Assembly (NCBI RefSeq): GCF_000520975.1
Contig: NZ_JACB01000051.1
Span: 1-64,000 of the forward strand
DNA: 64,000 bases
Direction of reading: 5' to 3'
DNA from: Aquimarina megaterium XH134
GTDB taxonomy: Bacteria; Bacteroidota; Bacteroidia; Flavobacteriales; Flavobacteriaceae
The notes below the pieces were generated by a model. It saw only the letters and a program-made list of their open reading frames with translations. It was not told the origin of the DNA and searched no databases. Numbering within the stretch: position 1 is the first letter of the stretch; every line of letters begins with the position of its first letter. Positions 1 to 64,000 of the stretch are shown piece after piece. A program made the position numbers and the translations under genes.

Positions 1-187
1 GGTTTTTTTTATGATTTAAAACTAACTTAAAATACTTCCAAAAGTATCATATCTATCCAATAACATAACACCAAATAAAAAATAAAAACTTATAGTCTGG
101 AGAGATAGAGAAAAAGAAATGTATAGGTTTTTTTAACTATGCGCTTTTCTATTATATTTAAAGAATGTAATAGAAAAACTAAACATC

Positions 188-1555
188 ATGAGTACACACA
201 AATCTAGACGAAACTTTATTAAAAAAACAGCAATAGCAGGAGCTGGCATTTCTGTATTGCCTAACTTAACTTTTGGGAATAAGGGATATACTCAAAAAGA
301 TAAGCTTAAATTAGGGTTAATTGGTGTTGGTTTAAGAGGGACAAATCATTTAAGAAATGTTCTTTTAAGAGATGATGTGTTAGTAACAGCAATTTGTGAT
401 ATTGATCAGGCTCGAATAGACCTTTCTTTAGAAGCAATCAATAAAGCAGGGAAAACTAAACCAAAAGTATTTAGCAAAAATGAATATGATTACAGAAATC
501 TGCTAAACCTAGAGGATGTAGATGCAGTGATTATATCTACTCCCTGGTTGTGGCATACCAGGATGGCCAAAGATTCGATGGTGGCTGGTAAATATACTGG
601 TCTTGAAGTTTCTGCTGCTAATACTCTCGAAGAATGCTGGGATTTGGTAAATACCCATGAAGCTACAGGTACACATCTTATGATTTTAGAAAATGTTAAC
701 TACAGACGAGATATTTTGGCAGTCTTAAATATGGTTAGACAAAATGTGTTTGGAGAGTTGGTACATTTTAGATGTGGGTATCAACATGATCTGAGATTTG
801 TAAAACTAAATGATGGGAAAACTGCATATGGAAAAGGAGTAGAGTTTGGCGAAAAAGGTATTTCTGAATCAAAATGGAGAACACAGCACTCGGTAGTAAG
901 AAATGCAGATGTATATCCAACCCATGGTGTAGGTCCTATGGCTACAATGTGTAATATTAATAGAGGTAATCGTTTTTCATCAATTACTTCTAATGCAACA
1001 AAAAGCATAGGTTTACACAATTATATTGTAAAACATGGAGGAGAAAATCATCCAAATGCAAAAGTTAAGTTTAAACAAGGGGATGTTATTACTTCAACCA
1101 TTGAGACTACAATGGGAGAAACCATCATAGTTACTCATGATTGTAACTTGCCTCGCCCTTATTCATTAGGGTTTAGAGTTCAAGGAGCTAATGGATTATG
1201 GGAGGTCGATGGAAATAGAATATATATAGAAGGAAAATCAGAATCACATAAATGGGATCAGGCAGATGAATGGCTGGCAAAATATGACCACCCTTTATGG
1301 AAAAAATATGGAGAACATGCAATGGGTGCTGGTCATGGTGGGATGGATTTTTTTGTGATTAATGCTTTTGTAGAATCTGCAAAACAAAATATAGCACCAC
1401 CATTAGATGTGTATGATGCTGCTGCATGGAGTGCAATTACACCTCTGTCAGAAGTCTCTATAGAGAATAATGGAGAACCACAGGATTTTCCGGATTTTAC
1501 AAGAGGATTGTGGGTCAAAAGAAAACCGTACAACTGGATTAAGGATACCTATTAG
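188..1555 (+). CDS. Tat-exported Gfo/Idh/MocA-fold protein, GH109-like glycosidase
   Basis: The protein has 455 residues. It starts with a twin-arginine signal (RRNFIKK, then a small hydrophobic stretch), so it is probably exported folded with its cofactor. A Rossmann NAD(P)-binding motif (GLIGVGLRG) follows at about residue 43. The middle and C-terminal motifs YPTHGVGP and GHGGMDFFV are typical of glycoside hydrolase family 109, NAD-dependent enzymes that include alpha-N-acetylgalactosaminidases. It would act on amino-sugar glycans in the periplasm or at the surface. The next two genes are a sugar kinase and a sugar nucleotidyltransferase, which suits salvage of a released sugar. Other Gfo/Idh/MocA oxidoreductases share the fold, so the exact substrate is uncertain. 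Confidence 0.8.
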   Translation: MSTHKSRRNFIKKTAIAGAGISVLPNLTFGNKGYTQKDKLKLGLIGVGLRGTNHLRNVLLRDDVLVTAICDIDQARIDLSLEAINKAGKTKPKVFSKNEYDYRNLLNLEDVDAVIISTPWLWHTRMAKDSMVAGKYTGLEVSAANTLEECWDLVNTHEATGTHLMILENVNYRRDILAVLNMVRQNVFGELVHFRCGYQHDLRFVKLNDGKTAYGKGVEFGEKGISESKWRTQHSVVRNADVYPTHGVGPMATMCNINRGNRFSSITSNATKSIGLHNYIVKHGGENHPNAKVKFKQGDVITSTIETTMGETIIVTHDCNLPRPYSLGFRVQGANGLWEVDGNRIYIEGKSESHKWDQADEWLAKYDHPLWKKYGEHAMGAGHGGMDFFVINAFVESAKQNIAPPLDVYDAAAWSAITPLSEVSIENNGEPQDFPDFTRGLWVKRKPYNWIKDTY

Positions 1556-1613
1556 TTTTAATAGAGATTATTGAGATGGATTATTATAAAACATACATTA
1601 TTTAAAAGCAATT

Positions 1614-2687
1614 TTGAAAAAAATAAATATAGTATCTCCGGGAAGAACTTGCTTATTTGGAGATCATCAGGATTATCTTGGATTACCTGTTATTGCATGC
1701 GCGATAGATAAATATATCACACTAAATGCTATTGAAAATGCAGCCGCTCTTTTCAAGATAAAATTACCAGATATTGGAGAAGAGAGAGAGATTCTTATAG
1801 GTGAAAAATTTGAGCAGATCGAGCACAGGGATTATTTTGCTTCGTCTCTTAGAGTGCTAAGACGATATGGCTGCATCCCAGATCAAGGTTATGATATAGA
1901 GATAAAAGGAGATTTACCACTTAATGCAGGAGTTTCCAGTTCTTCTGCACTAATAGTAGCATGGGTAAGATTTCTGTTGGAAGCATTTGGTGCAAACCAG
2001 GAAGTAACCCCAATACTGGTTTCTAGAATAGCTTATGAAGCCGAAGTTCTGGAACATAATGAACCAGGAGGATTGATGGATCAATATTCAATTGGCTTGG
2101 GAGGAGTTTTGTTTATCGATACCAGTGAGAAAACATCTTATGAAAGGATACAGAATACGGTACCGGGATTAATTGTGGGCGAATCCGGAGTGAAAAAAGA
2201 AACCATAGGTACGTTGGGAGATCGAAAAGAAAAAGCACTTAAAGCTATAGAATACGTGACACTAAAAAAACCTGATTTCAATATAAAATCTACTTTACTG
2301 GAAGAGTATGACGAATATGAAAAATATATTCCATCTGATTTGAAACCTTATTTCTTTGCGGCCCTAAAAAATCATTCTATAACACTTGAAGCTTTACAAG
2401 AATTTAAAAAGGAAGTTCCTAATATGAAGTATTTAGGAGATTTAATGAATCAACACCACCATATTCTAAAAGATATCCTTAAAATAACGGTTCCTGTAAT
2501 AGATAAAATGGTAGATAGTGCAATCGAAGCAGGGGCTTATGGGGTTAAGATTGTTGGATCAGGGGGGGGAGGTAGTATTGTAGCTATAGCTCCAAAAGAT
2601 AAGGAGCAACAAGTTGTAGAAGCTATTAAACGGGAAGGTAAAACAGCCTATGTTGTAAATGTAGACTCTGGAGCAAGAGTTGTTTAA
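1614..2687 (+). CDS. GHMP family sugar kinase (galactokinase-like)
   Basis: The 357-residue protein has the three GHMP kinase motifs. These are an N-terminal GRTCLFGDHQDYLG, which resembles the galactokinase substrate loop with Asp in place of the usual Glu, a phosphate loop near residue 105 (AGVSSSSAL), and a C-terminal GSGGGGSIVAIAP. NEPGGLMDQYS matches the galactokinase segment carrying the catalytic Asp. It probably phosphorylates C1 of a hexose or N-acetylhexosamine in the cytoplasm. The start codon is TTG. The gene lies 58 bp after the GH109-like gene and 14 bp before the nucleotidyltransferase, so the three are likely co-transcribed. The sugar cannot be read from the sequence. Confidence 0.8.
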   Translation: MKKINIVSPGRTCLFGDHQDYLGLPVIACAIDKYITLNAIENAAALFKIKLPDIGEEREILIGEKFEQIEHRDYFASSLRVLRRYGCIPDQGYDIEIKGDLPLNAGVSSSSALIVAWVRFLLEAFGANQEVTPILVSRIAYEAEVLEHNEPGGLMDQYSIGLGGVLFIDTSEKTSYERIQNTVPGLIVGESGVKKETIGTLGDRKEKALKAIEYVTLKKPDFNIKSTLLEEYDEYEKYIPSDLKPYFFAALKNHSITLEALQEFKKEVPNMKYLGDLMNQHHHILKDILKITVPVIDKMVDSAIEAGAYGVKIVGSGGGGSIVAIAPKDKEQQVVEAIKREGKTAYVVNVDSGARVV

Positions 2688-2701
2688 AGCGAAGAGAAAT
2701 T

Positions 2702-3574
2702 ATGCATGAAAATTTAATCATTTTGGCAGGAGGTGCATCCTCGCGAATGAAGAAAGCAATAAACACTGGATTGAGTACTGATCTAACAGCGCAAGCTAAT
2801 ACGCGATCAAAATCTCTTATTAGTATAGATACAAGCGGGAGACCTGTGATGGATTACCTTTTGTATAATGCTAAACAGGCAGGGTATAAACATGTATTCA
2901 TTGTTATCGGAGAAAAAGAAAACCTGATAAAAGAGTTCTACGGAGATAATCTTAAGGGAAATAGCTTTCATGGCCTCACTATTAATTATGCAATACAGTA
3001 TATCCCAAAAAATAGAGAAAAACCTTTTGGGACTGCAGATGCTTTACATCAGGCGATTACACAATATCCAGAATTGAATACCGAAACCTATACTGTTTGT
3101 AACAGTGATAATCTGTATTCTGAGGTTGCCTTAAAGGCTTTACGCTGTACAGATCATGCAAATGCTTTTGTGAGTTATGATAGAGATGCATTACAGTTTA
3201 GTTTACAACGTATAGCTCGGTTTGCTCTGGTATCTTTGGATGAAGAAGGGTTTTTGAAGGATATTATTGAAAAACCATCAGTCCAGGACAGTGAACTCTA
3301 TAAAGATGAATCTGGTAAACTGAGGGTAAGTATGAATATTTTTAAGTTTGATGGAGCAATGTTTCAGGAGTATGTAGTGAATTGCCCGGTTAATGAAAAA
3401 AGGAATGAAAAAGAACTTCCCACAGCGCTATTAAATATGGTAAAAGAGCACTCTGCATCGGTAATCGGGATACCAATATCAGAACATGTCCCGGATCTAA
3501 CATCAAAAGAGGATATTGCTATCCTTAAAGAATATATAGAGAAACACTATGTTGATATGGATTGGAATAGATAA
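2702..3574 (+). CDS. Sugar-1-phosphate nucleotidyltransferase family protein
   Basis: The 290-residue protein opens with the nucleotidyltransferase signature LAGGASSRM. About 18 unusual residues separate it from the conserved KSL lysine, and a CNSDNLY metal-binding Asp motif lies near residue 140. Family members join a sugar 1-phosphate to NTP to give an NDP-sugar and pyrophosphate. It directly follows the GHMP kinase, so the pair could convert a free sugar to its activated form. A bidirectional terminator lies just downstream. The nucleotide and sugar specificity are unknown. Confidence 0.75.
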   Translation: MHENLIILAGGASSRMKKAINTGLSTDLTAQANTRSKSLISIDTSGRPVMDYLLYNAKQAGYKHVFIVIGEKENLIKEFYGDNLKGNSFHGLTINYAIQYIPKNREKPFGTADALHQAITQYPELNTETYTVCNSDNLYSEVALKALRCTDHANAFVSYDRDALQFSLQRIARFALVSLDEEGFLKDIIEKPSVQDSELYKDESGKLRVSMNIFKFDGAMFQEYVVNCPVNEKRNEKELPTALLNMVKEHSASVIGIPISEHVPDLTSKEDIAILKEYIEKHYVDMDWNR

Positions 3575-3595
3575 AGCGTTTTATATGATCTTCAA

Positions 3596-3630
3596 AAAAA
3601 GGTTCATCTACATAAGATGAACCTTTTGAT
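3596..3630. terminator. Bidirectional terminator
   Basis: A 12-bp perfect inverted repeat (3597-3608 and 3616-3627) has A and T runs at its outer ends. It sits between the convergent nucleotidyltransferase and small-peptide genes and can serve both strands. Confidence 0.85.
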
Positions 3631-3651
3631 ATTTATATGTGCTTGTGCTAA

Positions 3652-3867
3652 TTAAACTTCTACAGCACATAATCCAACACGGCCTCCAACACAGGATAAA
3701 CCAGGTCCACAGGATAAATGTGGTAATGATGATCCTTGCAGGCATAATTCGCCTACTTGTTTATCGCCGTCACCTGCAAGCTGAAGTGCAGTAGCAGCTC
3801 CTCCGTTTATTAACTTTTGTTCTTCTCTGCTAAGTGTGTTGCTTAAAGCTAAGATATTTTTTAACAT
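3652..3867 (-). CDS. Double-glycine leader peptide, RiPP/bacteriocin-like precursor
   Basis: The 71-residue peptide begins with a leader of the type common in Bacteroidetes bacteriocin-like precursors. MLKNILALSNTLS is followed by EEQKLINGG, with the Gly-Gly at residues 22-23. Cleavage there would leave a 48-residue core rich in Gly with four cysteines at about residues 42, 53, 59 and 67. No peptidase-containing ABC transporter or modification enzyme is nearby, so processing would have to be supplied elsewhere. The gene is divergent from the TPR/AraC regulator, and two copies of a repeated element lie between them. The product class and activity are not known. Confidence 0.7.
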   Translation of the reverse strand: MLKNILALSNTLSREEQKLINGGAATALQLAGDGDKQVGELCLQGSSLPHLSCGPGLSCVGGRVGLCAVEV

Positions 3868-4051
3868 AATATAAAGTTTGGTTTATTAACGCCATAATTT
3901 TTTTTGAGTCGTTCATGGCTTTACGACTTATTCTTAGAACAAAAACAGTATAAAGTTAACTGTGCATCGTTATTTGTTTATTTTTTGATTGAGTTTGATT
4001 GAAACAAATATATAGACAGAGCTAGTAGTTTTTCAAGGTGCTCTGGTTAGC

Positions 4052-4068
4052 ATTTATAAATTTTACCT
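4052..4068 (+). promoter_or_regulatory. Repeated element copy 1 (candidate regulator site)
   Basis: The sequence ATTTATAAATTTTACCT is the first of three related copies. It lacks one base before ACCT relative to the other two. Its start is 22 bp from that of copy 2, about two helical turns, so both could be bound on one face of the DNA. Confidence 0.55.
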
Positions 4069-4073
4069 TATCG

Positions 4074-4091
4074 ATTTATAAATTTTAACCT
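4074..4091 (+). promoter_or_regulatory. Repeated element copy 2 (candidate regulator site)
   Basis: The sequence ATTTATAAATTTTAACCT differs from copy 3 at 5954-5971 by one base. It contains the palindrome ATTTATAAAT. It lies 93 bp before the start of the TPR/AraC regulator and about 205 bp before the divergent peptide gene. Confidence 0.55.
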
Positions 4092-4184
4092 ACGTTTTTA
4101 TACTTAGGTTCTTTTTTTGTAATTGCCAGGATAACTACTTTTTTGAAGTTTTTTATTCTTTGTAAGTTTGTTTATTAAACATAC

Positions 4185-5915
4185 ATGCCCTTTTTAATCT
4201 ACTTATATATGAAATGGATCGGTTTATTGGTAATATTAATATCTTATATCCCTTCATTACACACAACATCACCATTACAAACTGAACAGAAAATTGTTGA
4301 TGCAGATTCATTAAAGAATAAAACATTAAGAGAATTAACAATTGAGTTTTGGAAAGGGAAAGACCTCGATTCTGTTTATAAACGAAAACTTGCAGATACT
4401 TATATTTTTAAAGCGAAAAAACAGATTAATAATGAGAGGGTAGCAGATGGATATCAAATGTTTCTTTCTATCTACAAAAAACAACCTGAAATATCATTAC
4501 AGTATGCAGATTCTATAATTGAAATAACAAAAAAGTTACGAAATAACCATTATCCTTCTACAGGATATATGATAAAGGGAAATATATTAAGTACCATAGA
4601 ACAGCACGATGAAGCATTAGAAGCATATTTAATTGCTAAAGAATATGCAGAAAAGAATAACAATAAACGACAATTGATTGGTTTAAAACATAATATTGCA
4701 TTGTTAAAAACCATCCTGGGAAAAGAGAAAGAAGCACTATTGGTGTATAAAGAGAATTATAATTATTTAATGAAACAGGAGAATAGTGTTTTAAGACGCA
4801 GTCAGATTTATATAGCTACGTTGTATAAATTGTCTGATAGTTATAATCGACTTAAGCACTATGATTCGGCATACTTTTATCTTAAAAAAGGAATAAAAGC
4901 TAGCCTGTCTAATGCTTATAAGCATCATTACCCGAATCTTTTATTTGCTTACGGAATCAATAGTTATTATAGAGAAGAATACCAATCGGCTATCGATAGT
5001 TTAGATAAAGCATTAATTTTATCTGAAGAAGATGTCAATGATGTAAATGTAAGAAAAGGATATCTGTATTTGGGGAAAACCTATTTGCAACTAAAAGAAG
5101 AGCGAAAAGCATTACAATATTTAAAGAAAGTAGATGAAATTACTAATGAGTCAAATTATAGATTAGAAATAAGAGAAGCGTTTACATTATTGCTTGATCA
5201 CTATAAAAAGAATAAAGATCAAAGGAATCAGTTAGAAATAATGAAAAAACTGTTACGGTATGAAAACGCCTCTAGTATAAAATATAGCCGATTAAATCAT
5301 TCTATTGTAAAAAAGTACGATATACCACAGTTGATAAAAGATAAAGATCACTTGATAAGTGAAATTAGAAATAACAATAAAGTTTTAACTTATAAGTCAA
5401 TAGCGTTTAGTGTCTTTTTGATCATAATTGTAAGTTCTTTATATATCTATTTTTCTAAGAAAAGAAAAAATAATTATAAAATTCAATTAAATAGAGAGTT
5501 AGAGAAGGTTAAAGTTTTAGAGAATAAAGAGAGGAAGATTGTGAAGTCAAGTAAGGATTTTTCAACTAAATTGAAAAAAGAAATACTTGAGAAGTTGAAC
5601 GATTTTGAAGATAATAAAGGATATTTAAAAAATGATCTTACTTTAAATAAGGTTTCGAAAAACTTAAAAACAAATTCTACCTATTTATCTAAGGTGATCA
5701 ACATGGAGAAGCAAAAAAACTTCGCAAATTATATTAATGATTTAAGAATTGAATATTGCATACAACAGATAGAACAAAATAAAAATTTTAAACACTACTC
5801 GATCAGATCAATGGCAAAAGAAGTTGGTTTTAATAATCTACAATCTTTTGTCACAGCTTTTTCTAAACAAAAAGGATGTAATCCCGCAGAGTTTATGAAA
5901 AAGTATGGAAATTAG
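4185..5915 (+). CDS. Membrane TPR protein with C-terminal AraC-type DNA-binding domain
   Basis: The 576-residue protein has an N-terminal hydrophobic signal/anchor, an extended TPR-like helical region (about residues 90-340), one transmembrane helix at about 404-424 and a basic linker. An AraC-type helix-turn-helix domain follows at about 470-576 (SIRSMAKEVGFNNLQSF, then KKGxxPAEF-like QKGCNPAEF). This TPR-TM-AraC layout is common in flavobacteria and suggests a one-piece membrane regulator that senses something outside or at the membrane and binds DNA inside. A second ATG at 4209 is an alternative start. It sits between two peptide-precursor genes and has repeat elements on both sides, so they are its likely targets. 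Confidence 0.75.
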   Translation: MPFLIYLYMKWIGLLVILISYIPSLHTTSPLQTEQKIVDADSLKNKTLRELTIEFWKGKDLDSVYKRKLADTYIFKAKKQINNERVADGYQMFLSIYKKQPEISLQYADSIIEITKKLRNNHYPSTGYMIKGNILSTIEQHDEALEAYLIAKEYAEKNNNKRQLIGLKHNIALLKTILGKEKEALLVYKENYNYLMKQENSVLRRSQIYIATLYKLSDSYNRLKHYDSAYFYLKKGIKASLSNAYKHHYPNLLFAYGINSYYREEYQSAIDSLDKALILSEEDVNDVNVRKGYLYLGKTYLQLKEERKALQYLKKVDEITNESNYRLEIREAFTLLLDHYKKNKDQRNQLEIMKKLLRYENASSIKYSRLNHSIVKKYDIPQLIKDKDHLISEIRNNNKVLTYKSIAFSVFLIIIVSSLYIYFSKKRKNNYKIQLNRELEKVKVLENKERKIVKSSKDFSTKLKKEILEKLNDFEDNKGYLKNDLTLNKVSKNLKTNSTYLSKVINMEKQKNFANYINDLRIEYCIQQIEQNKNFKHYSIRSMAKEVGFNNLQSFVTAFSKQKGCNPAEFMKKYGN

Positions 5916-5953
5916 TTTAGGGAGGCTTGTATTTGTAATGAAATAAGGTAAAG

Positions 5954-5971
5954 ATTTATAAATTTTGACCT
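5954..5971 (+). promoter_or_regulatory. Repeated element copy 3 (candidate regulator site)
   Basis: The sequence ATTTATAAATTTTGACCT matches copy 2 with one change. It lies 41 bp before a TACTTTTG -7 element (6012-6019) and 75 bp before the start of the second peptide gene. That is a usual position for an activator, and no good TTG -33 box is present there. Confidence 0.6.
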
Positions 5972-6011
5972 GTAATGATTTTTAATAGACACTACAAGAT
6001 TGTTTCTTCAT

Positions 6012-6019
6012 TACTTTTG
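6012..6019 (+). promoter_or_regulatory. Bacteroidetes -7 box before peptide 2
   Basis: TACTTTTG fits the TAnnTTTG consensus and lies 27 bp before the peptide start codon. No TTG occurs at the usual distance upstream. Confidence 0.45.
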
Positions 6020-6045
6020 ATGCATCCATTAATACAAGAGAAACC

Positions 6046-6231
6046 ATGAAAAGAAAGAACAAAATTAAAATCAATCTTCAAAAAATTAAAATAACAAAAT
6101 TAGATAACCCGATGAAATATAATGTGAGAGGTGGTGGTTTTCAAGATACCTATGATTCCATAATTAATCTTTGTAATAGTAATGGTTGTGATTCTAATCC
6201 TCCTTGTAATATTGAGAAGACAGATAGTTAG
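6046..6231 (+). CDS. Small lanthipeptide-like precursor with Gly-Gly leader
   Basis: The 61-residue peptide has a Lys/Asn/Ile-rich leader (KIKINLQKIKITKL) ending in RGGG at residues 28-31. Such leaders are typical of Bacteroidetes class I lanthipeptide-type precursors. The core of about 30 residues has three cysteines (43, 48, 54) and several Ser/Thr (T35, S38, S45, S50, T59, S61) that could be dehydrated. No LanB, LanC or transporter gene lies within the window. It is preceded by a repeat element shared with the regulator promoter region and followed by a strong terminator. Assignment rests on leader pattern and composition only. Confidence 0.65.
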   Translation: MKRKNKIKINLQKIKITKLDNPMKYNVRGGGFQDTYDSIINLCNSNGCDSNPPCNIEKTDS

Positions 6232-6280
6232 ATTAGAAAATAGTAATGATATAACTAATCTAAGCTAAAATAAATAACAC

Positions 6281-6318
6281 AAAAGCCCAGTTCGTAATTT
6301 TACAAACTGGGCTTTTTT
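6281..6318. terminator. Bidirectional terminator
   Basis: A 12-bp perfect stem (6281-6292 with 6305-6316, GC-rich centre) is followed by a T run. It lies between convergent peptide 2 and the acyl-CoA dehydrogenase gene. Confidence 0.9.
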
Positions 6319-6337
6319 ATTAGAGAGTTTTAACTAA

Positions 6338-7480
6338 TTAATCTCTAAGAATACTTCTTGAAATTACAATCTTCTGTATTTCACTGGTACCTTCATAAAT
6401 CTGAGTGATTTTTGCATCTCTCATTAATCGTTCTACGTGATATTCTTTAACAAAACCATTACCTCCATGAATTTGTACTGCTTCTATACTAACATCCATT
6501 GCAGCTTGCGACGCAGCTAGTTTTGCCATAGCACCAGATAAATCGTAGTTTTCATGGTTATCTTTGTCCATTGCAGCTTTATAAACTAACATACGAGCAG
6601 CTTCAATCTGTACATGCATGTCGGCAAGCTTAAAAGCAATTGCCTGATGATTCATGATTTCTGTTCCAAAAGCTTTACGAACCTTAGCATATTCTTTTGC
6701 CAATTCATACGCTCCCGAAGCGATTCCTAATGCTTGTGCAGCGATTCCTATACGACCTCCAGCCAATGTTTTCATAGCAAACTTAAATCCAAAACCATCT
6801 TCTCCAATTCGATTTTCCTTAGGAACTTTTACATCATTAAATATAAGAGAATGTGTGTCACTTCCTCTGATTCCTAGTTTATCTTCTTTTGGTCCAACTT
6901 CAAATCCTTCCCATCCTTTTTCAACAATAAAAGCATTGATACCTTTATGCCTTTTTTCTCTATCTGTTTGAGCAATAACCAAATAATAATCAGCAGAATT
7001 ACCATTAGTAATCCAGTTTTTTGTTCCGTTTAGTACATAGTGATCCCCTTTGTCAATAGCCGTTGTTTTTTGAGAAGTAGCATCACTACCAGCTTCGGGT
7101 TCAGATAGACAAAAAGCTCCTATAGATTCGCCTGTAGCAAGCTTAGTTAGATATTTTTCTTTTTGCTCAGCATTTCCATAAGTATCAAGACCCCAACATA
7201 CCAAAGAATTGTTTACCGATACAATTACAGAACAAGAAGCATCTACTTTAGATAACTCTTCCATTGCCAAAACATAAGAAATTGTATCCATTCCACCACC
7301 ACCATACTCTGGAGAGGCCATCATCCCTAAAAACCCAAGTTCTCCCATTCTTTTTACCTGTTCTTTAGGAAATTCTTGTTTGTTATCACGTTCGATTACA
7401 CCTGGTAATAGTTCTGTTTTAGCAAAATCACGAGCTGCGTCGCGTATCATTAACTGCTCTTCGGATAATTTGAAGTCCAT
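6338..7480 (-). CDS. Acyl-CoA dehydrogenase (short-chain type)
   Basis: The 380-residue protein has the full acyl-CoA dehydrogenase fold, matching the family's usual length. CLSEPEAGSDA and TNGNSADYY are FAD/substrate contacts. QIHGGNGFVKEYHVERLMRD and IYEGTSEIQ (with the catalytic Glu) lie near the C-terminus. It oxidises acyl-CoA to enoyl-CoA with FAD, passing electrons to ETF, most likely on short-chain or branched-chain acyl-CoAs. It is transcribed alone, convergent to the peptide gene. The nearby Glu/Leu/Phe/Val dehydrogenase makes a link to branched-chain amino acid breakdown possible but unproven. Confidence 0.92.
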   Translation of the reverse strand: MDFKLSEEQLMIRDAARDFAKTELLPGVIERDNKQEFPKEQVKRMGELGFLGMMASPEYGGGGMDTISYVLAMEELSKVDASCSVIVSVNNSLVCWGLDTYGNAEQKEKYLTKLATGESIGAFCLSEPEAGSDATSQKTTAIDKGDHYVLNGTKNWITNGNSADYYLVIAQTDREKRHKGINAFIVEKGWEGFEVGPKEDKLGIRGSDTHSLIFNDVKVPKENRIGEDGFGFKFAMKTLAGGRIGIAAQALGIASGAYELAKEYAKVRKAFGTEIMNHQAIAFKLADMHVQIEAARMLVYKAAMDKDNHENYDLSGAMAKLAASQAAMDVSIEAVQIHGGNGFVKEYHVERLMRDAKITQIYEGTSEIQKIVISRSILRD

Positions 7481-7574
7481 AATTTTCTTTATAATTTACT
7501 GTGCGTGCATAACACGAAATTTTCACTTTCAATGAAAATAAATCGAGATAATCACGATTTTGTTATTAATTCTA

Positions 7575-7582
7575 CAAATATA
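7575..7582 (-). promoter_or_regulatory. -7 box for acyl-CoA dehydrogenase
   Basis: On the minus strand this reads TATATTTG, matching TAnnTTTG, about 95 bp before the start codon. The -33 element is not clear. Confidence 0.4.
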
Positions 7583-7766
7583 AGCTATAATATGATAGTT
7601 TTACTGTTTTTTTGATTTTTTGAGATAATCATTTTTTAAGATAAAGTTTAGAAGATTTTTATAAGGGATATAAAAATACCGTAGATTATTTTTTTTGAAG
7701 TAAAAAAACTACTACTTAATTACCATAATTTTATTTTTATTTAAGCTTTTGCCATGTTTAGTTTTT

Positions 7767-7774
7767 TATATTTG
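7767..7774 (+). promoter_or_regulatory. -7 box for the Glu/Leu/Phe/Val dehydrogenase gene
   Basis: TATATTTG matches the Bacteroidetes -7 consensus. If used, it gives a leader of about 170 nt, longer than usual. The nearest TTG is only 15 bp away, so the -33 box is imperfect. Confidence 0.4.
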
Positions 7775-7951
7775 TGAAGTCGAATTTTGACTATAGTTCG
7801 ATTTATTGTAATATCTGGTAATATGACTCAACTCTAACCTCCGTAATGGAGGATTATTTTTAATTAAAAAGATAGGATAAAATAAGTATGTTGTTTTTTG
7901 AAATGTTTTTTAAAAACACAATTGGTTATTCAATAAATTGAAATTTTAAGA

Positions 7952-9178
7952 ATGAAAGAGTTATTAAATAAATACGAAAATAAAACACCCGAAATAGTTT
8001 TTAATTGGAAAGATGCTGAAACTGAAGCAGAAGGGTGGACAGTTATAAATTCATTGAGAGGTGGTGCTGCAGGCGGAGGAACCAGAATGCGTAAAGGATT
8101 AGATATGAATGAGGTCCTTTCTTTAGCAAAAACAATGGAAGTCAAATTTACAGTATCTGGCCCGGCAATAGGAGGAGCAAAGTCGGGTATTAATTTTGAT
8201 CCCGATGATCCCCGCAAAAAAGGAGTTCTTAAACGATGGTATAAAGCTGTATCTCCTTTGCTAAAAAGTTATTATGGTACAGGAGGAGATCTTAATGTAG
8301 ATGAGATCCATGAAGTTATACCTATAACCGAAGAATGTGGAGTTTGGCACCCTCAAGAAGGAGTATTTAATGGTCATTTTCAACCTACCGAAGCCGATAA
8401 AATAAATAGAATAGGGCAACTGCGCCAGGGTGTTATTAAGGTATTAGAAAATACTATGTTTTCTCCCGATGTTACCAAAAAATATACTGTGGCAGATATG
8501 ATTACAGGATATGGAGTAGCAGAGGCTGTACGGCACTATTATACTATTTACGGGGGCGAAGTAAAAGGAAAAAAAGCAGTAGTACAAGGTTTTGGTAATG
8601 TAGGATCTGCAGCAGCATACTATCTTTCTGAGATGGGAGCAAAGATTGTAGGGATAATTGATCATGCCGGAGGACTCATAAACGAAGATGGCTTTTCGTT
8701 TGAAGAAATAAAAGAATTGTACTTAAATAAGAGAGGCAATAAGTTGTATAGTGAACAACGCATTCCTTTTGATGAAATGAATGAAAGAATATGGTCTTTA
8801 CAAACCGAAATCTTTGCTCCTTGCGCAGCATCCAGATTGATTACCAAAGATCAAATTACCAAAATGATTGATTCTGGTTTAGAAGTTATTTCATGTGGAG
8901 CCAATGTGCCTTTTGCAGATAGCGAAATATTTTTTGGACCAATAATGGAATATACCGATGAGCGAGTAAGTTTGATCCCGGATTTTATTTCTAACTGTGG
9001 AATGGCAAGAGTTTTTGCTTATTTTATGGAGCGAAAAGTGCAAATGACTGATGAAGCTATTTTTAAGGACACTTCAGAAACTATTAAGAAAGCGATTCAG
9101 GATACATATAATGAAAAACAAACAGAAACCAATATCAGTAAAACAGCGTTTGAGATAGCTCTCAGACAGCTGATATAA
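7952..9178 (+). CDS. Glu/Leu/Phe/Val dehydrogenase family protein
   Basis: The 408-residue NAD(P)-dependent amino acid dehydrogenase has the substrate-domain motif around residue 73, GPAIGGAKSGI, with the catalytic lysine. A glycine-rich Rossmann motif (VQGFGNVGSAAAYYL) lies near residue 212. It carries out reversible oxidative deamination of an amino acid to a 2-oxo acid with ammonia release. The family covers Glu, Leu, Phe and Val enzymes, and I cannot choose among them. The nhaB gene follows after 27 bp, so co-transcription is likely. The leader contains a small hairpin. Confidence 0.85.
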   Translation: MKELLNKYENKTPEIVFNWKDAETEAEGWTVINSLRGGAAGGGTRMRKGLDMNEVLSLAKTMEVKFTVSGPAIGGAKSGINFDPDDPRKKGVLKRWYKAVSPLLKSYYGTGGDLNVDEIHEVIPITEECGVWHPQEGVFNGHFQPTEADKINRIGQLRQGVIKVLENTMFSPDVTKKYTVADMITGYGVAEAVRHYYTIYGGEVKGKKAVVQGFGNVGSAAAYYLSEMGAKIVGIIDHAGGLINEDGFSFEEIKELYLNKRGNKLYSEQRIPFDEMNERIWSLQTEIFAPCAASRLITKDQITKMIDSGLEVISCGANVPFADSEIFFGPIMEYTDERVSLIPDFISNCGMARVFAYFMERKVQMTDEAIFKDTSETIKKAIQDTYNEKQTETNISKTAFEIALRQLI

Positions 9179-9205
9179 TATTAATTGTATTAACCAAGTA
9201 AAATT

Positions 9206-10675
9206 ATGTTCAAGTATTTTTTAGGAAGCAGTCCGAAATGGTTTAAAACCATAATGATCGGATTTTTGATTTTTAATGTATTTTCTTATTTCCTTTTAGG
9301 ACCCACGGTAACCGCGTGGTTGTTTATAGCAGAGTTTATTTTTACCCTTGCCATGGCGCTTAAATGCTATCCGTTACAATCAGGAGGGTTATTAGCGATA
9401 GAAATTCTGGCATTAAATCTCACAACGCCAAAAAAAGCGTATCATGAAGTAGATCAGAACTTAGAGGTAGTTTTACTATTGGTTTTTATGGTTGCAGGGA
9501 TTTATTTTATGAAGCCCTTACTGATGTACATTTTTAGTAAAGTATTTACCAAAATAAAATCCAAGATGGTATTGTCGCTATTATTTGTATTTCTAGCGGC
9601 AGTACTTTCAGCATTTCTGGATGCTCTAACAGTAACGGCTGTTTTAATAAGTGTTGCTGTAGGGTTTTATGGAGTATATCATAAAATTCATTCTGGATCT
9701 GGAGATTTTGACGAGAGTGGAGTTCTGGATAGAAAAGAGTTGAGTGGAGAAACCTTAGAACAGTTTAGAAGTTTCTTAAGAAGTTTGGTAATGCACGGGG
9801 TAGTAGGAACAGCATTAGGAGGCGTATGTACCTTGGTAGGAGAACCACAAAACTTACTTATTGGAGAACGAATGGGGTGGGATTTTATACAATTCTTTTT
9901 AAAAATGGCACCAATTTCAATACCTGTTCTGGGAGCAGGATTGGTTACAACAATGGTTTTAGAAAGTACAAAATCATTTGGTTTTGGAGAAAAATTACCA
10001 GAAGTAGCCAGAAAAATTATAGAAAGCTATACCGAAGACGAAGATGCAAACAGATCTGATAAATCTAAATATGGACTAATTGTACAAGCAGTATCTGCAA
10101 TACTTTTGATTATCGGTTTAGCATTGCACCTGGCACCTGTTGGTTTTATAGGCTTGGCATTAATTATTGTTCAGACTGCCTTTATGGGAATTACAGAAGA
10201 GCATCAGTTAGGAAAAGCTTTTGAAGAAGCACTTCCGTTTACAGGTTTGATTGTGGTTTTCTTTGTTATAGTAGCCATGATACATGACCAACATCTTTTT
10301 AAACCAATTATTGATTGGGCATTATCCTTAGATCCAGGTCAACAACCTTCTATGTTTTATATTGCTAATGGAGTTTTATCGATGATTAGTGATAACGTTT
10401 TTGTAGCAACAGTATACATAGGAGAAGTGAAACAAGCTTTTGACAATGGTGCAATATCACGAGAACAATTTGAGAAATTAGCAATTGCAATTAATACAGG
10501 AACAAATTTACCTAGTGTTGCAACACCTAATGGTCAAGCTGCGTTTTTATTTTTACTAACCTCTTCCTTGGCACCGTTAATTGGATTGTCATATACCAAA
10601 ATGGTAAAGATGGCTTTTCCGTATACAATAGTACTGGGAGGTATTGGTTTATTAGGAATTATATATGTATTATAA
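9206..10675 (+). CDS. nhaB: Na+/H+ antiporter NhaB
   Basis: This is a 489-residue polytopic membrane protein with about 11-12 hydrophobic segments. The central CTLVGEPQNLLIGERMGW and the later VLSMISDNVFVATVYIG and NTGTNLPSVATPNGQA stretches are typical of NhaB. It exports sodium in exchange for protons at the inner membrane, a fitting function for a marine bacterium. Its length is close to that of known NhaB proteins. It follows the amino acid dehydrogenase closely and is followed by the exbB-exbD-tonB genes, whose work also depends on the ion gradient. Confidence 0.9.
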   Translation: MFKYFLGSSPKWFKTIMIGFLIFNVFSYFLLGPTVTAWLFIAEFIFTLAMALKCYPLQSGGLLAIEILALNLTTPKKAYHEVDQNLEVVLLLVFMVAGIYFMKPLLMYIFSKVFTKIKSKMVLSLLFVFLAAVLSAFLDALTVTAVLISVAVGFYGVYHKIHSGSGDFDESGVLDRKELSGETLEQFRSFLRSLVMHGVVGTALGGVCTLVGEPQNLLIGERMGWDFIQFFLKMAPISIPVLGAGLVTTMVLESTKSFGFGEKLPEVARKIIESYTEDEDANRSDKSKYGLIVQAVSAILLIIGLALHLAPVGFIGLALIIVQTAFMGITEEHQLGKAFEEALPFTGLIVVFFVIVAMIHDQHLFKPIIDWALSLDPGQQPSMFYIANGVLSMISDNVFVATVYIGEVKQAFDNGAISREQFEKLAIAINTGTNLPSVATPNGQAAFLFLLTSSLAPLIGLSYTKMVKMAFPYTIVLGGIGLLGIIYVL

Positions 10676-10742
10676 GAATAAAGAATATACTTAACCTACA
10701 GAAATAACGTTAGTATACTAACACTAAATTAACAAAATCAAA

Positions 10743-11444
10743 ATGACGTATTTATCAATGCTTGGTGCTTTAGCCCAAAATACCCCAGAAATTGATCCGC
10801 AAGTAGAAGAAAATACATTATCCATTATGGACCTTTTACTTAGTGGTGGAACAGGAGCAATCGTAATCATATCGATTCTTTTTGTATTACTATTTGTCGC
10901 TGTTTATATTTATTTTGAAAGAATTTTTGCTATTAAAGCAGCTTCAAAATATGATGAAAGTTTTATGGATAAAATTAGAGATAGCGTGGTGAATGGTAAA
11001 ATTGAAGCCGCAAAAATTTTATGTGCGCAGACAAATAATCCTATTGCAAGGTTAACCGAAAAAGGAATTTCGAGAATAGGTCATTCGTTAGAAGATATTA
11101 ATAAAGCGATCGAAAATGCTGGTAGACTTGAAGTATATAAATTAGAAAAAAATGTTAGTATTCTAGCTACAGTAGCAGGAGCTGCTCCTATGATTGGTTT
11201 CCTGGGAACAGTAATTGGTATGATTTTGGCATTTCATAATCTGGCATCGAGTTCAGGAACAGCAGATATGGGTGTTTTGGCCGAAGGTATTTATACGGCA
11301 ATGACAACAACTGTTGGTGGACTAGTAGTTGGGATTGTAGCCTATATAGGGTATAATCATTTGGTGGTTCGAACAGATAAAGTGATTCACAGTATGGAAG
11401 CTAATGCTGTAGATTTCTTAGACTTGTTAAACGAACCTGCGTAA
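10743..11444 (+). CDS. exbB: ExbB/TolQ/MotA-family proton channel
   Basis: The 233-residue inner-membrane protein has three hydrophobic helices. The signature APMIGFLGTVIGMILAF and a following TTTVGGLVVGIVAY helix match the ExbB/TolQ channel. With ExbD and TonB it turns proton motive force into energy for outer-membrane transport. The exbD gene begins 2 bp after its stop and tonB follows, so this is a complete energising operon. It would serve the SusC receptor of this window among others. Confidence 0.93.
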   Translation: MTYLSMLGALAQNTPEIDPQVEENTLSIMDLLLSGGTGAIVIISILFVLLFVAVYIYFERIFAIKAASKYDESFMDKIRDSVVNGKIEAAKILCAQTNNPIARLTEKGISRIGHSLEDINKAIENAGRLEVYKLEKNVSILATVAGAAPMIGFLGTVIGMILAFHNLASSSGTADMGVLAEGIYTAMTTTVGGLVVGIVAYIGYNHLVVRTDKVIHSMEANAVDFLDLLNEPA

Positions 11445-11445
11445 T

Positions 11446-11838
11446 ATGAATTTAAGAGGAAGAAATAAAGTTAGCCCAGAGTTTAGTATGTCTTCTATGA
11501 CAGATATTGTATTTCTGTTATTAGTTTTCTTTTTACTAACATCTCCTGCAATTACTCCAGAAGCCTTGGATTTAATATTACCAAAAGCCAAAGGAAAGAG
11601 TTCTAATGCACAAAATATATCGGTAAGTATTACTAATAAATTACAATACTATATCGATGAAGAGCGTATAAGCCAAAGTAGTTTAGAATCTACTTTATTA
11701 TCACGATTACAAGGAAAAAATGAACCTACCATTATTCTAAGAGCCGAAGAAGGAGTTCCTATAGAAAAGGCAGTTGGTGTAATGGATATTGCCAATAGAA
11801 ATAAATTTAAAGTAATATTAGCCGTTAGGCCCGAATAA
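11446..11838 (+). CDS. exbD: ExbD/TolR-family biopolymer transport protein
   Basis: The 130-residue protein has one N-terminal membrane helix (MTDIVFLLLVFFLLTS) with the conserved Asp at its start, which takes part in proton transfer, and a periplasmic domain. The usual ExbD length and its place directly between exbB and tonB support the call. Confidence 0.93.
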   Translation: MNLRGRNKVSPEFSMSSMTDIVFLLLVFFLLTSPAITPEALDLILPKAKGKSSNAQNISVSITNKLQYYIDEERISQSSLESTLLSRLQGKNEPTIILRAEEGVPIEKAVGVMDIANRNKFKVILAVRPE

Positions 11839-11840
11839 AA

Positions 11841-12734
11841 ATGATAAAGCTGGATACAAAACATAAAAAGAAATCCTTTGTGCTTACGATACTAGTACAC
11901 GTAGCGATTATCTTTTTATTGTTTTATCTGAGCTTAAATTATATGGAGCCTGAAGAGGAAGGTGGTATTGCTGTAAATTTTGGGACCACAGCAACCGGTT
12001 CGGGTAAAATCCAGCCTAATAAACCTATTAAATCCTCACCCAGGCAAACTACTCCAGAAACAACATCGTCGACTCCAGAGCCACAAGAAGAATCTCCTCA
12101 AATAAAAGATAAAGTGGTTACTCAAGAGCTCGAAGATGCACCTGTGATAGAAAAAAAACCAAAAAAGAAGCCTAAAAAAAAGACAGAGAAGCCTAAAGAA
12201 AAACCGAAACCTTCGGACCAGAAGCCTTCAAAAAATACAACAAAAGAAAAGCCCGTTAAAAAGGTAGAAGAAAAAAAACCAGATCCAAAACCAGATAAAT
12301 CTACTTTAGATATTCTAAATAGTTTTTCTAACGGCCCAAAGAATGATGGTAAAGCAAAGGGAGGAGAAGGCGATGATAAATCACCAGGAGATAAAGGAAG
12401 CCCGGATGGAGATCCTAATGCCAGATCATACTACGGAACTGGTAAAGGATTAGATGGAGACGGTAATTATCGATTAGGCGGTAGAAAAGCTCTTAATAAA
12501 GAAAAATTTGTTCAGGATTGTAATGAATCAGGCATTGTGGTGGTAAAAATAGAAGTTAACCAAAGCGGAAAAGTGATTAGAGCCACCCCAGGAGTTAAAG
12601 GAACGACCAATAGTGCTTCGTGCTTAATGGGGCCAGCAAAAAGAGCAGCCTTGGCTACACGGTTTAATAGCGATTCTAAAGCTCCGGCAAAACAAGTAGG
12701 AACAATTATTTATCAGTTTAAACTTTCTGAATAA
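11841..12734 (+). CDS. tonB: TonB-family energy transducer
   Basis: The 297-residue protein has a short cytoplasmic N-terminus, one membrane helix at about 13-32, and a long Pro/Lys/Glu-rich periplasmic spacer (about 55-150). A glycine/aspartate-rich stretch follows, then a C-terminal TonB-like domain (VVVKIEVNQSGKVIRATPG, ending in IIYQFKLSE). It links ExbBD to TonB-dependent receptors. The extended charged spacer would help it span the periplasm. It starts 2 bp after exbD and is followed 8 bp later by folC. Confidence 0.88.
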   Translation: MIKLDTKHKKKSFVLTILVHVAIIFLLFYLSLNYMEPEEEGGIAVNFGTTATGSGKIQPNKPIKSSPRQTTPETTSSTPEPQEESPQIKDKVVTQELEDAPVIEKKPKKKPKKKTEKPKEKPKPSDQKPSKNTTKEKPVKKVEEKKPDPKPDKSTLDILNSFSNGPKNDGKAKGGEGDDKSPGDKGSPDGDPNARSYYGTGKGLDGDGNYRLGGRKALNKEKFVQDCNESGIVVVKIEVNQSGKVIRATPGVKGTTNSASCLMGPAKRAALATRFNSDSKAPAKQVGTIIYQFKLSE

Positions 12735-12742
12735 TATAAAGA

Positions 12743-13960
12743 ATGAACTATAGGGAGACCCTCGATTGGATGTTTACCCAATTACCAATGTATCAGCGCC
12801 AGGGTGCCAGTGCATACAAAGTAGATCTTCATAATACAATACAATTAGCAGCATATTTAGGAAATCCCGAAACCAAATTTAAGAGTATACACGTAGCAGG
12901 AACAAATGGTAAAGGCTCTACTAGTCATATGCTAGCTTCAATACTGCAGGAAGCAGGTTATAAAGTAGGATTGTATACTTCACCACATCTCAAAGATTTT
13001 AGAGAACGCATTCGAATTAACGGAGTTACTATATCTGAAGAATATGTGATTGATTTTATTTCAAAACATCAACCTTATCTCGAATCGAATCAACTTTCTT
13101 TTTTTGAAATGACCGTAGGAATGGCATTTCAGTATTTTGCAGAATCTAAGGTAGATATAGCAGTTGTAGAAGTTGGGTTAGGGGGAAGGTTGGATTCTAC
13201 TAATATTATTACTCCAGAAATTTCTGTAATTACTAATATAGGATTAGATCATACTCGTTTTTTGGGAAATACTTTAGCTGCGATAGCTTCAGAAAAAGCA
13301 GGGATCATTAAAGAAGGTGTGCCAGTTGTTATAGGAAGGAATGTAGAAGAGACCTCAAAAGTTTTTATAGAGGCCGCTAACGCATCCCAAAGTCCTCTGT
13401 ATTTTGCCGAAGACTGTAATGGTACAATATATTCGTCTGATCTAAAAGGAAGTTATCAAAAAGAAAATATAAAGACTGTTTTACAAACTGTAGATTTAAT
13501 TAAATCAAATGGGTGGAGTATATCTGAAAATGATATTAAGAAAGGACTTCAGAATGTAGTAAAAAATACTCATTTGTTAGGAAGATGGCAGATATTACAA
13601 GAAAAACCTAAAGTAATATGTGATACTGCTCATAATGAAGATGGATTGAAGGTAGTGATGAAACAATTGATTGAAGAAGAATATGATCATCTTCATATAG
13701 TATTAGGAGTGGTTGACGATAAAGATTTAGATACTATTTTGCCATTATTTCCTGAGCAAGCCCGATATTATTTTTCTCAACCTGATATTTTAAGAGGGCT
13801 TGATGAGAAAAAATTAAAAAAAGAAGCTTTAAAATTTAACTTAATAGGAGAAGGGTATAGCTCGGTTGCAGAAGCGTATAAAGCTGCGTTACAGCAGGCT
13901 ACAGAGAAAGATGTTGTTTATGTGGGAGGAAGTACATTTGTTGTTGCAGAAATAATTTAA
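12743..13960 (+). CDS. folC: Folylpolyglutamate synthase / dihydrofolate synthase
   Basis: The 405-residue Mur-ligase-fold enzyme has the ATP loop GTNGKGSTS at about residue 52, the folate-binding region TSPHLKDFRERIRING and the motif VVEVGLGGRLDSTN. It adds glutamate to dihydropteroate or folates in the cytoplasm. Length and motifs match FolC. It is the last gene of the tonB operon, an arrangement with no obvious functional link. Confidence 0.93.
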   Translation: MNYRETLDWMFTQLPMYQRQGASAYKVDLHNTIQLAAYLGNPETKFKSIHVAGTNGKGSTSHMLASILQEAGYKVGLYTSPHLKDFRERIRINGVTISEEYVIDFISKHQPYLESNQLSFFEMTVGMAFQYFAESKVDIAVVEVGLGGRLDSTNIITPEISVITNIGLDHTRFLGNTLAAIASEKAGIIKEGVPVVIGRNVEETSKVFIEAANASQSPLYFAEDCNGTIYSSDLKGSYQKENIKTVLQTVDLIKSNGWSISENDIKKGLQNVVKNTHLLGRWQILQEKPKVICDTAHNEDGLKVVMKQLIEEEYDHLHIVLGVVDDKDLDTILPLFPEQARYYFSQPDILRGLDEKKLKKEALKFNLIGEGYSSVAEAYKAALQQATEKDVVYVGGSTFVVAEII

Positions 13961-13978
13961 TTTTTCTTTAAAATTCTT

Positions 13979-14008
13979 TTGGTAGACTATAAAACTGTCT
14001 TATATTTG
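13979..14008 (+). promoter_or_regulatory. Promoter of tRNA-Val
   Basis: TTG at 13979-13981, a 19-bp spacer and TATATTTG at 14001-14008 match the Bacteroidetes housekeeping promoter exactly. They lie 21 bp before the tRNA. Confidence 0.85.
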
Positions 14009-14029
14009 CATCCGCAATCGCAAGATAGC

Positions 14030-14107
14030 GGGCGCGTAGCTCAGTTGGTTCAGAGCACTTGGTTTACACCCAAGGGGTCAGGGGTTCGAATCCCTTCGCG
14101 CCCACCA
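14030..14107 (+). tRNA. tRNA-Val (UAC anticodon)
   Basis: A 75-nt cloverleaf plus encoded CCA. The acceptor stem GGGCGCG pairs with CGCGCCC, and the anticodon stem CTTGG/CCAAG encloses the loop TTTACAC with anticodon TAC. The T loop is TTCGAAT, with discriminator base A at 14104 and CCA at 14105-14107. It has its own promoter and terminator. Confidence 0.97.
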
Positions 14108-14147
14108 AAAAGGAATCTTCATTTTTATAATGTTGATTCCTTTTTTT
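14107..14147 (+). terminator. Terminator after tRNA-Val
   Basis: An 11-bp inverted repeat (14107-14117 with 14135-14145) is followed by a T run, immediately after the tRNA CCA end. Confidence 0.85.
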
Positions 14148-14252
14148 ATTTCTTATAAATCATCTATTATTATTTAGGATAACAATATATGGGAAATGGT
14201 AATAAGGAGTGATGAAAGAAAAGAATTTGCACTTCGTTAGAAATACCTCTTT

Positions 14253-14840
14253 TTAGTCCAAATATTTTAATGAACGTTTTTTTAACATTGAAATAAATAA
14301 AATGATTTTCTCATTTTTAAAACTATCTCTAATTTTTTGAAAAGCTATTCGCATTTGAGATTCAACAGTTTTTACAGATACATCCAATTTTTCAGCAATT
14401 TCTTTATACTTTACCCCATCTCTTTTATTTAGCAATAAAATCTGTTTGCAGCGTGGGGGAAGTTCTTCAATAACTGCTAGAATCTTTTTTACCCTTAATT
14501 GCCGTTCTGTAGAATCATTGTATTCGATTTGATTTTTTAAAACACTTAGTTTTAATTCATCGATTACCTTGTTTCTTATTTGATCTTTACGGTATTGATC
14601 AATATACAATCTGTAGCAAACTGTGAAAAGGTAATTTTTTAGAGAAGACTCTTCAGATAAAATTTCTCGTTTATTCCATAAAATAATAAAAGAATTCTGA
14701 ACAATATCCTTAGCTTTTTCTGTGTCGTATGTTAAAGTGGTTACGTAAGCTAATAAAGGCTTATACAATTCATTGAAAATTAATTTAAATGCATCTTCAT
14801 CATTTTTCTTAATTTTTAAAACCAAACTACTGTCATTCAT
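14253..14840 (-). CDS. ECF-type RNA polymerase sigma-70 factor
   Basis: This is an ECF sigma factor of about 195 residues with region 2 (AKDIVQNSFIILWNKR) and region 4 (YKEIAEKLDVSVKTVESQM). I place the start at the ATG at 14840, which gives the usual ECF N-terminus; an upstream ATG at 14927 would add 29 poorly conserved residues. It is divergent from a FecR anti-sigma gene, which is followed by SusC/SusD, the standard arrangement for substrate-induced expression of a polysaccharide utilisation locus. Confidence 0.93.
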   Translation of the reverse strand: MNDSSLVLKIKKNDEDAFKLIFNELYKPLLAYVTTLTYDTEKAKDIVQNSFIILWNKREILSEESSLKNYLFTVCYRLYIDQYRKDQIRNKVIDELKLSVLKNQIEYNDSTERQLRVKKILAVIEELPPRCKQILLLNKRDGVKYKEIAEKLDVSVKTVESQMRIAFQKIRDSFKNEKIILFISMLKKRSLKYLD

Positions 14841-14978
14841 GCTAAATTCAACGTTATTCCTGAAATGTGAATTACAAATATGCAAAAAAAAAAAAGAATT
14901 TTCTTTTAAGGGTTTTTGATAGACCATACGTTTAATTAATAAAGAATAGGTAGTTAGTGTTGAAAAAAAAGAAGAAAC

Positions 14979-16097
14979 TTGAAAAAATTAATTGAAAAAT
15001 ATTTGACCAATACAATTAGCTCATCAGAAATGATGGATTTATCTAATTGGTTAAGAAAAGATGAAAATAAAGAAATTTTTAAAGCATATATACTACAATA
15101 TTATGATCTAAATTATGCGTTACAAGATGTAGATGTTGAACACGAATATACGACATTGATGAAATCTATTAGTAAACAAAAAAATCGTTATAAAAAGTGG
15201 TATAAATGGGCTGCTATTTTTGTGGGCGTGGTTGGACTTAGTAGTTTATTTCTTTTAAACACTTCTAATGAAGTAGTTACCGAAGATAATGAGATTACTT
15301 TAAAGTTAGAAAATGGAGATATAAAAATTATTCGAGAGAATAACAATGAAAAAATAGTAAATAAAGAAGGAACAGTAGTAAGTGTATATCAGGATGATAA
15401 ACTCGAATATAAGAATACTAAAGTAAATGATAAGAAACTTGTATATAATGAGGTGTCTATTCCTTATGGTAAAAAACTTCAACTTGTTTTATCCGATGGG
15501 AGTATGGTTCATTTAAATGCTGGCAGTACATTAAAATATCCAGTGAAGTTTTTAAAAGGTAAAGATCGAAAAGTATTTTTAAGTGGTGAAGCATATTTTG
15601 TAATAGCAAAAGATAAACAACATCCCTTTATTGTAAATACCCAAGATGTAAATGTTCAAGCTTTGGGGACTAAATTTAATGTTAATTCTTACAGAGAAGA
15701 TAATGAAATGAATACTGTTTTGGTAGAAGGATCAGTTGGAGTTTATAAAGTAGATGAGAAATTTGATACAAATACTTCTACTGTATTACAGCCAGGTTAT
15801 AAATTTACTTTGAATAAATCTCAACAGAGTATTGATGTAAAAGAAGTTGATGTTAGTGAGTACACTGCTTGGACTAAAGGAGAGTTGTTATTTAAAATGA
15901 AACCATTTTCTGAAATTATTAAAATATTAGAAAGAAATTATGATGTCGTTATTACAAATAATTATAGTTCACTAAATGAAAAACGTTTTTTAGCAAAATT
16001 TGATACAGAAACTATAGAACAAATACTAATATCTTTTCAGAGTAGTGAAGAATTTTCTTTTACAATAGAAGAAAATAGAATAACAATAAACAAATGA
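14979..16097 (+). CDS. FecR-family anti-sigma factor
   Basis: The 372-residue protein has a cytoplasmic N-terminal segment and one membrane helix at about residues 73-90. Its periplasmic FecR domain (VPYGKK-type SIPYGKKLQLVLSDGS and VHLNAGSTLKYP, then GEAYFVI) is followed by the C-terminal DUF4974-type region. It holds the ECF sigma factor until the STN domain of SusC signals substrate. The start codon is TTG. The gene lies between the divergent sigma gene and susC. Confidence 0.92.
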   Translation: MKKLIEKYLTNTISSSEMMDLSNWLRKDENKEIFKAYILQYYDLNYALQDVDVEHEYTTLMKSISKQKNRYKKWYKWAAIFVGVVGLSSLFLLNTSNEVVTEDNEITLKLENGDIKIIRENNNEKIVNKEGTVVSVYQDDKLEYKNTKVNDKKLVYNEVSIPYGKKLQLVLSDGSMVHLNAGSTLKYPVKFLKGKDRKVFLSGEAYFVIAKDKQHPFIVNTQDVNVQALGTKFNVNSYREDNEMNTVLVEGSVGVYKVDEKFDTNTSTVLQPGYKFTLNKSQQSIDVKEVDVSEYTAWTKGELLFKMKPFSEIIKILERNYDVVITNNYSSLNEKRFLAKFDTETIEQILISFQSSEEFSFTIEENRITINK

Positions 16098-16201
16098 TAA
16101 TTTTATTAACCACCAAACCATTAAATCAAAGTAATGCCTATGATATAAATTTTTAATATAAAATTATTAATTGAATAAAAACGTATTGCAAAAAAAATCG
16201 A

Positions 16202-16219
16202 GAAATAGTGACGTATTTC
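16202..16219. promoter_or_regulatory. Short inverted repeat upstream of susC
   Basis: GAAATA (16202-16207) and TATTTC (16214-16219) form a 6-bp inverted repeat with a 6-bp spacer, 78 bp before the SusC start. It may be a leader hairpin or operator of the locus. No TAnnTTTG box is seen, in line with ECF-dependent transcription. Confidence 0.3.
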
Positions 16220-16296
16220 CCGATTATAGAATACGATTTAATCAATACGAATCATTTCGACATGAGTCTTATTATTAACTAAATCATCACAAAAAT

Positions 16297-19200
16297 ATGA
16301 AAAAATTCTTTACCTCAGGGGCATGTTTATATACCCCCCCTAAATTGAATTTAAAAATGAAACTAACACTGTTATTAACATTCATTTCTCTCTTTAAAAT
16401 TCAAGCTGAATCATATTCTCAAAATACTAGGATTACTATTAATTTAGAATCTGTAAAAGTTATAAAAGTATTAGAGACTATAGAGTCGTTATCTGAGTTT
16501 AAATTTTTGGCAAATGAAAATGTAATAGATCAAAACCGTTTGGTTTCGATTAAAATGAAAAATAAAAAGATCTATAAAATATTAAATCAACTATTTAGTA
16601 ATCAAGGGGTAACGTATAAGGTTATAGATCGTCAAATTATTTTAGTCAAAAATAAACTAAACAATGAAGCTGTTAAAAAGTTAATTCCAGAACCAGTTAA
16701 AAAGACAAAACAGGAAAAAGAAATCAATGGTACTGTAAAAGACCAACAAGGGGTTCCATTGACAGGTGTAAATATAATCATATCAGGTACGACTAGAGGA
16801 GTACAAACAGATTTTGATGGGAGATATACTATAAAAGCTTCAATAGGGGATGTATTAGATTTTTCATTTATAGGAATGAAAACAGTTTCAATTGCAGTAG
16901 GAGATTCGTCAACTATTGATGTCGTTATGGAAGATGACACTGCAAGTTTAGAAGAAGTAGTAGTAACTGCTTTAGGAATTAAAAGGGAGGCCAAAAAATT
17001 AGGATACTCAATACAAACCGTAGAAGGCGAAGAATTAACAAAAGTAAGAAATGTTAATGTAGTTAATAATCTTGCAGGTAGAGTAACCGGAGTCCAGGTT
17101 AATCAAAATGGGACAGGTATAGGAGGATCTGCTTCGGTTACCGTTAGAGGTGTTACTTCATTAGTGCCAGGGCAAAACTCGGCGTTGATTGTTGTAGATG
17201 GTGTTGTTTTAGATGGAGGTAGTTTAGGAGAAGGAAGTTTTTCTGGAGGCTTAGATTATGGAAATGCATTATCCGATATAAATTCTGATGATGTAGAAAG
17301 TATCAACATTTTAAAAGGAGGGAATGCCACCGCACTTTATGGTTACAGAGGTTCTGCAGGGGTTATTGTAATTACGACAAAGAAAGGTAAAGCAGGTAGA
17401 GTTAAAGTTGATCTATCTTCTTCGGTGACTTTTGATAATGTATTAATTGCCCCTAAACTACAGAATAGTTATGGACAAGGTCGTTTTGATGCAGCTACAG
17501 GACAGTTGGTTTATGATATTACCAGACCTGGTAGTTGGGGACCTGCATTAGACGGTAGTCAGCAAACACGATTTGACGGTGTAGGTACAGCTCCTTACAG
17601 TGGTAATCCTGGTGATTTTAAAGATTTTTACGGAACAGGTTTAACCATGATAAATTCTGTAGGCTTATCTGGAGGATCTGATATTATAGATTATAGATTG
17701 TCTTATTCTAATTTATTTAATAAGCCTGTTTTATCGGGTAGTGATTATAAACGTCAATCTTTGTCGTTAAATACAAATACCAATGTGACAGATAAATTAA
17801 AAGTACAAGCCAAAATTGCGTATGTAAAAAATACAGCAATTAATAGAGCCGATATAACAGATGGACAGGCAAATACAGTTCGAAGCTTGATCTTAAAACC
17901 TAGAAACATTTCTAATGCAGATTTAGAAGCCAATTATATTAATCCCGATGGTACGCCAAATAATTTTGGAGGATCTTCATTTACAATGAACCCATATTAT
18001 GCAATTAATACTAAGTTGAATGAAGATACCAAAAACAGGTATACAGGATTAATAAGTGCAACATATAAACTTACAGATGGTTTATCTGCCACTGCTAGAT
18101 ATTCTCAGGATCAAAGTAATTATGCGGCTTCTATATTTAAAGGTCGAGGAGTTTTTGATAATGCACCTTCAGGGCAATTAGTAGAAATCACACAGCAAAC
18201 TACCACATCAAATTATGATTTCTTATTATCATATAATGGTTATTTAACAGAAAAAATATCTGTAAACTCAACCGTAGGATATAGTGGTTTTGAGAACAAA
18301 GCAAAATCTACAACTGTGCAAGCATCGGATTTATTAGACCCTTCGCTTTTTTCAGTAAATAATTTTGGAACTAAAGGAGCTAGTACGAGATTAAGTAATC
18401 TTAAATCTCAATCTTTATTTGGTTCGGTACAATTTGGATTTAATGATTTTGCATTTGTTGAAGTAACAGGGAGAAATGATTGGAGTTCTACATTACCAGT
18501 AGATAGTTTTTCATTTTTTTACCCTTCTGTAGGAACGAGTTTTCTATTGCACGATATTTTTGGTATAGATAGCGATAAGGTTAATCTTATAAAACTTAGA
18601 GCAAGTTGGGCAAAAACAGGAAATGCAACACTGCCTTACAGATTGGCTCCAGTATATAATGTATCTTCTGCTCCGTATAATGGACTTACATTATTTTATT
18701 TTGGTGACCCTAATTTAACACAAGGACAAGCAGAAGAAGGAGCAGCTCCAGGAACTGTAATCCCTAATAAAGATCTAAAAGCCGAATTGTCATCAGAATA
18801 TGAGTTGGGTATGGATGTTAAACTATTCAATAATCGATTAGGGTTAGATGTTACATACTATAATAAGGAGACAAAAAACCAAATATTATCAATCTCTTTG
18901 CCTTCTACAACGGGAGCGCAGAGCAAAATAATTAATGCAGGTTTGGTTTCTAATAAAGGAGTAGAGATTGCTTTAACAGCAACCCCTATAAAATCGACAA
19001 ATTTCGAATGGAATACTGCTTTTAATTTTAGTAAGAATGAAAATAGAATAGAAAAACTTGTACCAGAGTTACCAACTGCTATTATAGCAAGACAATTTAA
19101 TGATGTTATACAATTAACTGCCACCGAAGGGAATGTATATGGGGATTTGGTTGGGCCATCATTTTCTCGGGATGATCAGGGACGTGTGATTTATGATAGT

Positions 19201-19788
19201 AACGGTTTACCAGTTGTAGGAGAAAATAAAATAATAGGAAATGTTACTCCGGATTTCTTACTGGGAATTAATAATTCATTTTCATATAAAAACATAGAAC
19301 TTGGATTTTTGATTGATATTAAATCAGGAGGGGATGTGTTCTCATTTACTGATTTTGTAGCCAGTACAAATGGTAACGATATTAGAACCTTAGAAGGAAG
19401 AGAATTTTATTCAGGAGGTAATGGTATTATGGTACCAAGTGACGCCGTTGTAGACGGTACATTATCTCCAAGTGTTGCCGCTAGAGGAGTTGATCCAGCA
19501 ACATATTATCAAAGATTAGGTAATATCTCTGAAAACTGGATTTCTGATGGTAGTTATGTTAAACTAAGACAAGTATCGTTAACGTATAACTTTCCATCTA
19601 GTATTTTAGATAGATTTTCGATTGCAAATATGTCTATAAGCTATATCGGGAGAAACTTAGCAATTCTTCATAAGAATACACAGAATTTTGATCCAGAAGT
19701 TGGTTTTAATACCTCTATCCAAGGAATTGAAATTTATGATTTCCCTTCTACCTCTAGCCATGGTGTAAAGTTAAACTTGTCATTTTAA
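16297..19788 (+). CDS. SusC/RagA-like TonB-dependent transducer with STN domain
   Basis: The 1163-residue outer-membrane receptor has a signal segment and an STN signalling domain (about residues 50-112). A carboxypeptidase-regulatory-like domain (about 140-215, GTVKDQQGVPLTGVNI) is followed by the SusC box EVVVTALGIKREAK at about 222 and a plug domain (MNVVNNLAGRV-like NVVNNLAGRVTGV). The beta-barrel ends in Phe. The STN domain means it signals to the FecR/ECF pair just upstream. It takes up glycan fragments with its SusD partner, powered by ExbBD-TonB. The enzymes downstream suggest amino-sugar oligosaccharides such as chitin fragments. Confidence 0.95.
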   Translation: MKKFFTSGACLYTPPKLNLKMKLTLLLTFISLFKIQAESYSQNTRITINLESVKVIKVLETIESLSEFKFLANENVIDQNRLVSIKMKNKKIYKILNQLFSNQGVTYKVIDRQIILVKNKLNNEAVKKLIPEPVKKTKQEKEINGTVKDQQGVPLTGVNIIISGTTRGVQTDFDGRYTIKASIGDVLDFSFIGMKTVSIAVGDSSTIDVVMEDDTASLEEVVVTALGIKREAKKLGYSIQTVEGEELTKVRNVNVVNNLAGRVTGVQVNQNGTGIGGSASVTVRGVTSLVPGQNSALIVVDGVVLDGGSLGEGSFSGGLDYGNALSDINSDDVESINILKGGNATALYGYRGSAGVIVITTKKGKAGRVKVDLSSSVTFDNVLIAPKLQNSYGQGRFDAATGQLVYDITRPGSWGPALDGSQQTRFDGVGTAPYSGNPGDFKDFYGTGLTMINSVGLSGGSDIIDYRLSYSNLFNKPVLSGSDYKRQSLSLNTNTNVTDKLKVQAKIAYVKNTAINRADITDGQANTVRSLILKPRNISNADLEANYINPDGTPNNFGGSSFTMNPYYAINTKLNEDTKNRYTGLISATYKLTDGLSATARYSQDQSNYAASIFKGRGVFDNAPSGQLVEITQQTTTSNYDFLLSYNGYLTEKISVNSTVGYSGFENKAKSTTVQASDLLDPSLFSVNNFGTKGASTRLSNLKSQSLFGSVQFGFNDFAFVEVTGRNDWSSTLPVDSFSFFYPSVGTSFLLHDIFGIDSDKVNLIKLRASWAKTGNATLPYRLAPVYNVSSAPYNGLTLFYFGDPNLTQGQAEEGAAPGTVIPNKDLKAELSSEYELGMDVKLFNNRLGLDVTYYNKETKNQILSISLPSTTGAQSKIINAGLVSNKGVEIALTATPIKSTNFEWNTAFNFSKNENRIEKLVPELPTAIIARQFNDVIQLTATEGNVYGDLVGPSFSRDDQGRVIYDSNGLPVVGENKIIGNVTPDFLLGINNSFSYKNIELGFLIDIKSGGDVFSFTDFVASTNGNDIRTLEGREFYSGGNGIMVPSDAVVDGTLSPSVAARGVDPATYYQRLGNISENWISDGSYVKLRQVSLTYNFPSSILDRFSIANMSISYIGRNLAILHKNTQNFDPEVGFNTSIQGIEIYDFPSTSSHGVKLNLSF

Positions 19789-19809
19789 TACTAAATAATT
19801 TAAAATATT

Positions 19810-21375
19810 ATGAAAAACATTAGTCATAAAAATTATTCAAACATTAAAAGACAATTTTTCGCTATTGTGTTAATGTTTGGTTTCTTAACGTCTTCATGTA
19901 CTAAAGACTTTGAAGAAATAAATACCAACCCTAATTTACCCGAAGAAAGTGGAGCAGATAACATTATGGGAGGGGTGCAATATTTTACCTTTGCAGAGCC
20001 TAGATTTGTGGCATGGAGAGGTAACTTATTATATTCATCACAATTTTCTCATCAATTCTCAACAAGTGTTGCAGGAAGCTGGTGGGCTGGTGGCGATATA
20101 TACGATAATGATCAAGGTTGGACCAATGCCGTATTTGATAAATCTTTTACAAAGAGTAGTTTAAATCTGCGTAATTTATTAATCAAATTTGGCGAATTAG
20201 AGGATACCAATGGTCAAGCCGCGACTAAAATTATGATGTCTCTTTTTTATCAAAAAATGACTGATATCTTTGGGGATGTCCCTTATACCGAAGTTATACT
20301 ACCTGAGTTTGAAGTAAATCCTCCAAAATATGACACTCAAAAAGTTATTTATAGAAGCATTTTAGAAGATCTAAAAGCGCAAATGGATGTCATAGGAAAC
20401 TCAACAACAACTATTAGTGGTGATAACGGGGATTTTATATATGAAGGAGATCCTCAAAAGTGGAAAACTTTGGCAAATACATTACGATTGCGCATGGCTT
20501 TACGAAGTAGAGATGCATTTACTGCAGACGGTGATGGCGCTTTTATTGATGGTGTCATAGCAGATTGTTTATTAAATCCATTAATAGACGAAACTAATGA
20601 GGCTACACTAATTAGATCTCGTGATCCTCTGGTTAATGGTAATCTAGATGGTGGTTTTGAAGATGTTTATTGGGGATTTGGAACTGGTGCCGGAGGTAAT
20701 GGAGTTACAGGTTCTAAATGGATTTTAACAGATAGACTGGTAAATCTTATGCAAGATAATAATGATCCAAGATTGCCAGAAATTGCAATTGAGGCAGAAA
20801 ATGGAGGGTACGTTGGAGGTATGCCTAATGTAAGAGTTTCCCCAGCCTGGGATGATATGTCTAAGCCTGGACCAAAAATAGTAGGAACGTCTTTTTCTGA
20901 TATTAAAGATCAAGTACCCGTAATGGTATTAACAGCAGCCGAATCCTATTTTTTACAAGCAGAAGCTGCATTGTTAGGATATGGAGGAGATGCTAATAGC
21001 TTATATCAGAGCGGTATACTAGCTAGTATTAATTTTTGGGGAGGTCAAGATGCTGGTGATTTTATAACAAATGAAGCTATTGCTACATTAAGTGGCGCTA
21101 CTCAGGATCAGCTTAATCAGGTGTATAACCAAAGATGGTTAGCATCTTTAACAAACGGATATGAGAGTTGGGCATTGGTAAGAAGGGTAGATATGATACC
21201 ACAAATAACAGATAATGTTAATTTTTGGGTAAGCCAACCTAATAATGGTAACGTTCCTAAAAGATTACAATATTCTAGTACAGAATTAATCTCTAATAGT
21301 GTTAATGTACAAGAAGCAATTAATGCTCAAGGCCCAGATATAATGTCTACAGCTCTTTGGTGGGATGTAAATTAA
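19810..21375 (+). CDS. SusD/RagB-like surface glycan-binding lipoprotein
   Basis: The 521-residue lipoprotein has a signal ending in the lipobox LTSSC (Cys near residue 30), then a helical SusD fold with TPR-like segments. The typical SusD motifs are present: NTNPN near the N-terminus, WKTLANTLRLRMALR in the middle and AEAALLGYGG late. It caps the SusC barrel and delivers oligosaccharides. It starts 21 bp after susC. Confidence 0.92.
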   Translation: MKNISHKNYSNIKRQFFAIVLMFGFLTSSCTKDFEEINTNPNLPEESGADNIMGGVQYFTFAEPRFVAWRGNLLYSSQFSHQFSTSVAGSWWAGGDIYDNDQGWTNAVFDKSFTKSSLNLRNLLIKFGELEDTNGQAATKIMMSLFYQKMTDIFGDVPYTEVILPEFEVNPPKYDTQKVIYRSILEDLKAQMDVIGNSTTTISGDNGDFIYEGDPQKWKTLANTLRLRMALRSRDAFTADGDGAFIDGVIADCLLNPLIDETNEATLIRSRDPLVNGNLDGGFEDVYWGFGTGAGGNGVTGSKWILTDRLVNLMQDNNDPRLPEIAIEAENGGYVGGMPNVRVSPAWDDMSKPGPKIVGTSFSDIKDQVPVMVLTAAESYFLQAEAALLGYGGDANSLYQSGILASINFWGGQDAGDFITNEAIATLSGATQDQLNQVYNQRWLASLTNGYESWALVRRVDMIPQITDNVNFWVSQPNNGNVPKRLQYSSTELISNSVNVQEAINAQGPDIMSTALWWDVN

Positions 21376-21659
21376 TTTACCATTTATAATAGAAGTATAA
21401 ATGAATGCCAGATTAAGTTTTTAAGAATGGCTATTTTTCAGTATTAATTTCAGAAAATAGAAAAGTGTTTTTTGTAGTCATGATTATTGCAAATTTTGTA
21501 TAAGAATAATGATATAAAAAAATTACGATATACATTGCAACAAACTTAGTCTGGTAATTTATGCTTTAATTCAAGCTTTTAACACATATAGAAGACATCA
21601 TCGTTTTCACTATTTAATCATCAAACCACAGAAATTTGAAGTAAAATGCAATACTAGTT

Positions 21660-23708
21660 ATGAAAAATATTAAAAAAATTATATTAATTTTTGTTTTTAT
21701 AGCATCATGTTTTCACATTAACGCGCAGGTTGAGTTGTCAGAGAAATATGATTTAATGCCCTGGCCAAAAGAAATAACAGAGAACGGTCAAAAATTTATC
21801 ATTAAAGAAGATTTTACGATTGCAGTAAATAAAGACAATATTAATCCCAAAATAGGTAACGCAACAACCAAATTTCTAAGGCGACTGTCTGGTAGAACAG
21901 GAGTATTTATTGACGAAGGGTTTGCAACAATTGCTTCTAAAAGTAAAGAGCCATCTTTAGTTATAAATTATACCAGAGAAGGTAAACTAGAGTTAAATGA
22001 AGATGAGTCTTATGAACTTTCAGTATTAAACAACCAAATAAGCTTAACAGCTATAACAGATATAGGTATAATAAGAGGATTAGAAACTTTATTGCAGCTT
22101 AATACTCATACTAAAACCGAATATTTTTTTCATGGAGTTAATATTAAAGACGCACCCAGATTTCCCTGGAGAGGTTTAATGATAGATGTGGCTAGGCATT
22201 ATGAACCACTAGAAGTGCTAAAAAATAACTTAGATGCCATGGCTGCTGTAAAAATGAATGTTTTTCATTGGCATTTAACCGAAGATCAAGGCTTCAGGGT
22301 GGAGATAAAATCAAGACCTAAATTTCATCAATTAGCATCGGATGGACAATACTATACTCATGAGCAGATAAAAGAGTTAGTAGCGTATGCATCTAATTTA
22401 GGAATTAGAGTTGTCCCCGAATTTGATATACCAGGCCATGCTACTTCTTGGTTAGTAGCATACCCAGAAATGGCAAGTAAGGATACTATCTATAAAATAG
22501 AAAGATATGCAGGTATTTTTAATCCTACTTTGGATCCTACAAAAGAAGTTACTTACGAGATTATTACTGATGTGTTTTCAGAAATTGCCCCACTTTTTCC
22601 TGATAAATATTTTCATATTGGAGGCGACGAAAATGAAGGCAAGCATTGGGATGAAAACGATAAAATCCAAGAATTTAAGAAGAAAAATAATATAAAAGAT
22701 AACCATGAATTGCAGGCATATTTTAATATTAAAATTCAAAAAATATTAAAAGAGCAAGGAAAAATCATGATGGGATGGGACGAAATTTTGCAACCTACTT
22801 TACCCAAAGATGTTGTTATACATTCGTGGAGAGGTAAAGAAGCAATGTTAAAGGCAGCTAAACAAGGCTATAAAACAGTGTTGTCCAAAGGGTATTATAT
22901 AGATTTACTTAAATCTATTAGACATCATTATGCAAATGAACCTATTTCAAAAGATCATGGCTTAACAGAAGAACAACTAAAAAACATCTTGGGAGGAGAA
23001 GCAACAATGTGGGGAGAATTAGTTACTCCGGTATCTATAGATTCTAGAATTTGGCCTAGAACAGCTGCAATTGCAGAAAAACTGTGGTCATCTAGTGTAG
23101 TTAATGATGCAGATAATATGCTTAAAAGATTAGAGAGTGTTAATTACAGACTAGAAGAATTAGGTATTTCTCATATAAGAAATAGAAATGTAATTTTAAG
23201 AAACATTAGTAATAATCAAGAATTAAAATCATTGATTAATCTTACAAAAATTTGTGAACCATTAAAAGCATACCAAAGAAATAAAGGAGGAGTTGAGTAT
23301 AAATCGTATTCGCCATTTACGCAATTTGTAGATGCGTGTAATACAGATGCTATTGATGCTATACTATTTGATAAAAGTGTAAAAAAATATTTAGAATCTA
23401 ATAGGGGTGCTGATAAACAAGGGATTATAGTTTTGCTTAACAAGTGGATGACAAACCATACTGATTTCAGCAAAATAAATAATAATCCAACACTGGCAAA
23501 ATTAGAACCTCTATCTTCAAAATTAGCAGAACTATCATCCATTCTGAAAAAAGGATTAACTAGAGGAAGCATAAACAAAGCCGAACATCAAAAATCAATA
23601 GTTATTATTGATTTTCTTAGCAAACCAATTGCCGACACAGAACTCGTAATAATACCAGCAATTAAAAAGCTAATCTCAGATATAGAAATTAAAAACGTAA
23701 AACCCTAA
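21660..23708 (+). CDS. GH20 beta-N-acetylhexosaminidase
   Basis: The 682-residue enzyme has a cleavable signal (ending FHINA). A GH20b-like N-terminal domain is followed by the catalytic TIM barrel, with FHWHLTEDQGFRVEIK at about residue 200, FHIGGDENE at about 319-326 holding the catalytic Asp-Glu pair, and GGEATMWGE near 440. It removes terminal GlcNAc or GalNAc by substrate-assisted catalysis. The C-terminal ~180 residues form an extra helical part. It is the first enzyme gene after SusCD and likely trims chitin-type or glycan oligosaccharides in the periplasm. Confidence 0.95.
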   Translation: MKNIKKIILIFVFIASCFHINAQVELSEKYDLMPWPKEITENGQKFIIKEDFTIAVNKDNINPKIGNATTKFLRRLSGRTGVFIDEGFATIASKSKEPSLVINYTREGKLELNEDESYELSVLNNQISLTAITDIGIIRGLETLLQLNTHTKTEYFFHGVNIKDAPRFPWRGLMIDVARHYEPLEVLKNNLDAMAAVKMNVFHWHLTEDQGFRVEIKSRPKFHQLASDGQYYTHEQIKELVAYASNLGIRVVPEFDIPGHATSWLVAYPEMASKDTIYKIERYAGIFNPTLDPTKEVTYEIITDVFSEIAPLFPDKYFHIGGDENEGKHWDENDKIQEFKKKNNIKDNHELQAYFNIKIQKILKEQGKIMMGWDEILQPTLPKDVVIHSWRGKEAMLKAAKQGYKTVLSKGYYIDLLKSIRHHYANEPISKDHGLTEEQLKNILGGEATMWGELVTPVSIDSRIWPRTAAIAEKLWSSSVVNDADNMLKRLESVNYRLEELGISHIRNRNVILRNISNNQELKSLINLTKICEPLKAYQRNKGGVEYKSYSPFTQFVDACNTDAIDAILFDKSVKKYLESNRGADKQGIIVLLNKWMTNHTDFSKINNNPTLAKLEPLSSKLAELSSILKKGLTRGSINKAEHQKSIVIIDFLSKPIADTELVIIPAIKKLISDIEIKNVKP

Positions 23709-23712
23709 TATA

Positions 23713-24585
23713 TTGAAAAATACTATAATTTTCGTGGTAATGCTTTTTGGAGCAATGATTTTTAATTCGTGTAATAAAAAAGAAAAATCTATAGATCGTA
23801 GTACAGATTTTACTAAAGAACACGAGTTTACCAAAGGTATCGAAGGTCCGGCAGTAGATAGTAAAGGAAACCTATATGCGGTTAATTTTAAAGAAGAAGG
23901 TACAATAGGTATGGTTAATCGTAAAGGAGAAAGCTCTTTATTTGTAAAATTACCTACAGGTAGCATTGGTAACGGAATTCGTTTTGATGCATCTGATAAT
24001 ATGTATATAGCAGATTATACAAATCATAACATATTGTATATAAAAAAAGGATCAAAAGAAGTTACTGTTTTTGCTCATGACTCTACAATGAACCAACCAA
24101 ATGATGTTGCTATTTCTTCTAATAGAACCTTGTATGCAAGTGATCCTAACTGGAAAAATGGAACAGGTAATTTATGGATGACTTCTAATCGAAAACTTGT
24201 TTTGGTAGAAAAAAATATGGGAACAACCAATGGTATAGAAGTTAGCCCTGATGGAAAGAGATTGTATGTTAATGAATCTATACAACGAAACATTTGGGTA
24301 TATGATATAACAGATAACGGTAAACCTATTAATAAAAGAATATTCAAGACATTCAAAGATTTTGGCTTAGATGGTATGAGATGTGATGCTAAAGGGAATT
24401 TGTATGTGTGTAGATATGATAAAGGAACTGTATTAGTATTATCTCCTGAAGGTAAAGAATTAAGAGAAGTACAACTAAAAGGAAAAAAACCAACTAATAT
24501 CGCTTTTGGAGGAAAAAATAATACTCAATGTTTTGTAACAATGGCAGATAGAGGGTGTTTTGAGACATTCTTTTCTCAAGAATGA
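23713..24585 (+). CDS. SMP-30/gluconolactonase-like beta-propeller lipoprotein
   Basis: The 290-residue lipoprotein (lipobox FNSC) has a six-bladed propeller of the SMP-30/gluconolactonase type. Repeated motifs such as GPAVDSKGNLYAVN, NGIEVSPDGKRLYVNES and DGMRCDAKGNLYV provide metal-binding and structural residues. Family members hydrolyse sugar lactones to aldonic acids. Here, next to a GntP-type aldonate permease, it could open N-acetylglucosaminolactone. The start codon is TTG, 5 bp after the GH20 stop, so translation may be coupled. Confidence 0.8.
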   Translation: MKNTIIFVVMLFGAMIFNSCNKKEKSIDRSTDFTKEHEFTKGIEGPAVDSKGNLYAVNFKEEGTIGMVNRKGESSLFVKLPTGSIGNGIRFDASDNMYIADYTNHNILYIKKGSKEVTVFAHDSTMNQPNDVAISSNRTLYASDPNWKNGTGNLWMTSNRKLVLVEKNMGTTNGIEVSPDGKRLYVNESIQRNIWVYDITDNGKPINKRIFKTFKDFGLDGMRCDAKGNLYVCRYDKGTVLVLSPEGKELREVQLKGKKPTNIAFGGKNNTQCFVTMADRGCFETFFSQE

Positions 24586-24612
24586 TATGCGTTTTTTATA
24601 ATATAGATCAGT

Positions 24613-25470
24613 ATGGTACATGCTATTATTAAAAAAAAGAGTTACTTGTTTTTATTAACTATTCAATTACTTGTCAATTGTAGCTCAAGTGATAGCGCTA
24701 TAGATACGAATACAAATGATCTTGTTGAGTTAAATACAATCCCATCAGGTGTGCAGAAGGCATATCCAAAAGGGTCTACAAAGTCCCAATATGGATTCTA
24801 TGCATATGTTCCTTCTGAATATAATATCACCAATACCGAAAAATATCCTTTATTGATCCACTTACATGGAGGTGGAGCAAGAGGAGATAGTTCTGTAAAC
24901 TCAAATGATTTAAATTCTATTTTATTTGATGGCCCTTCGTCATTAATACATAAAAATCAATGGAACCCCAAACATCCTATGATTGTTGTATCACCACAAT
25001 CCCCATCTATTTGGAATACAGAAAACTTGCACAGTTTTATTACTTTTTTGATTGAAAACTTAAAGATAGATACGCAACGAATATACATGACAGGATTTAG
25101 TATGGGAGGGAAAGGTTGCTATGATTATGTTTCTTCAAAAGGCAGTAATTCATATGTAGCAGCCATAGTGCCTATAGCAGGGTGGGGAGATACATCTACA
25201 GGAAATCAGTTTACTAATATTCCTGTTTGGGCATTTCATGGGGATGCAGATAGGATTATTTCATATGATAAATCGATTTCAATGGTTAATGCAATTAATG
25301 CAGAAAACCCAACAACAAAAGCTAAGATAACTATATACTCTGGTATCGGTCATGACTCTTGGTCCAGAACTTATGATAATACAGGGATAGGTAGCGGAAA
25401 CAGTGCTTATGACCCTTTTGATATCAGTATTTATGAGTGGATGTATTTATACAAGAAGACTGATTTATAA
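24613..25470 (+). CDS. Alpha/beta hydrolase (CE1-like esterase) lipoprotein
   Basis: The 285-residue lipoprotein (lipobox VNCSSS) is a serine esterase of the CE1/feruloyl esterase-like type. HLHGGG forms the oxyanion hole, GFSMGGKG carries the nucleophilic Ser, HGDADRIISY the Asp and GIGHDSWS the His. It probably removes acyl groups from carbohydrate substrates at the cell surface or in the periplasm. Its substrate is unknown. It lies within the locus, 28 bp after the propeller gene. Confidence 0.83.
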   Translation: MVHAIIKKKSYLFLLTIQLLVNCSSSDSAIDTNTNDLVELNTIPSGVQKAYPKGSTKSQYGFYAYVPSEYNITNTEKYPLLIHLHGGGARGDSSVNSNDLNSILFDGPSSLIHKNQWNPKHPMIVVSPQSPSIWNTENLHSFITFLIENLKIDTQRIYMTGFSMGGKGCYDYVSSKGSNSYVAAIVPIAGWGDTSTGNQFTNIPVWAFHGDADRIISYDKSISMVNAINAENPTTKAKITIYSGIGHDSWSRTYDNTGIGSGNSAYDPFDISIYEWMYLYKKTDL

Positions 25471-25631
25471 ATGACAATTCTAATAAAGAATTATAATCTA
25501 TATAGGGTTAGTTATTTATGGCTTGCTTTTTTTGGCCCCAAGAAGAATTTTTTAGTGAATAAGCTAATATATAAGTTGTAATTCTCTCGAAAGGATTTAA
25601 TCAATGAATGTATTTATATAATGATAATTAA

Positions 25632-28600
25632 ATGAATAGAACGGTATTTAAAATAATAACCTGTTTTTTATTATTAGTAGTTATTTTTTCTTGTAGCACT
25701 AAAAAAGATGACATTGCTATTACTCTATTTGAAAAAATACCGGAGACTTATTCAGGAATAACATTCAAAAACAATATTTACGAAGACGAGTTCATGAATG
25801 CGTTTGTATATGAATATTTTTATAATGGAGGAGGAGTTGCCATCGGTGATATCAATAATGATGGATTAGATGATATTTATTTTACATCCAATCTAGAAGC
25901 TAACCAATTGTATATCAATAAAGGGAATTTGAAATTTCAAAATATCACAGAAATGTCTAACACACAGGGTAGTCAAGGATGGACTACAGGTACTAACATG
26001 GTAGATATAAATAATGATGGGCTGTTGGATATTTATGTCTGTAAATCAGGGCCTTTTAAGAAATCAAAAATTTTAGAAAATGAACTTTATATAAATAAAG
26101 GATTGGATGCAAATGGGATACCTGTTTTTGAAGAAATGGCAGCCAAATATGGGCTTAATGATACTAGCTATTCAATTCAGTCTGTATTTTTTGACTTTGA
26201 TTTAGATGGTGATTTAGATATGTATTTAATGAATCATAACCCGCAACCTCTTCAACCCGAAATATTAAAGGAAGGAAGGATGAAATTTTCTGAAATTGGA
26301 GATAAATTTTATATCAATGAAAATGGTAAATACATAAATAAAACTCTAGAAGTAGGTATCTATTCTAATGCAATATCATATGGATTAGGTATAGGAGTAA
26401 GTGATTTAAACCTAGATGGCTGGCCAGATTTATATATTTCTAATGATTATGAAGAGCATGATTATATGTATATAAATCAACAGGATGGAACTTTTAAAGA
26501 CGTTATAAAAAAAGCAACAAAGCATATATCAAATTTTTCTATGGGAAATGACCTGGCTGATTTTGATAATGATGGGTATATAGATATTGTTACGTTGGAT
26601 ATGGTTGCCGAAGATAATTATGGTATTAAAACAAGTATGCCAGGAATGAATCCCAAAAAATTTAATAACCAAGTAAAAGCTGGAAGGCATTTTCAGTATA
26701 TGTACAATACTTTTCAAAAGCATACTTCATACATTGATTCTATAGGAACTCCTTTTTATTCAGAAATAGGGCAGATTACTGGTATCTCTAATACAGGTTG
26801 GAGTTGGGCACCGTTATTAGCCGACTTTGATAATGATGGGTATAAAGATATTTTTATAACGAACGGTATTAAAAGAGACTTTAGAAATAAAGACTTTTTT
26901 GCAAAGATGAAGACATTTTCAAAAAACCATAAAGATGCATATACAAACCCAGAAAAACTAAAGTTTCTGATTTCTGAAACACCTCATAGATCACACAAAA
27001 ACTATTTCTACAAAAATTCTGGAAATTTAAAATTTGAAAACACCTCAGATGGGTGGTTGAAAAATGCTACGAGAGATTATTCTAACGGGGCAGCTTACGC
27101 AGATTTAGATAATGATGGAGATTTAGATTTGGTAATAAATCATGTTGATCAGGAAGCGACTATTTTAAAGAATAATTCTGATGTAATTTCTACTAATAAA
27201 TACCTTAAACTTGAATTTAAAGGGGTTAAAAACAACATAAATGGAATCGGGACTAAAGCCATTTTATATACAAATAAAGGACAACAGGTTTATGAGAACT
27301 ATAGTGTAAGAGGATACCTATCTTCTGTTCCATTAAAAATAAATATTGGTGTTGCAGAAAATGCCAAAATAGATTCACTGTCTGTTTTTTGGCCAAATGG
27401 TAAAAAACAAAATGTTAAAATTGATCAACTTAATACAACATATTTAGTAGAATTTGATAACTCGGCAAAAGCATTTGAGTCTTCCCACAGAAAATCAAAT
27501 AAACTATTCTCTTTATATGAGATATCTTCTGACTTAAAACATATAGAAAATGATTATGATGACTATAAACAACAATTACTTTTGCCTCATAAGTTATCCC
27601 AATTAGGTCCAGCTATTGCGGTTGGAGATATAAATAACGATGGTACAGATGATATATTCCTGGGGCAAGGTACGGGGCAAGCTTCTATAGTATTTATCCA
27701 AGATAAACATGGGAAATTTATAGAAAAGCAAACATTTCATGAAGATGCTATTTTTGAAGATATTGATGCTCGATTTTTAGATTTTGATCAAGATGGAGAT
27801 TTAGATATATATGTAGCGAGCGGAGGTAACGAATTTAAAGAAAATTCCCCCAACTATGCAGATAGATTATATGAGAATAAATCAGGTGTGTTTGTGAAAC
27901 GCACAGAACTTCTACCAAAAAATATTCATATAAGCAGTTCTAAGATCAAGGTTACAGATATTAATAAAGATGGGTATCCCGATTTGTTTATAGGGGGAAG
28001 ACATAAGCCTCATCAGTATCCAAGTGCCACAAGCAGTTATATTTTAATGAACGATAAAGGGAAATATATTGATGTTACCGAAAAAAATGCTTCAGAATTA
28101 AAGGATATAGGTATGGTAACAGATGCTACATGGACAGATTATGATACAGATGGAGATTTTGATTTATTAGTTACAGGGGAGTGGATGGCTCCAATTCTTT
28201 TTGAGAATGATAATACGATTTTCACAAAAGTAAAACTTACGTATTTAGACAGTATCTCTGGTTGGTACTATGCTATTAAATCTGTTGATTTAGATAATGA
28301 TGGCGATGATGACTATATATTAGGAAATTTAGGAGAGAATTATAAATATAAAGCTAGTACTATAGAGCCATTTGAAGTGTATTATAATGACTTTGATGAC
28401 AATGGTAAAAATGATATTGTTTTAGGATATTATAATTTTGGTAAGCTTTTCCCAGTTAGAGGAAAAGAATGTTCGTCTGAACAAATTCCTTTTATAAAAA
28501 ACAAAATACCTACTTATCATGAATTTGGGAATGCTACTATTGCAGATATATATGGTAAGAATAATCTAAAATCTGCTATGAATTTATCTAGTTATAATTT

Positions 28601-28973
28601 TAAAAGTGGTATTCTGAATAATAATGGAAATGCGAACTTTGAGTTTATACCATTACCAGAAATATCACAGATTTCTTCTATAAATGATATTTTGATTATA
28701 GACATTAATAACGACTCCAAAAAAGATGTAATAATCGCAGGAAACCTATTTACTTCAGAAATTGAAACACCAAGAAATGATGCTGGCTACGGAATGGTTT
28801 TACTAAATGAAGGAGATTTTAATTTTTCACCAATTCATGCCTCAAAGAGCGGTGTATTTATCCCATATGATTCTAAAAATTTGCATTGGATAGAAATCGG
28901 TGATAATCCTGCTATGATTTCTGGTAATAATGATGATAAGATATCAGTTTTTACAATAAACAAATACGAATAA
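25632..28973 (+). CDS. VCBS/FG-GAP repeat lipoprotein with ASPIC/UnbV domain
   Basis: The 1113-residue lipoprotein (lipobox IFSC) has many FG-GAP/VCBS calcium-binding loops of the form DxNxDGxxD, for example DINNDGLDD, DFDNDGYKD and DLDNDGDLD. They are in two sets separated by an ASPIC/UnbV domain at about residues 520-610 (NGIGTKAILYTNKGQQVYEN). Such proteins often accompany SusCD pairs in flavobacteria, where they are thought to be surface glycan-binding or scaffolding proteins. Enzymatic function is not evident. Confidence 0.9.
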   Translation: MNRTVFKIITCFLLLVVIFSCSTKKDDIAITLFEKIPETYSGITFKNNIYEDEFMNAFVYEYFYNGGGVAIGDINNDGLDDIYFTSNLEANQLYINKGNLKFQNITEMSNTQGSQGWTTGTNMVDINNDGLLDIYVCKSGPFKKSKILENELYINKGLDANGIPVFEEMAAKYGLNDTSYSIQSVFFDFDLDGDLDMYLMNHNPQPLQPEILKEGRMKFSEIGDKFYINENGKYINKTLEVGIYSNAISYGLGIGVSDLNLDGWPDLYISNDYEEHDYMYINQQDGTFKDVIKKATKHISNFSMGNDLADFDNDGYIDIVTLDMVAEDNYGIKTSMPGMNPKKFNNQVKAGRHFQYMYNTFQKHTSYIDSIGTPFYSEIGQITGISNTGWSWAPLLADFDNDGYKDIFITNGIKRDFRNKDFFAKMKTFSKNHKDAYTNPEKLKFLISETPHRSHKNYFYKNSGNLKFENTSDGWLKNATRDYSNGAAYADLDNDGDLDLVINHVDQEATILKNNSDVISTNKYLKLEFKGVKNNINGIGTKAILYTNKGQQVYENYSVRGYLSSVPLKINIGVAENAKIDSLSVFWPNGKKQNVKIDQLNTTYLVEFDNSAKAFESSHRKSNKLFSLYEISSDLKHIENDYDDYKQQLLLPHKLSQLGPAIAVGDINNDGTDDIFLGQGTGQASIVFIQDKHGKFIEKQTFHEDAIFEDIDARFLDFDQDGDLDIYVASGGNEFKENSPNYADRLYENKSGVFVKRTELLPKNIHISSSKIKVTDINKDGYPDLFIGGRHKPHQYPSATSSYILMNDKGKYIDVTEKNASELKDIGMVTDATWTDYDTDGDFDLLVTGEWMAPILFENDNTIFTKVKLTYLDSISGWYYAIKSVDLDNDGDDDYILGNLGENYKYKASTIEPFEVYYNDFDDNGKNDIVLGYYNFGKLFPVRGKECSSEQIPFIKNKIPTYHEFGNATIADIYGKNNLKSAMNLSSYNFKSGILNNNGNANFEFIPLPEISQISSINDILIIDINNDSKKDVIIAGNLFTSEIETPRNDAGYGMVLLNEGDFNFSPIHASKSGVFIPYDSKNLHWIEIGDNPAMISGNNDDKISVFTINKYE

Positions 28974-28993
28974 CTTAAAACCCTCCCTTTTAT

Positions 28994-30310
28994 ATGCCTT
29001 TAGTTATTATCATTTTAGGAATATTGTTGTTGTTTATTTTAATAGCTAAATTTAAACTTAACGCATTTATTTCATTTATCATAGTTTGCATTTTTGTTGG
29101 TGTTTTACAAAACATGGAATTACAAAACATGATCCAATCTATCCAAACAGGAATAGGAAATACACTTGGTTTTTTAGTCATGATTTTAGGGTTTGGCGCT
29201 ATGTTAGGTAAACTCGTTGCAGATAGCGGTGCAGCACAAAGAATTACTTCAAAATTAGTATCAGGTTTTGGAGTGAAATATATTCAATGGGCAGTTGTTC
29301 TTGCAGGATTCATTGTTGGGATTCCTATGTTTTACTCAGTAGGGTTTGTTATTTTAATACCATTAGTATTTACAGTAGCAGCTTCAACAGGTTTACCATT
29401 AATCTATGTTGGTTTACCAATGCTTGCTTCCTTATCAGTGACACATGGTTTTTTACCTCCTCATCCTGCTCCTACAGCAATTTCTAGTATGTTTAAAGCG
29501 GATATAGGAAAAACATTATTGTATGGAATTTTGATAGCTATTCCTGCAATAATAGTGGCGGGTCCGTTATTTACCAGAACGATTAAAAATATAAAAGCCA
29601 CACCATTAAAAGAGTTTTACAATCCAATTGTTTTAAAAGATGAAGAAATGCCAAGTATGGGTATTAGTGTGTTTAGTGCTTTATTACCAGTTATATTGAT
29701 CATTTTTTCTACAATTGTTACTAGTTTTTTACCAAAAAATTCCATGTTTAATCAAGTAGTTGTTTTTATTGGAAACCCAGTAATCGCTATGCTAATTTCG
29801 GTTTTGGTAGCCATTTATACTCTAGGTATTTCGAGAGGTAAAAAAATGGCCGAATTAATGACTTCTGTTTCCAAATCAGTATCAAGTATAACCATGGTTT
29901 TACTAATTATAGCAGGGGCAGGGGCGTTAAAACAAATTTTGGTAGATAGCGGAGTTAGTGAGTATATAGGAAGTTTATTGAAAGATTCGAACATGTCTCC
30001 TTTAGTTTTAGCTTGGCTTATTACAACAATAATTAGAGTCTGTGTAGGATCAGCAACCGTAGCTGGTTTAACAGCAGCAGGAATTGTACTTCCTTTAATT
30101 ACTAATACTAATGTAAGTCCTGAATTAATGGTACTGGCAATAGGTTCTGGAAGCTTGATGCTGTCACATGTGAACGATGGTGGATTTTGGATGTTTAAAG
30201 AATACTTTAATCTTTCTGTTAAAGAAACACTTTCTACCTGGAGCCTTATGGAGACTACTGTGGGAATTATGGGGTTAATAGGCATTTTAATAGTAGACAT
30301 ATTTATATAA
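28994..30310 (+). CDS. GntP-family gluconate:H+ symporter
   Basis: The 438-residue polytopic membrane protein has about 12 helices. It carries GntP-family motifs such as LGFGAMLGKLVADSGAA, THGFLPPHPAPTAI and SHVNDGGFWMFKEYF. The family imports gluconate and related aldonic acids with protons. In this cluster, directly before RidA, a PLP lyase-type enzyme and KDG kinase, I infer an amino-aldonate such as N-acetylglucosaminate as the cargo. The gene begins 20 bp after the VCBS protein and 11 bp separate it from ridA. Confidence 0.9.
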   Translation: MPLVIIILGILLLFILIAKFKLNAFISFIIVCIFVGVLQNMELQNMIQSIQTGIGNTLGFLVMILGFGAMLGKLVADSGAAQRITSKLVSGFGVKYIQWAVVLAGFIVGIPMFYSVGFVILIPLVFTVAASTGLPLIYVGLPMLASLSVTHGFLPPHPAPTAISSMFKADIGKTLLYGILIAIPAIIVAGPLFTRTIKNIKATPLKEFYNPIVLKDEEMPSMGISVFSALLPVILIIFSTIVTSFLPKNSMFNQVVVFIGNPVIAMLISVLVAIYTLGISRGKKMAELMTSVSKSVSSITMVLLIIAGAGALKQILVDSGVSEYIGSLLKDSNMSPLVLAWLITTIIRVCVGSATVAGLTAAGIVLPLITNTNVSPELMVLAIGSGSLMLSHVNDGGFWMFKEYFNLSVKETLSTWSLMETTVGIMGLIGILIVDIFI

Positions 30311-30321
30311 AAGATAAAAAG

Positions 30322-30789
30322 ATGAATAATAGTTCACCATCAAAAAAAATTGTGGCATTAGGATTAGAGTTTCCTCCTGCCCCAAAACCAACAGGCGTAT
30401 ATAGACCCATACTAGTGGTCGATAATTTTTTATATGTATCTGGGCAAGGGCCAATGCAAAACGACGGAAACTTAATGCAAGGCCGTTTAGGAGATAATTT
30501 AGATATAGAACAAGGAAAGCTAGCTGCAAGACAAGCAGGCTTAACTATGCTCTCATCTATACAAACACATTTTGGTAGCTTAGATAAAATAAAAAGAATC
30601 GTTAAAGTGTTGGGAATGGTTAATTGTACTCCCGACTTCATAAGACAACCTTTAGTAATAAATGGATTTAGCGAATTAATGGCTGATGTATTTGGTACAG
30701 AGAATGGTATTGGAGTCCGAAGTGCAGTAGGTATGATGCTACCAGATGGTATTCCTGTTGAGGTAGAAGCTATGTTTGAATTACATTAA
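30322..30789 (+). CDS. RidA family protein (long form)
   Basis: The 155-residue YjgF/YER057c/UK114-fold protein belongs to the longer subgroup. The C-terminal VRSAVGMMLPDGIPVEVEAMF keeps the arginine used for deaminase activity. RidA proteins hydrolyse reactive enamine/imine intermediates released by PLP-dependent dehydratases. Being next to such an enzyme (start 4 bp after this stop) fits clearing an enamine formed during amino-sugar-acid deamination. Confidence 0.88.
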   Translation: MNNSSPSKKIVALGLEFPPAPKPTGVYRPILVVDNFLYVSGQGPMQNDGNLMQGRLGDNLDIEQGKLAARQAGLTMLSSIQTHFGSLDKIKRIVKVLGMVNCTPDFIRQPLVINGFSELMADVFGTENGIGVRSAVGMMLPDGIPVEVEAMFELH

Positions 30790-30792
30790 ACA

Positions 30793-31902
30793 ATGGAAAA
30801 TCAAAAATGGTATGAAATCAGTGATGTTGAGAATGTAATTTCTCCTTCCCTTATCGTGTATCCAGATAGGATCAAAGAGAATATTAAAATGATGATCCAA
30901 ATTGCAGGAGGAACAGATGCTTTGAGACCCCATATAAAAACCCATAAAATTGCAGAAATAATTAAACTACAATTACAATACGGTATTTCAAAGTTTAAAT
31001 GCGCTACGATAGCTGAAGCTAAACTGTTAGCCACCTGCGGAGTGAAAGATATTCTTTTAGCTATACAACCGGTAGGAATAAATATTGATAGATTTTTTGA
31101 ATTGATCTTAACGTTTCCAAACTCTAAGTTTTCTACAATTGTGGATAATACAGAAACACTTCAAAAAATTGCCGACCTGGCCTCAAAAAAACAAACATTG
31201 GCTTCAGTGTGGTTAGACATTAATAATGGCATGAATAGAACAGGGATATTGCCAAATAATCAAGCAATAACCCTCTATCAAAAAATAGAAAAATACCCTA
31301 ACCTAATAGCAAAAGGGTTACATGTGTATGATGGTCATATACATGAACCCGATTTTGATTTACGTAAAAAGGAATGTGACAAAGCATTTGATTTGGTGCT
31401 GCAATTAAAAAATCAAATAGAGCTTTTAGGAATAAAAATTAAAACCATTATTGCCGGGGGTACACCTACTTTTTCGATACATATAAAAAGAGATAATATA
31501 GAAGTAAGTCCTGGTACATCACTATTATGGGATCAAGGGTATGCAGATAAGTATGAAGATTTGAAATTCCTTCCCGCAGCTGTTCTATTAGGTAGAGTGA
31601 TTAGTAAACCTAAAGTAAATTTTATCTGTTTGGATCTAGGACATAAATCAGTCGCATCAGAAATGAATTTTCCAAGGTTAAAAATTCTGAATTTAGAAAA
31701 TTGTAAGCAAATAAGTCATAGTGAAGAACATTTGGTAGTAGAATGTGTCGAATCAGAAAAATACCCTATCGGCACTATTTGTTACACTATTCCAACTCAC
31801 ATTTGCCCGACAGTCCCTAAATATGATAAAGTGTTAACAGTTATAGGTAAAAAAATAACAGGTCGTTGGAAAATAGTTGCAAGAGATCATATAATAAACT
31901 AA
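30793..31902 (+). CDS. D-threonine aldolase/D-serine dehydratase-type PLP enzyme
   Basis: The 369-residue enzyme has an alanine-racemase-type TIM barrel. RPHIKTHK at residues 45-52 supplies the PLP lysine (about K49). The C-terminal domain contains the His-x-Cys metal site (THICPTVP) of D-serine dehydratases and D-threonine aldolases. Known members act on D-hydroxy amino acids by ammonia loss or retro-aldol cleavage. D-Glucosaminate is a D-amino acid with a 3-hydroxyl, so it would be a chemically suitable substrate, giving 2-keto-3-deoxygluconate. Neighbouring KDG kinase and KDPG aldolase genes support this inference. Confidence 0.85.
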   Translation: MENQKWYEISDVENVISPSLIVYPDRIKENIKMMIQIAGGTDALRPHIKTHKIAEIIKLQLQYGISKFKCATIAEAKLLATCGVKDILLAIQPVGINIDRFFELILTFPNSKFSTIVDNTETLQKIADLASKKQTLASVWLDINNGMNRTGILPNNQAITLYQKIEKYPNLIAKGLHVYDGHIHEPDFDLRKKECDKAFDLVLQLKNQIELLGIKIKTIIAGGTPTFSIHIKRDNIEVSPGTSLLWDQGYADKYEDLKFLPAAVLLGRVISKPKVNFICLDLGHKSVASEMNFPRLKILNLENCKQISHSEEHLVVECVESEKYPIGTICYTIPTHICPTVPKYDKVLTVIGKKITGRWKIVARDHIIN

Positions 31903-31903
31903 T

Positions 31904-32308
31904 AATGCAAAAATGAAAATAACAATAAAGCCAATGTTGTAAAAGCTTATGATACAACTGGAGCATAGAAATTAATATATGCAGAAACTAAAGAACAAGA
32001 TTCTGTGCACATCAGGAATGTCAAAACATCAGATTTTATTAAAATAATTAATAAAACTCATTTTACATTCTTTAACCAAAATCATAAAGGTGCAGATCTT
32101 TTTTATAGAACAGGAGGAACCTATACAATTAGGGATAATCAATATGTTGAAAGCCTTATGTATACTTGATGGGATGTTTATAGAAATAAAGATTTCCCCC
32201 TTTACTATTGAAATAAAAAGAGATTCACTCATTCAGTATAGTATAGAAGAAATAAAAGAAGCAAATATCAAAAAATATATCGTAGAGAAATATATTAAAA
32301 TTAAGTAA
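31904..32308 (+). pseudogene. Broken small secreted-protein gene (DUF4488-like)
   Basis: The reading frame from about 31915 to 32166 encodes a continuous-looking protein: AYDTTGA, stop, KLIYAETKEQDSVHIRN, then HFTFFNQNHKGADLFYRTGGTYTIRDNQY. It is interrupted by TAG at 31966-31968, where Trp (GSW/GAW) is expected, and ends with TGA at 32167-32169. The expected continuation (FTIEIKRDSLIQYS, ending IVEKYIKIK) is in another frame (32090-32308), so a frameshift lies near 32155-32190. The pattern recalls small Bacteroidetes secreted proteins of the DUF4488 kind. It has no clear ATG. The loss may be recent, as both halves are still recognisable. Confidence 0.65.
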
Positions 32309-32312
32309 AAAC

Positions 32313-33377
32313 ATGTTTATACTCGATGCACATCTTGATCTTGCCATGAATGCTTTAGAATGGAATAGAGATTTAACCTGGACTGTAGAAGATATTCGAA
32401 AAAGTGAGGTCAAAATGGTAGATAAGCCAGATAGAGGAAAAAATACAGTTTCTCTGGATGCCATGCGAAAAGGAAATATAGGGATTTGTGTAGCTACACA
32501 GATAGCTCGTTATGTAAAAAAAGGAAGCAATTTACCTGGTTGGAATTCTCCACACCAAGCTTGGGCGCAAACGCAGGGGCAATTGGCGTGGTACAAAGCA
32601 ATGGAGGAAATTGGTGAAATGACACAAATTACGAATGCAAAACAACTAAATGCACATATAGATGTCTGGAAGAAAGATGTGTCAGATAAACCAATCGGAT
32701 ATATCCTAAGTTTAGAAGGAGCTGATTCTATTGTTACAATTAATCATTTAGAAAAATCATATGAGCAAGGATTAAGAGCGATCGGCCCCGCTCATTATGG
32801 CCCCGGAACTTATGCTCACGGGACTGATTCTGTTGGAGGTATTGGTACAAAAGGAAAAGAATTACTTAAAAAAATTGAAGAACTCAACTTAATTCTGGAT
32901 GCAACCCACTTATGCGATGTTAGTTTTTGGGAAACCATGAATGTTTATAATGGACCCGTATGGGCGAGTCATAATAATTGCAGAAAATTTGTAAATCACA
33001 ATCGGCAGTATGCAGATGAACAAATCCTTGAACTAATTAACAGAGAAGCAGTGATAGGAGTTGCTTTAGATGCTTGGATGATGGTGCCAAATTGGGTAAG
33101 AGGAAAATCAACACCCAAAGGTATGGGAGTTACTTTGAATCAAATGATTGATAATATAGATCATATTTGTCAACTTTCTGGAAATTCTAAACATGTAGGG
33201 ATCGGTACAGATTTGGATGGAGCTTTTGGGAAGGAACAATCACCCTATGATTTGGATACTATTGCAGATTTGCAAAAAATTCCTGTTATGCTTTCTAAAA
33301 AAGGATATACAGAAAACGATATTGAAAATATCATGAGTCAAAACTTTATAAAATTCCTTCAAAGAACATGGAAGTAA
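32313..33377 (+). CDS. M19 membrane-dipeptidase-like amidohydrolase
   Basis: The 354-residue protein of the renal dipeptidase (M19) family has all the metal ligands in order: HLD near residue 6, SLEGAD in the middle, THLCD and ASHNN, then GTDLDG. It has no signal peptide, so it should act in the cytoplasm. M19 enzymes cleave dipeptides with a D-residue and some N-acyl-D-amino acids. Between a D-amino-acid-type PLP enzyme and KDG kinase (overlapped by 10 bp), I infer a possible role in removing the N-acetyl group from N-acetylglucosaminate. Dipeptide cleavage remains the alternative. Confidence 0.85.
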   Translation: MFILDAHLDLAMNALEWNRDLTWTVEDIRKSEVKMVDKPDRGKNTVSLDAMRKGNIGICVATQIARYVKKGSNLPGWNSPHQAWAQTQGQLAWYKAMEEIGEMTQITNAKQLNAHIDVWKKDVSDKPIGYILSLEGADSIVTINHLEKSYEQGLRAIGPAHYGPGTYAHGTDSVGGIGTKGKELLKKIEELNLILDATHLCDVSFWETMNVYNGPVWASHNNCRKFVNHNRQYADEQILELINREAVIGVALDAWMMVPNWVRGKSTPKGMGVTLNQMIDNIDHICQLSGNSKHVGIGTDLDGAFGKEQSPYDLDTIADLQKIPVMLSKKGYTENDIENIMSQNFIKFLQRTWK

Positions 33378-34387
33378 ATAAAACTATTTTAACGTTTGGA
33401 GAAATTTTACTACGATTTTCCGCTCCAAATCACCAAAAATTAACTCAAATAAAAACATTTGACGTACACATTGGAGGAGCAGAAGCTAATGTAGCTGTTT
33501 CTTTGGCTTTGCTAAATAATAAAGTTAAATATTTAAGTAGACTTCCTAACAATGATATTGGGGATTTAATCATTAAAGAATTAAAAAGTTATCAGGTGAA
33601 TACAGATTTGATCATACGTGGAGGAGATAGAACAGGAACATATTACTTAGAAAAAGGAGCATCAGTAAGATCATCAAAAGTTGTTTATGACAGAAAACAT
33701 TCAGCATTTTCTGAGATAACTTCGGCTATGTTTGATTGGGGTCAAATATTTGAGAATGTACATTGGCTTCATGTAACTGGAATTACTCCAGCCCTTTCAT
33801 ACTCTTGCCAGAAGGTATATATAGAGATGCTTAAAATAGCCAAATCAATGGATGTCACTATTAGTTTTGATATCAATTATAGAAGGAGTTTGTGGTCTAT
33901 TAAAGAAGCAAGAAAAATAATTGATACTACTCTTAAGTATACAGATGTTTTGTTTATGAACAGAGGAGTTGCAGAAGAAGTATTTGGGATAAAAACCAGT
34001 ACAGAAAATGTAGATGCTATTGATGTTTTTTCTGAAATTACTAAAAAACTAACTTCTTTTTGTAATCCAAAACATATTGCTTACACCAATAGAGATGTTG
34101 AATCAGCCTCAAATAATAATTGGCAAGGTGTTTTATTTGAAAATAATAAAGGAGTATGTAGTAAAAACTATACTATAGATATAATAGACAGAATAGGAGC
34201 TGGAGATGCTTTTGCTGCTGGAATTATTCATGGGTTGATAAATCAATATGACAATCAAAAAACAATAGATTTTGCCACAGCAGCATCTGCATTAAAACAC
34301 ACCATTATAGGAGATTTTAATTTAGTGAACAAGGATGAAATAATGGAGTTGATGTATAATAGTGCACCCGGATATGTAAAACGATAA
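33368..34387 (+). CDS. kdgK: PfkB-family sugar kinase, 2-keto-3-deoxygluconate kinase
   Basis: The 339-residue ribokinase-fold enzyme has GGAEANVAVSLA at about residue 36 and the C-terminal GAGDAFAAGIIHG carrying the catalytic Asp (about residue 279). The subgroup resembles KDG kinases, which form KDPG from 2-keto-3-deoxygluconate and ATP. The gene overlaps the M19 gene by 10 bp and is followed 9 bp later by the KDPG aldolase gene, which makes the substrate call strong. Confidence 0.9.
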   Translation: MEVNKTILTFGEILLRFSAPNHQKLTQIKTFDVHIGGAEANVAVSLALLNNKVKYLSRLPNNDIGDLIIKELKSYQVNTDLIIRGGDRTGTYYLEKGASVRSSKVVYDRKHSAFSEITSAMFDWGQIFENVHWLHVTGITPALSYSCQKVYIEMLKIAKSMDVTISFDINYRRSLWSIKEARKIIDTTLKYTDVLFMNRGVAEEVFGIKTSTENVDAIDVFSEITKKLTSFCNPKHIAYTNRDVESASNNNWQGVLFENNKGVCSKNYTIDIIDRIGAGDAFAAGIIHGLINQYDNQKTIDFATAASALKHTIIGDFNLVNKDEIMELMYNSAPGYVKR

Positions 34388-34396
34388 GAGTACGAT

Positions 34397-35032
34397 ATGA
34401 ATACTTTAGGTAAAATATTTGATAAAAAGGCAATAGCCGTTATTCGTTCTAAACACGAATTCGAAGCTCTTAAATTTATTGAAACCATTATTGAAGGAGG
34501 GATTAGTTGTATTGAAATTACAATGACTACGCCTAATGCATTGGCAATCATACAAGATATGCATAAAGAATTTGGAAACTCAATTGTTTTAGGTGCAGGT
34601 ACTATTCTTTCTGTAGAAGAGGCAAAAAAAACAATCGATGCAGGAGCAAACTTTATAGTGACTCCAATTTCAGATTTTAACTTAATTGAATACGTAAAAC
34701 AACAAAACATAGTAGTAATGGCGGGTGCATTTTCACCAACAGAAATATATAACTGCCATGTAGCAGGTGCGGATATTGTTAAAGTTTTTCCAGCCAATAG
34801 TGTTGGTGTGCCTTATTTTAAAAGTTTAAGAGGACCTTTTCCAAATATTCCGATGATGCCTACAGGAGGAGTTACTATAGAAAATGCAAAAGAGTGGATA
34901 CAAGCTGGAGCTAATGCCATAGGTATAGGAAGTACTTTGTTTAATGATAAAATTGTTATAGAGAGAGATTTGCCCAAATTAAAATTCAATGCAGAAAAAA
35001 TTACTGAATCCCTGAAGAACATAAATTATTAA
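34397..35032 (+). CDS. eda: KDPG/KHG aldolase
   Basis: The 211-residue class I aldolase has IEITMTTPNA with the catalytic Glu at about residue 41, FIVTP, and DIVKVFPAN with the Schiff-base lysine near residue 130. It splits 2-keto-3-deoxy-6-phosphogluconate to pyruvate and glyceraldehyde-3-phosphate. Its length is usual for the family. It completes the catabolic line from the sugar acid to central metabolism. Confidence 0.94.
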   Translation: MNTLGKIFDKKAIAVIRSKHEFEALKFIETIIEGGISCIEITMTTPNALAIIQDMHKEFGNSIVLGAGTILSVEEAKKTIDAGANFIVTPISDFNLIEYVKQQNIVVMAGAFSPTEIYNCHVAGADIVKVFPANSVGVPYFKSLRGPFPNIPMMPTGGVTIENAKEWIQAGANAIGIGSTLFNDKIVIERDLPKLKFNAEKITESLKNINY

Positions 35033-35051
35033 TATCGTAAAGCGTACACAA

Positions 35052-36197
35052 ATGAAACATTTAATAGTATTTTCTTGCTTAGTATTCCTTATTTTAAGTT
35101 GTACTTCAAAAAAGAAAGAGCGTTTAGAAGATGATAAGATACCTATTGATAAAAAAATTATCGCCTATGTAAATGCATGGGAAGATAATTGGGGAGAAAA
35201 TTTTGAAAAAGCAAAGCAAATAACGCATATCAATTACGCATTTGCTAATATCAAAGATGGAGAAGTAATTGAAGGAAAAGATACAGATACTGAAATCATA
35301 AAAAAATTAAATAATTTAAAGCAAGTCAATAAGAATTTAAAAATCTTAATTTCTGTAGGAGGTTGGTCGTGGTCTAAAAACTTTTCTGATGCTGTGTTAA
35401 CAGAAGAATCAAGAGAAAAATTTGCGAATAGTGCAATTGCATTTATGCAAAGACATCAGATTGATGGTATTGATTTAGATTGGGAGTATCCAGGGCTTCC
35501 TGGAGATGGAAATATGCATAGACCAGAAGATAAAGAAAATTTTACTGCAATTTTGAAATTGCTGAGAGAAAAATTAAATACACTAGATACAGATCAAAAT
35601 AAATACCTTTTAACAATTGCTAGTGGAGCCAGTCAAAATTATTTAGATCATACCAATATGAGAAAAGCACATACTTATCTCGATTTTATTAATATTATGA
35701 CCTATGATTTTCATGGAGGAGGAGAACGTAAAACAGGACATCATGCCAACCTTAACCCTTCAATACATGATGACAATACCATAGTAAGAAATGTTGCTTC
35801 GGCTGTTCAGGAACATGTAACCGCAGGTATTCCTATACATAAAATTGTTTTAGGAGTCCCCTTTTATGGAAGATGGTGGAAAGGTGCTAATCCTATTAAT
35901 AATGGGCTCTATCAAGAAACATATGGGATGACAGGTAGTTATAATTATGAAGCTATTATAGATAGTGTAAATAGTAATAAGGGGTTTACAAAATATTGGG
36001 ATGAAGAGGCAAATACGCCATATATATGGCGCCAAAAAGATTCTTTATTTATTACTTATGATAATGCCAAATCGATAAAATATAAAGTAGATTTTGTAAA
36101 AAATAACCAACTGGGAGGGGTTATGTTTTGGCAATTTAATGGTGATAACGGAACACTCTTGAATGCAATTTTTAATAATTTGTATACGGAAAAATAA
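35052..36197 (+). CDS. GH18 chitinase-like lipoprotein
   Basis: The 381-residue lipoprotein (lipobox ILSC) is a glycoside hydrolase family 18 barrel. KILISVGGWSWS at about residue 98 and DGIDLDWEYPG at about 138-148 contain the DxxDxDxE catalytic signature with the acid Glu. Later come MTYDFHGG and a terminal GGVMFWQFNGD. It cleaves beta-1,4-GlcNAc linkages, for example in chitin oligosaccharides, at the cell surface or in the periplasm. No separate chitin-binding domain is present, so oligosaccharides are the likelier substrate. Confidence 0.93.
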   Translation: MKHLIVFSCLVFLILSCTSKKKERLEDDKIPIDKKIIAYVNAWEDNWGENFEKAKQITHINYAFANIKDGEVIEGKDTDTEIIKKLNNLKQVNKNLKILISVGGWSWSKNFSDAVLTEESREKFANSAIAFMQRHQIDGIDLDWEYPGLPGDGNMHRPEDKENFTAILKLLREKLNTLDTDQNKYLLTIASGASQNYLDHTNMRKAHTYLDFINIMTYDFHGGGERKTGHHANLNPSIHDDNTIVRNVASAVQEHVTAGIPIHKIVLGVPFYGRWWKGANPINNGLYQETYGMTGSYNYEAIIDSVNSNKGFTKYWDEEANTPYIWRQKDSLFITYDNAKSIKYKVDFVKNNQLGGVMFWQFNGDNGTLLNAIFNNLYTEK

Positions 36198-36222
36198 CAA
36201 TTTTGGAAAAGCATAGATAAAA

Positions 36223-37194
36223 ATGAAATATAAAAAATTTGGAAAGTTAGATTGGAACGTAAGTCAGGTTGGATATGGTATGTGGGGTATGGCAGGTTGG
36301 TCAGAATCAGATGATAAAATATCTAATAAGTCATTAGATAGAGCTATTGAATTGGGTTGTAATTTTTTTGATACAGCGTGGGGATACGCAGAAGGAAGAA
36401 GCGAGCAAATTTTAGCGGGGTTATTAAAAAGACACTCGGAAAAAAGATTGTATACAGCAACAAAAATTCCTCCGAAAATTGATGAATGGCCGCCAAGTAA
36501 ATCATCTACTTTAAAAGATATATATCCATCAAATCATATCGTGGAGTATACAGAAAAGAGCTTGAAGAATTTAGGGGTTGAAACCATTGATTTACAACAA
36601 TTTCATGTATGGGAAGATAGTTGGGCAGAACGAGATGAATGGAAAGAAATGGTATTAAAACTAAAACAAGAAGGAAAAGTACAATCTTTTGGGATTAGTG
36701 TAAACCGATGGGAACCTGCCAATTGCTTGAAAGCACTAGAGTCTGGGTTAATCGATTCAATACAGGTTATTTATAATATTTTCGATCAATCTCCCGAAGA
36801 TGTATTATTTCCGTATTGCGAAAAGAATGATATTGCAGTTATAGCCCGTGTTCCATTTGATGAAGGCTCTCTTACCGGAAAACTTTCATTAGAATCTAAA
36901 TGGGATATAGGGGATTTTAGAAACATTTATTTTGGTCCCGAAAATTTGCAGCCTACTATAGAACGTATCGAAAAATTAAAAGAACTGGTTCAGAATGAAA
37001 TGCCATTAGCAGAATTAGCATTGCGTTTTATTGCAGCACATCCTGCGGTAACTACGATGATTCCTGGTATGCGTCAACTACGTAATGTAGAAGCCAATAT
37101 GCGTATAGGTGATGGACAAGGACTTTCACAAGAGTGGATAGATAAACTAAGAGATCATCGTTGGGATCGTTTGCCAACAAATTGGTCTTGTTAA
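36223..37194 (+). CDS. Aldo/keto reductase
   Basis: The 323-residue AKR has the catalytic tetrad visible: FFDTAWGYAEG gives Asp and Tyr, TATKIPP gives Lys and QQFHVW gives His. It is an NADPH-type oxidoreductase on sugars or aldehydes. In this locus it could oxidise or reduce a sugar released by the chitinase and hexosaminidase. The direction cannot be told from sequence. It has no signal peptide. The next gene begins 11 bp later. Confidence 0.88.
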   Translation: MKYKKFGKLDWNVSQVGYGMWGMAGWSESDDKISNKSLDRAIELGCNFFDTAWGYAEGRSEQILAGLLKRHSEKRLYTATKIPPKIDEWPPSKSSTLKDIYPSNHIVEYTEKSLKNLGVETIDLQQFHVWEDSWAERDEWKEMVLKLKQEGKVQSFGISVNRWEPANCLKALESGLIDSIQVIYNIFDQSPEDVLFPYCEKNDIAVIARVPFDEGSLTGKLSLESKWDIGDFRNIYFGPENLQPTIERIEKLKELVQNEMPLAELALRFIAAHPAVTTMIPGMRQLRNVEANMRIGDGQGLSQEWIDKLRDHRWDRLPTNWSC

Positions 37195-37205
37195 TCGATA
37201 AGAAT

Positions 37206-38102
37206 ATGCGCAGAAGAACTTTTATAAAGAAAACTTCAAACACAGCTTTAGGTATGGGGTTAGCGTTATCATTTCCATCACGTATGATCGTAAAAGAAGA
37301 CACTTTGTTTTTTAAAATATCACTTGCACAGTGGTCGTTACATAGAAGTTTACGTTCAGGAAAACTTACAACATTCGATTTTCCTGCGAAAGCTAAAAAT
37401 GATTTTGATATTCATGCTGTAGAATATGTCAATCAGTTTTTTCTGGATAGAGCTAAAGATCAAAGGTTTCTTAGCGAATTAAAACAGCGTACATCAGATC
37501 TAAATGTAGAAAACGTTTTGATTATGGTTGATGCAGAAGGTGAATTGGGTGATCAAGATAAAAAAGAAAGATTACAAGCAATAGAAAATCATTATAAATG
37601 GGTAGAAGCAGCACAATTTTTAGGATGTAGCTCTATTCGTGTAAATCTGCATGGAGAAGGGAGTAGAGCCGATGTTGCAAAGGCAGGAGTGGACAGTTTA
37701 GTACAATTATCTGATTTCGCTAAAGATTATGCTATCAATATAATAGTCGAAAATCATCAAAGCTATTCTACCCATGGTGATTGGTTATCCAAAATCATGA
37801 AGAATGTTAACTTAAAGAATTGTGGTACTTTACCTGATTTTGGTAATTTTTATGAATATGACCGATATCAAGGTGTAAAGGATATGATGCCTTTTGCTAA
37901 AGGGATTAGTGCCAAATCCAATGATTTTGATGAACAGGGAAATGAAACGCAAATCGACTATGTCAAAATGCTTCAAATTGTAAAAAATGCTGGTTATACT
38001 GGTTACATTGGTATTGAATACGAAGGAACTAATGATGACGAGGATAAAGGTATTCAATTAACAAAAGAGCTATTGATAAAAACTGCAAGAGAGCTAAAAT
38101 GA
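37206..38102 (+). CDS. Tat-exported xylose-isomerase-like TIM-barrel protein
   Basis: I take the ATG at 37206, which puts a twin-arginine signal (RRRTFIKK then a hydrophobic stretch) at the very start; an upstream ATG at 37161 overlaps the aldo/keto reductase gene. The 298-residue protein is a sugar phosphate isomerase/epimerase-type barrel with metal-site residues in IIVENHQ, TLPDFGNF and IGIEYEGT. Many such proteins in PULs are exported and of unknown substrate. It overlaps the next gene by 4 bp (ATGA). Confidence 0.8.
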   Translation: MRRRTFIKKTSNTALGMGLALSFPSRMIVKEDTLFFKISLAQWSLHRSLRSGKLTTFDFPAKAKNDFDIHAVEYVNQFFLDRAKDQRFLSELKQRTSDLNVENVLIMVDAEGELGDQDKKERLQAIENHYKWVEAAQFLGCSSIRVNLHGEGSRADVAKAGVDSLVQLSDFAKDYAINIIVENHQSYSTHGDWLSKIMKNVNLKNCGTLPDFGNFYEYDRYQGVKDMMPFAKGISAKSNDFDEQGNETQIDYVKMLQIVKNAGYTGYIGIEYEGTNDDEDKGIQLTKELLIKTARELK

Positions 38103-38857
38103 AATTAGAAAATCAGGTATTTATCATTACGGGTGCTACAAGCGGCATGGGAAAAGCTATTGCTGTTTTATATGCAAAAGAAGGAGCTAAATTAGTGCTG
38201 AGTGGTAGGAACATAGAGAGAGGAAATGCATTAGTAGCAGAGTTAAAATCGATATCTGCAGGTGTTATATTTCATGCAGGTGATGTAGGAATTCCTGAGG
38301 TGAATAAAGAACTGGTTTCCAAAGCAATTACCAAGTATGGAAAACTTAGTGGTATTGTAAGTAATGCAGGAGTTTTAGGGTTGGGAAGCCTTACCGAGAT
38401 TAGTATTGAAGACTGGCATGAAACCCTGAACATAAATTTTAATTCGTTCTTTTATTTATGCAAATATGCTATTCCATATATCAAAAAAGAGAAAGGAATC
38501 ATTATTGCTAATGCATCAATAGCTGCATTTAAATGTTTCCCAAACCATGCTGCCTATTGTGCATCAAAAGCAGCGTTAGTCTCTTTGGTTAAGCAAGCAG
38601 CATTAGATTATGGCCCCGAAATACGCATTAATGCTATTTGTCCCGGCCCAGTAGATACACCTCTGATTTGGGATTCTGCAAAAGCATTTAAGAACCCTGA
38701 TGAAGCTGTCGATAATGTAAAAAATGCTACCATATTAAAACGTTTGGGTACACCAGAAGATATTGCTAAACTAGCATTGTTTTTGGCATCAGAAGATTCT
38801 TCTTGGATGACAGGTTCTGCTATAACTATCGATGGAGGAATTATGGCGACCTCTTAA
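38099..38857 (+). CDS. Short-chain dehydrogenase/reductase
   Basis: The 252-residue SDR has TGATSGMGKA for NAD(P) binding, SNAGVL, NASIAAF with the catalytic Ser and YCASK with Tyr and Lys. It ends with the classical SGSAITIDGG-type tail (TGSAITIDGGIMATS). The overall pattern resembles glucose-1-dehydrogenase/3-oxoacyl reductase-like SDRs. In the locus it is a candidate for oxidising an N-acetyl sugar to its lactone, which the gluconolactonase-like protein could hydrolyse. It is the last clear gene of the operon. Confidence 0.88.
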   Translation: MKLENQVFIITGATSGMGKAIAVLYAKEGAKLVLSGRNIERGNALVAELKSISAGVIFHAGDVGIPEVNKELVSKAITKYGKLSGIVSNAGVLGLGSLTEISIEDWHETLNINFNSFFYLCKYAIPYIKKEKGIIIANASIAAFKCFPNHAAYCASKAALVSLVKQAALDYGPEIRINAICPGPVDTPLIWDSAKAFKNPDEAVDNVKNATILKRLGTPEDIAKLALFLASEDSSWMTGSAITIDGGIMATS

Positions 38858-38869
38858 AAGAAAAGAAAT

Positions 38870-38977
38870 ATGAAGTTAAATATATCTATTGACATATTGA
38901 TGATCAATAAGGATTTGTATATTGTTAGTTATAAAGAAAAATACCTACTACCTAAATATAAAATAGTTGATCTATGA
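38870..38977 (+). CDS. Possible small ORF at the operon end
   Basis: An ATG 12 bp after the SDR stop opens a 35-residue frame (MKLNISIDIL...YKIVDL) rich in Ile, Leu, Lys and Tyr. It recalls nothing I know and may be chance in AT-rich DNA. Confidence 0.2.
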   Translation: MKLNISIDILMINKDLYIVSYKEKYLLPKYKIVDL

Positions 38978-39042
38978 TTTGAAAAGTGTACAAGAGCTAT
39001 ACTTCTCTCTCATTTTAATCAAAACAAATATTAAATTTTCGG

Positions 39043-40128
39043 ATGGCAAAATCATTACTCTTTATACCTGATATTTCTGGTTTTACACACTTTGTTCAGA
39101 ATACCGAAGTAGAGCATAGTCAACATGTGATTTCTGAGTTGTTAGAGGTTTTGATTAATGCTAATACACAAGATTTAAAACTGGCAGAAATAGAAGGGGA
39201 TGCATTGTTTTTTTATAAAGAAAATGAAATCCCGTCACAAGAAAAGCTACTGGCTCAGATTGAAACAATGTTTACTTCGTTTTATAGTCATCTTAAACTT
39301 TTAGAGAAAAACCGTGTTTGCCCTTGTAATGCATGTGCTACAGCACCTAATTTACAGTTAAAAATAGTAGTGCATTGTGGAGAGTTGCAATTTATTACAG
39401 TTCAGGAAAAACGTAAGCCTTTTGGTCAGGTAGTTATTGAGGCTCATAGATTACTTAAAAACTCAATTGTAAGCGATAACTATGCTTTGTTAAGTGATGA
39501 AGTGTCTAAAGCTATTGGGCTTCCTGCTAATTACGAGAGTAAATTATACCATTTTAGAGCGGGTAAGGATACTTATGATACTAAGGAAATTACTTATTCG
39601 TTTTCCGAAATAAGTAAAAACAAATTGAAGCTTACTCCTTTTGCTACCCCAGAAGTGGTGAGTTTTCAATGTTCCCCGTCCGTAGTTTTAATGAGAGAAT
39701 TCGAAATTGCTGCAGCACAATTATTAGAATATATTACTAATTATAGCTATAGACATTATTGGGCAAAGGGAGTTGATAAATTCGAGTATAACCCGGGAGA
39801 GGTTACTCGATTAGGTACCGAGCATGTCTGTGTAATTGATGGAAAACGACTCAATTTTACAACAGTAACCAAGAAAGCAGGTGTAAATGAAATTGTCTAT
39901 GGAGAGCGTACTACAGATGCTCCTTTGCATGCATTGTATCAATTTTTTATTATAAAATCATTACCTGGTAATCGATGTTTGCTAACTGTAGAAGTATATC
40001 CTGAGGCAAAATCATTATTGCATAAGTTGATGTTGTTTCTTTTGATAAAAAGAGCCATAAGAAAGTCTATAAAAACATCTATAGATAATCTTGAAGCATT
40101 TGTAAGAAATGACGCTATAACGAGCTAA
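39043..40128 (+). CDS. DUF2652 family protein
   Basis: The 361-residue cytoplasmic protein has a start (LLFIPDISGFTHFVQNTEVEHS, with DALFFYKE following) like nucleotide cyclase-fold proteins of family DUF2652. The C-terminal ~150 residues resemble an SRPBCC lipid/ligand-binding fold. A CxCxxC-like cluster (CPCNACATAP) sits at about residue 91. Function is unknown. The gene converges with murF, overlapping it by 4 bp at the 3' ends. Confidence 0.75.
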   Translation: MAKSLLFIPDISGFTHFVQNTEVEHSQHVISELLEVLINANTQDLKLAEIEGDALFFYKENEIPSQEKLLAQIETMFTSFYSHLKLLEKNRVCPCNACATAPNLQLKIVVHCGELQFITVQEKRKPFGQVVIEAHRLLKNSIVSDNYALLSDEVSKAIGLPANYESKLYHFRAGKDTYDTKEITYSFSEISKNKLKLTPFATPEVVSFQCSPSVVLMREFEIAAAQLLEYITNYSYRHYWAKGVDKFEYNPGEVTRLGTEHVCVIDGKRLNFTTVTKKAGVNEIVYGERTTDAPLHALYQFFIIKSLPGNRCLLTVEVYPEAKSLLHKLMLFLLIKRAIRKSIKTSIDNLEAFVRNDAITS

Positions 40129-41402
40129 AGAAGGTCTAGAATTCTTTCTAGTTTCATGCCTCGGGATCCTTTGATTAGAATTATACCTTTTTGATTTTTT
40201 AGAGCCCAATTTGTCTCAAGATCTTCATAAGATTTAAATTTATGAATATGAGGATTAGTACATTTAGTGGCAAAAAAATGAGTCCCAATTAAATATATTT
40301 CTTCTGTTTGTGTATTGCTTATCTGGTCTGTTATTTTTTGATGCTCTAGAGCTGCATCATTACCCAATTCAAACATATCTCCCAAAAAGACAATTTTGGT
40401 ATTATATTGTAATTGAACGAAATTATGGATGGCAGCTTCCATGCTCGATGGATTTGCATTATAGGCATCCAGAATAATGGTATGATCTCCTTTTTTAATG
40501 ATTTGCGAACGATTATTTGTAGGAGTATAAGATTCTATTGCATGTTTGATCTTGTCTATACTAATTTTGAAATGAGACCCAATGGCGATAGCAGCTGCAA
40601 TATTTGTAAAGTTGTACTGGCCTATTAAATTACTATGTATGGTACTATCTTGATAAGAAATAATTACATTTGGATCGGTGCCCGTCAATTTAATAATTAC
40701 GTCACTGGTGTTAGATTGTGAAAAACTATACGCTTTTATTCCAGAAGATGCATTAACAAGTTTTTTGTCTTCAAGATTAAGAAAAACTAATTTGTTGTGC
40801 TTTTTTAGATAATCATAAAGTTCTGTTTTTCCTTTTAAAACACCTTCTATACTTCCAAAACCTTCTAGGTGAGCTTTTCCAATATTTGTAATATATCCAT
40901 AGTCTGGATTGGCAATAGAGCACAAAAATGCAATTTCTTCTAGGTGATTGGCTCCCATTTCTACAATTCCTATTTGAGTTTCCTTTGTCATTGATAAAAG
41001 TGTAAGAGGAACTCCGATATGGTTATTTAGATTCCCTATCGTTGCAGAGGTCTTAAAAGAAGAAGAAAGCACACTGTTGATTAATTCTTTTGTGGTAGTT
41101 TTTCCATTGCTTCCGGTTAGAGCAATAATAGGAATATTTAAGTGTTTACGATGAAACGAAGCTAAATCTTGTAGCGTTTGTAGAACATCATCTACAAGAA
41201 TATGTTTTTCTGTTGTTTTAAATGCTACTTCATCAATTATTGCATATGCTGCTCCATGTTCTAAGGCTTTTTGTGCATATGTGTTTCCATTAAAATTTTC
41301 TCCTTTTAAAGCAAAAAAAATAACATTAGACTCTATTTTTCGGGTATCTGTACATACGCCATTGCTGGCTAGGAATAACTGATGTATTTGGGTGATGGTC
41401 AT
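40125..41402 (-). CDS. murF: UDP-N-acetylmuramoyl-tripeptide--D-alanyl-D-alanine ligase
   Basis: The 425-residue Mur ligase has the ATP-binding loop ALTGSNGKTTTKELI at about residue 96, VEMGANHLEEI and the C-terminal LDAYNANPSSMEAAI typical of MurF. It adds D-Ala-D-Ala to the UDP-MurNAc tripeptide in the cytoplasm. It lies downstream of gldJ on the same strand, separated by a terminator. Confidence 0.95.
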   Translation of the reverse strand: MTITQIHQLFLASNGVCTDTRKIESNVIFFALKGENFNGNTYAQKALEHGAAYAIIDEVAFKTTEKHILVDDVLQTLQDLASFHRKHLNIPIIALTGSNGKTTTKELINSVLSSSFKTSATIGNLNNHIGVPLTLLSMTKETQIGIVEMGANHLEEIAFLCSIANPDYGYITNIGKAHLEGFGSIEGVLKGKTELYDYLKKHNKLVFLNLEDKKLVNASSGIKAYSFSQSNTSDVIIKLTGTDPNVIISYQDSTIHSNLIGQYNFTNIAAAIAIGSHFKISIDKIKHAIESYTPTNNRSQIIKKGDHTIILDAYNANPSSMEAAIHNFVQLQYNTKIVFLGDMFELGNDAALEHQKITDQISNTQTEEIYLIGTHFFATKCTNPHIHKFKSYEDLETNWALKNQKGIILIKGSRGMKLERILDLL

Positions 41403-41417
41403 TAATTATATGATATT

Positions 41418-41449
41418 AAAAAGCCCTGACAAATATGTACAGGGCTTTT
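41418..41449 (-). terminator. Terminator between gldJ and murF
   Basis: A 10-bp perfect stem (41419-41428 with 41440-41449, core GCCCTG/CAGGGC) reads into a T run on the minus strand. It follows the gldJ stop and lies just before murF. Confidence 0.85.
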
Positions 41450-41478
41450 GGTATTTATAACGAACTTTAATTAAATTC

Positions 41479-43155
41479 TTATCCTTTTGGTTTCTGGTGT
41501 CTTGGTGTTTTTTTCTTTCTGGCTTTAGTACCAACACGAGACATTGCATTTCTGAAACCAATATAATCGGTAGCCATATCTTGTGGTAAGAACCTTCTTT
41601 GTGCTGGATCTAACCAATAGGCTCTGTCTTTCCAGGAACCACCTTTGTACACACGTACTTCATCATCAACAATAGTAGTTCTTTTACTAGACTCATCGTA
41701 TCTTCTGTCCATTTTTGTGCTATCTTCTGCATCAGGACCTACGTAGTGAATAGGTGCATTATACATTCTTCTGTTAGGAGTAGCCTGATCCTGAAATCCT
41801 TCATAATATCTAGAAGAACTTTTATCACCATCTCTATAGTTTCTGTTATCACTATCAGTAAAATTAGTTCTCATGTATGTTTCCTGCTCATCGATAGGAA
41901 CTTGTAAAATTCCACCAGGTAATACTCGAGCTATAATTTTACCATTACTAAGTGTGTCATATACTATAGAATCTGTCATAACAATTTTTACAGTTCCATC
42001 AGGATTGATAGCATTTTTGGTATATACATTTCCTCTATAGTAGTTAAAATCATTATATTCATCATCTACTATAGGTCTGTAAACATCGGCTACCCATTCT
42101 GCAACATTTCCTGCCATATCATATAAACCATAATCGTTAGGATTGTAAGATTTTACAGGAGCAGTAATATCTGCACCATCATCACTCCATCCAGCGATTC
42201 CACCATAATCACCATCACCTTGCTTAAAGTTAGCTAATTGATCTCCACGAGTTCTTCTTTTTCCAGAACGAGTGTATTTTCCAGTCCATGGATATTTTTT
42301 TCTACCTCTATAGATGTTATAACTTCTAATTTCTACTAATCCTAAAGCAGCATATTCCCATTCAGCTTCGGTTGGAAGTCTATATTTAGGTAAAAGTAAT
42401 CCGTCTTTCCGTTGTATATATAATCCTGTAGAGTCGTTTGTTTTTGCATATCTTTCTGATGCTCTACCACCTCTGATAGCTTCATCATTACCTCCATAAG
42501 TTTGTGTAGGAGCGTTTAAATATGTATCTGTGTCAAAAGTGCTTTCTGCAGAAACATCTTCAAAAGGAGCATTCTTTTTAATTACATCTTCTTCTTCAAG
42601 AATTCTTTCATTAACGCGGTTAGTCCTCCAATTACTGAATTCTATTGCTTGAATCCAATTTACCCCTACAACAGGATAATTAGCATACGCAGGATGACGT
42701 AAGTAATTATTGGTCATCATTTCGTTAAAACCAAGTCGATTTCTCCAAACTAAGGTATCAGGAAGTGCACCATAATATATGTTTCTGTATTTTGGTTCTG
42801 TAGGAGGGTATACTCCTTTTAACCAATCAAGATATTCCAGATACATTACATTGGTAACTTCGGTTTCATCCATATAAAAGGATTGAACATGTTGCTGAGT
42901 TGGGGTGTTGTTCCAATCATGCATTACATCATCTTGTACACGTCCCATAGTGAATGTACCTCCTTCAATGAATACTAAACCAGGGCCAGTTTCTTGCTCT
43001 TTGTAATTTGTCTGTACCTGAAATCCACCATCTTTGGAATTGTATTTCCAACCTGTGGCTCTAGAACTGCTCCCATAATCGTTCTTAGAACAACTAAACA
43101 GTAAAACACTAATGGAAAGCGCCATTAGCGACTTAAAAATAAACGCGTTTTTCAT
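41479..43155 (-). CDS. gldJ: Gliding motility lipoprotein GldJ
   Basis: The 558-residue lipoprotein (lipobox LFSC) has a formylglycine-generating-enzyme/SUMF1-like domain. GGTFTMG opens it, YRLPTEAEWEYAA and NDYGLYDMAGNVAEWVAD are in the middle, and VYKGGSWKDRAYWL and IGFRNAMSR close it. This is the known GldJ layout. GldJ is needed for gliding and for stability of the type IX secretion motor. The divergent porV gene encodes another type IX component, as in many flavobacteria. Confidence 0.95.
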   Translation of the reverse strand: MKNAFIFKSLMALSISVLLFSCSKNDYGSSSRATGWKYNSKDGGFQVQTNYKEQETGPGLVFIEGGTFTMGRVQDDVMHDWNNTPTQQHVQSFYMDETEVTNVMYLEYLDWLKGVYPPTEPKYRNIYYGALPDTLVWRNRLGFNEMMTNNYLRHPAYANYPVVGVNWIQAIEFSNWRTNRVNERILEEEDVIKKNAPFEDVSAESTFDTDTYLNAPTQTYGGNDEAIRGGRASERYAKTNDSTGLYIQRKDGLLLPKYRLPTEAEWEYAALGLVEIRSYNIYRGRKKYPWTGKYTRSGKRRTRGDQLANFKQGDGDYGGIAGWSDDGADITAPVKSYNPNDYGLYDMAGNVAEWVADVYRPIVDDEYNDFNYYRGNVYTKNAINPDGTVKIVMTDSIVYDTLSNGKIIARVLPGGILQVPIDEQETYMRTNFTDSDNRNYRDGDKSSSRYYEGFQDQATPNRRMYNAPIHYVGPDAEDSTKMDRRYDESSKRTTIVDDEVRVYKGGSWKDRAYWLDPAQRRFLPQDMATDYIGFRNAMSRVGTKARKKKTPRHQKPKG

Positions 43156-43390
43156 AATCTTAAGTTCGTTTAAGTAGAAATTAGGGCTTGCAATATAAAT
43201 AATAAACGTTAAAATTACCCTAATTTTTTCAAAATATTATCAATTCACATTTTTTTATGAATTTATAACGACTCTGGTTTAACGCAATATTTGTGAGTTT
43301 ATTATTTGAGATGTAATAAAAACAAGAAATTTAAAATATTAAAAAAACATTGCACTTAATTTTTTTTCAAGCAATCATATTTCTTAACAA

Positions 43391-43419
43391 AATGTTAAAT
43401 AATATGATTATTTAACATT
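43391..43419. promoter_or_regulatory. Perfect 12-bp inverted repeat between gldJ and porV
   Basis: AATGTTAAATAA (43391-43402) and TTATTTAACATT (43408-43419) are exact complements separated by 5 bp. It could be an operator for divergent control. It lacks the GC core and T tail of a terminator. Confidence 0.5.
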
Positions 43420-43640
43420 ATTTTCACTTCTTGTGGTAAGCAACCTTATGACGAGATGAGATCGTCAATTGTTTGAAATTTAAAAGCTTACATGGGATTT
43501 AAGCGTGCATGTTTGAGGTGTTTTGATAAAAATTAATCACGGAAACTAAAATGAAATATAAGATATCCTTAAAATCAGCGTTTATAAACCATCAACTTAA
43601 AAAAATTAAGAACTCACTATTCTTACTAACTAAATAACTA

Positions 43641-43648
43641 TATATTTG
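43641..43648 (+). promoter_or_regulatory. -7 box for porV
   Basis: TATATTTG matches TAnnTTTG and lies 22 bp before the porV ATG. No clear TTG lies at the usual distance. Confidence 0.45.
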
Positions 43649-43670
43649 TCAAACTCAATTTTTAAAGGAT

Positions 43671-44846
43671 ATGAAAAGATTATTAACCCTTAGCCTATTG
43701 TGTGTTACAGTTTTCACTTTTAAAACTCAGGCTCAGGAACAAAACAGGGCAATAACAACTGCTACTCCATTTTTATTAATAGCTGCAGATGCAAGAGCGG
43801 CTGGTTTAGCAGACCAGGGGGTTGCTACTTCTCCAGATGCATTTTCACAACAATGGAATCCGGCTAAATATGCATTCATAAAAAACAAGCAAGGGGTCGG
43901 GGTTAACTATACTCCTTACTTAAGTAATCTGGTTAATGATATATTCTTGGGGAATGTAAATTATTACAATCGTCTTAATGAGCGAAGTGCTGTAGCAGCG
44001 AGTTTTAGATATTTTAGTTTAGGAGATATAGAGTTTAGACAAGGACCTAATGATGAGCCTAATGTTCAAAAGCCAAATGAATTAACACTTGATGTTTCAT
44101 ATGCATTAAAACTTAGTGATAGGTTTTCTATGGCTGTAGCGGGGCGTTATTTACGTTCTGATCTTAGATTACAAGGTTTGGGAGCAGATGCTAGTGCAGC
44201 AGGGAGTTTTGGTGTAGATATTGCTGGTTTTTATAGAAGTGATGAGATTGCTTTTAATTCTTTTAATGGTAGATGGAGAGCAGGAGCTACAATTTCTAAT
44301 ATAGGACCAAAAATAAAATATGATGATGCAGGTCAAGAAAACTTTATACCTACTAATTTTAGATTAGGAGCTGCATTCGATTTTATTCTTAATGAGGATA
44401 ATCGAATTACACCTTCGTTAGAGTTTAGTAAATTACTTGTGCCAACTCCTTTGGATAATACTATAGATAGAAATGGAGATGGTGTTGTTGATGGAAACGA
44501 TACAACTATTGCAAATAACGAATACAATGATATAAGTGAATTTGGAGCTATCTTTTCTTCTTGGGGAGATGCACCAGATGGGTTTAGTGAAGAATTAAAA
44601 GAAATTACCTGGGCATTAGGTGCAGAGTATATGTATCGCGATGTATTTGCTTTTAGAGCAGGATACTTTAATGAAGCAGAAGAAAAAGGAGCACGTAAAT
44701 TCCTATCTTTAGGTGCAGGTTTCAGATATAATATTGTAAACTTAGATATATCTTATTTATTTTCTACCTCGTCTGTTAGAAGTCCACTTGAAGGAACACT
44801 ACGTTTTGGTCTTTCCTTTAATTTTGGAGACGAATATTACGACTAG
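43671..44846 (+). CDS. porV: Type IX secretion outer-membrane protein PorV (LptO)
   Basis: The 391-residue outer-membrane beta-barrel has a cleaved signal (ending KTQAQ). It starts with PFLLIAADARAAGLADQGVATSPDAFSQQWNPAKYA-type sequence, which is characteristic of PorV, and ends in a typical barrel strand. It shuttles cargo from the type IX translocon to the attachment complex. The divergent gldJ partner and its position before cdd are conserved in flavobacteria. Confidence 0.93.
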   Translation: MKRLLTLSLLCVTVFTFKTQAQEQNRAITTATPFLLIAADARAAGLADQGVATSPDAFSQQWNPAKYAFIKNKQGVGVNYTPYLSNLVNDIFLGNVNYYNRLNERSAVAASFRYFSLGDIEFRQGPNDEPNVQKPNELTLDVSYALKLSDRFSMAVAGRYLRSDLRLQGLGADASAAGSFGVDIAGFYRSDEIAFNSFNGRWRAGATISNIGPKIKYDDAGQENFIPTNFRLGAAFDFILNEDNRITPSLEFSKLLVPTPLDNTIDRNGDGVVDGNDTTIANNEYNDISEFGAIFSSWGDAPDGFSEELKEITWALGAEYMYRDVFAFRAGYFNEAEEKGARKFLSLGAGFRYNIVNLDISYLFSTSSVRSPLEGTLRFGLSFNFGDEYYD

Positions 44847-44869
44847 AAAATATCGTATACTAATATAAT

Positions 44870-44904
44870 AAAGTATCAAGCCGAAGGGTTTGATACTTTT
44901 TTTG
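44870..44904 (+). terminator. Terminator after porV
   Basis: A 10-bp stem (44870-44879 with 44890-44899) plus inner GC pairs is followed by a run of T. Confidence 0.85.
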
Positions 44905-45071
44905 TTTATAGTACATTGTAATACTTTTATTTGTAGTTCAAATTTAGGAATACGATATGCTTTGTAGAGTTTTTAAAGGCTATGTGAGTTAAACAATACT
45001 GTATGAAGAGTTAGAAAGTAATATTAATAACACATAAAACGAGCATTAAGAAATTACTAAAATCTAAACGT

Positions 45072-45554
45072 GTGAAAGAAATAGAAATAAAATCTGTCTT
45101 ACAGGTATATGATTCATTTGATGAGTTACCAGGAAATATTCAGGAATTGATGCAGCAATCCATTACTATTAGAGATAAGGCATATGCTCCTTACTCTGAG
45201 TTTTTGGTCGGAGCAGCACTTTTATTAGAGAATGGAGAGGTGGTTTTAGGAAATAATCAGGAAAATGCGTGTTATCCCTCGGGATTGTGTGCAGAACGTA
45301 CAGCTATATATTATGCAGGAGCTAATTTTCCTGAGGTTCCTATTGTTACTATGGCACTTTCTGCTAAATCGTTAAAATATCAATTATTAACCCCGACACC
45401 TCCTTGCGGTGCTTGTAGACAGGCAATAGCAGAATATGAGGTAAAACAAAATATGCCAATAGCTATTTATTTTATGGGAGAAACAGGAAAAGTAGTTAAA
45501 TCATCTTCTTTATCTAATATATTGCCACTTATTTTTGATAATTCATATTTATAA
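45072..45554 (+). CDS. cdd: Cytidine deaminase
   Basis: The 160-residue homotetrameric-type cytidine deaminase has NACYPSGLCAERTA with the zinc Cys and catalytic Glu, and TPPCGACRQ with the two further zinc cysteines. It converts cytidine or deoxycytidine to uridine forms in pyrimidine salvage. The start is GTG. Confidence 0.94.
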   Translation: MKEIEIKSVLQVYDSFDELPGNIQELMQQSITIRDKAYAPYSEFLVGAALLLENGEVVLGNNQENACYPSGLCAERTAIYYAGANFPEVPIVTMALSAKSLKYQLLTPTPPCGACRQAIAEYEVKQNMPIAIYFMGETGKVVKSSSLSNILPLIFDNSYL

Positions 45555-45703
45555 CGTTTTCGTTGATTTTATCTGCAAACTCCTTTTTCCTTAATTTCGA
45601 ATATGTTATTTTTGTTTTTCGTTCTCTTAAAAAATAAGAGAAAAAATTAAATAATGGCTAGTTTTATAGCTAGTTTTTTTTAGACATACATCAGTACAAC
45701 TAA

Positions 45704-46705
45704 ATGAAAAAGATAACCAAAGATGTTTACCTAAATTGGTACGAAGAAATGCTTTTCTGGAGAAAATTCGAGGATAAGTTAGCTCAAGTTTATATTCAAC
45801 AAAAAGTAAGAGGTTTTTTACACTTATACAATGGTCAGGAAGCAATTTTGGCGGGGGCTTTGCATGCTATGGATCTTACTAAAGATCGCATGATTACAGC
45901 ATACCGTAATCACGTGCAGCCTATTGGTATGGGTGTTGATCCAAAACGGGTAATGGCAGAGTTATACGGTAAAGGTACCGGTACTTCTCAAGGTTTAGGA
46001 GGGTCAATGCATATTTTTTCTAAAGAACATCGATTCTATGGAGGACATGGAATTGTCGGAGGACAAATCCCTTTGGGAGCAGGTTTAGCATTTGCAGATA
46101 AGTATAATAAAAGAGACTCGGTTACACTTACTTTTATGGGTGATGGAGCTACCAGACAGGGATCACTACATGAGACGTTTAACTTAGCAATGCTTTGGAA
46201 TTTACCAGTAGTATTTTGTGTAGAAAATAACGGTTATGCAATGGGAACATCTGTAGAAAGAACAGCTAATCATCCAGATATATGGAAGTTAGGGTTAGGA
46301 TACGAAATGCCATGTGGACCAGTAGATGCAATGAATCCAATAAAGGTTGCTGAAGCAATGGATGAAGCGATTACCAGGGCAAGAACAGGTGGTGGACCAA
46401 CATTTTTAGAACTCAAAACATATAGATATAGAGGGCATTCTATGAGTGATGCACAAAAATATCGTACCAAGGAAGAAGTAGCAGAATATCAAAAAATAGA
46501 TCCGATCACTCAGGTTTTAGATATTATTAAAGATAAAAAATATGCTACCGATGAAGAAATTGCAGTGATAGACAAACGAGTAAAAGATAGAGTGGCAGAA
46601 TGTCAAAAGTTTGCCGAAGAATCACCATTCCCTGAGAAGAATGTGATGTATGACGTTGTATACGAACAGGATAATTATCCATTTTTATCACACAAACCAC
46701 AATAA
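45704..46705 (+). CDS. pdhA: Pyruvate dehydrogenase E1 component, alpha subunit
   Basis: The 333-residue protein has a thiamine diphosphate motif (MGDGATRQGSLHET through ENNGYAMG) and the active-site loop YRGHSMSD. The alpha subunit decarboxylates pyruvate with the beta subunit, which is not encoded next to it. The E2 gene begins 3 bp after the stop, so the two are one operon. Confidence 0.94.
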   Translation: MKKITKDVYLNWYEEMLFWRKFEDKLAQVYIQQKVRGFLHLYNGQEAILAGALHAMDLTKDRMITAYRNHVQPIGMGVDPKRVMAELYGKGTGTSQGLGGSMHIFSKEHRFYGGHGIVGGQIPLGAGLAFADKYNKRDSVTLTFMGDGATRQGSLHETFNLAMLWNLPVVFCVENNGYAMGTSVERTANHPDIWKLGLGYEMPCGPVDAMNPIKVAEAMDEAITRARTGGGPTFLELKTYRYRGHSMSDAQKYRTKEEVAEYQKIDPITQVLDIIKDKKYATDEEIAVIDKRVKDRVAECQKFAEESPFPEKNVMYDVVYEQDNYPFLSHKPQ

Positions 46706-46708
46706 ATT

Positions 46709-48316
46709 ATGGCTACAGTAATTAATATGCCGCGATTGAGCGATACCATGGAAGAAGGAGTGGTTGCGAAGTGGCTTGTTAAAAAAGGAGATAAAATTAG
46801 CGAAGGAGATATCCTTGCTGAAATAGAAACAGATAAAGCGACAATGGAGTTTGAGTCTTTTTATGAAGGAACACTACTTCATGTAGGGATCGAGGAAGGT
46901 GAGACAGCTCCGGTAGATCAATTACTCGCAATTATCGGAGAAGAAAACGAAGATATTTCTGATTTATTAAACGGAAATACAACACCCGATACAGAATCGG
47001 TAAAAGAAGAAAAAGTAGAAGAATCAGCACCCGTTTCAAATCAAACTGCTACAATTCCTGATGGCGTAGAGATTATTACTATGCCACGTCTTAGCGATAC
47101 AATGGAAGAAGGAACCGTAGCTACCTGGTTAAAAAAAGTAGGAGATACTGTTGAAGAAGGAGATATTCTAGCCGAAATAGAGACAGATAAAGCTACTATG
47201 GAGTTTGAGTCATTCTATAACGGAACCTTGTTGCATATTGGGATAGAAGAAGGGCAAACTGCTCCGGTAGATGTTTTATTGGCAATAATTGGCCCTGCAG
47301 GAACAGATATATCTGCGCTTAAAGATGGCGTTCCTGTAACAGCAGCAGCAAAAGATGCTGCACCTGCAAAAGAAGAAAAAGCAGAAACAACAGTTGCAAC
47401 TTCACAAGGAAATGGAACATCGGGAGGGCGAATATTTGCTTCTCCGCTAGCAAAGAAAATAGCAGCAGATAAAGGAATAGACCTTTCTCTGGTAAAAGGA
47501 ACAGGCGAAAACGGGCGTGTTGTTAAGAAGGATGTAGAGTCATTTACACCTTCTGCAGCTAGTGCTGGTACCTCACAACAAGTTAAAGAAACAACTTCTG
47601 CTCCTGTAGTACAAACATATACGCCAGCAGGAGAAGAAAGTTTTGAAGAAGTGAAAAATTCGCAAATGCGTAAAGCTATTGCAAAAAGTCTTTCGGCTTC
47701 AAAATTTAATGCACCACACTACTACCTTACTATCGAGGTAAATATGGAAAATGCAATGGCATCGCGTAAGAAGATTAACGAATTACCAGATGTTAAAGTA
47801 TCTTTTAATGATATGGTGGTCAAAGCATGTGCATTGGCACTTCGTAAACACCCACAGGTTAATACGCAGTGGACAGATGTAGCAACCAGATATGCTAAAC
47901 ATATTAATGTTGGGGTCGCTGTAGCGGTACCAGATGGATTGGTAGTTCCTGTTTTACCTTTTACAGATCATATGTCTCTTACTCAAATAGGAGCTAAGGT
48001 TAAAGATTTAGCAGGTAGAGCCCGTAATAAAAAATTAACTCCGCAAGAAATGAGTGGTAGTACATTTACGGTGTCTAATCTAGGGATGTTTGGAATCCAG
48101 GAATTTACTTCTATTATTAATCAACCTAATTCAGCTATACTTTCGGTTGGTGCTATTGTAGAAAAACCAGTTGTTAAAGATGGTCAGATTGTAGTTGGTA
48201 ATACAATGAAAGTGACCTTAGCTTGTGATCACAGAACTGTAGATGGAGCAACAGGAGCTCAGTTTTTACAAACGTTAAAACAGTATCTTGAAAATCCGGT
48301 TACTATGCTTGCGTAG
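46709..48316 (+). CDS. pdhC: Pyruvate dehydrogenase E2, dihydrolipoamide acetyltransferase
   Basis: The 535-residue protein has two tandem lipoyl domains (about residues 2-77 and 122-198), each with the lipoylated lysine in ETDKATMEF. Next comes a peripheral-subunit-binding domain (FASPLAKKIAADKG, about 243-278) and then the catalytic domain (about 305-535) with the HRTVDGATGAQFL active site. It transfers acetyl groups to CoA and forms the complex core. The two lipoyl domains are highly alike in DNA too, pointing to duplication. A strong terminator follows. Confidence 0.95.
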   Translation: MATVINMPRLSDTMEEGVVAKWLVKKGDKISEGDILAEIETDKATMEFESFYEGTLLHVGIEEGETAPVDQLLAIIGEENEDISDLLNGNTTPDTESVKEEKVEESAPVSNQTATIPDGVEIITMPRLSDTMEEGTVATWLKKVGDTVEEGDILAEIETDKATMEFESFYNGTLLHIGIEEGQTAPVDVLLAIIGPAGTDISALKDGVPVTAAAKDAAPAKEEKAETTVATSQGNGTSGGRIFASPLAKKIAADKGIDLSLVKGTGENGRVVKKDVESFTPSAASAGTSQQVKETTSAPVVQTYTPAGEESFEEVKNSQMRKAIAKSLSASKFNAPHYYLTIEVNMENAMASRKKINELPDVKVSFNDMVVKACALALRKHPQVNTQWTDVATRYAKHINVGVAVAVPDGLVVPVLPFTDHMSLTQIGAKVKDLAGRARNKKLTPQEMSGSTFTVSNLGMFGIQEFTSIINQPNSAILSVGAIVEKPVVKDGQIVVGNTMKVTLACDHRTVDGATGAQFLQTLKQYLENPVTMLA

Positions 48317-48343
48317 ATGACTGCTATTATAATATTCATATTC

Positions 48344-48374
48344 AATCCTGCTTCTAATGAAGCGGGATTTTTTA
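48344..48374 (+). terminator. Terminator after pdhC
   Basis: The stem AATCCTGCTTC/GAAGCGGGATT (48344-48354 with 48359-48369; one G-T pair) with loop TAAT is followed by T's. Confidence 0.85.
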
Positions 48375-48396
48375 TCTTTATCCAAAACATATTTTT

Positions 48397-49368
48397 ATGA
48401 AAAAGAACATATTGATCATCCTGATTTCGATTTTATTTATCAATTGTAAGCAAGGAACAATTGCTCAACCACAAGCTAAGACAGCAGAAAATGCTTCTAT
48501 AGAAAAAACTAAAGTTTCTGATGTTGCGGCTATAATGAATTTTTTAGCTAGTGATGAGTTGAAAGGAAGAGATACCGGAAGCGAAGGTTTAGAAAAAGCC
48601 GCAAAATTTATTGAAGAAGAGTTTAAAAAAAATAAGATAGCACCTTATTTTGAAACTTATAGAGATGCTTTTGATGCAAAAGGAACAGCGACATATAATG
48701 TTGTTGGATTTCTTAAAGGTACAGATGATAAGTTATCAAAAGAATTTATCATATTGGGAGCACATTTTGATCATATAGGTACAGGAAAAGAAGTTAATGG
48801 TGATGTAATTGCTAATGGTGCTAATGATAATGCAGCAGGAAGCAGTGCAGTAATTTCTCTGGCTAAACAATTTGCTCAATTAAAAAATAACAAACGTAGT
48901 ATTCTTTTTGTGCTGTTTGGCGCAGAAGAAAGAGGATTACTGGGGTCGGCACACCTTGCAGAGGTACTAAAAGAAAAGAATATTAATGTGTATGCTATGG
49001 TTAATTTTGAAATGATAGGAGTACCATTAAATGATAAACCATACAAAGCCTATATCACAGGATATGAAATGTCTAATATGGCTCAAAAAATGAATGAATA
49101 CGCAGGATCAGAGCTGATAGGGTATTTGCCAAAAGCCAAAGAGTTTCAACTGTTTAGAAGAAGCGATAATTATCCATTCTATGAGCAATTTAAAGTGCCT
49201 TGCCAGACGATTTCTACCTTTGATTTTACCAACTATGACTATTATCACCATGTAGATGATGAAATATCTGAAATGAATTTTGAGTTTATGGCAGAACTTA
49301 TTAATAGTTGTTTTCCAGTACTTACAAAAATGGCAAATACATCGGATAAAGAAATTAAGTTGAATTAA
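48397..49368 (+). CDS. M28-family zinc peptidase, lipoprotein
   Basis: The 323-residue protein has a lipobox (FINC) and the M28 metal site: GAHFDHIG, NGANDNAAGSSA, GAEERGLLGS with the catalytic Glu, and a late HHVDDE. It is most likely an aminopeptidase acting in the periplasm. It stands alone between pdhC and an SDR gene. Confidence 0.9.
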   Translation: MKKNILIILISILFINCKQGTIAQPQAKTAENASIEKTKVSDVAAIMNFLASDELKGRDTGSEGLEKAAKFIEEEFKKNKIAPYFETYRDAFDAKGTATYNVVGFLKGTDDKLSKEFIILGAHFDHIGTGKEVNGDVIANGANDNAAGSSAVISLAKQFAQLKNNKRSILFVLFGAEERGLLGSAHLAEVLKEKNINVYAMVNFEMIGVPLNDKPYKAYITGYEMSNMAQKMNEYAGSELIGYLPKAKEFQLFRRSDNYPFYEQFKVPCQTISTFDFTNYDYYHHVDDEISEMNFEFMAELINSCFPVLTKMANTSDKEIKLN

Positions 49369-49434
49369 TAAAAAGAAATGGTCTGAAAAGTCAAAAAAGA
49401 TATGATTTTTCATGTGACTTTATTTTAGAGAAGA

Positions 49435-50115
49435 ATGAAAAATATCATTATAACAGGTGCAAGTAGGGGTATAGGGTATGAAATGGCAAAGCTATTTGCC
49501 GACGAAGGTCACCAGGTGTTGGCATTATCAAGGAATGAAAAGCCTATCGATGCTCTTCAACATAAAAATATACATACATTTTCTTTTGACATCTGTAACC
49601 CAAAAGATCTTGAAAAGATGAGTAGCTACATCTCTTCTTCATGGAAACAGGTAGATATTTTGATCAATAACGCCGGTAAATTACTAAATAAACCTTTTGG
49701 TGAAATCTCTACTCAGGATTTTGAAGAAGTATATAAGGTAAATGTTTTTGGAGTAGCCGAAATTACACGTTTGACTTTGCCACATATGAAATCAGGTAGT
49801 CATGTAGTTACTGTAAGTAGTATGGGGGGTATACAAGGGAGTATGAAATTTCCTGGGTTAGCCGCCTATAGCTCTAGTAAAGGTGCTGTGATTACCTTAA
49901 ACGAACTATTGGCAGAAGAGTATAAAGAAAGTGGTATTGGTTTTAATGTGCTTGCTCTTGGAGCTGTGCAGACCGAAATGCTGGAAGAAGCATTTCCGGG
50001 GTATCAGGCACCTTTAACAGCTGTAGAAATGGCAGAATATATAAAAGGATTCTCTTTAACCGGAAATAAATTCTATAACGGAAAAGTCCTTCAGGTGTCT
50101 AGTAGTACACCATGA
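49435..50115 (+). CDS. Short-chain dehydrogenase/reductase
   Basis: The 226-residue SDR has TGASRGIGYEMA for nucleotide binding, NNAGKL, VSSMGG and YSSSKGAV with the catalytic Tyr and Lys. The substrate is unknown. The C-terminus is short, as in simple YdfG-like SDRs. A terminator follows. Confidence 0.88.
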   Translation: MKNIIITGASRGIGYEMAKLFADEGHQVLALSRNEKPIDALQHKNIHTFSFDICNPKDLEKMSSYISSSWKQVDILINNAGKLLNKPFGEISTQDFEEVYKVNVFGVAEITRLTLPHMKSGSHVVTVSSMGGIQGSMKFPGLAAYSSSKGAVITLNELLAEEYKESGIGFNVLALGAVQTEMLEEAFPGYQAPLTAVEMAEYIKGFSLTGNKFYNGKVLQVSSSTP

Positions 50116-50121
50116 TCTCAT

Positions 50122-50160
50122 GAAACCTCACAGGTTTTAAAAACTTGTGAGGTTTCCTTT
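50122..50160 (+). terminator. Terminator after SDR gene
   Basis: An 11-bp perfect stem (50122-50132 with 50146-50156) is followed by a short T-rich stretch. Confidence 0.8.
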
Positions 50161-50207
50161 GTTATGTAGCAACAATCGTTTAAAAGTATGTCGATGAATA
50201 TGAAAAA

Positions 50208-50215
50208 TACTTTTG
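50208..50215 (+). promoter_or_regulatory. -7 box in the leader region of the crystallin-like lipoprotein
   Basis: TACTTTTG fits TAnnTTTG, with no clear TTG at the right distance. If used, the transcript would carry a leader of about 350 nt holding two stem-loops. Confidence 0.3.
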
Positions 50216-50314
50216 CTGCATATTAGTTTGTTTTCCTTCTATTTTTAATATAGACTACAATAATCAACTGCATATAATATTTATTGCCAGAAGTAATAGT
50301 TTGATTTTTTAAAT

Positions 50315-50368
50315 AAAACAGATAATGGTTATTCATTAAATAAGTGATGGATAACCATTATCTGTTTT
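50315..50368. promoter_or_regulatory. 18-bp perfect inverted repeat with 18-bp spacer
   Basis: The arms 50315-50332 and 50351-50368 are exact reverse complements (left arm begins AAAACAGATAATGG). There are no mismatches across 18 bp. It lies about 200 bp before the crystallin-like lipoprotein gene. It could act as a strong leader hairpin or a protein-binding palindrome; no GC-rich core is present. Confidence 0.6.
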
Positions 50369-50567
50369 GATGGATATGCATATAATGTGTAAGGTATTCT
50401 TTTGTGAAAAAGGGGATATTTCCCCCTTTTTACTCAAAGGAAAAAGAATACATTTACATATGCTATTAAGAGTTTTAAAGGCGCCAAAAATGATTAATAG
50501 CACCCTAACCAAAACTATAGGCGAACTCCGAAAAGCCTTAAATAGAGTAGGAATCTTAAAACCATAA
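50367..50567 (+). CDS. Doubtful small ORF upstream of crystallin-like lipoprotein
   Basis: The frame encodes 66 residues. Its first half overlaps the inverted repeat and a terminator-like hairpin at 50407-50431, so only a late start such as ATG 50490 (25 residues, ending NRVGILKP) seems reasonable. It stops 3 bp before the next ATG, which would allow coupling. I recognise nothing in it. Confidence 0.2.
   Translation: MMDMHIMCKVFFCEKGDISPFLLKGKRIHLHMLLRVLKAPKMINSTLTKTIGELRKALNRVGILKP
50407..50431 (+). terminator. Terminator-like hairpin in leader
   Basis: AAAAAGGGG (50407-50415) pairs with CCCCTTTTT (50423-50431), with a short loop and a T tail. It lies 140 bp before the lipoprotein start, so it could be an attenuator. 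Confidence 0.5.
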
Positions 50568-50570
50568 AAA

Positions 50571-51362
50571 ATGAAACTAATTATTAAATTCTGTGCAGTG
50601 TCAGTTATGATGCTTTTTGTCTTTACAAGTTGTAATAAAGACGAATTAAATATTGAAGAACCTGGTGTAAAATCAACTAAAGATCTTCAGAATAAAGCTT
50701 CGGAACAAGGAATTGTAGAAATCGTACACAATTATGATTATTACGGGGAAAAATTTAAAGTCCTTTATGTTTTAGATACCAAGGAATCTGAAGTAGTAAA
50801 AGTGGACGGAGATGTACAAATGGCAGAGCGTATTTTTGGAAAAAAAGATTCTCCTCAAGGATTATTTTTTGAAGATCAAAAAGAAGGAGAAACAACCATT
50901 AATGTAAAAGTTTTTAATACTAATGATGAGGTAGATGAATATATAGTTAAACTAGCAGGGGATTTTCCTAAAGAAAGATCAGAACAACAAGTTACAAAAG
51001 GAGCTTGTGTAGATGGATCGATTAATGGTACCGGAAACTTTTATTTCTACTATCATATAAACTATGTTACAGAAATGACTGGTATACGTAGAACTAATAA
51101 ATACTATTATAAAGATTGGAATTTGGGAGGATACAATGATCATATGTCTTCTCTTAGACTTACTAAGCCATGGGGGAGAAGAGCGTATGTAAGATTATAC
51201 CAGCATAGTTGTTATAACGGCAGAACCTTAAATTTTTATTCTCCATATTATCAAACTGTTGCCGGAGCAAATGATTTAAGAAATTATACCTTATCGGGAT
51301 GGTGGTTCTGGAAAAAATCATGGAATGATAAAACATCATCATATAGAGTTTGGGCTTGGTAA
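50571..51362 (+). CDS. Lipoprotein with beta/gamma-crystallin-like C-terminal domain
   Basis: The 263-residue lipoprotein (lipobox FTSC) has an N-terminal region of no known family. Its last ~100 residues look like a beta/gamma-crystallin unit. Two N/D-N/D-x-x-S/T-S calcium clamps are visible, NDHMSS (in GGYNDHMSSLRL) and NDKTSS (at the C-terminus, WNDKTSSYRVW). Between them is a Greek-key-like YNGRTLNFYSP, followed by NDLRNYTLSGW. I infer a calcium-binding surface protein; its role is unknown. It is followed by a strong bidirectional terminator. Confidence 0.65.
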   Translation: MKLIIKFCAVSVMMLFVFTSCNKDELNIEEPGVKSTKDLQNKASEQGIVEIVHNYDYYGEKFKVLYVLDTKESEVVKVDGDVQMAERIFGKKDSPQGLFFEDQKEGETTINVKVFNTNDEVDEYIVKLAGDFPKERSEQQVTKGACVDGSINGTGNFYFYYHINYVTEMTGIRRTNKYYYKDWNLGGYNDHMSSLRLTKPWGRRAYVRLYQHSCYNGRTLNFYSPYYQTVAGANDLRNYTLSGWWFWKKSWNDKTSSYRVWAW

Positions 51363-51412
51363 ACAGATCCTTGACCATACTATATCTTTGATGTTGTAAA
51401 TAGAATTAGAGA

Positions 51413-51447
51413 AGCCATCGATTATGCCTTAATCGATGGCTTTATTA
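51413..51447. terminator. Bidirectional terminator
   Basis: A 13-bp perfect stem (51413-51425 with 51431-51443) with a 5-nt loop lies between convergent genes. Confidence 0.88.
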
Positions 51448-51903
51448 ATTTTGGACACCTTCTGCTTTTTCGAACTCTATTTTATGTGTTTTAAAAACTT
51501 TGTTGTCAATAGTAATGATAGATGTTTTGATCAATGTAATAATAGTATCAGTTTGGTGTTCAAGAACAACTTGTGTTGTTACTTTTTTTACAGAATCTGA
51601 AACCGTTTCAAAAGGAGTGATAAAATTAATATGTTTAAGTTGGGCTCCTTCCTTTGCAGAGAGGAATTCATTTTTATTTGTATCGATAGTAAAATCGGGA
51701 TTGGTCTTGGCTAATGTTTTTTTGTCTAGGTATTCCTGAAGTTTTTGAGTAATGATAAGAGTGTAGGCATCATCCTCAGAAAGGTCAGATTGCACTTCTA
51801 CTTTTTCAAAGCTCTCTGCAGCATCCATTTCCATAGATTTAGACGTATTATTGGCACAGCCTAATGAGAATAAAAGCACTATGATATATATGAGTCTTTT
51901 CAT
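51445..51903 (-). CDS. Small lipoprotein of unknown function
   Basis: The 152-residue lipoprotein (lipobox LGCANN) has a stretch rich in Glu, Asp and Lys (DLSEDDAYTLIITQKLQEYLDKK) and a beta-rich C-terminal half. I recognise no domain. Its ATG overlaps the stop of the upstream membrane protein gene (ATGA), so the two are translated together and probably act together in the envelope. Confidence 0.7.
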   Translation of the reverse strand: MKRLIYIIVLLFSLGCANNTSKSMEMDAAESFEKVEVQSDLSEDDAYTLIITQKLQEYLDKKTLAKTNPDFTIDTNKNEFLSAKEGAQLKHINFITPFETVSDSVKKVTTQVVLEHQTDTIITLIKTSIITIDNKVFKTHKIEFEKAEGVQN

Positions 51904-52814
51904 GATTTTATCCTGAATTTTAGTTTAACAATCTGTCCATTTAATCTTCGGGATTCTATAATCTCAATATTTTTTAAGCTTTGTGTTGGTGTAGTTAGTT
52001 TGTTTATAAATTCGTCCTTGGCATACATTTCAATACCTAATCGCTGTGGTAGTACCTGAAAAATAGTGGCATCATTAGCAATTATTCTGGATAACTCTTT
52101 TCGTCTGTTTTTCCAATCATTAACTTTTCCGTTAGCATAATAATGAAGCATTAAGGCATAGTCATCTGTTTTAATATGTACATCTTCACGGCGATCAGAA
52201 GAAGCAATTCGATATATAGTATCGGTCTTATGGTAAGGAGACTTGACTATAAAGCGAATAAAGTCATCTTTGGTTTTCCAGGTAAAGCAACCTGTGCTAT
52301 CACTTTTTGAATAAAAAGGAGATTCCTCATCGTTTAGTATAATAATATCAATAGGAATTTTGGTAATAGGTCGATTTCTATCCTGGTCGATAAAACAAAA
52401 ACTAAAGGTGTTCTGCTTGGGAATTAAGAAATATACTAGAATCAATACACCAAGACTTAAGGGTGCAACCCAAAACCATTTAGGAATATCTATTGTCTTT
52501 GCAGGGGTTGAAGAAATGGTGTGATTACTTTTAAAGTCGTTCCAGTTTTTATATTCGCAATATTGTGAGAGTAGATTAAGGATATCAACGCGAGGTAATT
52601 TTTCTGAAGAATTTTTAAAATAACTATAGAAAGATTTTTCGCTAATCGAAGCTTTTACTTGTTTTTGTAAATCTTCCTGAAACCATATAATATCCTGCCC
52701 TTTCCATTCAGAAATATCATAACTCGAAGCAGTATTCTCCTTTAGGAACCGTTGTGCAACAGCTTTTTTAAGGAGATCGAATAGTATTTTTTCTTCAGAA
52801 GTTATAATTGTAAT
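51900..52814 (-). CDS. Single-pass membrane protein of unknown function, non-ATG start
   Basis: The reading frame is open well beyond the first ATG (at 52445). The upstream part encodes a plausible domain (EEKILFDLLKKAVAQRF, later EWKGQDIIWFQEDL, then LPRVDILNLLSQYCEYKNW) before one membrane helix (WFWVAPLSLGVLILVYFLI) and a C-terminal periplasmic region. Starting at 52445 would cut the helix. No ATG, GTG or TTG is available before an in-frame stop near 52863. I therefore place the start at an ATT codon at 52814 as a guess; other rare starts or a sequence error are possible. Confidence 0.55.
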   Translation of the reverse strand: MTIITSEEKILFDLLKKAVAQRFLKENTASSYDISEWKGQDIIWFQEDLQKQVKASISEKSFYSYFKNSSEKLPRVDILNLLSQYCEYKNWNDFKSNHTISSTPAKTIDIPKWFWVAPLSLGVLILVYFLIPKQNTFSFCFIDQDRNRPITKIPIDIIILNDEESPFYSKSDSTGCFTWKTKDDFIRFIVKSPYHKTDTIYRIASSDRREDVHIKTDDYALMLHYYANGKVNDWKNRRKELSRIIANDATIFQVLPQRLGIEMYAKDEFINKLTTPTQSLKNIEIIESRRLNGQIVKLKFRIKS

Positions 52815-52900
52815 ATTTTGATAATGAGTTATTTGTGTTTTGTAAAATGTTTTACAATCCCTTTACAAGTATTCTACAATAGATAGATAAGGTTAGCTTT

Positions 52901-52908
52901 TAAGTTTG
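52901..52908 (+). promoter_or_regulatory. -7 box for the DUF4349 lipoprotein gene
   Basis: TAAGTTTG matches TAnnTTTG and lies 31 bp before the ATG at 52940. Confidence 0.4.
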
Positions 52909-52939
52909 TTTTCAGTTTAACAAGATAAAAAATATAAAA

Positions 52940-53827
52940 ATGAAAACGAACAAATTTAAAATAAGCAGAATAATAATTTTAATTGGAATTACCGTATTAG
53001 GATATTCTTGTGCTAATAGTGAAAACAAATATGCATTAGAATCAGAACATATTATGTTAGAAGATACAGGAGAAACTCCTGTATTGTCAAGTATTGAATC
53101 TGGAGAACAAACAAAAGAAGCTACACTACTGGATAGTGATAGAATGAAAACTAAAAAAAACAATGTAGATGCTACCTTAAAGATTATTAAGAATGCTAAT
53201 TGTAGAATTAAGGTGAAAGATGTTGAAAAAGTAACAGTATTGGCTAAAAAAATTGCGTTAAAATACCAAGGATATATTTCTGATGAGCGATTTACAAATA
53301 CAAATTATACTAAAGAAAATCGTTTTACGATCAGAATTCCTCAAAACCAGTTTGATACTGTTTTGGATAGTGTATGTGGATTGGCAGAATTCGTGGATTA
53401 TAAAAATATATCTACAGTAGATGTAACCGAAGAATATATTGATATTACATCACGATTACAAACAAAGTTAGATGTAAAAGAGCGTTATGAAACCATTTTA
53501 AGAACAAGAGCTAAAACGGTAGAAGATATTTTAAAGACCGAAGAAAAGCTTAGTTTGCTTCAGGAAGAAATCGAATCTGCTCAGGGAAGATTAAAATATT
53601 TAAGTAATAAAGTGTCTTATAGTACGGTTCAGGTAGATGTATATCAAACTATAATACCAAAAGATGAGCCTGTAGGATACGAACCTCATTTTTTAGATAA
53701 AGCGAAACAAGGGTTGTCTTTTGGTTGGTCGATTATAGAAAACCTAACATTACTATTGTTTTATATCTGGCCATTATTAGTATTGGGGAGTGTAATCTTT
53801 GTTTATTTTAAATGGATAAGAAAGTAA
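52940..53827 (+). CDS. DUF4349 domain lipoprotein
   Basis: The 295-residue lipoprotein (lipobox GYSC) has a DUF4349 domain (about residues 75-285): NCRIKVKDVEKV, GYISDERF, FTIRIPQNQFDTVLD and VTEEYIDITSRLQTK. A coiled-coil stretch (TEEKLSLLQEEIESAQGRL) is followed by a C-terminal membrane helix. The family is found in bacterial envelopes, with unknown function. Confidence 0.88.
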   Translation: MKTNKFKISRIIILIGITVLGYSCANSENKYALESEHIMLEDTGETPVLSSIESGEQTKEATLLDSDRMKTKKNNVDATLKIIKNANCRIKVKDVEKVTVLAKKIALKYQGYISDERFTNTNYTKENRFTIRIPQNQFDTVLDSVCGLAEFVDYKNISTVDVTEEYIDITSRLQTKLDVKERYETILRTRAKTVEDILKTEEKLSLLQEEIESAQGRLKYLSNKVSYSTVQVDVYQTIIPKDEPVGYEPHFLDKAKQGLSFGWSIIENLTLLLFYIWPLLVLGSVIFVYFKWIRK

Positions 53828-53836
53828 AAATATTAG

Positions 53837-53869
53837 ATTAAGCGTGCCATTCTGGTGCGCTTAATTTTG
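53837..53869 (+). terminator. Terminator after DUF4349 gene
   Basis: An 8-bp outer stem (53837-53844 with 53858-53865) with further inner pairing (CCA/TGG) is followed by T's. Confidence 0.75.
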
Positions 53870-53910
53870 TATTTTGCGTAAGTAAAAGGAAGATTAATAA
53901 TTTTGGGCAT

Positions 53911-54507
53911 TTGAAAGAAATATTGAAGAAATATATTCCAGAACGATCTGTAGATAAAGTGTTTGATCTTATCATAAAATGTAATGTACATCTTAAAATC
54001 GTTAATGAAAGAGTTACACGACATGGGGATTATCGCAAAATGCCAGATGGGAGACATCAGATTACTGTAAATGCATCTCTTAATGAGTACCGTTTTCTCA
54101 TTACCTTGATTCATGAAATAGCACATCTCGTAGCTTTTGAAAAGTATGGGCGTTATATAAAACCACATGGAATAGAATGGAAAAGAACCTTTCAGCAATT
54201 AATGTTACCCTATATTAATCCCGAAGTGTTCCCAGCTAAATTATTACCTGTTATAGCACATCATTTTAAAAATCCAAGAGCAAGTAGTGATACCGATGAA
54301 AAATTATCATTAGCATTAAAACAATATGATCCTGCTAATGATAAAAATTATATCTTTGAGTTACCCCTCGGAAGTGTTTTCCGTTTGTACAATGGAAAAG
54401 TCTTTAAGAAAGGTAATAAGAAAGTAAAACGTTATGAATGCGTAGAACTTAATACTGGCAGAATTTACCTTTTTAACCCAAACGCAGAAGTCGAATTATT
54501 AAATTGA
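53911..54507 (+). CDS. SprT-like zinc-domain protein
   Basis: The 198-residue protein has the zinc motif HEIAHLVAFEKYG near residue 69 and the further ligand region KPHGIEWKRTFQQ, as in SprT-like families. It has no signal peptide. Role is uncertain; eukaryotic relatives are proteases for DNA-protein crosslinks. The start codon is TTG. Confidence 0.78.
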   Translation: MKEILKKYIPERSVDKVFDLIIKCNVHLKIVNERVTRHGDYRKMPDGRHQITVNASLNEYRFLITLIHEIAHLVAFEKYGRYIKPHGIEWKRTFQQLMLPYINPEVFPAKLLPVIAHHFKNPRASSDTDEKLSLALKQYDPANDKNYIFELPLGSVFRLYNGKVFKKGNKKVKRYECVELNTGRIYLFNPNAEVELLN

Positions 54508-54509
54508 TT

Positions 54510-55589
54510 ATGAACAAAGATTATTATGCAATATTGATGGCGGGAGGAGTAGGGTCAAGGTTTTGGCCTGTGAGTACTTCAGAATTCCCAAAACAGTTTC
54601 ACGATATGTTAGGAACAGGAGAAACGCTGATCCAACGTACATTTTCACGTCTGGCTAAGATTGTTCCCAAAGAAAATATATTTATTCTTACCAACGAGCG
54701 ATATAATGATCTGGTTTTAGAGCAGTTACCAGAAGCAGAGCAACGACAGGTAGTAACCGAACCGGCAATGCGTAATACAGCACCATGTATCCTGTATGCA
54801 GCATTAAAAATCCAGAAGGATAACCCTGATGCAGTAATGGTAGTTGCGCCTAGTGATCATTGGATCGAGGATGAAGATGCATTTATAACAAATCTAGAAT
54901 ATAGTTTTACGGCATGTTTAGAACATGATATTTTGATGACCTTAGGAATTCAACCCACATTTCCTAATACAGGATATGGTTACATCCAATATGATAAAGA
55001 AAGTGAAGAAGCTAAGAAAAAAGTGACCCAATTTACAGAAAAACCAGATTATGATACTGCCAAAAAGTTTTTAGGTGAGGGAAACTATTTATGGAATGCC
55101 GGGATTTTTATTTGGAGTGTGCAAAGTATTATAACAGCTTTTGCAGAATTTCAGCAACAAATGATGGCTTTATTCGAAAAAGGGTCAATGGTCTATAATA
55201 CAATGCAGGAGAACGATTTTATACAAAAAAATTATCCACTGGCAGAGAACATATCTATCGATTATGCTATTTTGGAGAAAGCAGATAATGTATACGTACT
55301 TCCGGCAACTTTTGATTGGAATGACTTGGGAACCTGGGGGTCGTTATATGATAAATTAGATAAAACAAAAGCTAATAATGCTGTAGTTAATGCCAGAGTA
55401 TTACCAGAAGATGCATCTGGTAATATGATTAGAACATCTGATGATAAAATTGTGGTAGTCGATGGACTTAAAGATTATATTATTATAGATAAAAAAGAAG
55501 TGCTTTTAATTTATCCCAAAAAGAAAGAACAGGATATTAAAAAGGTACTTAAAAAAGTAAAAGAAACCTACGGAGAACAATACGGATAA
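54510..55589 (+). CDS. manC: Mannose-1-phosphate guanylyltransferase
   Basis: The enzyme of about 359 residues has LMAGGVGSRFWPVS and EFPKQF at the N-terminus, APSDHWI for metal binding, FTEKPD and NAGIFIW. It makes GDP-mannose from mannose-1-phosphate and GTP. It lacks the C-terminal isomerase domain, so it is the short, single-function form. I use the ATG at 54510, just after the SprT-like stop; a TTG 6 bp earlier overlaps that stop. Confidence 0.92.
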   Translation: MNKDYYAILMAGGVGSRFWPVSTSEFPKQFHDMLGTGETLIQRTFSRLAKIVPKENIFILTNERYNDLVLEQLPEAEQRQVVTEPAMRNTAPCILYAALKIQKDNPDAVMVVAPSDHWIEDEDAFITNLEYSFTACLEHDILMTLGIQPTFPNTGYGYIQYDKESEEAKKKVTQFTEKPDYDTAKKFLGEGNYLWNAGIFIWSVQSIITAFAEFQQQMMALFEKGSMVYNTMQENDFIQKNYPLAENISIDYAILEKADNVYVLPATFDWNDLGTWGSLYDKLDKTKANNAVVNARVLPEDASGNMIRTSDDKIVVVDGLKDYIIIDKKEVLLIYPKKKEQDIKKVLKKVKETYGEQYG

Positions 55590-55595
55590 AGTACA

Positions 55596-57041
55596 ATGAC
55601 AGAAAATACAAATCAACCCGTTCCTGATCAGGACGAGATGGCAGAAACAATAAAGAGAGATGCTAAAGGCCTTTTTGCCAGCGCTAATACTTTTGTTAGA
55701 GAACTATTAGACATAAGATCAGAGACAGATAAGGATCAAACAATAGAGGATGTTAAAAATGATATCCCTTTTAAAGGACATAACGCCTGGATTCTTATTT
55801 TTTCGGTATTTGTAGCATCTATTGGTCTTAATGTAAGTTCTACGGCAGTGGTGATAGGGGCGATGTTAATTTCTCCATTAATGGGACCAATTGTTGGAGT
55901 TGGATTATCTATTGCTATTAATGATATTGATACATTAAAAAGATCTCTGGTTAATCTGGGTGTGATGGTAGGACTAAGTGTCCTTGCGGCCACATTATAT
56001 TTTTGGGCTTCCCCCTTAACAGAATTAACTCCCGAGTTAGAATCCAGAACAGCACCTACTATTCTGGATGTATTAGTTGCAGTTTTTGGAGGTTTGGCAT
56101 TAATTGTCGCCAAATCTAAAAAAGGAACAATGCCTAATGCTATAGCAGGAGTAGCTATTGCTACTGCGTTAATGCCACCTCTATGTACGGTAGGGTATGG
56201 TATTGCAGAGTGGAAATTAGAGTATGCCCTGGGAGCACTGTATTTGTTTTCTATTAATGCCACATTTATTGCATTATCTACATTTATCGTTTCCAAATTA
56301 TTGCGTTTCCCGATGTTGCGGTATGCTAATTCTGCAAAAAGAAAACGTATAGCACGACTTGCTTCTTTACTAGCAATATTGGTAATGATACCTGCTAGTT
56401 ATACATTTTATGTAACTCTTAATGAGAGTAATGCAGAACGGGATTATAAGGCATTTAAAGCTAATGAAATTGATGCTAATGAAAACTTGTACCTCAGAAA
56501 AGATTTCTATGATTATAATAATGAATCTATAAAATTATATTTTGATGGAGAGATTAATGAGGCTACCGTGAGTGATTTGCAAAATGAAATTAAAAAATAT
56601 ACAAGTATTAGTGATTTTGCATTGGCAATAAATGGTAATAAGTCGAGAGGTATTGATCAGATATCCAAAGCATATGATAGGTCTATAGTGCAGTTAAATC
56701 GTGTAGAAAAAGAAAATGATAAGCTTCTGGATGAAATTGAAGATCTTAAGATTAAGATAGCCGGTCTAGAAACTCAACTTAAAGAAGCAAATAAGGTAGT
56801 TCCGGTAACTGTAATGCCATATGCCAGTATAGCCAAAGATGCAAAAATACGATTCCCAGACCTGGCAGAGCTAGGATATGGTGAGGTACAAAAATCAAAT
56901 TTCTTAAAAGTAGATACTGTGCAAGTTATCTTTCCTAGATGGAAATTTCAGGTATCCGATAGTCTTAATGCTATTAGGGTGAATAAACTACAAGAATGGA
57001 TTACCAAAGAAATGAAAGCAGATACATTGTATGTAGAATAA
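55596..57041 (+). CDS. DUF389 domain membrane protein
   Basis: The 481-residue protein has a DUF389 region (about residues 55-245) with several membrane helices and conserved VVIGAMLISPLMGPIVGVG and ATALMPPLCTVGYG. A long soluble C-terminal part contains a coiled coil (about 365-400). The family's function is unsettled. It begins 6 bp after manC. Length is in the normal range for the longer subgroup. Confidence 0.85.
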   Translation: MTENTNQPVPDQDEMAETIKRDAKGLFASANTFVRELLDIRSETDKDQTIEDVKNDIPFKGHNAWILIFSVFVASIGLNVSSTAVVIGAMLISPLMGPIVGVGLSIAINDIDTLKRSLVNLGVMVGLSVLAATLYFWASPLTELTPELESRTAPTILDVLVAVFGGLALIVAKSKKGTMPNAIAGVAIATALMPPLCTVGYGIAEWKLEYALGALYLFSINATFIALSTFIVSKLLRFPMLRYANSAKRKRIARLASLLAILVMIPASYTFYVTLNESNAERDYKAFKANEIDANENLYLRKDFYDYNNESIKLYFDGEINEATVSDLQNEIKKYTSISDFALAINGNKSRGIDQISKAYDRSIVQLNRVEKENDKLLDEIEDLKIKIAGLETQLKEANKVVPVTVMPYASIAKDAKIRFPDLAELGYGEVQKSNFLKVDTVQVIFPRWKFQVSDSLNAIRVNKLQEWITKEMKADTLYVE

Positions 57042-57193
57042 ATTTAGTAGTAAGAATTTTTATACTCTTATAATGCCTGTAATCCCTTAGTATTCTTAAT
57101 GATCGCATAAAATGTTTTTAAATTTTAATCCTTGTAAAGTGTAAAGAAATATCAAGTGATGTAAAATATTTTTTACATTAAGTAAAAAATTAT

Positions 57194-57201
57194 TACCTTT
57201 G
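57194..57201 (+). promoter_or_regulatory. -7 box for membrane protein/XRE unit
   Basis: TACCTTTG matches TAnnTTTG, 32 bp before the ATG at 57233. No clear TTG -33 is seen. Confidence 0.45.
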
Positions 57202-57232
57202 TGTTGTATTTTGTTAACTTATATAAAAACAT

Positions 57233-57679
57233 ATGACAACACAAGAAAAACGACCAATTGTATTTTTGATCATTGATATTATCACATTTCTAAGTTATTA
57301 TATCGTGCTATTAAATGTTTATACTAGCAAGGTTATATCTATGGGGGAATTGCCTTTTTGGGGAGCTTCAATACTGCTGTTTATTCCCATAATGATTATT
57401 TCACGAATTGTTTTGTATGTGCTATACAGCATAATGAACTCTGTTATGACTAAAAAAGAAGAGGATAAGTTTCTTACCGATGAGTTTGGTCAATTGATCA
57501 AACTTAGGGCAACTCGAAATTTCAATAACACATTTATGATTGGTTTTGTAATAACGATGGGACTTCTCGTTCTGGGAATATCAATTACGACTATGTTCAA
57601 GCTTCTATTCCTTTCGATATTTGCTGCTTTTGTAGTCCAGAATCTATCTGAATTTTATTATGCAAAAAAAAGTATTTAA
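57233..57679 (+). CDS. Small four-helix membrane protein
   Basis: The 148-residue protein has about four membrane helices (near residues 10-30, 40-63, 100-118 and 120-140) and a charged loop (MTKKEEDKFLTDEF). This resembles the DUF2178-like proteins that often sit next to small XRE regulators. The regulator gene begins 1 bp after its stop. The function is unknown. Confidence 0.75.
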   Translation: MTTQEKRPIVFLIIDIITFLSYYIVLLNVYTSKVISMGELPFWGASILLFIPIMIISRIVLYVLYSIMNSVMTKKEEDKFLTDEFGQLIKLRATRNFNNTFMIGFVITMGLLVLGISITTMFKLLFLSIFAAFVVQNLSEFYYAKKSI

Positions 57680-57680
57680 A

Positions 57681-57893
57681 ATGAAAGACATCAAAATCAC
57701 GAATACCATTAGAACATTGCGCTTTCTCGACAAGGAAATGACACAGCAAGAATTGGCAGAAAAAGTAGGGGTTACAAGGCATACAATAATGGCAATCGAA
57801 AAAGGAAAATACTCTCCTACGCTAGAGTTAGCTTTCAAGATAGCCGAAGTTTTTAATAAACCTCTAGAAGAGGTATTTACCTATGAAAAATGA
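57681..57893 (+). CDS. XRE-family helix-turn-helix regulator
   Basis: This small regulator of 70 residues has a single HTH (EMTQQELAEKVGVTRHTIMA, then EKGKYSPTLELAFKIAEVF and PLEEVFTYE). It resembles the YozG/Cro-type regulators next to small membrane proteins. I use the ATG at 57681; an earlier ATG at 57660 would overlap the preceding gene. It overlaps the next gene by 4 bp (ATGA). Confidence 0.88.
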   Translation: MKDIKITNTIRTLRFLDKEMTQQELAEKVGVTRHTIMAIEKGKYSPTLELAFKIAEVFNKPLEEVFTYEK

Positions 57894-58606
57894 ATGAAAT
57901 GAAAAACATCGAAAATATAAAATCAAAGAAAAACGCATTAGTGGCAGGACTTTTTTATTTAGCACTTATCATAGTAGGGATGTATGGTTTTGTTTATGCT
58001 TTACCTCAAATAAAAATAGAAGGAGACATTTCGCAAACCGTAGACAATATTAAAAATAATCCATTTGTGTTTCGAATAGGGATATTTAGCATTCTTGTCA
58101 TGAATGTAATTAGTATTTTGCTTGTAACTTATCTCTACAAGCTATTATCACCCCTTAATAAAACAATGGGGTTATCTATGTTACTCTTAATGTTATTTGG
58201 AGCAGGAATTTCTCTAGTTAACGAGGTTAATCATTTTGCTATGATAGTAATCAATAGTATAGATGATCTCTCGATAACAGAAAGCCAAAATCTAACAGAA
58301 CTATTTTCGACCATTTACGAATATGGTGCACATATCGCTGTAATTTTTTGGGGACTATGGCTTTTTCCTCTTGGTTTTTTGATCTTTAAACTAGATACGC
58401 GAATCTCTGAGTTTATAGGAGTAATGTTAGTGATTGCAGGTGTTGGTTATACTCTAGATTCAATATTCTTGTTTCTATATCCAAATCTGCAAGTACCTAC
58501 CCTTTCTGACTATACTTTTTTAGGTGAATTTTTATTAACAATATGGCTTTTGGTAAAAAGTAAGACTATAGAAAAATTAACCTTAAGCCGAATGTATAAA
58601 ATTTGA
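57890..58606 (+). CDS. DUF4386 family membrane protein
   Basis: The 238-residue polytopic membrane protein has about six helices, with ALVAGLFYLALIIVG near the start and GYTLDSIFLFLYP late, typical of DUF4386. Function is unknown. Translation is coupled to the XRE regulator, and an alternative ATG lies at 57899. Confidence 0.85.
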   Translation: MNEMKNIENIKSKKNALVAGLFYLALIIVGMYGFVYALPQIKIEGDISQTVDNIKNNPFVFRIGIFSILVMNVISILLVTYLYKLLSPLNKTMGLSMLLLMLFGAGISLVNEVNHFAMIVINSIDDLSITESQNLTELFSTIYEYGAHIAVIFWGLWLFPLGFLIFKLDTRISEFIGVMLVIAGVGYTLDSIFLFLYPNLQVPTLSDYTFLGEFLLTIWLLVKSKTIEKLTLSRMYKI

Positions 58607-58638
58607 CATTTACGAAAAATGATGAGAGAAAAAATATT

Positions 58639-58646
58639 TATATTTG
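58639..58646 (+). promoter_or_regulatory. -7 box upstream of the GNAT gene
   Basis: TATATTTG is a full match to TAnnTTTG, 99 bp before the GNAT start. The -33 box is not clear. Confidence 0.35.
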
Positions 58647-58737
58647 ACTTAGTACCCAGCTTAAAGATATCGTTGTTCACTTATTTTATGTTTCTTACAC
58701 GAAATGTTTTTAGATAAGCTGGCATTGTACTTTAAAA

Positions 58738-59292
58738 ATGATGAGAATCGAAATAGTAACAGAAAGAACGAAACTAAGATTGATTACGTTATCGGATTTA
58801 GATTCGATTCATAAATTACATTCTTTACCCGAGACCGATGAATATAATACCTTGGGAATCCCAATACATATTGAAGAAACTAAATCTATAATAGAGCCTT
58901 GGATTGAAGAAAATCAATTGCATGAAATAAAGAAGTATACATTTGCAATTGAAACTAAATCTGATAGAAAATTTATAGGCCTATTTGGATTAAAAATCGG
59001 AAATAAAAAATATAATAGAGGAGAAGTTTGGTATAAGATACATTCTGATTATTGGAAAAAAGGATATGCTACAGAATCTTTAAGAGCAGTAATAGATTTT
59101 GGATTTGAAACCCTCAAATTACATCGAATAGAAGCTGGATGCGCAGTAGATAATATTGGTTCTATAAAGGTTCTTGAAAAAGTAGGAATGATAAGAGAAG
59201 GAAGAGCTAGGCAAATATTGCCTTTAAAATCAGGATGGTCAGACAATTTTGGATATGCAATACTTGAAACTGATAAAAGAAAAAATAACTAA
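58738..59292 (+). CDS. GNAT N-acetyltransferase (RimJ/RimL-like)
   Basis: The 184-residue acetyltransferase has TERTKLRLITLSDLDSI at the start, VWYKIHSDYWKKGYATESL for acetyl-CoA binding and HRIEAGCAVDNIGSIKVLEKVG. It belongs to the group with ribosomal-protein and toxin acetyltransferases. The target is unknown. Confidence 0.9.
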   Translation: MMRIEIVTERTKLRLITLSDLDSIHKLHSLPETDEYNTLGIPIHIEETKSIIEPWIEENQLHEIKKYTFAIETKSDRKFIGLFGLKIGNKKYNRGEVWYKIHSDYWKKGYATESLRAVIDFGFETLKLHRIEAGCAVDNIGSIKVLEKVGMIREGRARQILPLKSGWSDNFGYAILETDKRKNN

Positions 59293-59320
59293 GGCAGTAA
59301 TAGTAGTCGTTGTATAAGTC

Positions 59321-59328
59321 TAGATTTG
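59321..59328 (+). promoter_or_regulatory. -7 box before small lipoprotein gene
   Basis: TAGATTTG matches TAnnTTTG, 19 bp before the ATG at 59348. The -33 box is not clear. Confidence 0.35.
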
Positions 59329-59347
59329 TAATAAAAGATATACTCCA

Positions 59348-59797
59348 ATGTTTAAAAAAATAAATACAAAGCTTAATACCGTTCTTCTTTTGATTATAGG
59401 AATCATGATTTCTTGTGCGCAAGAAAGAAAAATGGGTAAAGTAATAAAAGATCAAAACTATACTACTTGTGCTAATTTTGAATGCCTTGAGAAAAATAAA
59501 AATAAACGAATAGTTGTTAAGGGAATACTTAGAACATATACTCCTAATAAAACAGGAAAAGGAGCAGGTCATATGTTTTGGGACTGGGAAATACTATTGG
59601 ATAACCAAATAACGATACCCGTAATAAGTAAGAATCAAAGATTAGATCTATCTATATACAATAAAAAGAACGTACTAATTGATGGTAATGTGTTTTATGG
59701 TATAGTAATAGGGAGTCCAGAAGGACAAAATGCAACTGGATATAGAATAGATGCTCACTCAGTACAAGAACAAACTACAAGCAGCAAAAAAGAATAG
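59348..59797 (+). CDS. Small lipoprotein, possible OB-fold
   Basis: The 149-residue protein has a lipobox-like ending (MISCAQ) after its signal. It is rich in Lys, Asn and beta-branched residues (KRIVVKGILRTY, KKNVLIDGNVFYG), which may form a small beta barrel. I recognise no family with confidence. Confidence 0.6.
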   Translation: MFKKINTKLNTVLLLIIGIMISCAQERKMGKVIKDQNYTTCANFECLEKNKNKRIVVKGILRTYTPNKTGKGAGHMFWDWEILLDNQITIPVISKNQRLDLSIYNKKNVLIDGNVFYGIVIGSPEGQNATGYRIDAHSVQEQTTSSKKE

Positions 59798-59964
59798 GAT
59801 TTGGTATGGTAGTCCAATGAATTAATGAGGTTGATTACAAGGGATATTTCTATAGTAGATAAGATGATCAAATGATTATTTTGGTATGCATTAACTTAAT
59901 TTTATAACATATTTTTATAGCCGTTTTATACCTTACGCTGATAATAGTTTTTGTTTCAGTAGTC

Positions 59965-60489
59965 ATGACGGATTTTAGAAATATAGAGTATTTAAAATTT
60001 GGAAATATTCGGCAAAGAAAAGCATATGACACCTTATTAGGTTTGGATATTATGCAAGTATTGAAAGCATATACCCCGATTCTTACAGGGACTATACCTA
60101 TTGATATTGATGTACCACAAAGTGATCTGGATATCATTTGTGAATGCGAAGACCATGCAAAATTTTCAAACATGATTATTGGATCATTTCAAAAAGAAAA
60201 AAACTTTGCGATTTCGACCCGAACATATAGTAAAACAAAAAGAACGATTTGCCGGTTTCGATCCAATGGATTTGATATTGAGATTTTCGGACAAAATATT
60301 CCTACAGAACAACAAGATGCGTATAGACATATGATCATAGAATATAAAATTTTGAAGGAAAAAGGAGTTGAGTTTCGGTCTAAAATAAAGAAGTTGAAAT
60401 CTAATGGGGTGAAAACCGAACAAGCATTTGCACAACTCTTAGGTTTGAAAGGAGATCCTTATAAGGAACTATTAAATTTGAGATACTAA
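59965..60489 (+). CDS. DUF4269 family protein
   Basis: The 174-residue cytoplasmic protein contains LTGTIPIDIDVPQSDLDIIC, a nucleotidyltransferase-like Asp pattern, and FDIEIFGQNIPTEQQDAYRH, both characteristic of DUF4269. Its biochemical role is not established. Confidence 0.83.
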   Translation: MTDFRNIEYLKFGNIRQRKAYDTLLGLDIMQVLKAYTPILTGTIPIDIDVPQSDLDIICECEDHAKFSNMIIGSFQKEKNFAISTRTYSKTKRTICRFRSNGFDIEIFGQNIPTEQQDAYRHMIIEYKILKEKGVEFRSKIKKLKSNGVKTEQAFAQLLGLKGDPYKELLNLRY

Positions 60490-60544
60490 AAAAACAAGAA
60501 GCTATAGTCTTTAAAAACGATAATCTTTGCATTTTACAAAACAT

Positions 60545-61327
60545 ATGAAAATAAAAGTCCTTGATGGTATATTTATAAGATATAATATTGTAGATAAAGC
60601 CAAACAATCGATTTGGTTTTTACATGGATTTGCCGACTCTGGTTTGGCGTATAAAGAGGTTTTTGGCTCTGATCTTGCGTCAGAATTTAATCTTTATGTT
60701 GTAGATCTTCCTGGGTTTGGAGTTAGCCCTGTACATTCTAACTATGTGTCGATTAAAGAGCAAGCAGGTTTGCTTTCGCGGATAATAGAAAAAGAAACAG
60801 AGAACAATGTAGAAGTAAATATTGTTGCACATTCGATTGGTGCACTTATAGGAACCTGGGTTTGCCAACAATTAGCAAGTAAGATTAATTATTATATTAA
60901 TATAGAAGGAAACCTAACAGAGGCAGATAGCTATTTTTCAAGTAAACCTTTACAATATAATACAGCAGAAGAATTTACCCAATACTTTGAAAAAAGGATT
61001 TTTGAAAATGCAATAAAAGAAGAACGATATAAAAGATATTATTGCAGCTTTAGGTTCGCCGAACCACAGGGAATGCGTAATTGGGGAATTACAAGTCAGG
61101 AATACATTAAGGGTAATCAATGTGGGTTTGAGTTCAAAGACTTAACTTGTAATAAGATATATATATGGGGTGATTTGGATACTCCAAAAGACACCCAGAG
61201 ATTTATAAAAGAACATAATATCCCAAACAAGCTTTATAAAGGTGTAGGGCACTGGCATATGATAGAAAATTCAAAGCATTTCTATGCAGATGTAAGTAAA
61301 ATTATAAAAAAAGTATACTTCATATAG
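60545..61327 (+). CDS. Alpha/beta hydrolase
   Basis: The enzyme of 260 residues has FLHGFADSG for the oxyanion site, VAHSIGALIG with the nucleophilic Ser (first Gly of GxSxG replaced by Ala), and GVGHWHMIEN with the His. I use the ATG at 60545; a TTG at 60527 adds six residues. It is cytoplasmic, with unknown substrate. Confidence 0.82.
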   Translation: MKIKVLDGIFIRYNIVDKAKQSIWFLHGFADSGLAYKEVFGSDLASEFNLYVVDLPGFGVSPVHSNYVSIKEQAGLLSRIIEKETENNVEVNIVAHSIGALIGTWVCQQLASKINYYINIEGNLTEADSYFSSKPLQYNTAEEFTQYFEKRIFENAIKEERYKRYYCSFRFAEPQGMRNWGITSQEYIKGNQCGFEFKDLTCNKIYIWGDLDTPKDTQRFIKEHNIPNKLYKGVGHWHMIENSKHFYADVSKIIKKVYFI

Positions 61328-61362
61328 CAAATCCCATTTCGAGGATAGTATGAATCAAAATA

Positions 61363-62238
61363 ATGTCAGAACAAGAAATCGAAAAATATCATTTTCTAAA
61401 AGATGAACCTCAAAAGAGGCAGTTTGATATTTATGATTTGGCCGAATATCAAAAAACGAATTCTCAACATTCTTCAAAACCACATACACACAGTTTTTAT
61501 CAAATTATTTGGTTTAAAAGCAATAAAGGAAAGCACTTTATAGATTTTGAAGAGTATGATATTAAAAAAAACAGGATTTTTTTTATTGCTAAAAATCAGA
61601 TTCATTTTTTTGAAAAACGCCAGGATTATAGTGGTTTATTATTTCATTTTAATGAATCATTTATTTTAAATAATGAAACTGATATCAACTTTTTTCTTAC
61701 CTATTCTATATTCAATAATCATCAGGAACCCTTTTATCAGGTTCCTAATGAACAGGAGCACCAGATTTTAAGTTATTTTCAGCAAATAGAAAATGAAACG
61801 AAGAATAATGGTGAGTTTGGTAACCAAATGATTTTATCTAACGTACTAAAAGCTTTTTTGCTTCGTATAGAACGTGAGAAGCGAAAAAATGGTAAAACAA
61901 TCAAAACCGACTTAAGTCGTAATTTTACATATCTCAAGTTTAGAGATCTTTTAGAGCATAATTTTTATCAAAATTGGTCTGTATCCAATTATGCAGATCA
62001 GCTTTCCATTTCAACAAAAACACTTAATTCTATTATTAAATCTGAAATGGGGAAAACAACTTCGCAAGTGATTGCCGATAGGATCCTTTTGGAAGCCAAA
62101 AGAAAATTGATACATACTAATGCCCGCATAAACCAAATAGGGTATGATTTAGGGTTTCAAGATCCTTATTATTTTATCAAGTATTTTAAAAAACATCTTA
62201 AGATCTCTCCCTCAGAGTTTAGGAAAACGATTTCCTAA
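61363..62238 (+). CDS. AraC-family transcriptional regulator
   Basis: The 291-residue regulator has an N-terminal cupin-like ligand domain (KPHTHSFYQIIWFKSNKGKH) and a C-terminal AraC HTH pair (NYADQLSISTKTLNSIIKS, then RINQIGYDLGFQDPYYFIKYF and SPSEFRK). It likely activates nearby genes. The next gene encodes a small secreted protein with its own -7 box. Confidence 0.92.
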   Translation: MSEQEIEKYHFLKDEPQKRQFDIYDLAEYQKTNSQHSSKPHTHSFYQIIWFKSNKGKHFIDFEEYDIKKNRIFFIAKNQIHFFEKRQDYSGLLFHFNESFILNNETDINFFLTYSIFNNHQEPFYQVPNEQEHQILSYFQQIENETKNNGEFGNQMILSNVLKAFLLRIEREKRKNGKTIKTDLSRNFTYLKFRDLLEHNFYQNWSVSNYADQLSISTKTLNSIIKSEMGKTTSQVIADRILLEAKRKLIHTNARINQIGYDLGFQDPYYFIKYFKKHLKISPSEFRKTIS

Positions 62239-62289
62239 ATTTACTAATTATAGTAGGTTTTGTCCATTTTATTGGGTTTCGTTGCGAGC

Positions 62290-62297
62290 TACTTTTG
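62290..62297 (+). promoter_or_regulatory. -7 box of the small secreted protein gene
   Basis: TACTTTTG matches TAnnTTTG, 24 bp before the ATG at 62322. This rules against the in-frame TTG at 62295, which lies inside it. Confidence 0.55.
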
Positions 62298-62321
62298 TTC
62301 TGTAACAAAATTATAAATGCA

Positions 62322-62711
62322 ATGAAATCCAAATTTAAATTTTCGATCAGACTATTGCCAATATTTGCGACAATAGTGTTATTAACTTTAACATCAATGA
62401 CAATGGACAAAAAAGTAGAAACAAATGCCTATTTACAAATTACCCTGAAAATAAAATCAGAAAATCGAGAACGTGCTGCTGGTATTTATCTTAAATACAA
62501 AGAGCCATTTTTAAAACAAATCAAAGGAGCAGTATCAAAAGAATTGATCTTAAGAAACCAAGATGTACAGGTGATGCATGGTTTTGAATCAGAAGCTGAT
62601 GCAAAAACATACCTGTCATCGAACTTATTTGAAAAAGATGTAGTTAGAGAATTAAAACCTTATTTAGAAAGTGCCCCAGATGTTAGAATCTATTCTGTTT
62701 TTAGAAATTAG
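62322..62711 (+). CDS. Small secreted dimeric-barrel-like protein
   Basis: The protein of 129 residues has an N-terminal signal/anchor (LLPIFATIVLLTLTS). Its later part resembles the dimeric alpha-beta barrel group with antibiotic-biosynthesis-monooxygenase-type proteins (LQITLKIKS, MHGFESEADAKTYL, IYSVFRN). It lies behind the AraC regulator. No catalytic residue can be assigned. Confidence 0.6.
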   Translation: MKSKFKFSIRLLPIFATIVLLTLTSMTMDKKVETNAYLQITLKIKSENRERAAGIYLKYKEPFLKQIKGAVSKELILRNQDVQVMHGFESEADAKTYLSSNLFEKDVVRELKPYLESAPDVRIYSVFRN

Positions 62712-62876
62712 AACCTAATCTCTTTAGAAAAGGAGCTACCTACAGTGGCTATTTTTGTATGCAATGGAAGGCAATTTGAGTTTGGGATCAAATTGTCTTC
62801 TGTTTTTTTGTAACTCAATACTCATACTATTTATAATACAACCGATAATGCTATCTATACATATATATTATTTTTA

Positions 62877-62907
62877 TTGATTTATTGCTACACTTTATGT
62901 AGCTTTG
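62877..62907 (+). promoter_or_regulatory. Promoter of hxlR-nudC
   Basis: TTG at 62877-62879, a 20-bp spacer and TAGCTTTG at 62900-62907 fit the Bacteroidetes promoter. It places transcription just before the ATG at 62934. Confidence 0.75.
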
Positions 62908-62926
62908 CTATTAAATATGTAGCAAT
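62884..62926. promoter_or_regulatory. Three-half-site operator overlapping the hxlR promoter
   Basis: ATTGCTACA (62884-62892) and TGTAGCAAT (62918-62926) are exact 9-bp complements. A third half-site TGTAGC (62898-62903) also pairs with GCTACA (62887-62892). They cover the spacer, -7 box and start of transcription, so a bound protein would block the promoter. Confidence 0.65.
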
Positions 62927-62933
62927 TTATAAT

Positions 62934-63266
62934 ATGGCAACACCAAAACCAGGAAAACCAGTTAGAGGATCAAAAACCGGACAACCTATCATGGCTCTTT
63001 TTGATCTGTTAGGAAGAAGTTGGGCTATGGGAATAATATGGCATTTGTATAGAGGCCCAAGTACATTTAGGAAGTTACAAGAATATTGCGAATCAATTTC
63101 TCCCACTACACTAAATAAGAGATTAAAGGAGTTGACAGAGTCTCATCTTATTGAGCGTTCTATTGATGGATATATGTTAACTAAGCAAGGGAAAGAGTTA
63201 TTCGAATTATTATCTCCACTAGGTAAATGGGCAAAAACCTGGGCAAATAACTATACCTCGAAATGA
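62934..63266 (+). CDS. HxlR-family winged-helix regulator
   Basis: The regulator of 110 residues has the HxlR fold: DLLGRSWAMGIIWHLYRGP, FRKLQEYC, ISPTTLNKRLKELTESHLIE and YMLTKQGKELFELLSPLGKW. I use the ATG at 62934; an earlier in-frame ATG at 62877 lies inside the promoter. It overlaps nudC by 4 bp (ATGA). The palindromic half-sites at its promoter suggest it controls itself and nudC. Confidence 0.9.
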   Translation: MATPKPGKPVRGSKTGQPIMALFDLLGRSWAMGIIWHLYRGPSTFRKLQEYCESISPTTLNKRLKELTESHLIERSIDGYMLTKQGKELFELLSPLGKWAKTWANNYTSK

Positions 63267-64000
63267 AAAAACAATATTATAGTAATCCATTTTTTGATAG
63301 AGCAGCTGAAAACAGAAGAACTCCTTTAGCAATTTCTGCAAATGATGTTTTGATTATTTCGTTTCAACATAAATTTTATTTCTTTCAAGAAAAGGAAAGA
63401 AAAGAATTGGCCTTATTTCCATTAGAATTATTTAAACAGGTTTCTCTTAACAGTTCTTTTTTAGGAGTACAGAAAGACAAAAAAATATGGACAGTCGACT
63501 TAACAGAAACAGATGTAAAAAGTGTTTCAAAAATTTTAAAAGGAGGTTGGTTTTATGATGTTCGGGATTTGGTGGATCAATTAGAAAATGAACAGGCAGC
63601 ACTTTTAGCTTATGCTTTAGGGATAAATAAGTGGCATCAAATAACTAGGTTTTGTGGTGCTTGTGGAGCAGATACCAAAAGCTGGGAAAATGGACATAGC
63701 AAAAAATGTGAAAACCCAAAATGCTCTACTATTTTCTATCCACAAATCTCACCAGCTATTATTGTACTTATTGAGTATAAACCAAAAGAAGGACAACCAT
63801 TATGCTTATTGAATAAAAGAAAAATTGATAATGGATATATGTGTTCCACATTTGCAGGATTTGTCGAAATTGGAGAAAGCCTTGAAGATGCTGTGGTAAG
63901 AGAAATGAAAGAAGAAGTGAATGTAGATGTAACTAATTTACGCTATGTGGATTCGCAACCATGGTCATTTTCATCTTCTTTAATGATGGGGTTTGTTGCC
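63263..64000 (+). CDS. nudC: NAD+ diphosphatase NudC (cut by window end)
   Basis: The first 246 residues run to the window edge. A zinc ribbon (FCGACGADTKSW, then CENPKC) starts near residue 131. The Nudix box GFVEIGESLEDAVVREMKEEV lies near 200-220, and SQPWSFSSSLMMGF is the NudC-specific tail. It splits NAD(H), or NAD-capped RNA 5' ends, to NMN and AMP. It overlaps the HxlR regulator gene, so the two are one operon. Confidence 0.93.
   Translation, partial: MKKQYYSNPFFDRAAENRRTPLAISANDVLIISFQHKFYFFQEKERKELALFPLELFKQVSLNSSFLGVQKDKKIWTVDLTETDVKSVSKILKGGWFYDVRDLVDQLENEQAALLAYALGINKWHQITRFCGACGADTKSWENGHSKKCENPKCSTIFYPQISPAIIVLIEYKPKEGQPLCLLNKRKIDNGYMCSTFAGFVEIGESLEDAVVREMKEEVNVDVTNLRYVDSQPWSFSSSLMMGFVA

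Follow-up and report, generated by a model that had tools for sequence, protein, structure and literature searches.

In Aquimarina megaterium XH134, a TPR/AraC regulator gene lies between two small genes for GG-leader peptides, and a repeated DNA element stands upstream of both peptides. We propose that this module is one copy of a repeated unit of receptor, peptide and operator in which the receptor is paired with its own secreted peptide, a reading that in our judgement could go either way. Established by computation are the architecture of the module, its recurrence in relatives, the joint loss of the operator doublet and peptide 1, the predicted topology of the regulator, and a weak covariation between peptide cores and the TPR part. 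The window, meaning the whole stretch analysed, was 64,000 nucleotides of contig NZ_JACB01000051.1 (GCF_000520975.1), here called C50.

The module and its repeated DNA element

The module runs from peptide 1 on the minus strand through an operator doublet to the regulator, a single operator and peptide 2, the regulator and peptide 2 being on the plus strand (Table 1). Two terminator-like hairpins flank it, against 0.7 expected, and the TPR/AraC protein is the sole regulator among the open reading frames between them, kinases having been considered within these limits only. An earlier sequence-only reading had described a three-copy element, terminators on both sides and no local processing genes. 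All of this was borne out: exact copies of the element start at 4074 and 5954 and a copy one base shorter occupies 4052-4068, the hairpins bound the module, and the C39 peptidase, LanC and LanB C-terminal (Lant_dehydr_C) models found no match on C50. A scan for sigma-70-type promoters was uninformative at the locus (15 found, 17.2 expected).

Table 1 Features of the module in window coordinates
Feature	Position	Strand	Basis
Terminator-like hairpin, left edge	3597..3627	+	terminator scan
Peptide 1 (71 aa; leader MLKNILALSNTLSREEQKLINGG; 4 Cys in the core)	3652..3867	-	ORF; weak, below-cut-off match to cyan_ocin_like
-7 box TATATTTG of peptide 1 promoter, starting 48 bp from start of proximal operator core	4005..4012	-	promoter-anchored scan
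-33 TTG of peptide 1 promoter	4034..4036	-	promoter-anchored scan
Operator copy 1 of doublet, one-base-shorter form, core TTTATAAA at 4053-4060	4052..4069		sequence match
Operator copy 2 of doublet, exact, ATTTATAAATTTTAACCT, core at 4075-4082	4074..4091		sequence match
TAAGTTTG, possible -7 box for the regulator gene	4163..4170	+	read from sequence
TPR/AraC regulator, 576 aa	4185..5915	+	ORF, Pfam, predicted model, hydropathy
Single operator, imperfect palindrome of 26 bp, AGGTAAAGATTTATAAATTTTGACCT, with core at 5955-5962	5946..5971		sequence match
-7 box TACTTTTG of peptide 2 promoter, 57 bp from start of operator core	6012..6019	+	promoter-anchored scan
Peptide 2 (61 aa; (I/L)xLxKx5L and GG in the leader; core GFQDTYDSIINLCNSNGCDSNPPCNIEKTDS)	6046..6231	+	ORF, leader motif
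Terminator-like hairpin, right edge	6281..6316	-	terminator scan

The doublet copies are spaced 22 bp apart and are less symmetric than the inverted repeat of the single operator. The latter, a palindrome of the form AGGT..TTTATAAA..ACCT, contains the second exact copy of the 18-mer (ATTTATAAATTTTGACCT, 5954-5971), whose 3' end lies 74 bp before the peptide 2 ATG. With up to three mismatches allowed, the window held 8 matches against 1.58 expected, a number reached by none of 100 dinucleotide shuffles; they comprised the three named copies, two matches to the opposite strand at these positions and three places elsewhere, each with three mismatches.

The sequence-only reading had placed the element at this locus and called for a motif search of the whole genome. 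The exact 18-mer is indeed found only in the window within the 6.2-Mb genome, but the picture was incomplete, as the element is not limited to this locus and other forms of it precede further GG peptides and a paralogous regulator. At zero or one mismatch the 22-bp doublet occurs at three places, one in the window, one before the gene of the nearest paralog (on C1) and one before another GG peptide (on C10). At two mismatches the element occurs at 17 places compared with 11 for a reversed control, and we rejected the raw count as proof of function on this ground. What stands out is its position and not its abundance: 9 of the 17 places are followed within 700 bp by a small ORF of GG type, compared with none of the 11 controls, and 5 of 13 are so placed when the window's own four are set aside.

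Predicted regulator topology and recurrence in relatives

The regulator consists of a hydrophobic N-terminus (residues 1-19), a TPR region (about 40-367), a predicted transmembrane segment (406-424) and an AraC-type HTH (461-574). HTH_18 scored 39.5 bits against a cut-off of 33.6, and TPR_12 and TPR_2 also exceeded their Pfam cut-offs. A TM-like segment was present in 98 of 100 regulators, and its charge pattern, by hydropathy prediction, put the TPR part outside the cytoplasm in 90 of these 98. The protein is best read as a transmembrane one-component receptor with a predicted periplasmic TPR domain and cytoplasmic AraC domain. In a fold search with the regulator model, the TPR part resembled RapI, NprR and RapH; TPR folds are generic, LGN outscoring both Rap and NprR, and the matches listed span the TPR part only, so that families missing from them are not excluded.

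The regulators compared were the best of the matches listed together with those of the genome itself. They amounted to 105 matches in 103 loci, of which three shorter than 480 aa and two with no usable start (L117, L122) were dropped, leaving 100 regulators in 99 loci. A GG-leader peptide lay downstream of 82 of the 100 distinct TPR/AraC regulators (80 by another rule) compared with 1 of 16 other AraC genes, and 81 of those 82 peptides had one leader type in common, with highly variable cores. For the remaining 18 regulators the rule found no leader peptide. Among records not named Aquimarina (20 of 22 loci analysed, L194 and L234 omitted), some of them MAGs that may be Aquimarina, it was missing for 15 of 25 regulators. 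Co-conservation in related genomes, which the sequence-only reading had named as a check, was borne out across Aquimarina, where regulator, peptide and sites recur together. Few relatives of the peptides themselves were found in the large protein set, four for peptide 2 and three for peptide 1, and peptide 1 occupies a bacteriocin-like slot whose content differs among strains.

Operators, promoters and the role of peptide 2

Many operators stand at a constant spacing from flavobacterial sigma-A-type -7 boxes, 57 bp for the peptide 2 type and 48 bp for the divergent type. The divergent promoter has a -33 TTG and is oriented away from the regulator, and the peptide 2 promoter has a -7 box and no -33 TTG. 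A strict -7 box was present at 19 of 25 doublets. Computation shows this geometry to be fixed in about half of the loci; in 45 of 100, no relaxed -7 box was preceded by an operator at any of the distances 47, 48, 57 and 58 bp. The promoter-anchored test was sharper than a generic shared-motif test, in which the upstream regions of regulator and peptide passed the 99% level set by cross pairs at 19 of 100 loci for direct repeats and 13 of 100 for inverted ones. The site on C31, upstream of four GG peptides, is off the 47-48 bp geometry, and that on C10 has no -33 TTG.

The composite of divergent promoter and operator was found at 69 sites in 66 genomes, compared with one for the reversed pattern. 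The output was a GG peptide in only 3 of 30 composite loci; elsewhere the divergent promoter reads into genes for other peptides, for lipoproteins, for an LRR protein or for a LytTR-like regulator. It is highly improbable that some other DNA-binding protein occupies the palindromes and that the TPR/AraC genes are mere neighbours. Although binding by the regulator is deduced from sequence, and 4 of the 30 loci fetched had no regulator-family match and 4 more had one on the same strand and not divergent, sites found by DNA pattern recovered a regulator-family match within 1.5 kb in 26 of the 30, and operator class tracks the regulator tree. On the other side, the residues that separate the classes also include 539, 490, 542, 529 and 514, which do not lie at the starts of the recognition helices. 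Direct DNA binding by the regulator is made likely, and it probably drives both peptides, as the sequence-only reading had supposed, given also their co-recurrence across the genus and the fixed -7 distances.

The same reading had the regulator controlling itself. This is unsupported because the doublet belongs to the peptide 1 promoter, 48 bp before its -33/-7 elements, and because three relatives with regulators 88-92% identical have lost both doublet and peptide 1 and kept the regulator. Across loci, no regulator-facing -7 box was found at a constant distance from the operator. Autoregulation through the doublet was accordingly rejected as its main role; the doublet goes with the promoter that reads into peptide 1. 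In doublet-free relatives a TATGTTTG box is seen by eye at the place matching the possible -7 box of the regulator.

Alternatively, peptide 2 might belong to the class I lanthipeptide precursors, with maturation in trans by the C6 LanB and one of the two LanC proteins (C4, C62), and the regulator might be an ordinary regulator of biosynthesis. Its leader (INLQKIKITKL ... GG) fits the Bacteroidetes LxLxKx5L and GG motif given in the accessible part of PMC7268733, with I for the first L, and there are 3 Cys and several Ser/Thr residues in its core. The genome encodes both enzymes, Lant_dehydr_C (the one LanB model searched) matching only on C6 and LanC only on C4 and C62. Of 27 peptides scanned, 12 including the window's matched NF038153, the precursor model, at E <=0.01, but the window's peptide reached 17.1 bits, below the curated cut-off of 22, and its locus differs from those of such precursors in giving no LanB or LanC match. 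Moreover, 14 of the 81 cores in the peptide 2 leader family are Cys-free, and therefore no lanthionine is possible there. We consider this reading unlikely.

A possible though doubtful alternative is that the regulator, by binding at all three sites, drives expression of both peptides but responds to another periplasmic cue, the peptides being products and not signals. The operator and promoter evidence fits this equally, as does a leader of known lanthipeptide-precursor type, and relatives' loci adjoin LanB in 10 of 80 cases and C39/HlyD homologs in 6 of 80, so that some of the peptides are natural-product precursors. A sensor of an unrelated cue sits less well with a leader peptide that adjoins the regulator at most loci whereas the divergent output gene varies, and with peptide cores whose variation follows that of the TPR part more closely than the AraC part accounts for. 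This covariation (81 rows; L106, missing the leader motif, was left out) was weak for the TPR part and not detectable for the AraC part. The rows are related by descent, the correlation dropped to 0.079 for pairs below 40% TPR identity, and leaders were also slightly linked to the TPR part (0.091, 26/500).

A proposed circuit and its known counterparts

In the circuit that we propose, where the receptor reads its own peptide, the GG leader of peptide 2 would be cut by a C39 exporter encoded elsewhere in the genome, which has four C39 matches, one of them weak (E 4e-5) and none on C50. The mature core would be the likely ligand of the periplasmic TPR domain, and the AraC domain of the ligand-bound receptor would then occupy palindromes resembling that of the single operator. 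Two targets would follow: the peptide 2 promoter, giving positive feedback, and the divergent promoter behind the doublet, giving the output, here bacteriocin-like peptide 1. We infer activation rather than repression at both.

Peptide quorum sensing is known mainly in Gram-positive bacteria. The Blp/Pln-type circuits of these organisms combine a GG pheromone, a GG bacteriocin and paired repeats with a histidine kinase and response regulator. The present module is similar in its candidate GG-leader signal, its separate bacteriocin-like GG-leader output and its paired operators, which are spaced by about two turns of the helix, but its sites are palindromic and the regulator between its hairpins is a predicted one-component protein. 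With AraC/XylS proteins (HTH_18) the regulator has in common its DNA-binding domain and a long palindromic site upstream of a promoter; it differs from them in carrying a TPR superhelix and a predicted transmembrane helix on the same chain. The RRNPP systems of Gram-positive bacteria (Rap, NprR, PlcR, Rgg) likewise pair a TPR receptor with a small adjoining propeptide gene (accessible part of PMC10075063), the place taken here by peptide 2. Their receptor is intracellular and their signal is taken back up by an oligopeptide permease, whereas the present receptor is predicted to be transmembrane with its TPR part outside the cytoplasm, so that peptide re-import would be unneeded; an AraC-type output domain, a GG-leader peptide and a Bacteroidota host also set it apart.

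More broadly, and with slightly less than even confidence, we suggest that transmembrane TPR/AraC receptors of Bacteroidota each read a neighbouring exported peptide and, by way of their own operator type, switch on both its gene and a divergent effector, so that one genome would contain as many as about a dozen channels running in parallel and partly insulated from one another, a membrane-spanning counterpart of RRNPP. The pairing of a TPR/AraC regulator with a GG peptide was undescribed in the titles and abstract openings of the literature searched, which took in PMC9723704, PMC7440613 and PMC10734526 and had most subscription papers outside it. The accessible part of PMC10352776 reports TPR-domain genes in two Bacteroidales RiPP clusters and points to pheromone binding by TPRs elsewhere. 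The proposal also suggests why flavobacterial genomes contain GG-leader peptides that have no local maturation genes and are now filed as lanthipeptides, in that some of these may be signals. Receptor, ligand, operator and promoter are all named by sequence in this candidate family and occur in many copies per genome, and the specificity and evolution of the pairs are therefore directly testable, with the operator-to-promoter rule as a search pattern for targets.

The regulator-peptide module and its recurrence

On contig C50 of the 6.2-Mb A. megaterium genome, peptide 1 (minus strand), the 576-aa TPR/AraC regulator and peptide 2 all lie between two terminator-like hairpins, one on either side, as the sequence-only reading had it, and the three-copy DNA element described there is present at all three places. 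The copy downstream of the regulator is a portion of a 26-bp imperfect palindrome. The core idea of that reading, in which the regulator binds the element and governs the peptides, is probably right and of wider extent than the window alone could show; control of both peptides by the regulator is, in our judgement, very likely. Searches of an open-licence library listed no description of such regulator-peptide modules.

Fourteen matches in the same genome cover at least three quarters of the regulator, the nearest being a paralog on contig C1 (51% identical), and a leader peptide directly follows the regulator at nine of these loci (L032 is a tenth under a wider rule). Restriction of the element to the module held for the exact 18-mer, which a search of the genome returned only in the window, but not for the doublet (two operator copies 22 bp apart between peptide 1 and the regulator), which also precedes the C1 paralog and a GG peptide on C10. 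The C1 locus has the same layout as the window: doublet, regulator, single site, peptide. Allowing up to two mismatches, 9 of 17 places with the element had a GG-type small ORF no more than 700 bp downstream, against 0 of 11 controls; four of the nine are the window's own, leaving 5 of 13 elsewhere.

Regulators at E <= 1e-60 were present in at least 49 of 66 genus genomes, with at least 12 in the richest (at most 20 candidates were scored in each). In a sample of 100 distinct regulators, 13 from the own genome and the remainder the best-ranked matches of the genus search, 82 were followed by a same-strand leader peptide starting no more than 500 bp downstream. By this criterion 1 of 16 other AraC genes in the own genome qualified, and 10 of 25 regulators from records without the name Aquimarina, six of those ten from Kordia. 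An LxLxKx5L-like motif precedes the GG in 81 of the 82 linked peptides, whose leaders are similar and whose cores are dissimilar; 14 of 81 cores contain no Cys and 21 contain one. Acidic, D-rich cores occur at L114, L129, L130, L143, L147 and L150, with a TW pair in five of the six, and C39/HlyD homologs adjoin L216, L204 and L222, loci overlapping L129, L130 and L143.

Operators and promoters

The sequence-only reading also had the regulator control itself. Such control through the doublet is unsupported, as relatives without the doublet and peptide 1 retain the regulator. In L068, L069 and L070, BLAST alignments to the window are interrupted from 3608/3635 to 4304/4306 (the end of the gap is still recognisable by eye from about 4150), and these loci have no counterpart of peptide 1 or the doublet, while peptide 2 and the single site persist along with the regulator. 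L071 has lost peptide 1, and its doublet, judged by eye, has decayed. Other relatives retain the doublet with the slot occupied by a different GG peptide, whose distance from the core is 185 bp (L072, L073) or 522-528 bp (L066, L067, L074). From this joint loss, and from retention with another GG peptide, we assign the doublet to the divergent gene. Six loci (L066, L067, L073, L074, L078 and L079) share an almost identical stretch, TTAACTGTTTGTTTCCGGAATTTATAAG with minor variants, 328-586 bp ahead of the regulator's start and near the peptide MYLKNFSKYRIDKK...AGG.

TAnnTTTG is given as the flavobacterial -7 consensus (PMC9723704). On the side of 25 doublets away from the regulator, strict boxes lay 48 bp (18 loci), 47 bp (one) or 59 bp (one) from the proximal core, with no others in the 12-150 bp range. 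Of the 22 doublet promoters whose relaxed box lay at 47-48 bp, 21 had a TTG at the -33 place. Upstream of the peptides, a TTYNNRAA core preceded the strict box by 56-58 bp in 26/45 and by 47-48 bp in 6/46, spacings about one helical turn apart, and only 2 of 49 promoter candidates carried the TTG. The data suggest two kinds of promoter: one that carries a -33 of its own and one that depends on an activator. Many of these loci are closely related, and the counts are therefore not independent; when similar sequences were collapsed, TTTATAAR sites were followed by 13 strict boxes, of which 11 stayed at 47-48 or 56-58 bp. A search for a core at these offsets found none in 45 of 100 loci. In the own genome, C10 and C62 each have a relaxed -7 box 47-48 bp on from the proximal copy, as with the window doublet, the C10 site being without the -33 TTG; the C31 site did not fit this geometry. 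At L063 (C62), the element stands before two peptide units, with a TTG at 24 bp and the relaxed box at 47 bp.

The composite pattern TTTATAAAT-N14..16-TTG-N20..22-TAnnTTTG matched 69 times in 36 of 66 genomes, and its reverse once. At 26 of 30 sites examined, a regulator-profile match (E <= 1e-10) lay within 1.5 kb (22 divergent, 4 on the same strand; those at L287 and L294 are short or distant), against about 1% by chance, our own estimate, taking about 14 genes of this kind per 6.2 Mb. Since the pattern was derived from regulator-adjacent loci, this tests specificity, not discovery. A GG peptide lay within 500 bp at only 3 of 30; other first ORFs, named by reading their sequences (LRR by a search), were LRR, lipoprotein-like, LytTR-like and AraC-like proteins and a family of 83-101 aa. 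This small family (ALH...MYNLVHH.PYE..LY.W-like) comes first past the divergent promoter in L268, L273, L278 and L292, and likewise in L082, L084, L107, L108 and L126. Eight loci (L270, L274, L281, L285, L289-L291, L293) have a ~201-aa protein of one family in that position; the L281 member, by eye, resembles a LytTR regulator, a hint of a cascade.

Operator cores resemble TTTNNAAA in the clade that includes the window and are TTCNNGAA in another; over a tree of 58 regulators this class switches 3 times, compared with a mean of 15.6 after shuffling. Class-separating residues include 499 and 551-554, where two recognition helices of the structure model start, as well as 539, 490, 542, 529 and 514. 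Because class changes are so few, this tracking of tree and residues is support rather than proof.

Peptide cores, maturation and export

Core similarity followed TPR identity given AraC identity (rank correlation 0.178; reached in 0/500 permutations) more than AraC identity given TPR identity (0.040; 45/500), and leader similarity leaned to AraC (0.129; 0/500) over TPR (0.091; 26/500). The core-TPR value was 0.140, 0.124 and 0.079 when only pairs below 60, 50 and 40% TPR identity were kept (without permutation). Core-TPR pairing would give such a correlation, a small effect among related rows; that peptide 2 is the regulator's ligand we regard as an even call.

The module had been read as being without local processing genes. 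Of 57 genus genomes scanned, 51 have C39 domains; four matches, one of them weak, belong to the own genome. None of the four is on C50, and two, on C69 and C6, lie in clusters with TPR/AraC regulators, where HlyD and the LanB N-terminal part were assigned by reading the sequence. Within about 3 kb of 80 loci from named genomes, LanB was found in 10, C39/HlyD homologs in 6 and neither in 64, by homology to the own genome's proteins and with some loci cut by contig ends; most pairs would therefore need export from elsewhere.

Clusters and peptide arrays in the own genome (G000)
Locus	Position	Features
L161	G000:C69:1-12000	HlyD-like protein, C39 exporter, three tandem leader peptides (two identical), TPR/AraC regulator; also two Gly-rich GG peptides
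L162	G000:C6:200000-219000	Split LanB, HlyD-like protein, C39 exporter, two TPR/AraC regulators; several additional GG-type small ORFs
L063 (C62)	4360-5937	Five GG-like peptide ORFs in tandem repeat
L159 (C4)	14480-17992	LanC gene amid eight precursor-like peptides that closely resemble one another (KKxDSLSLKFxKQxIxxL...)
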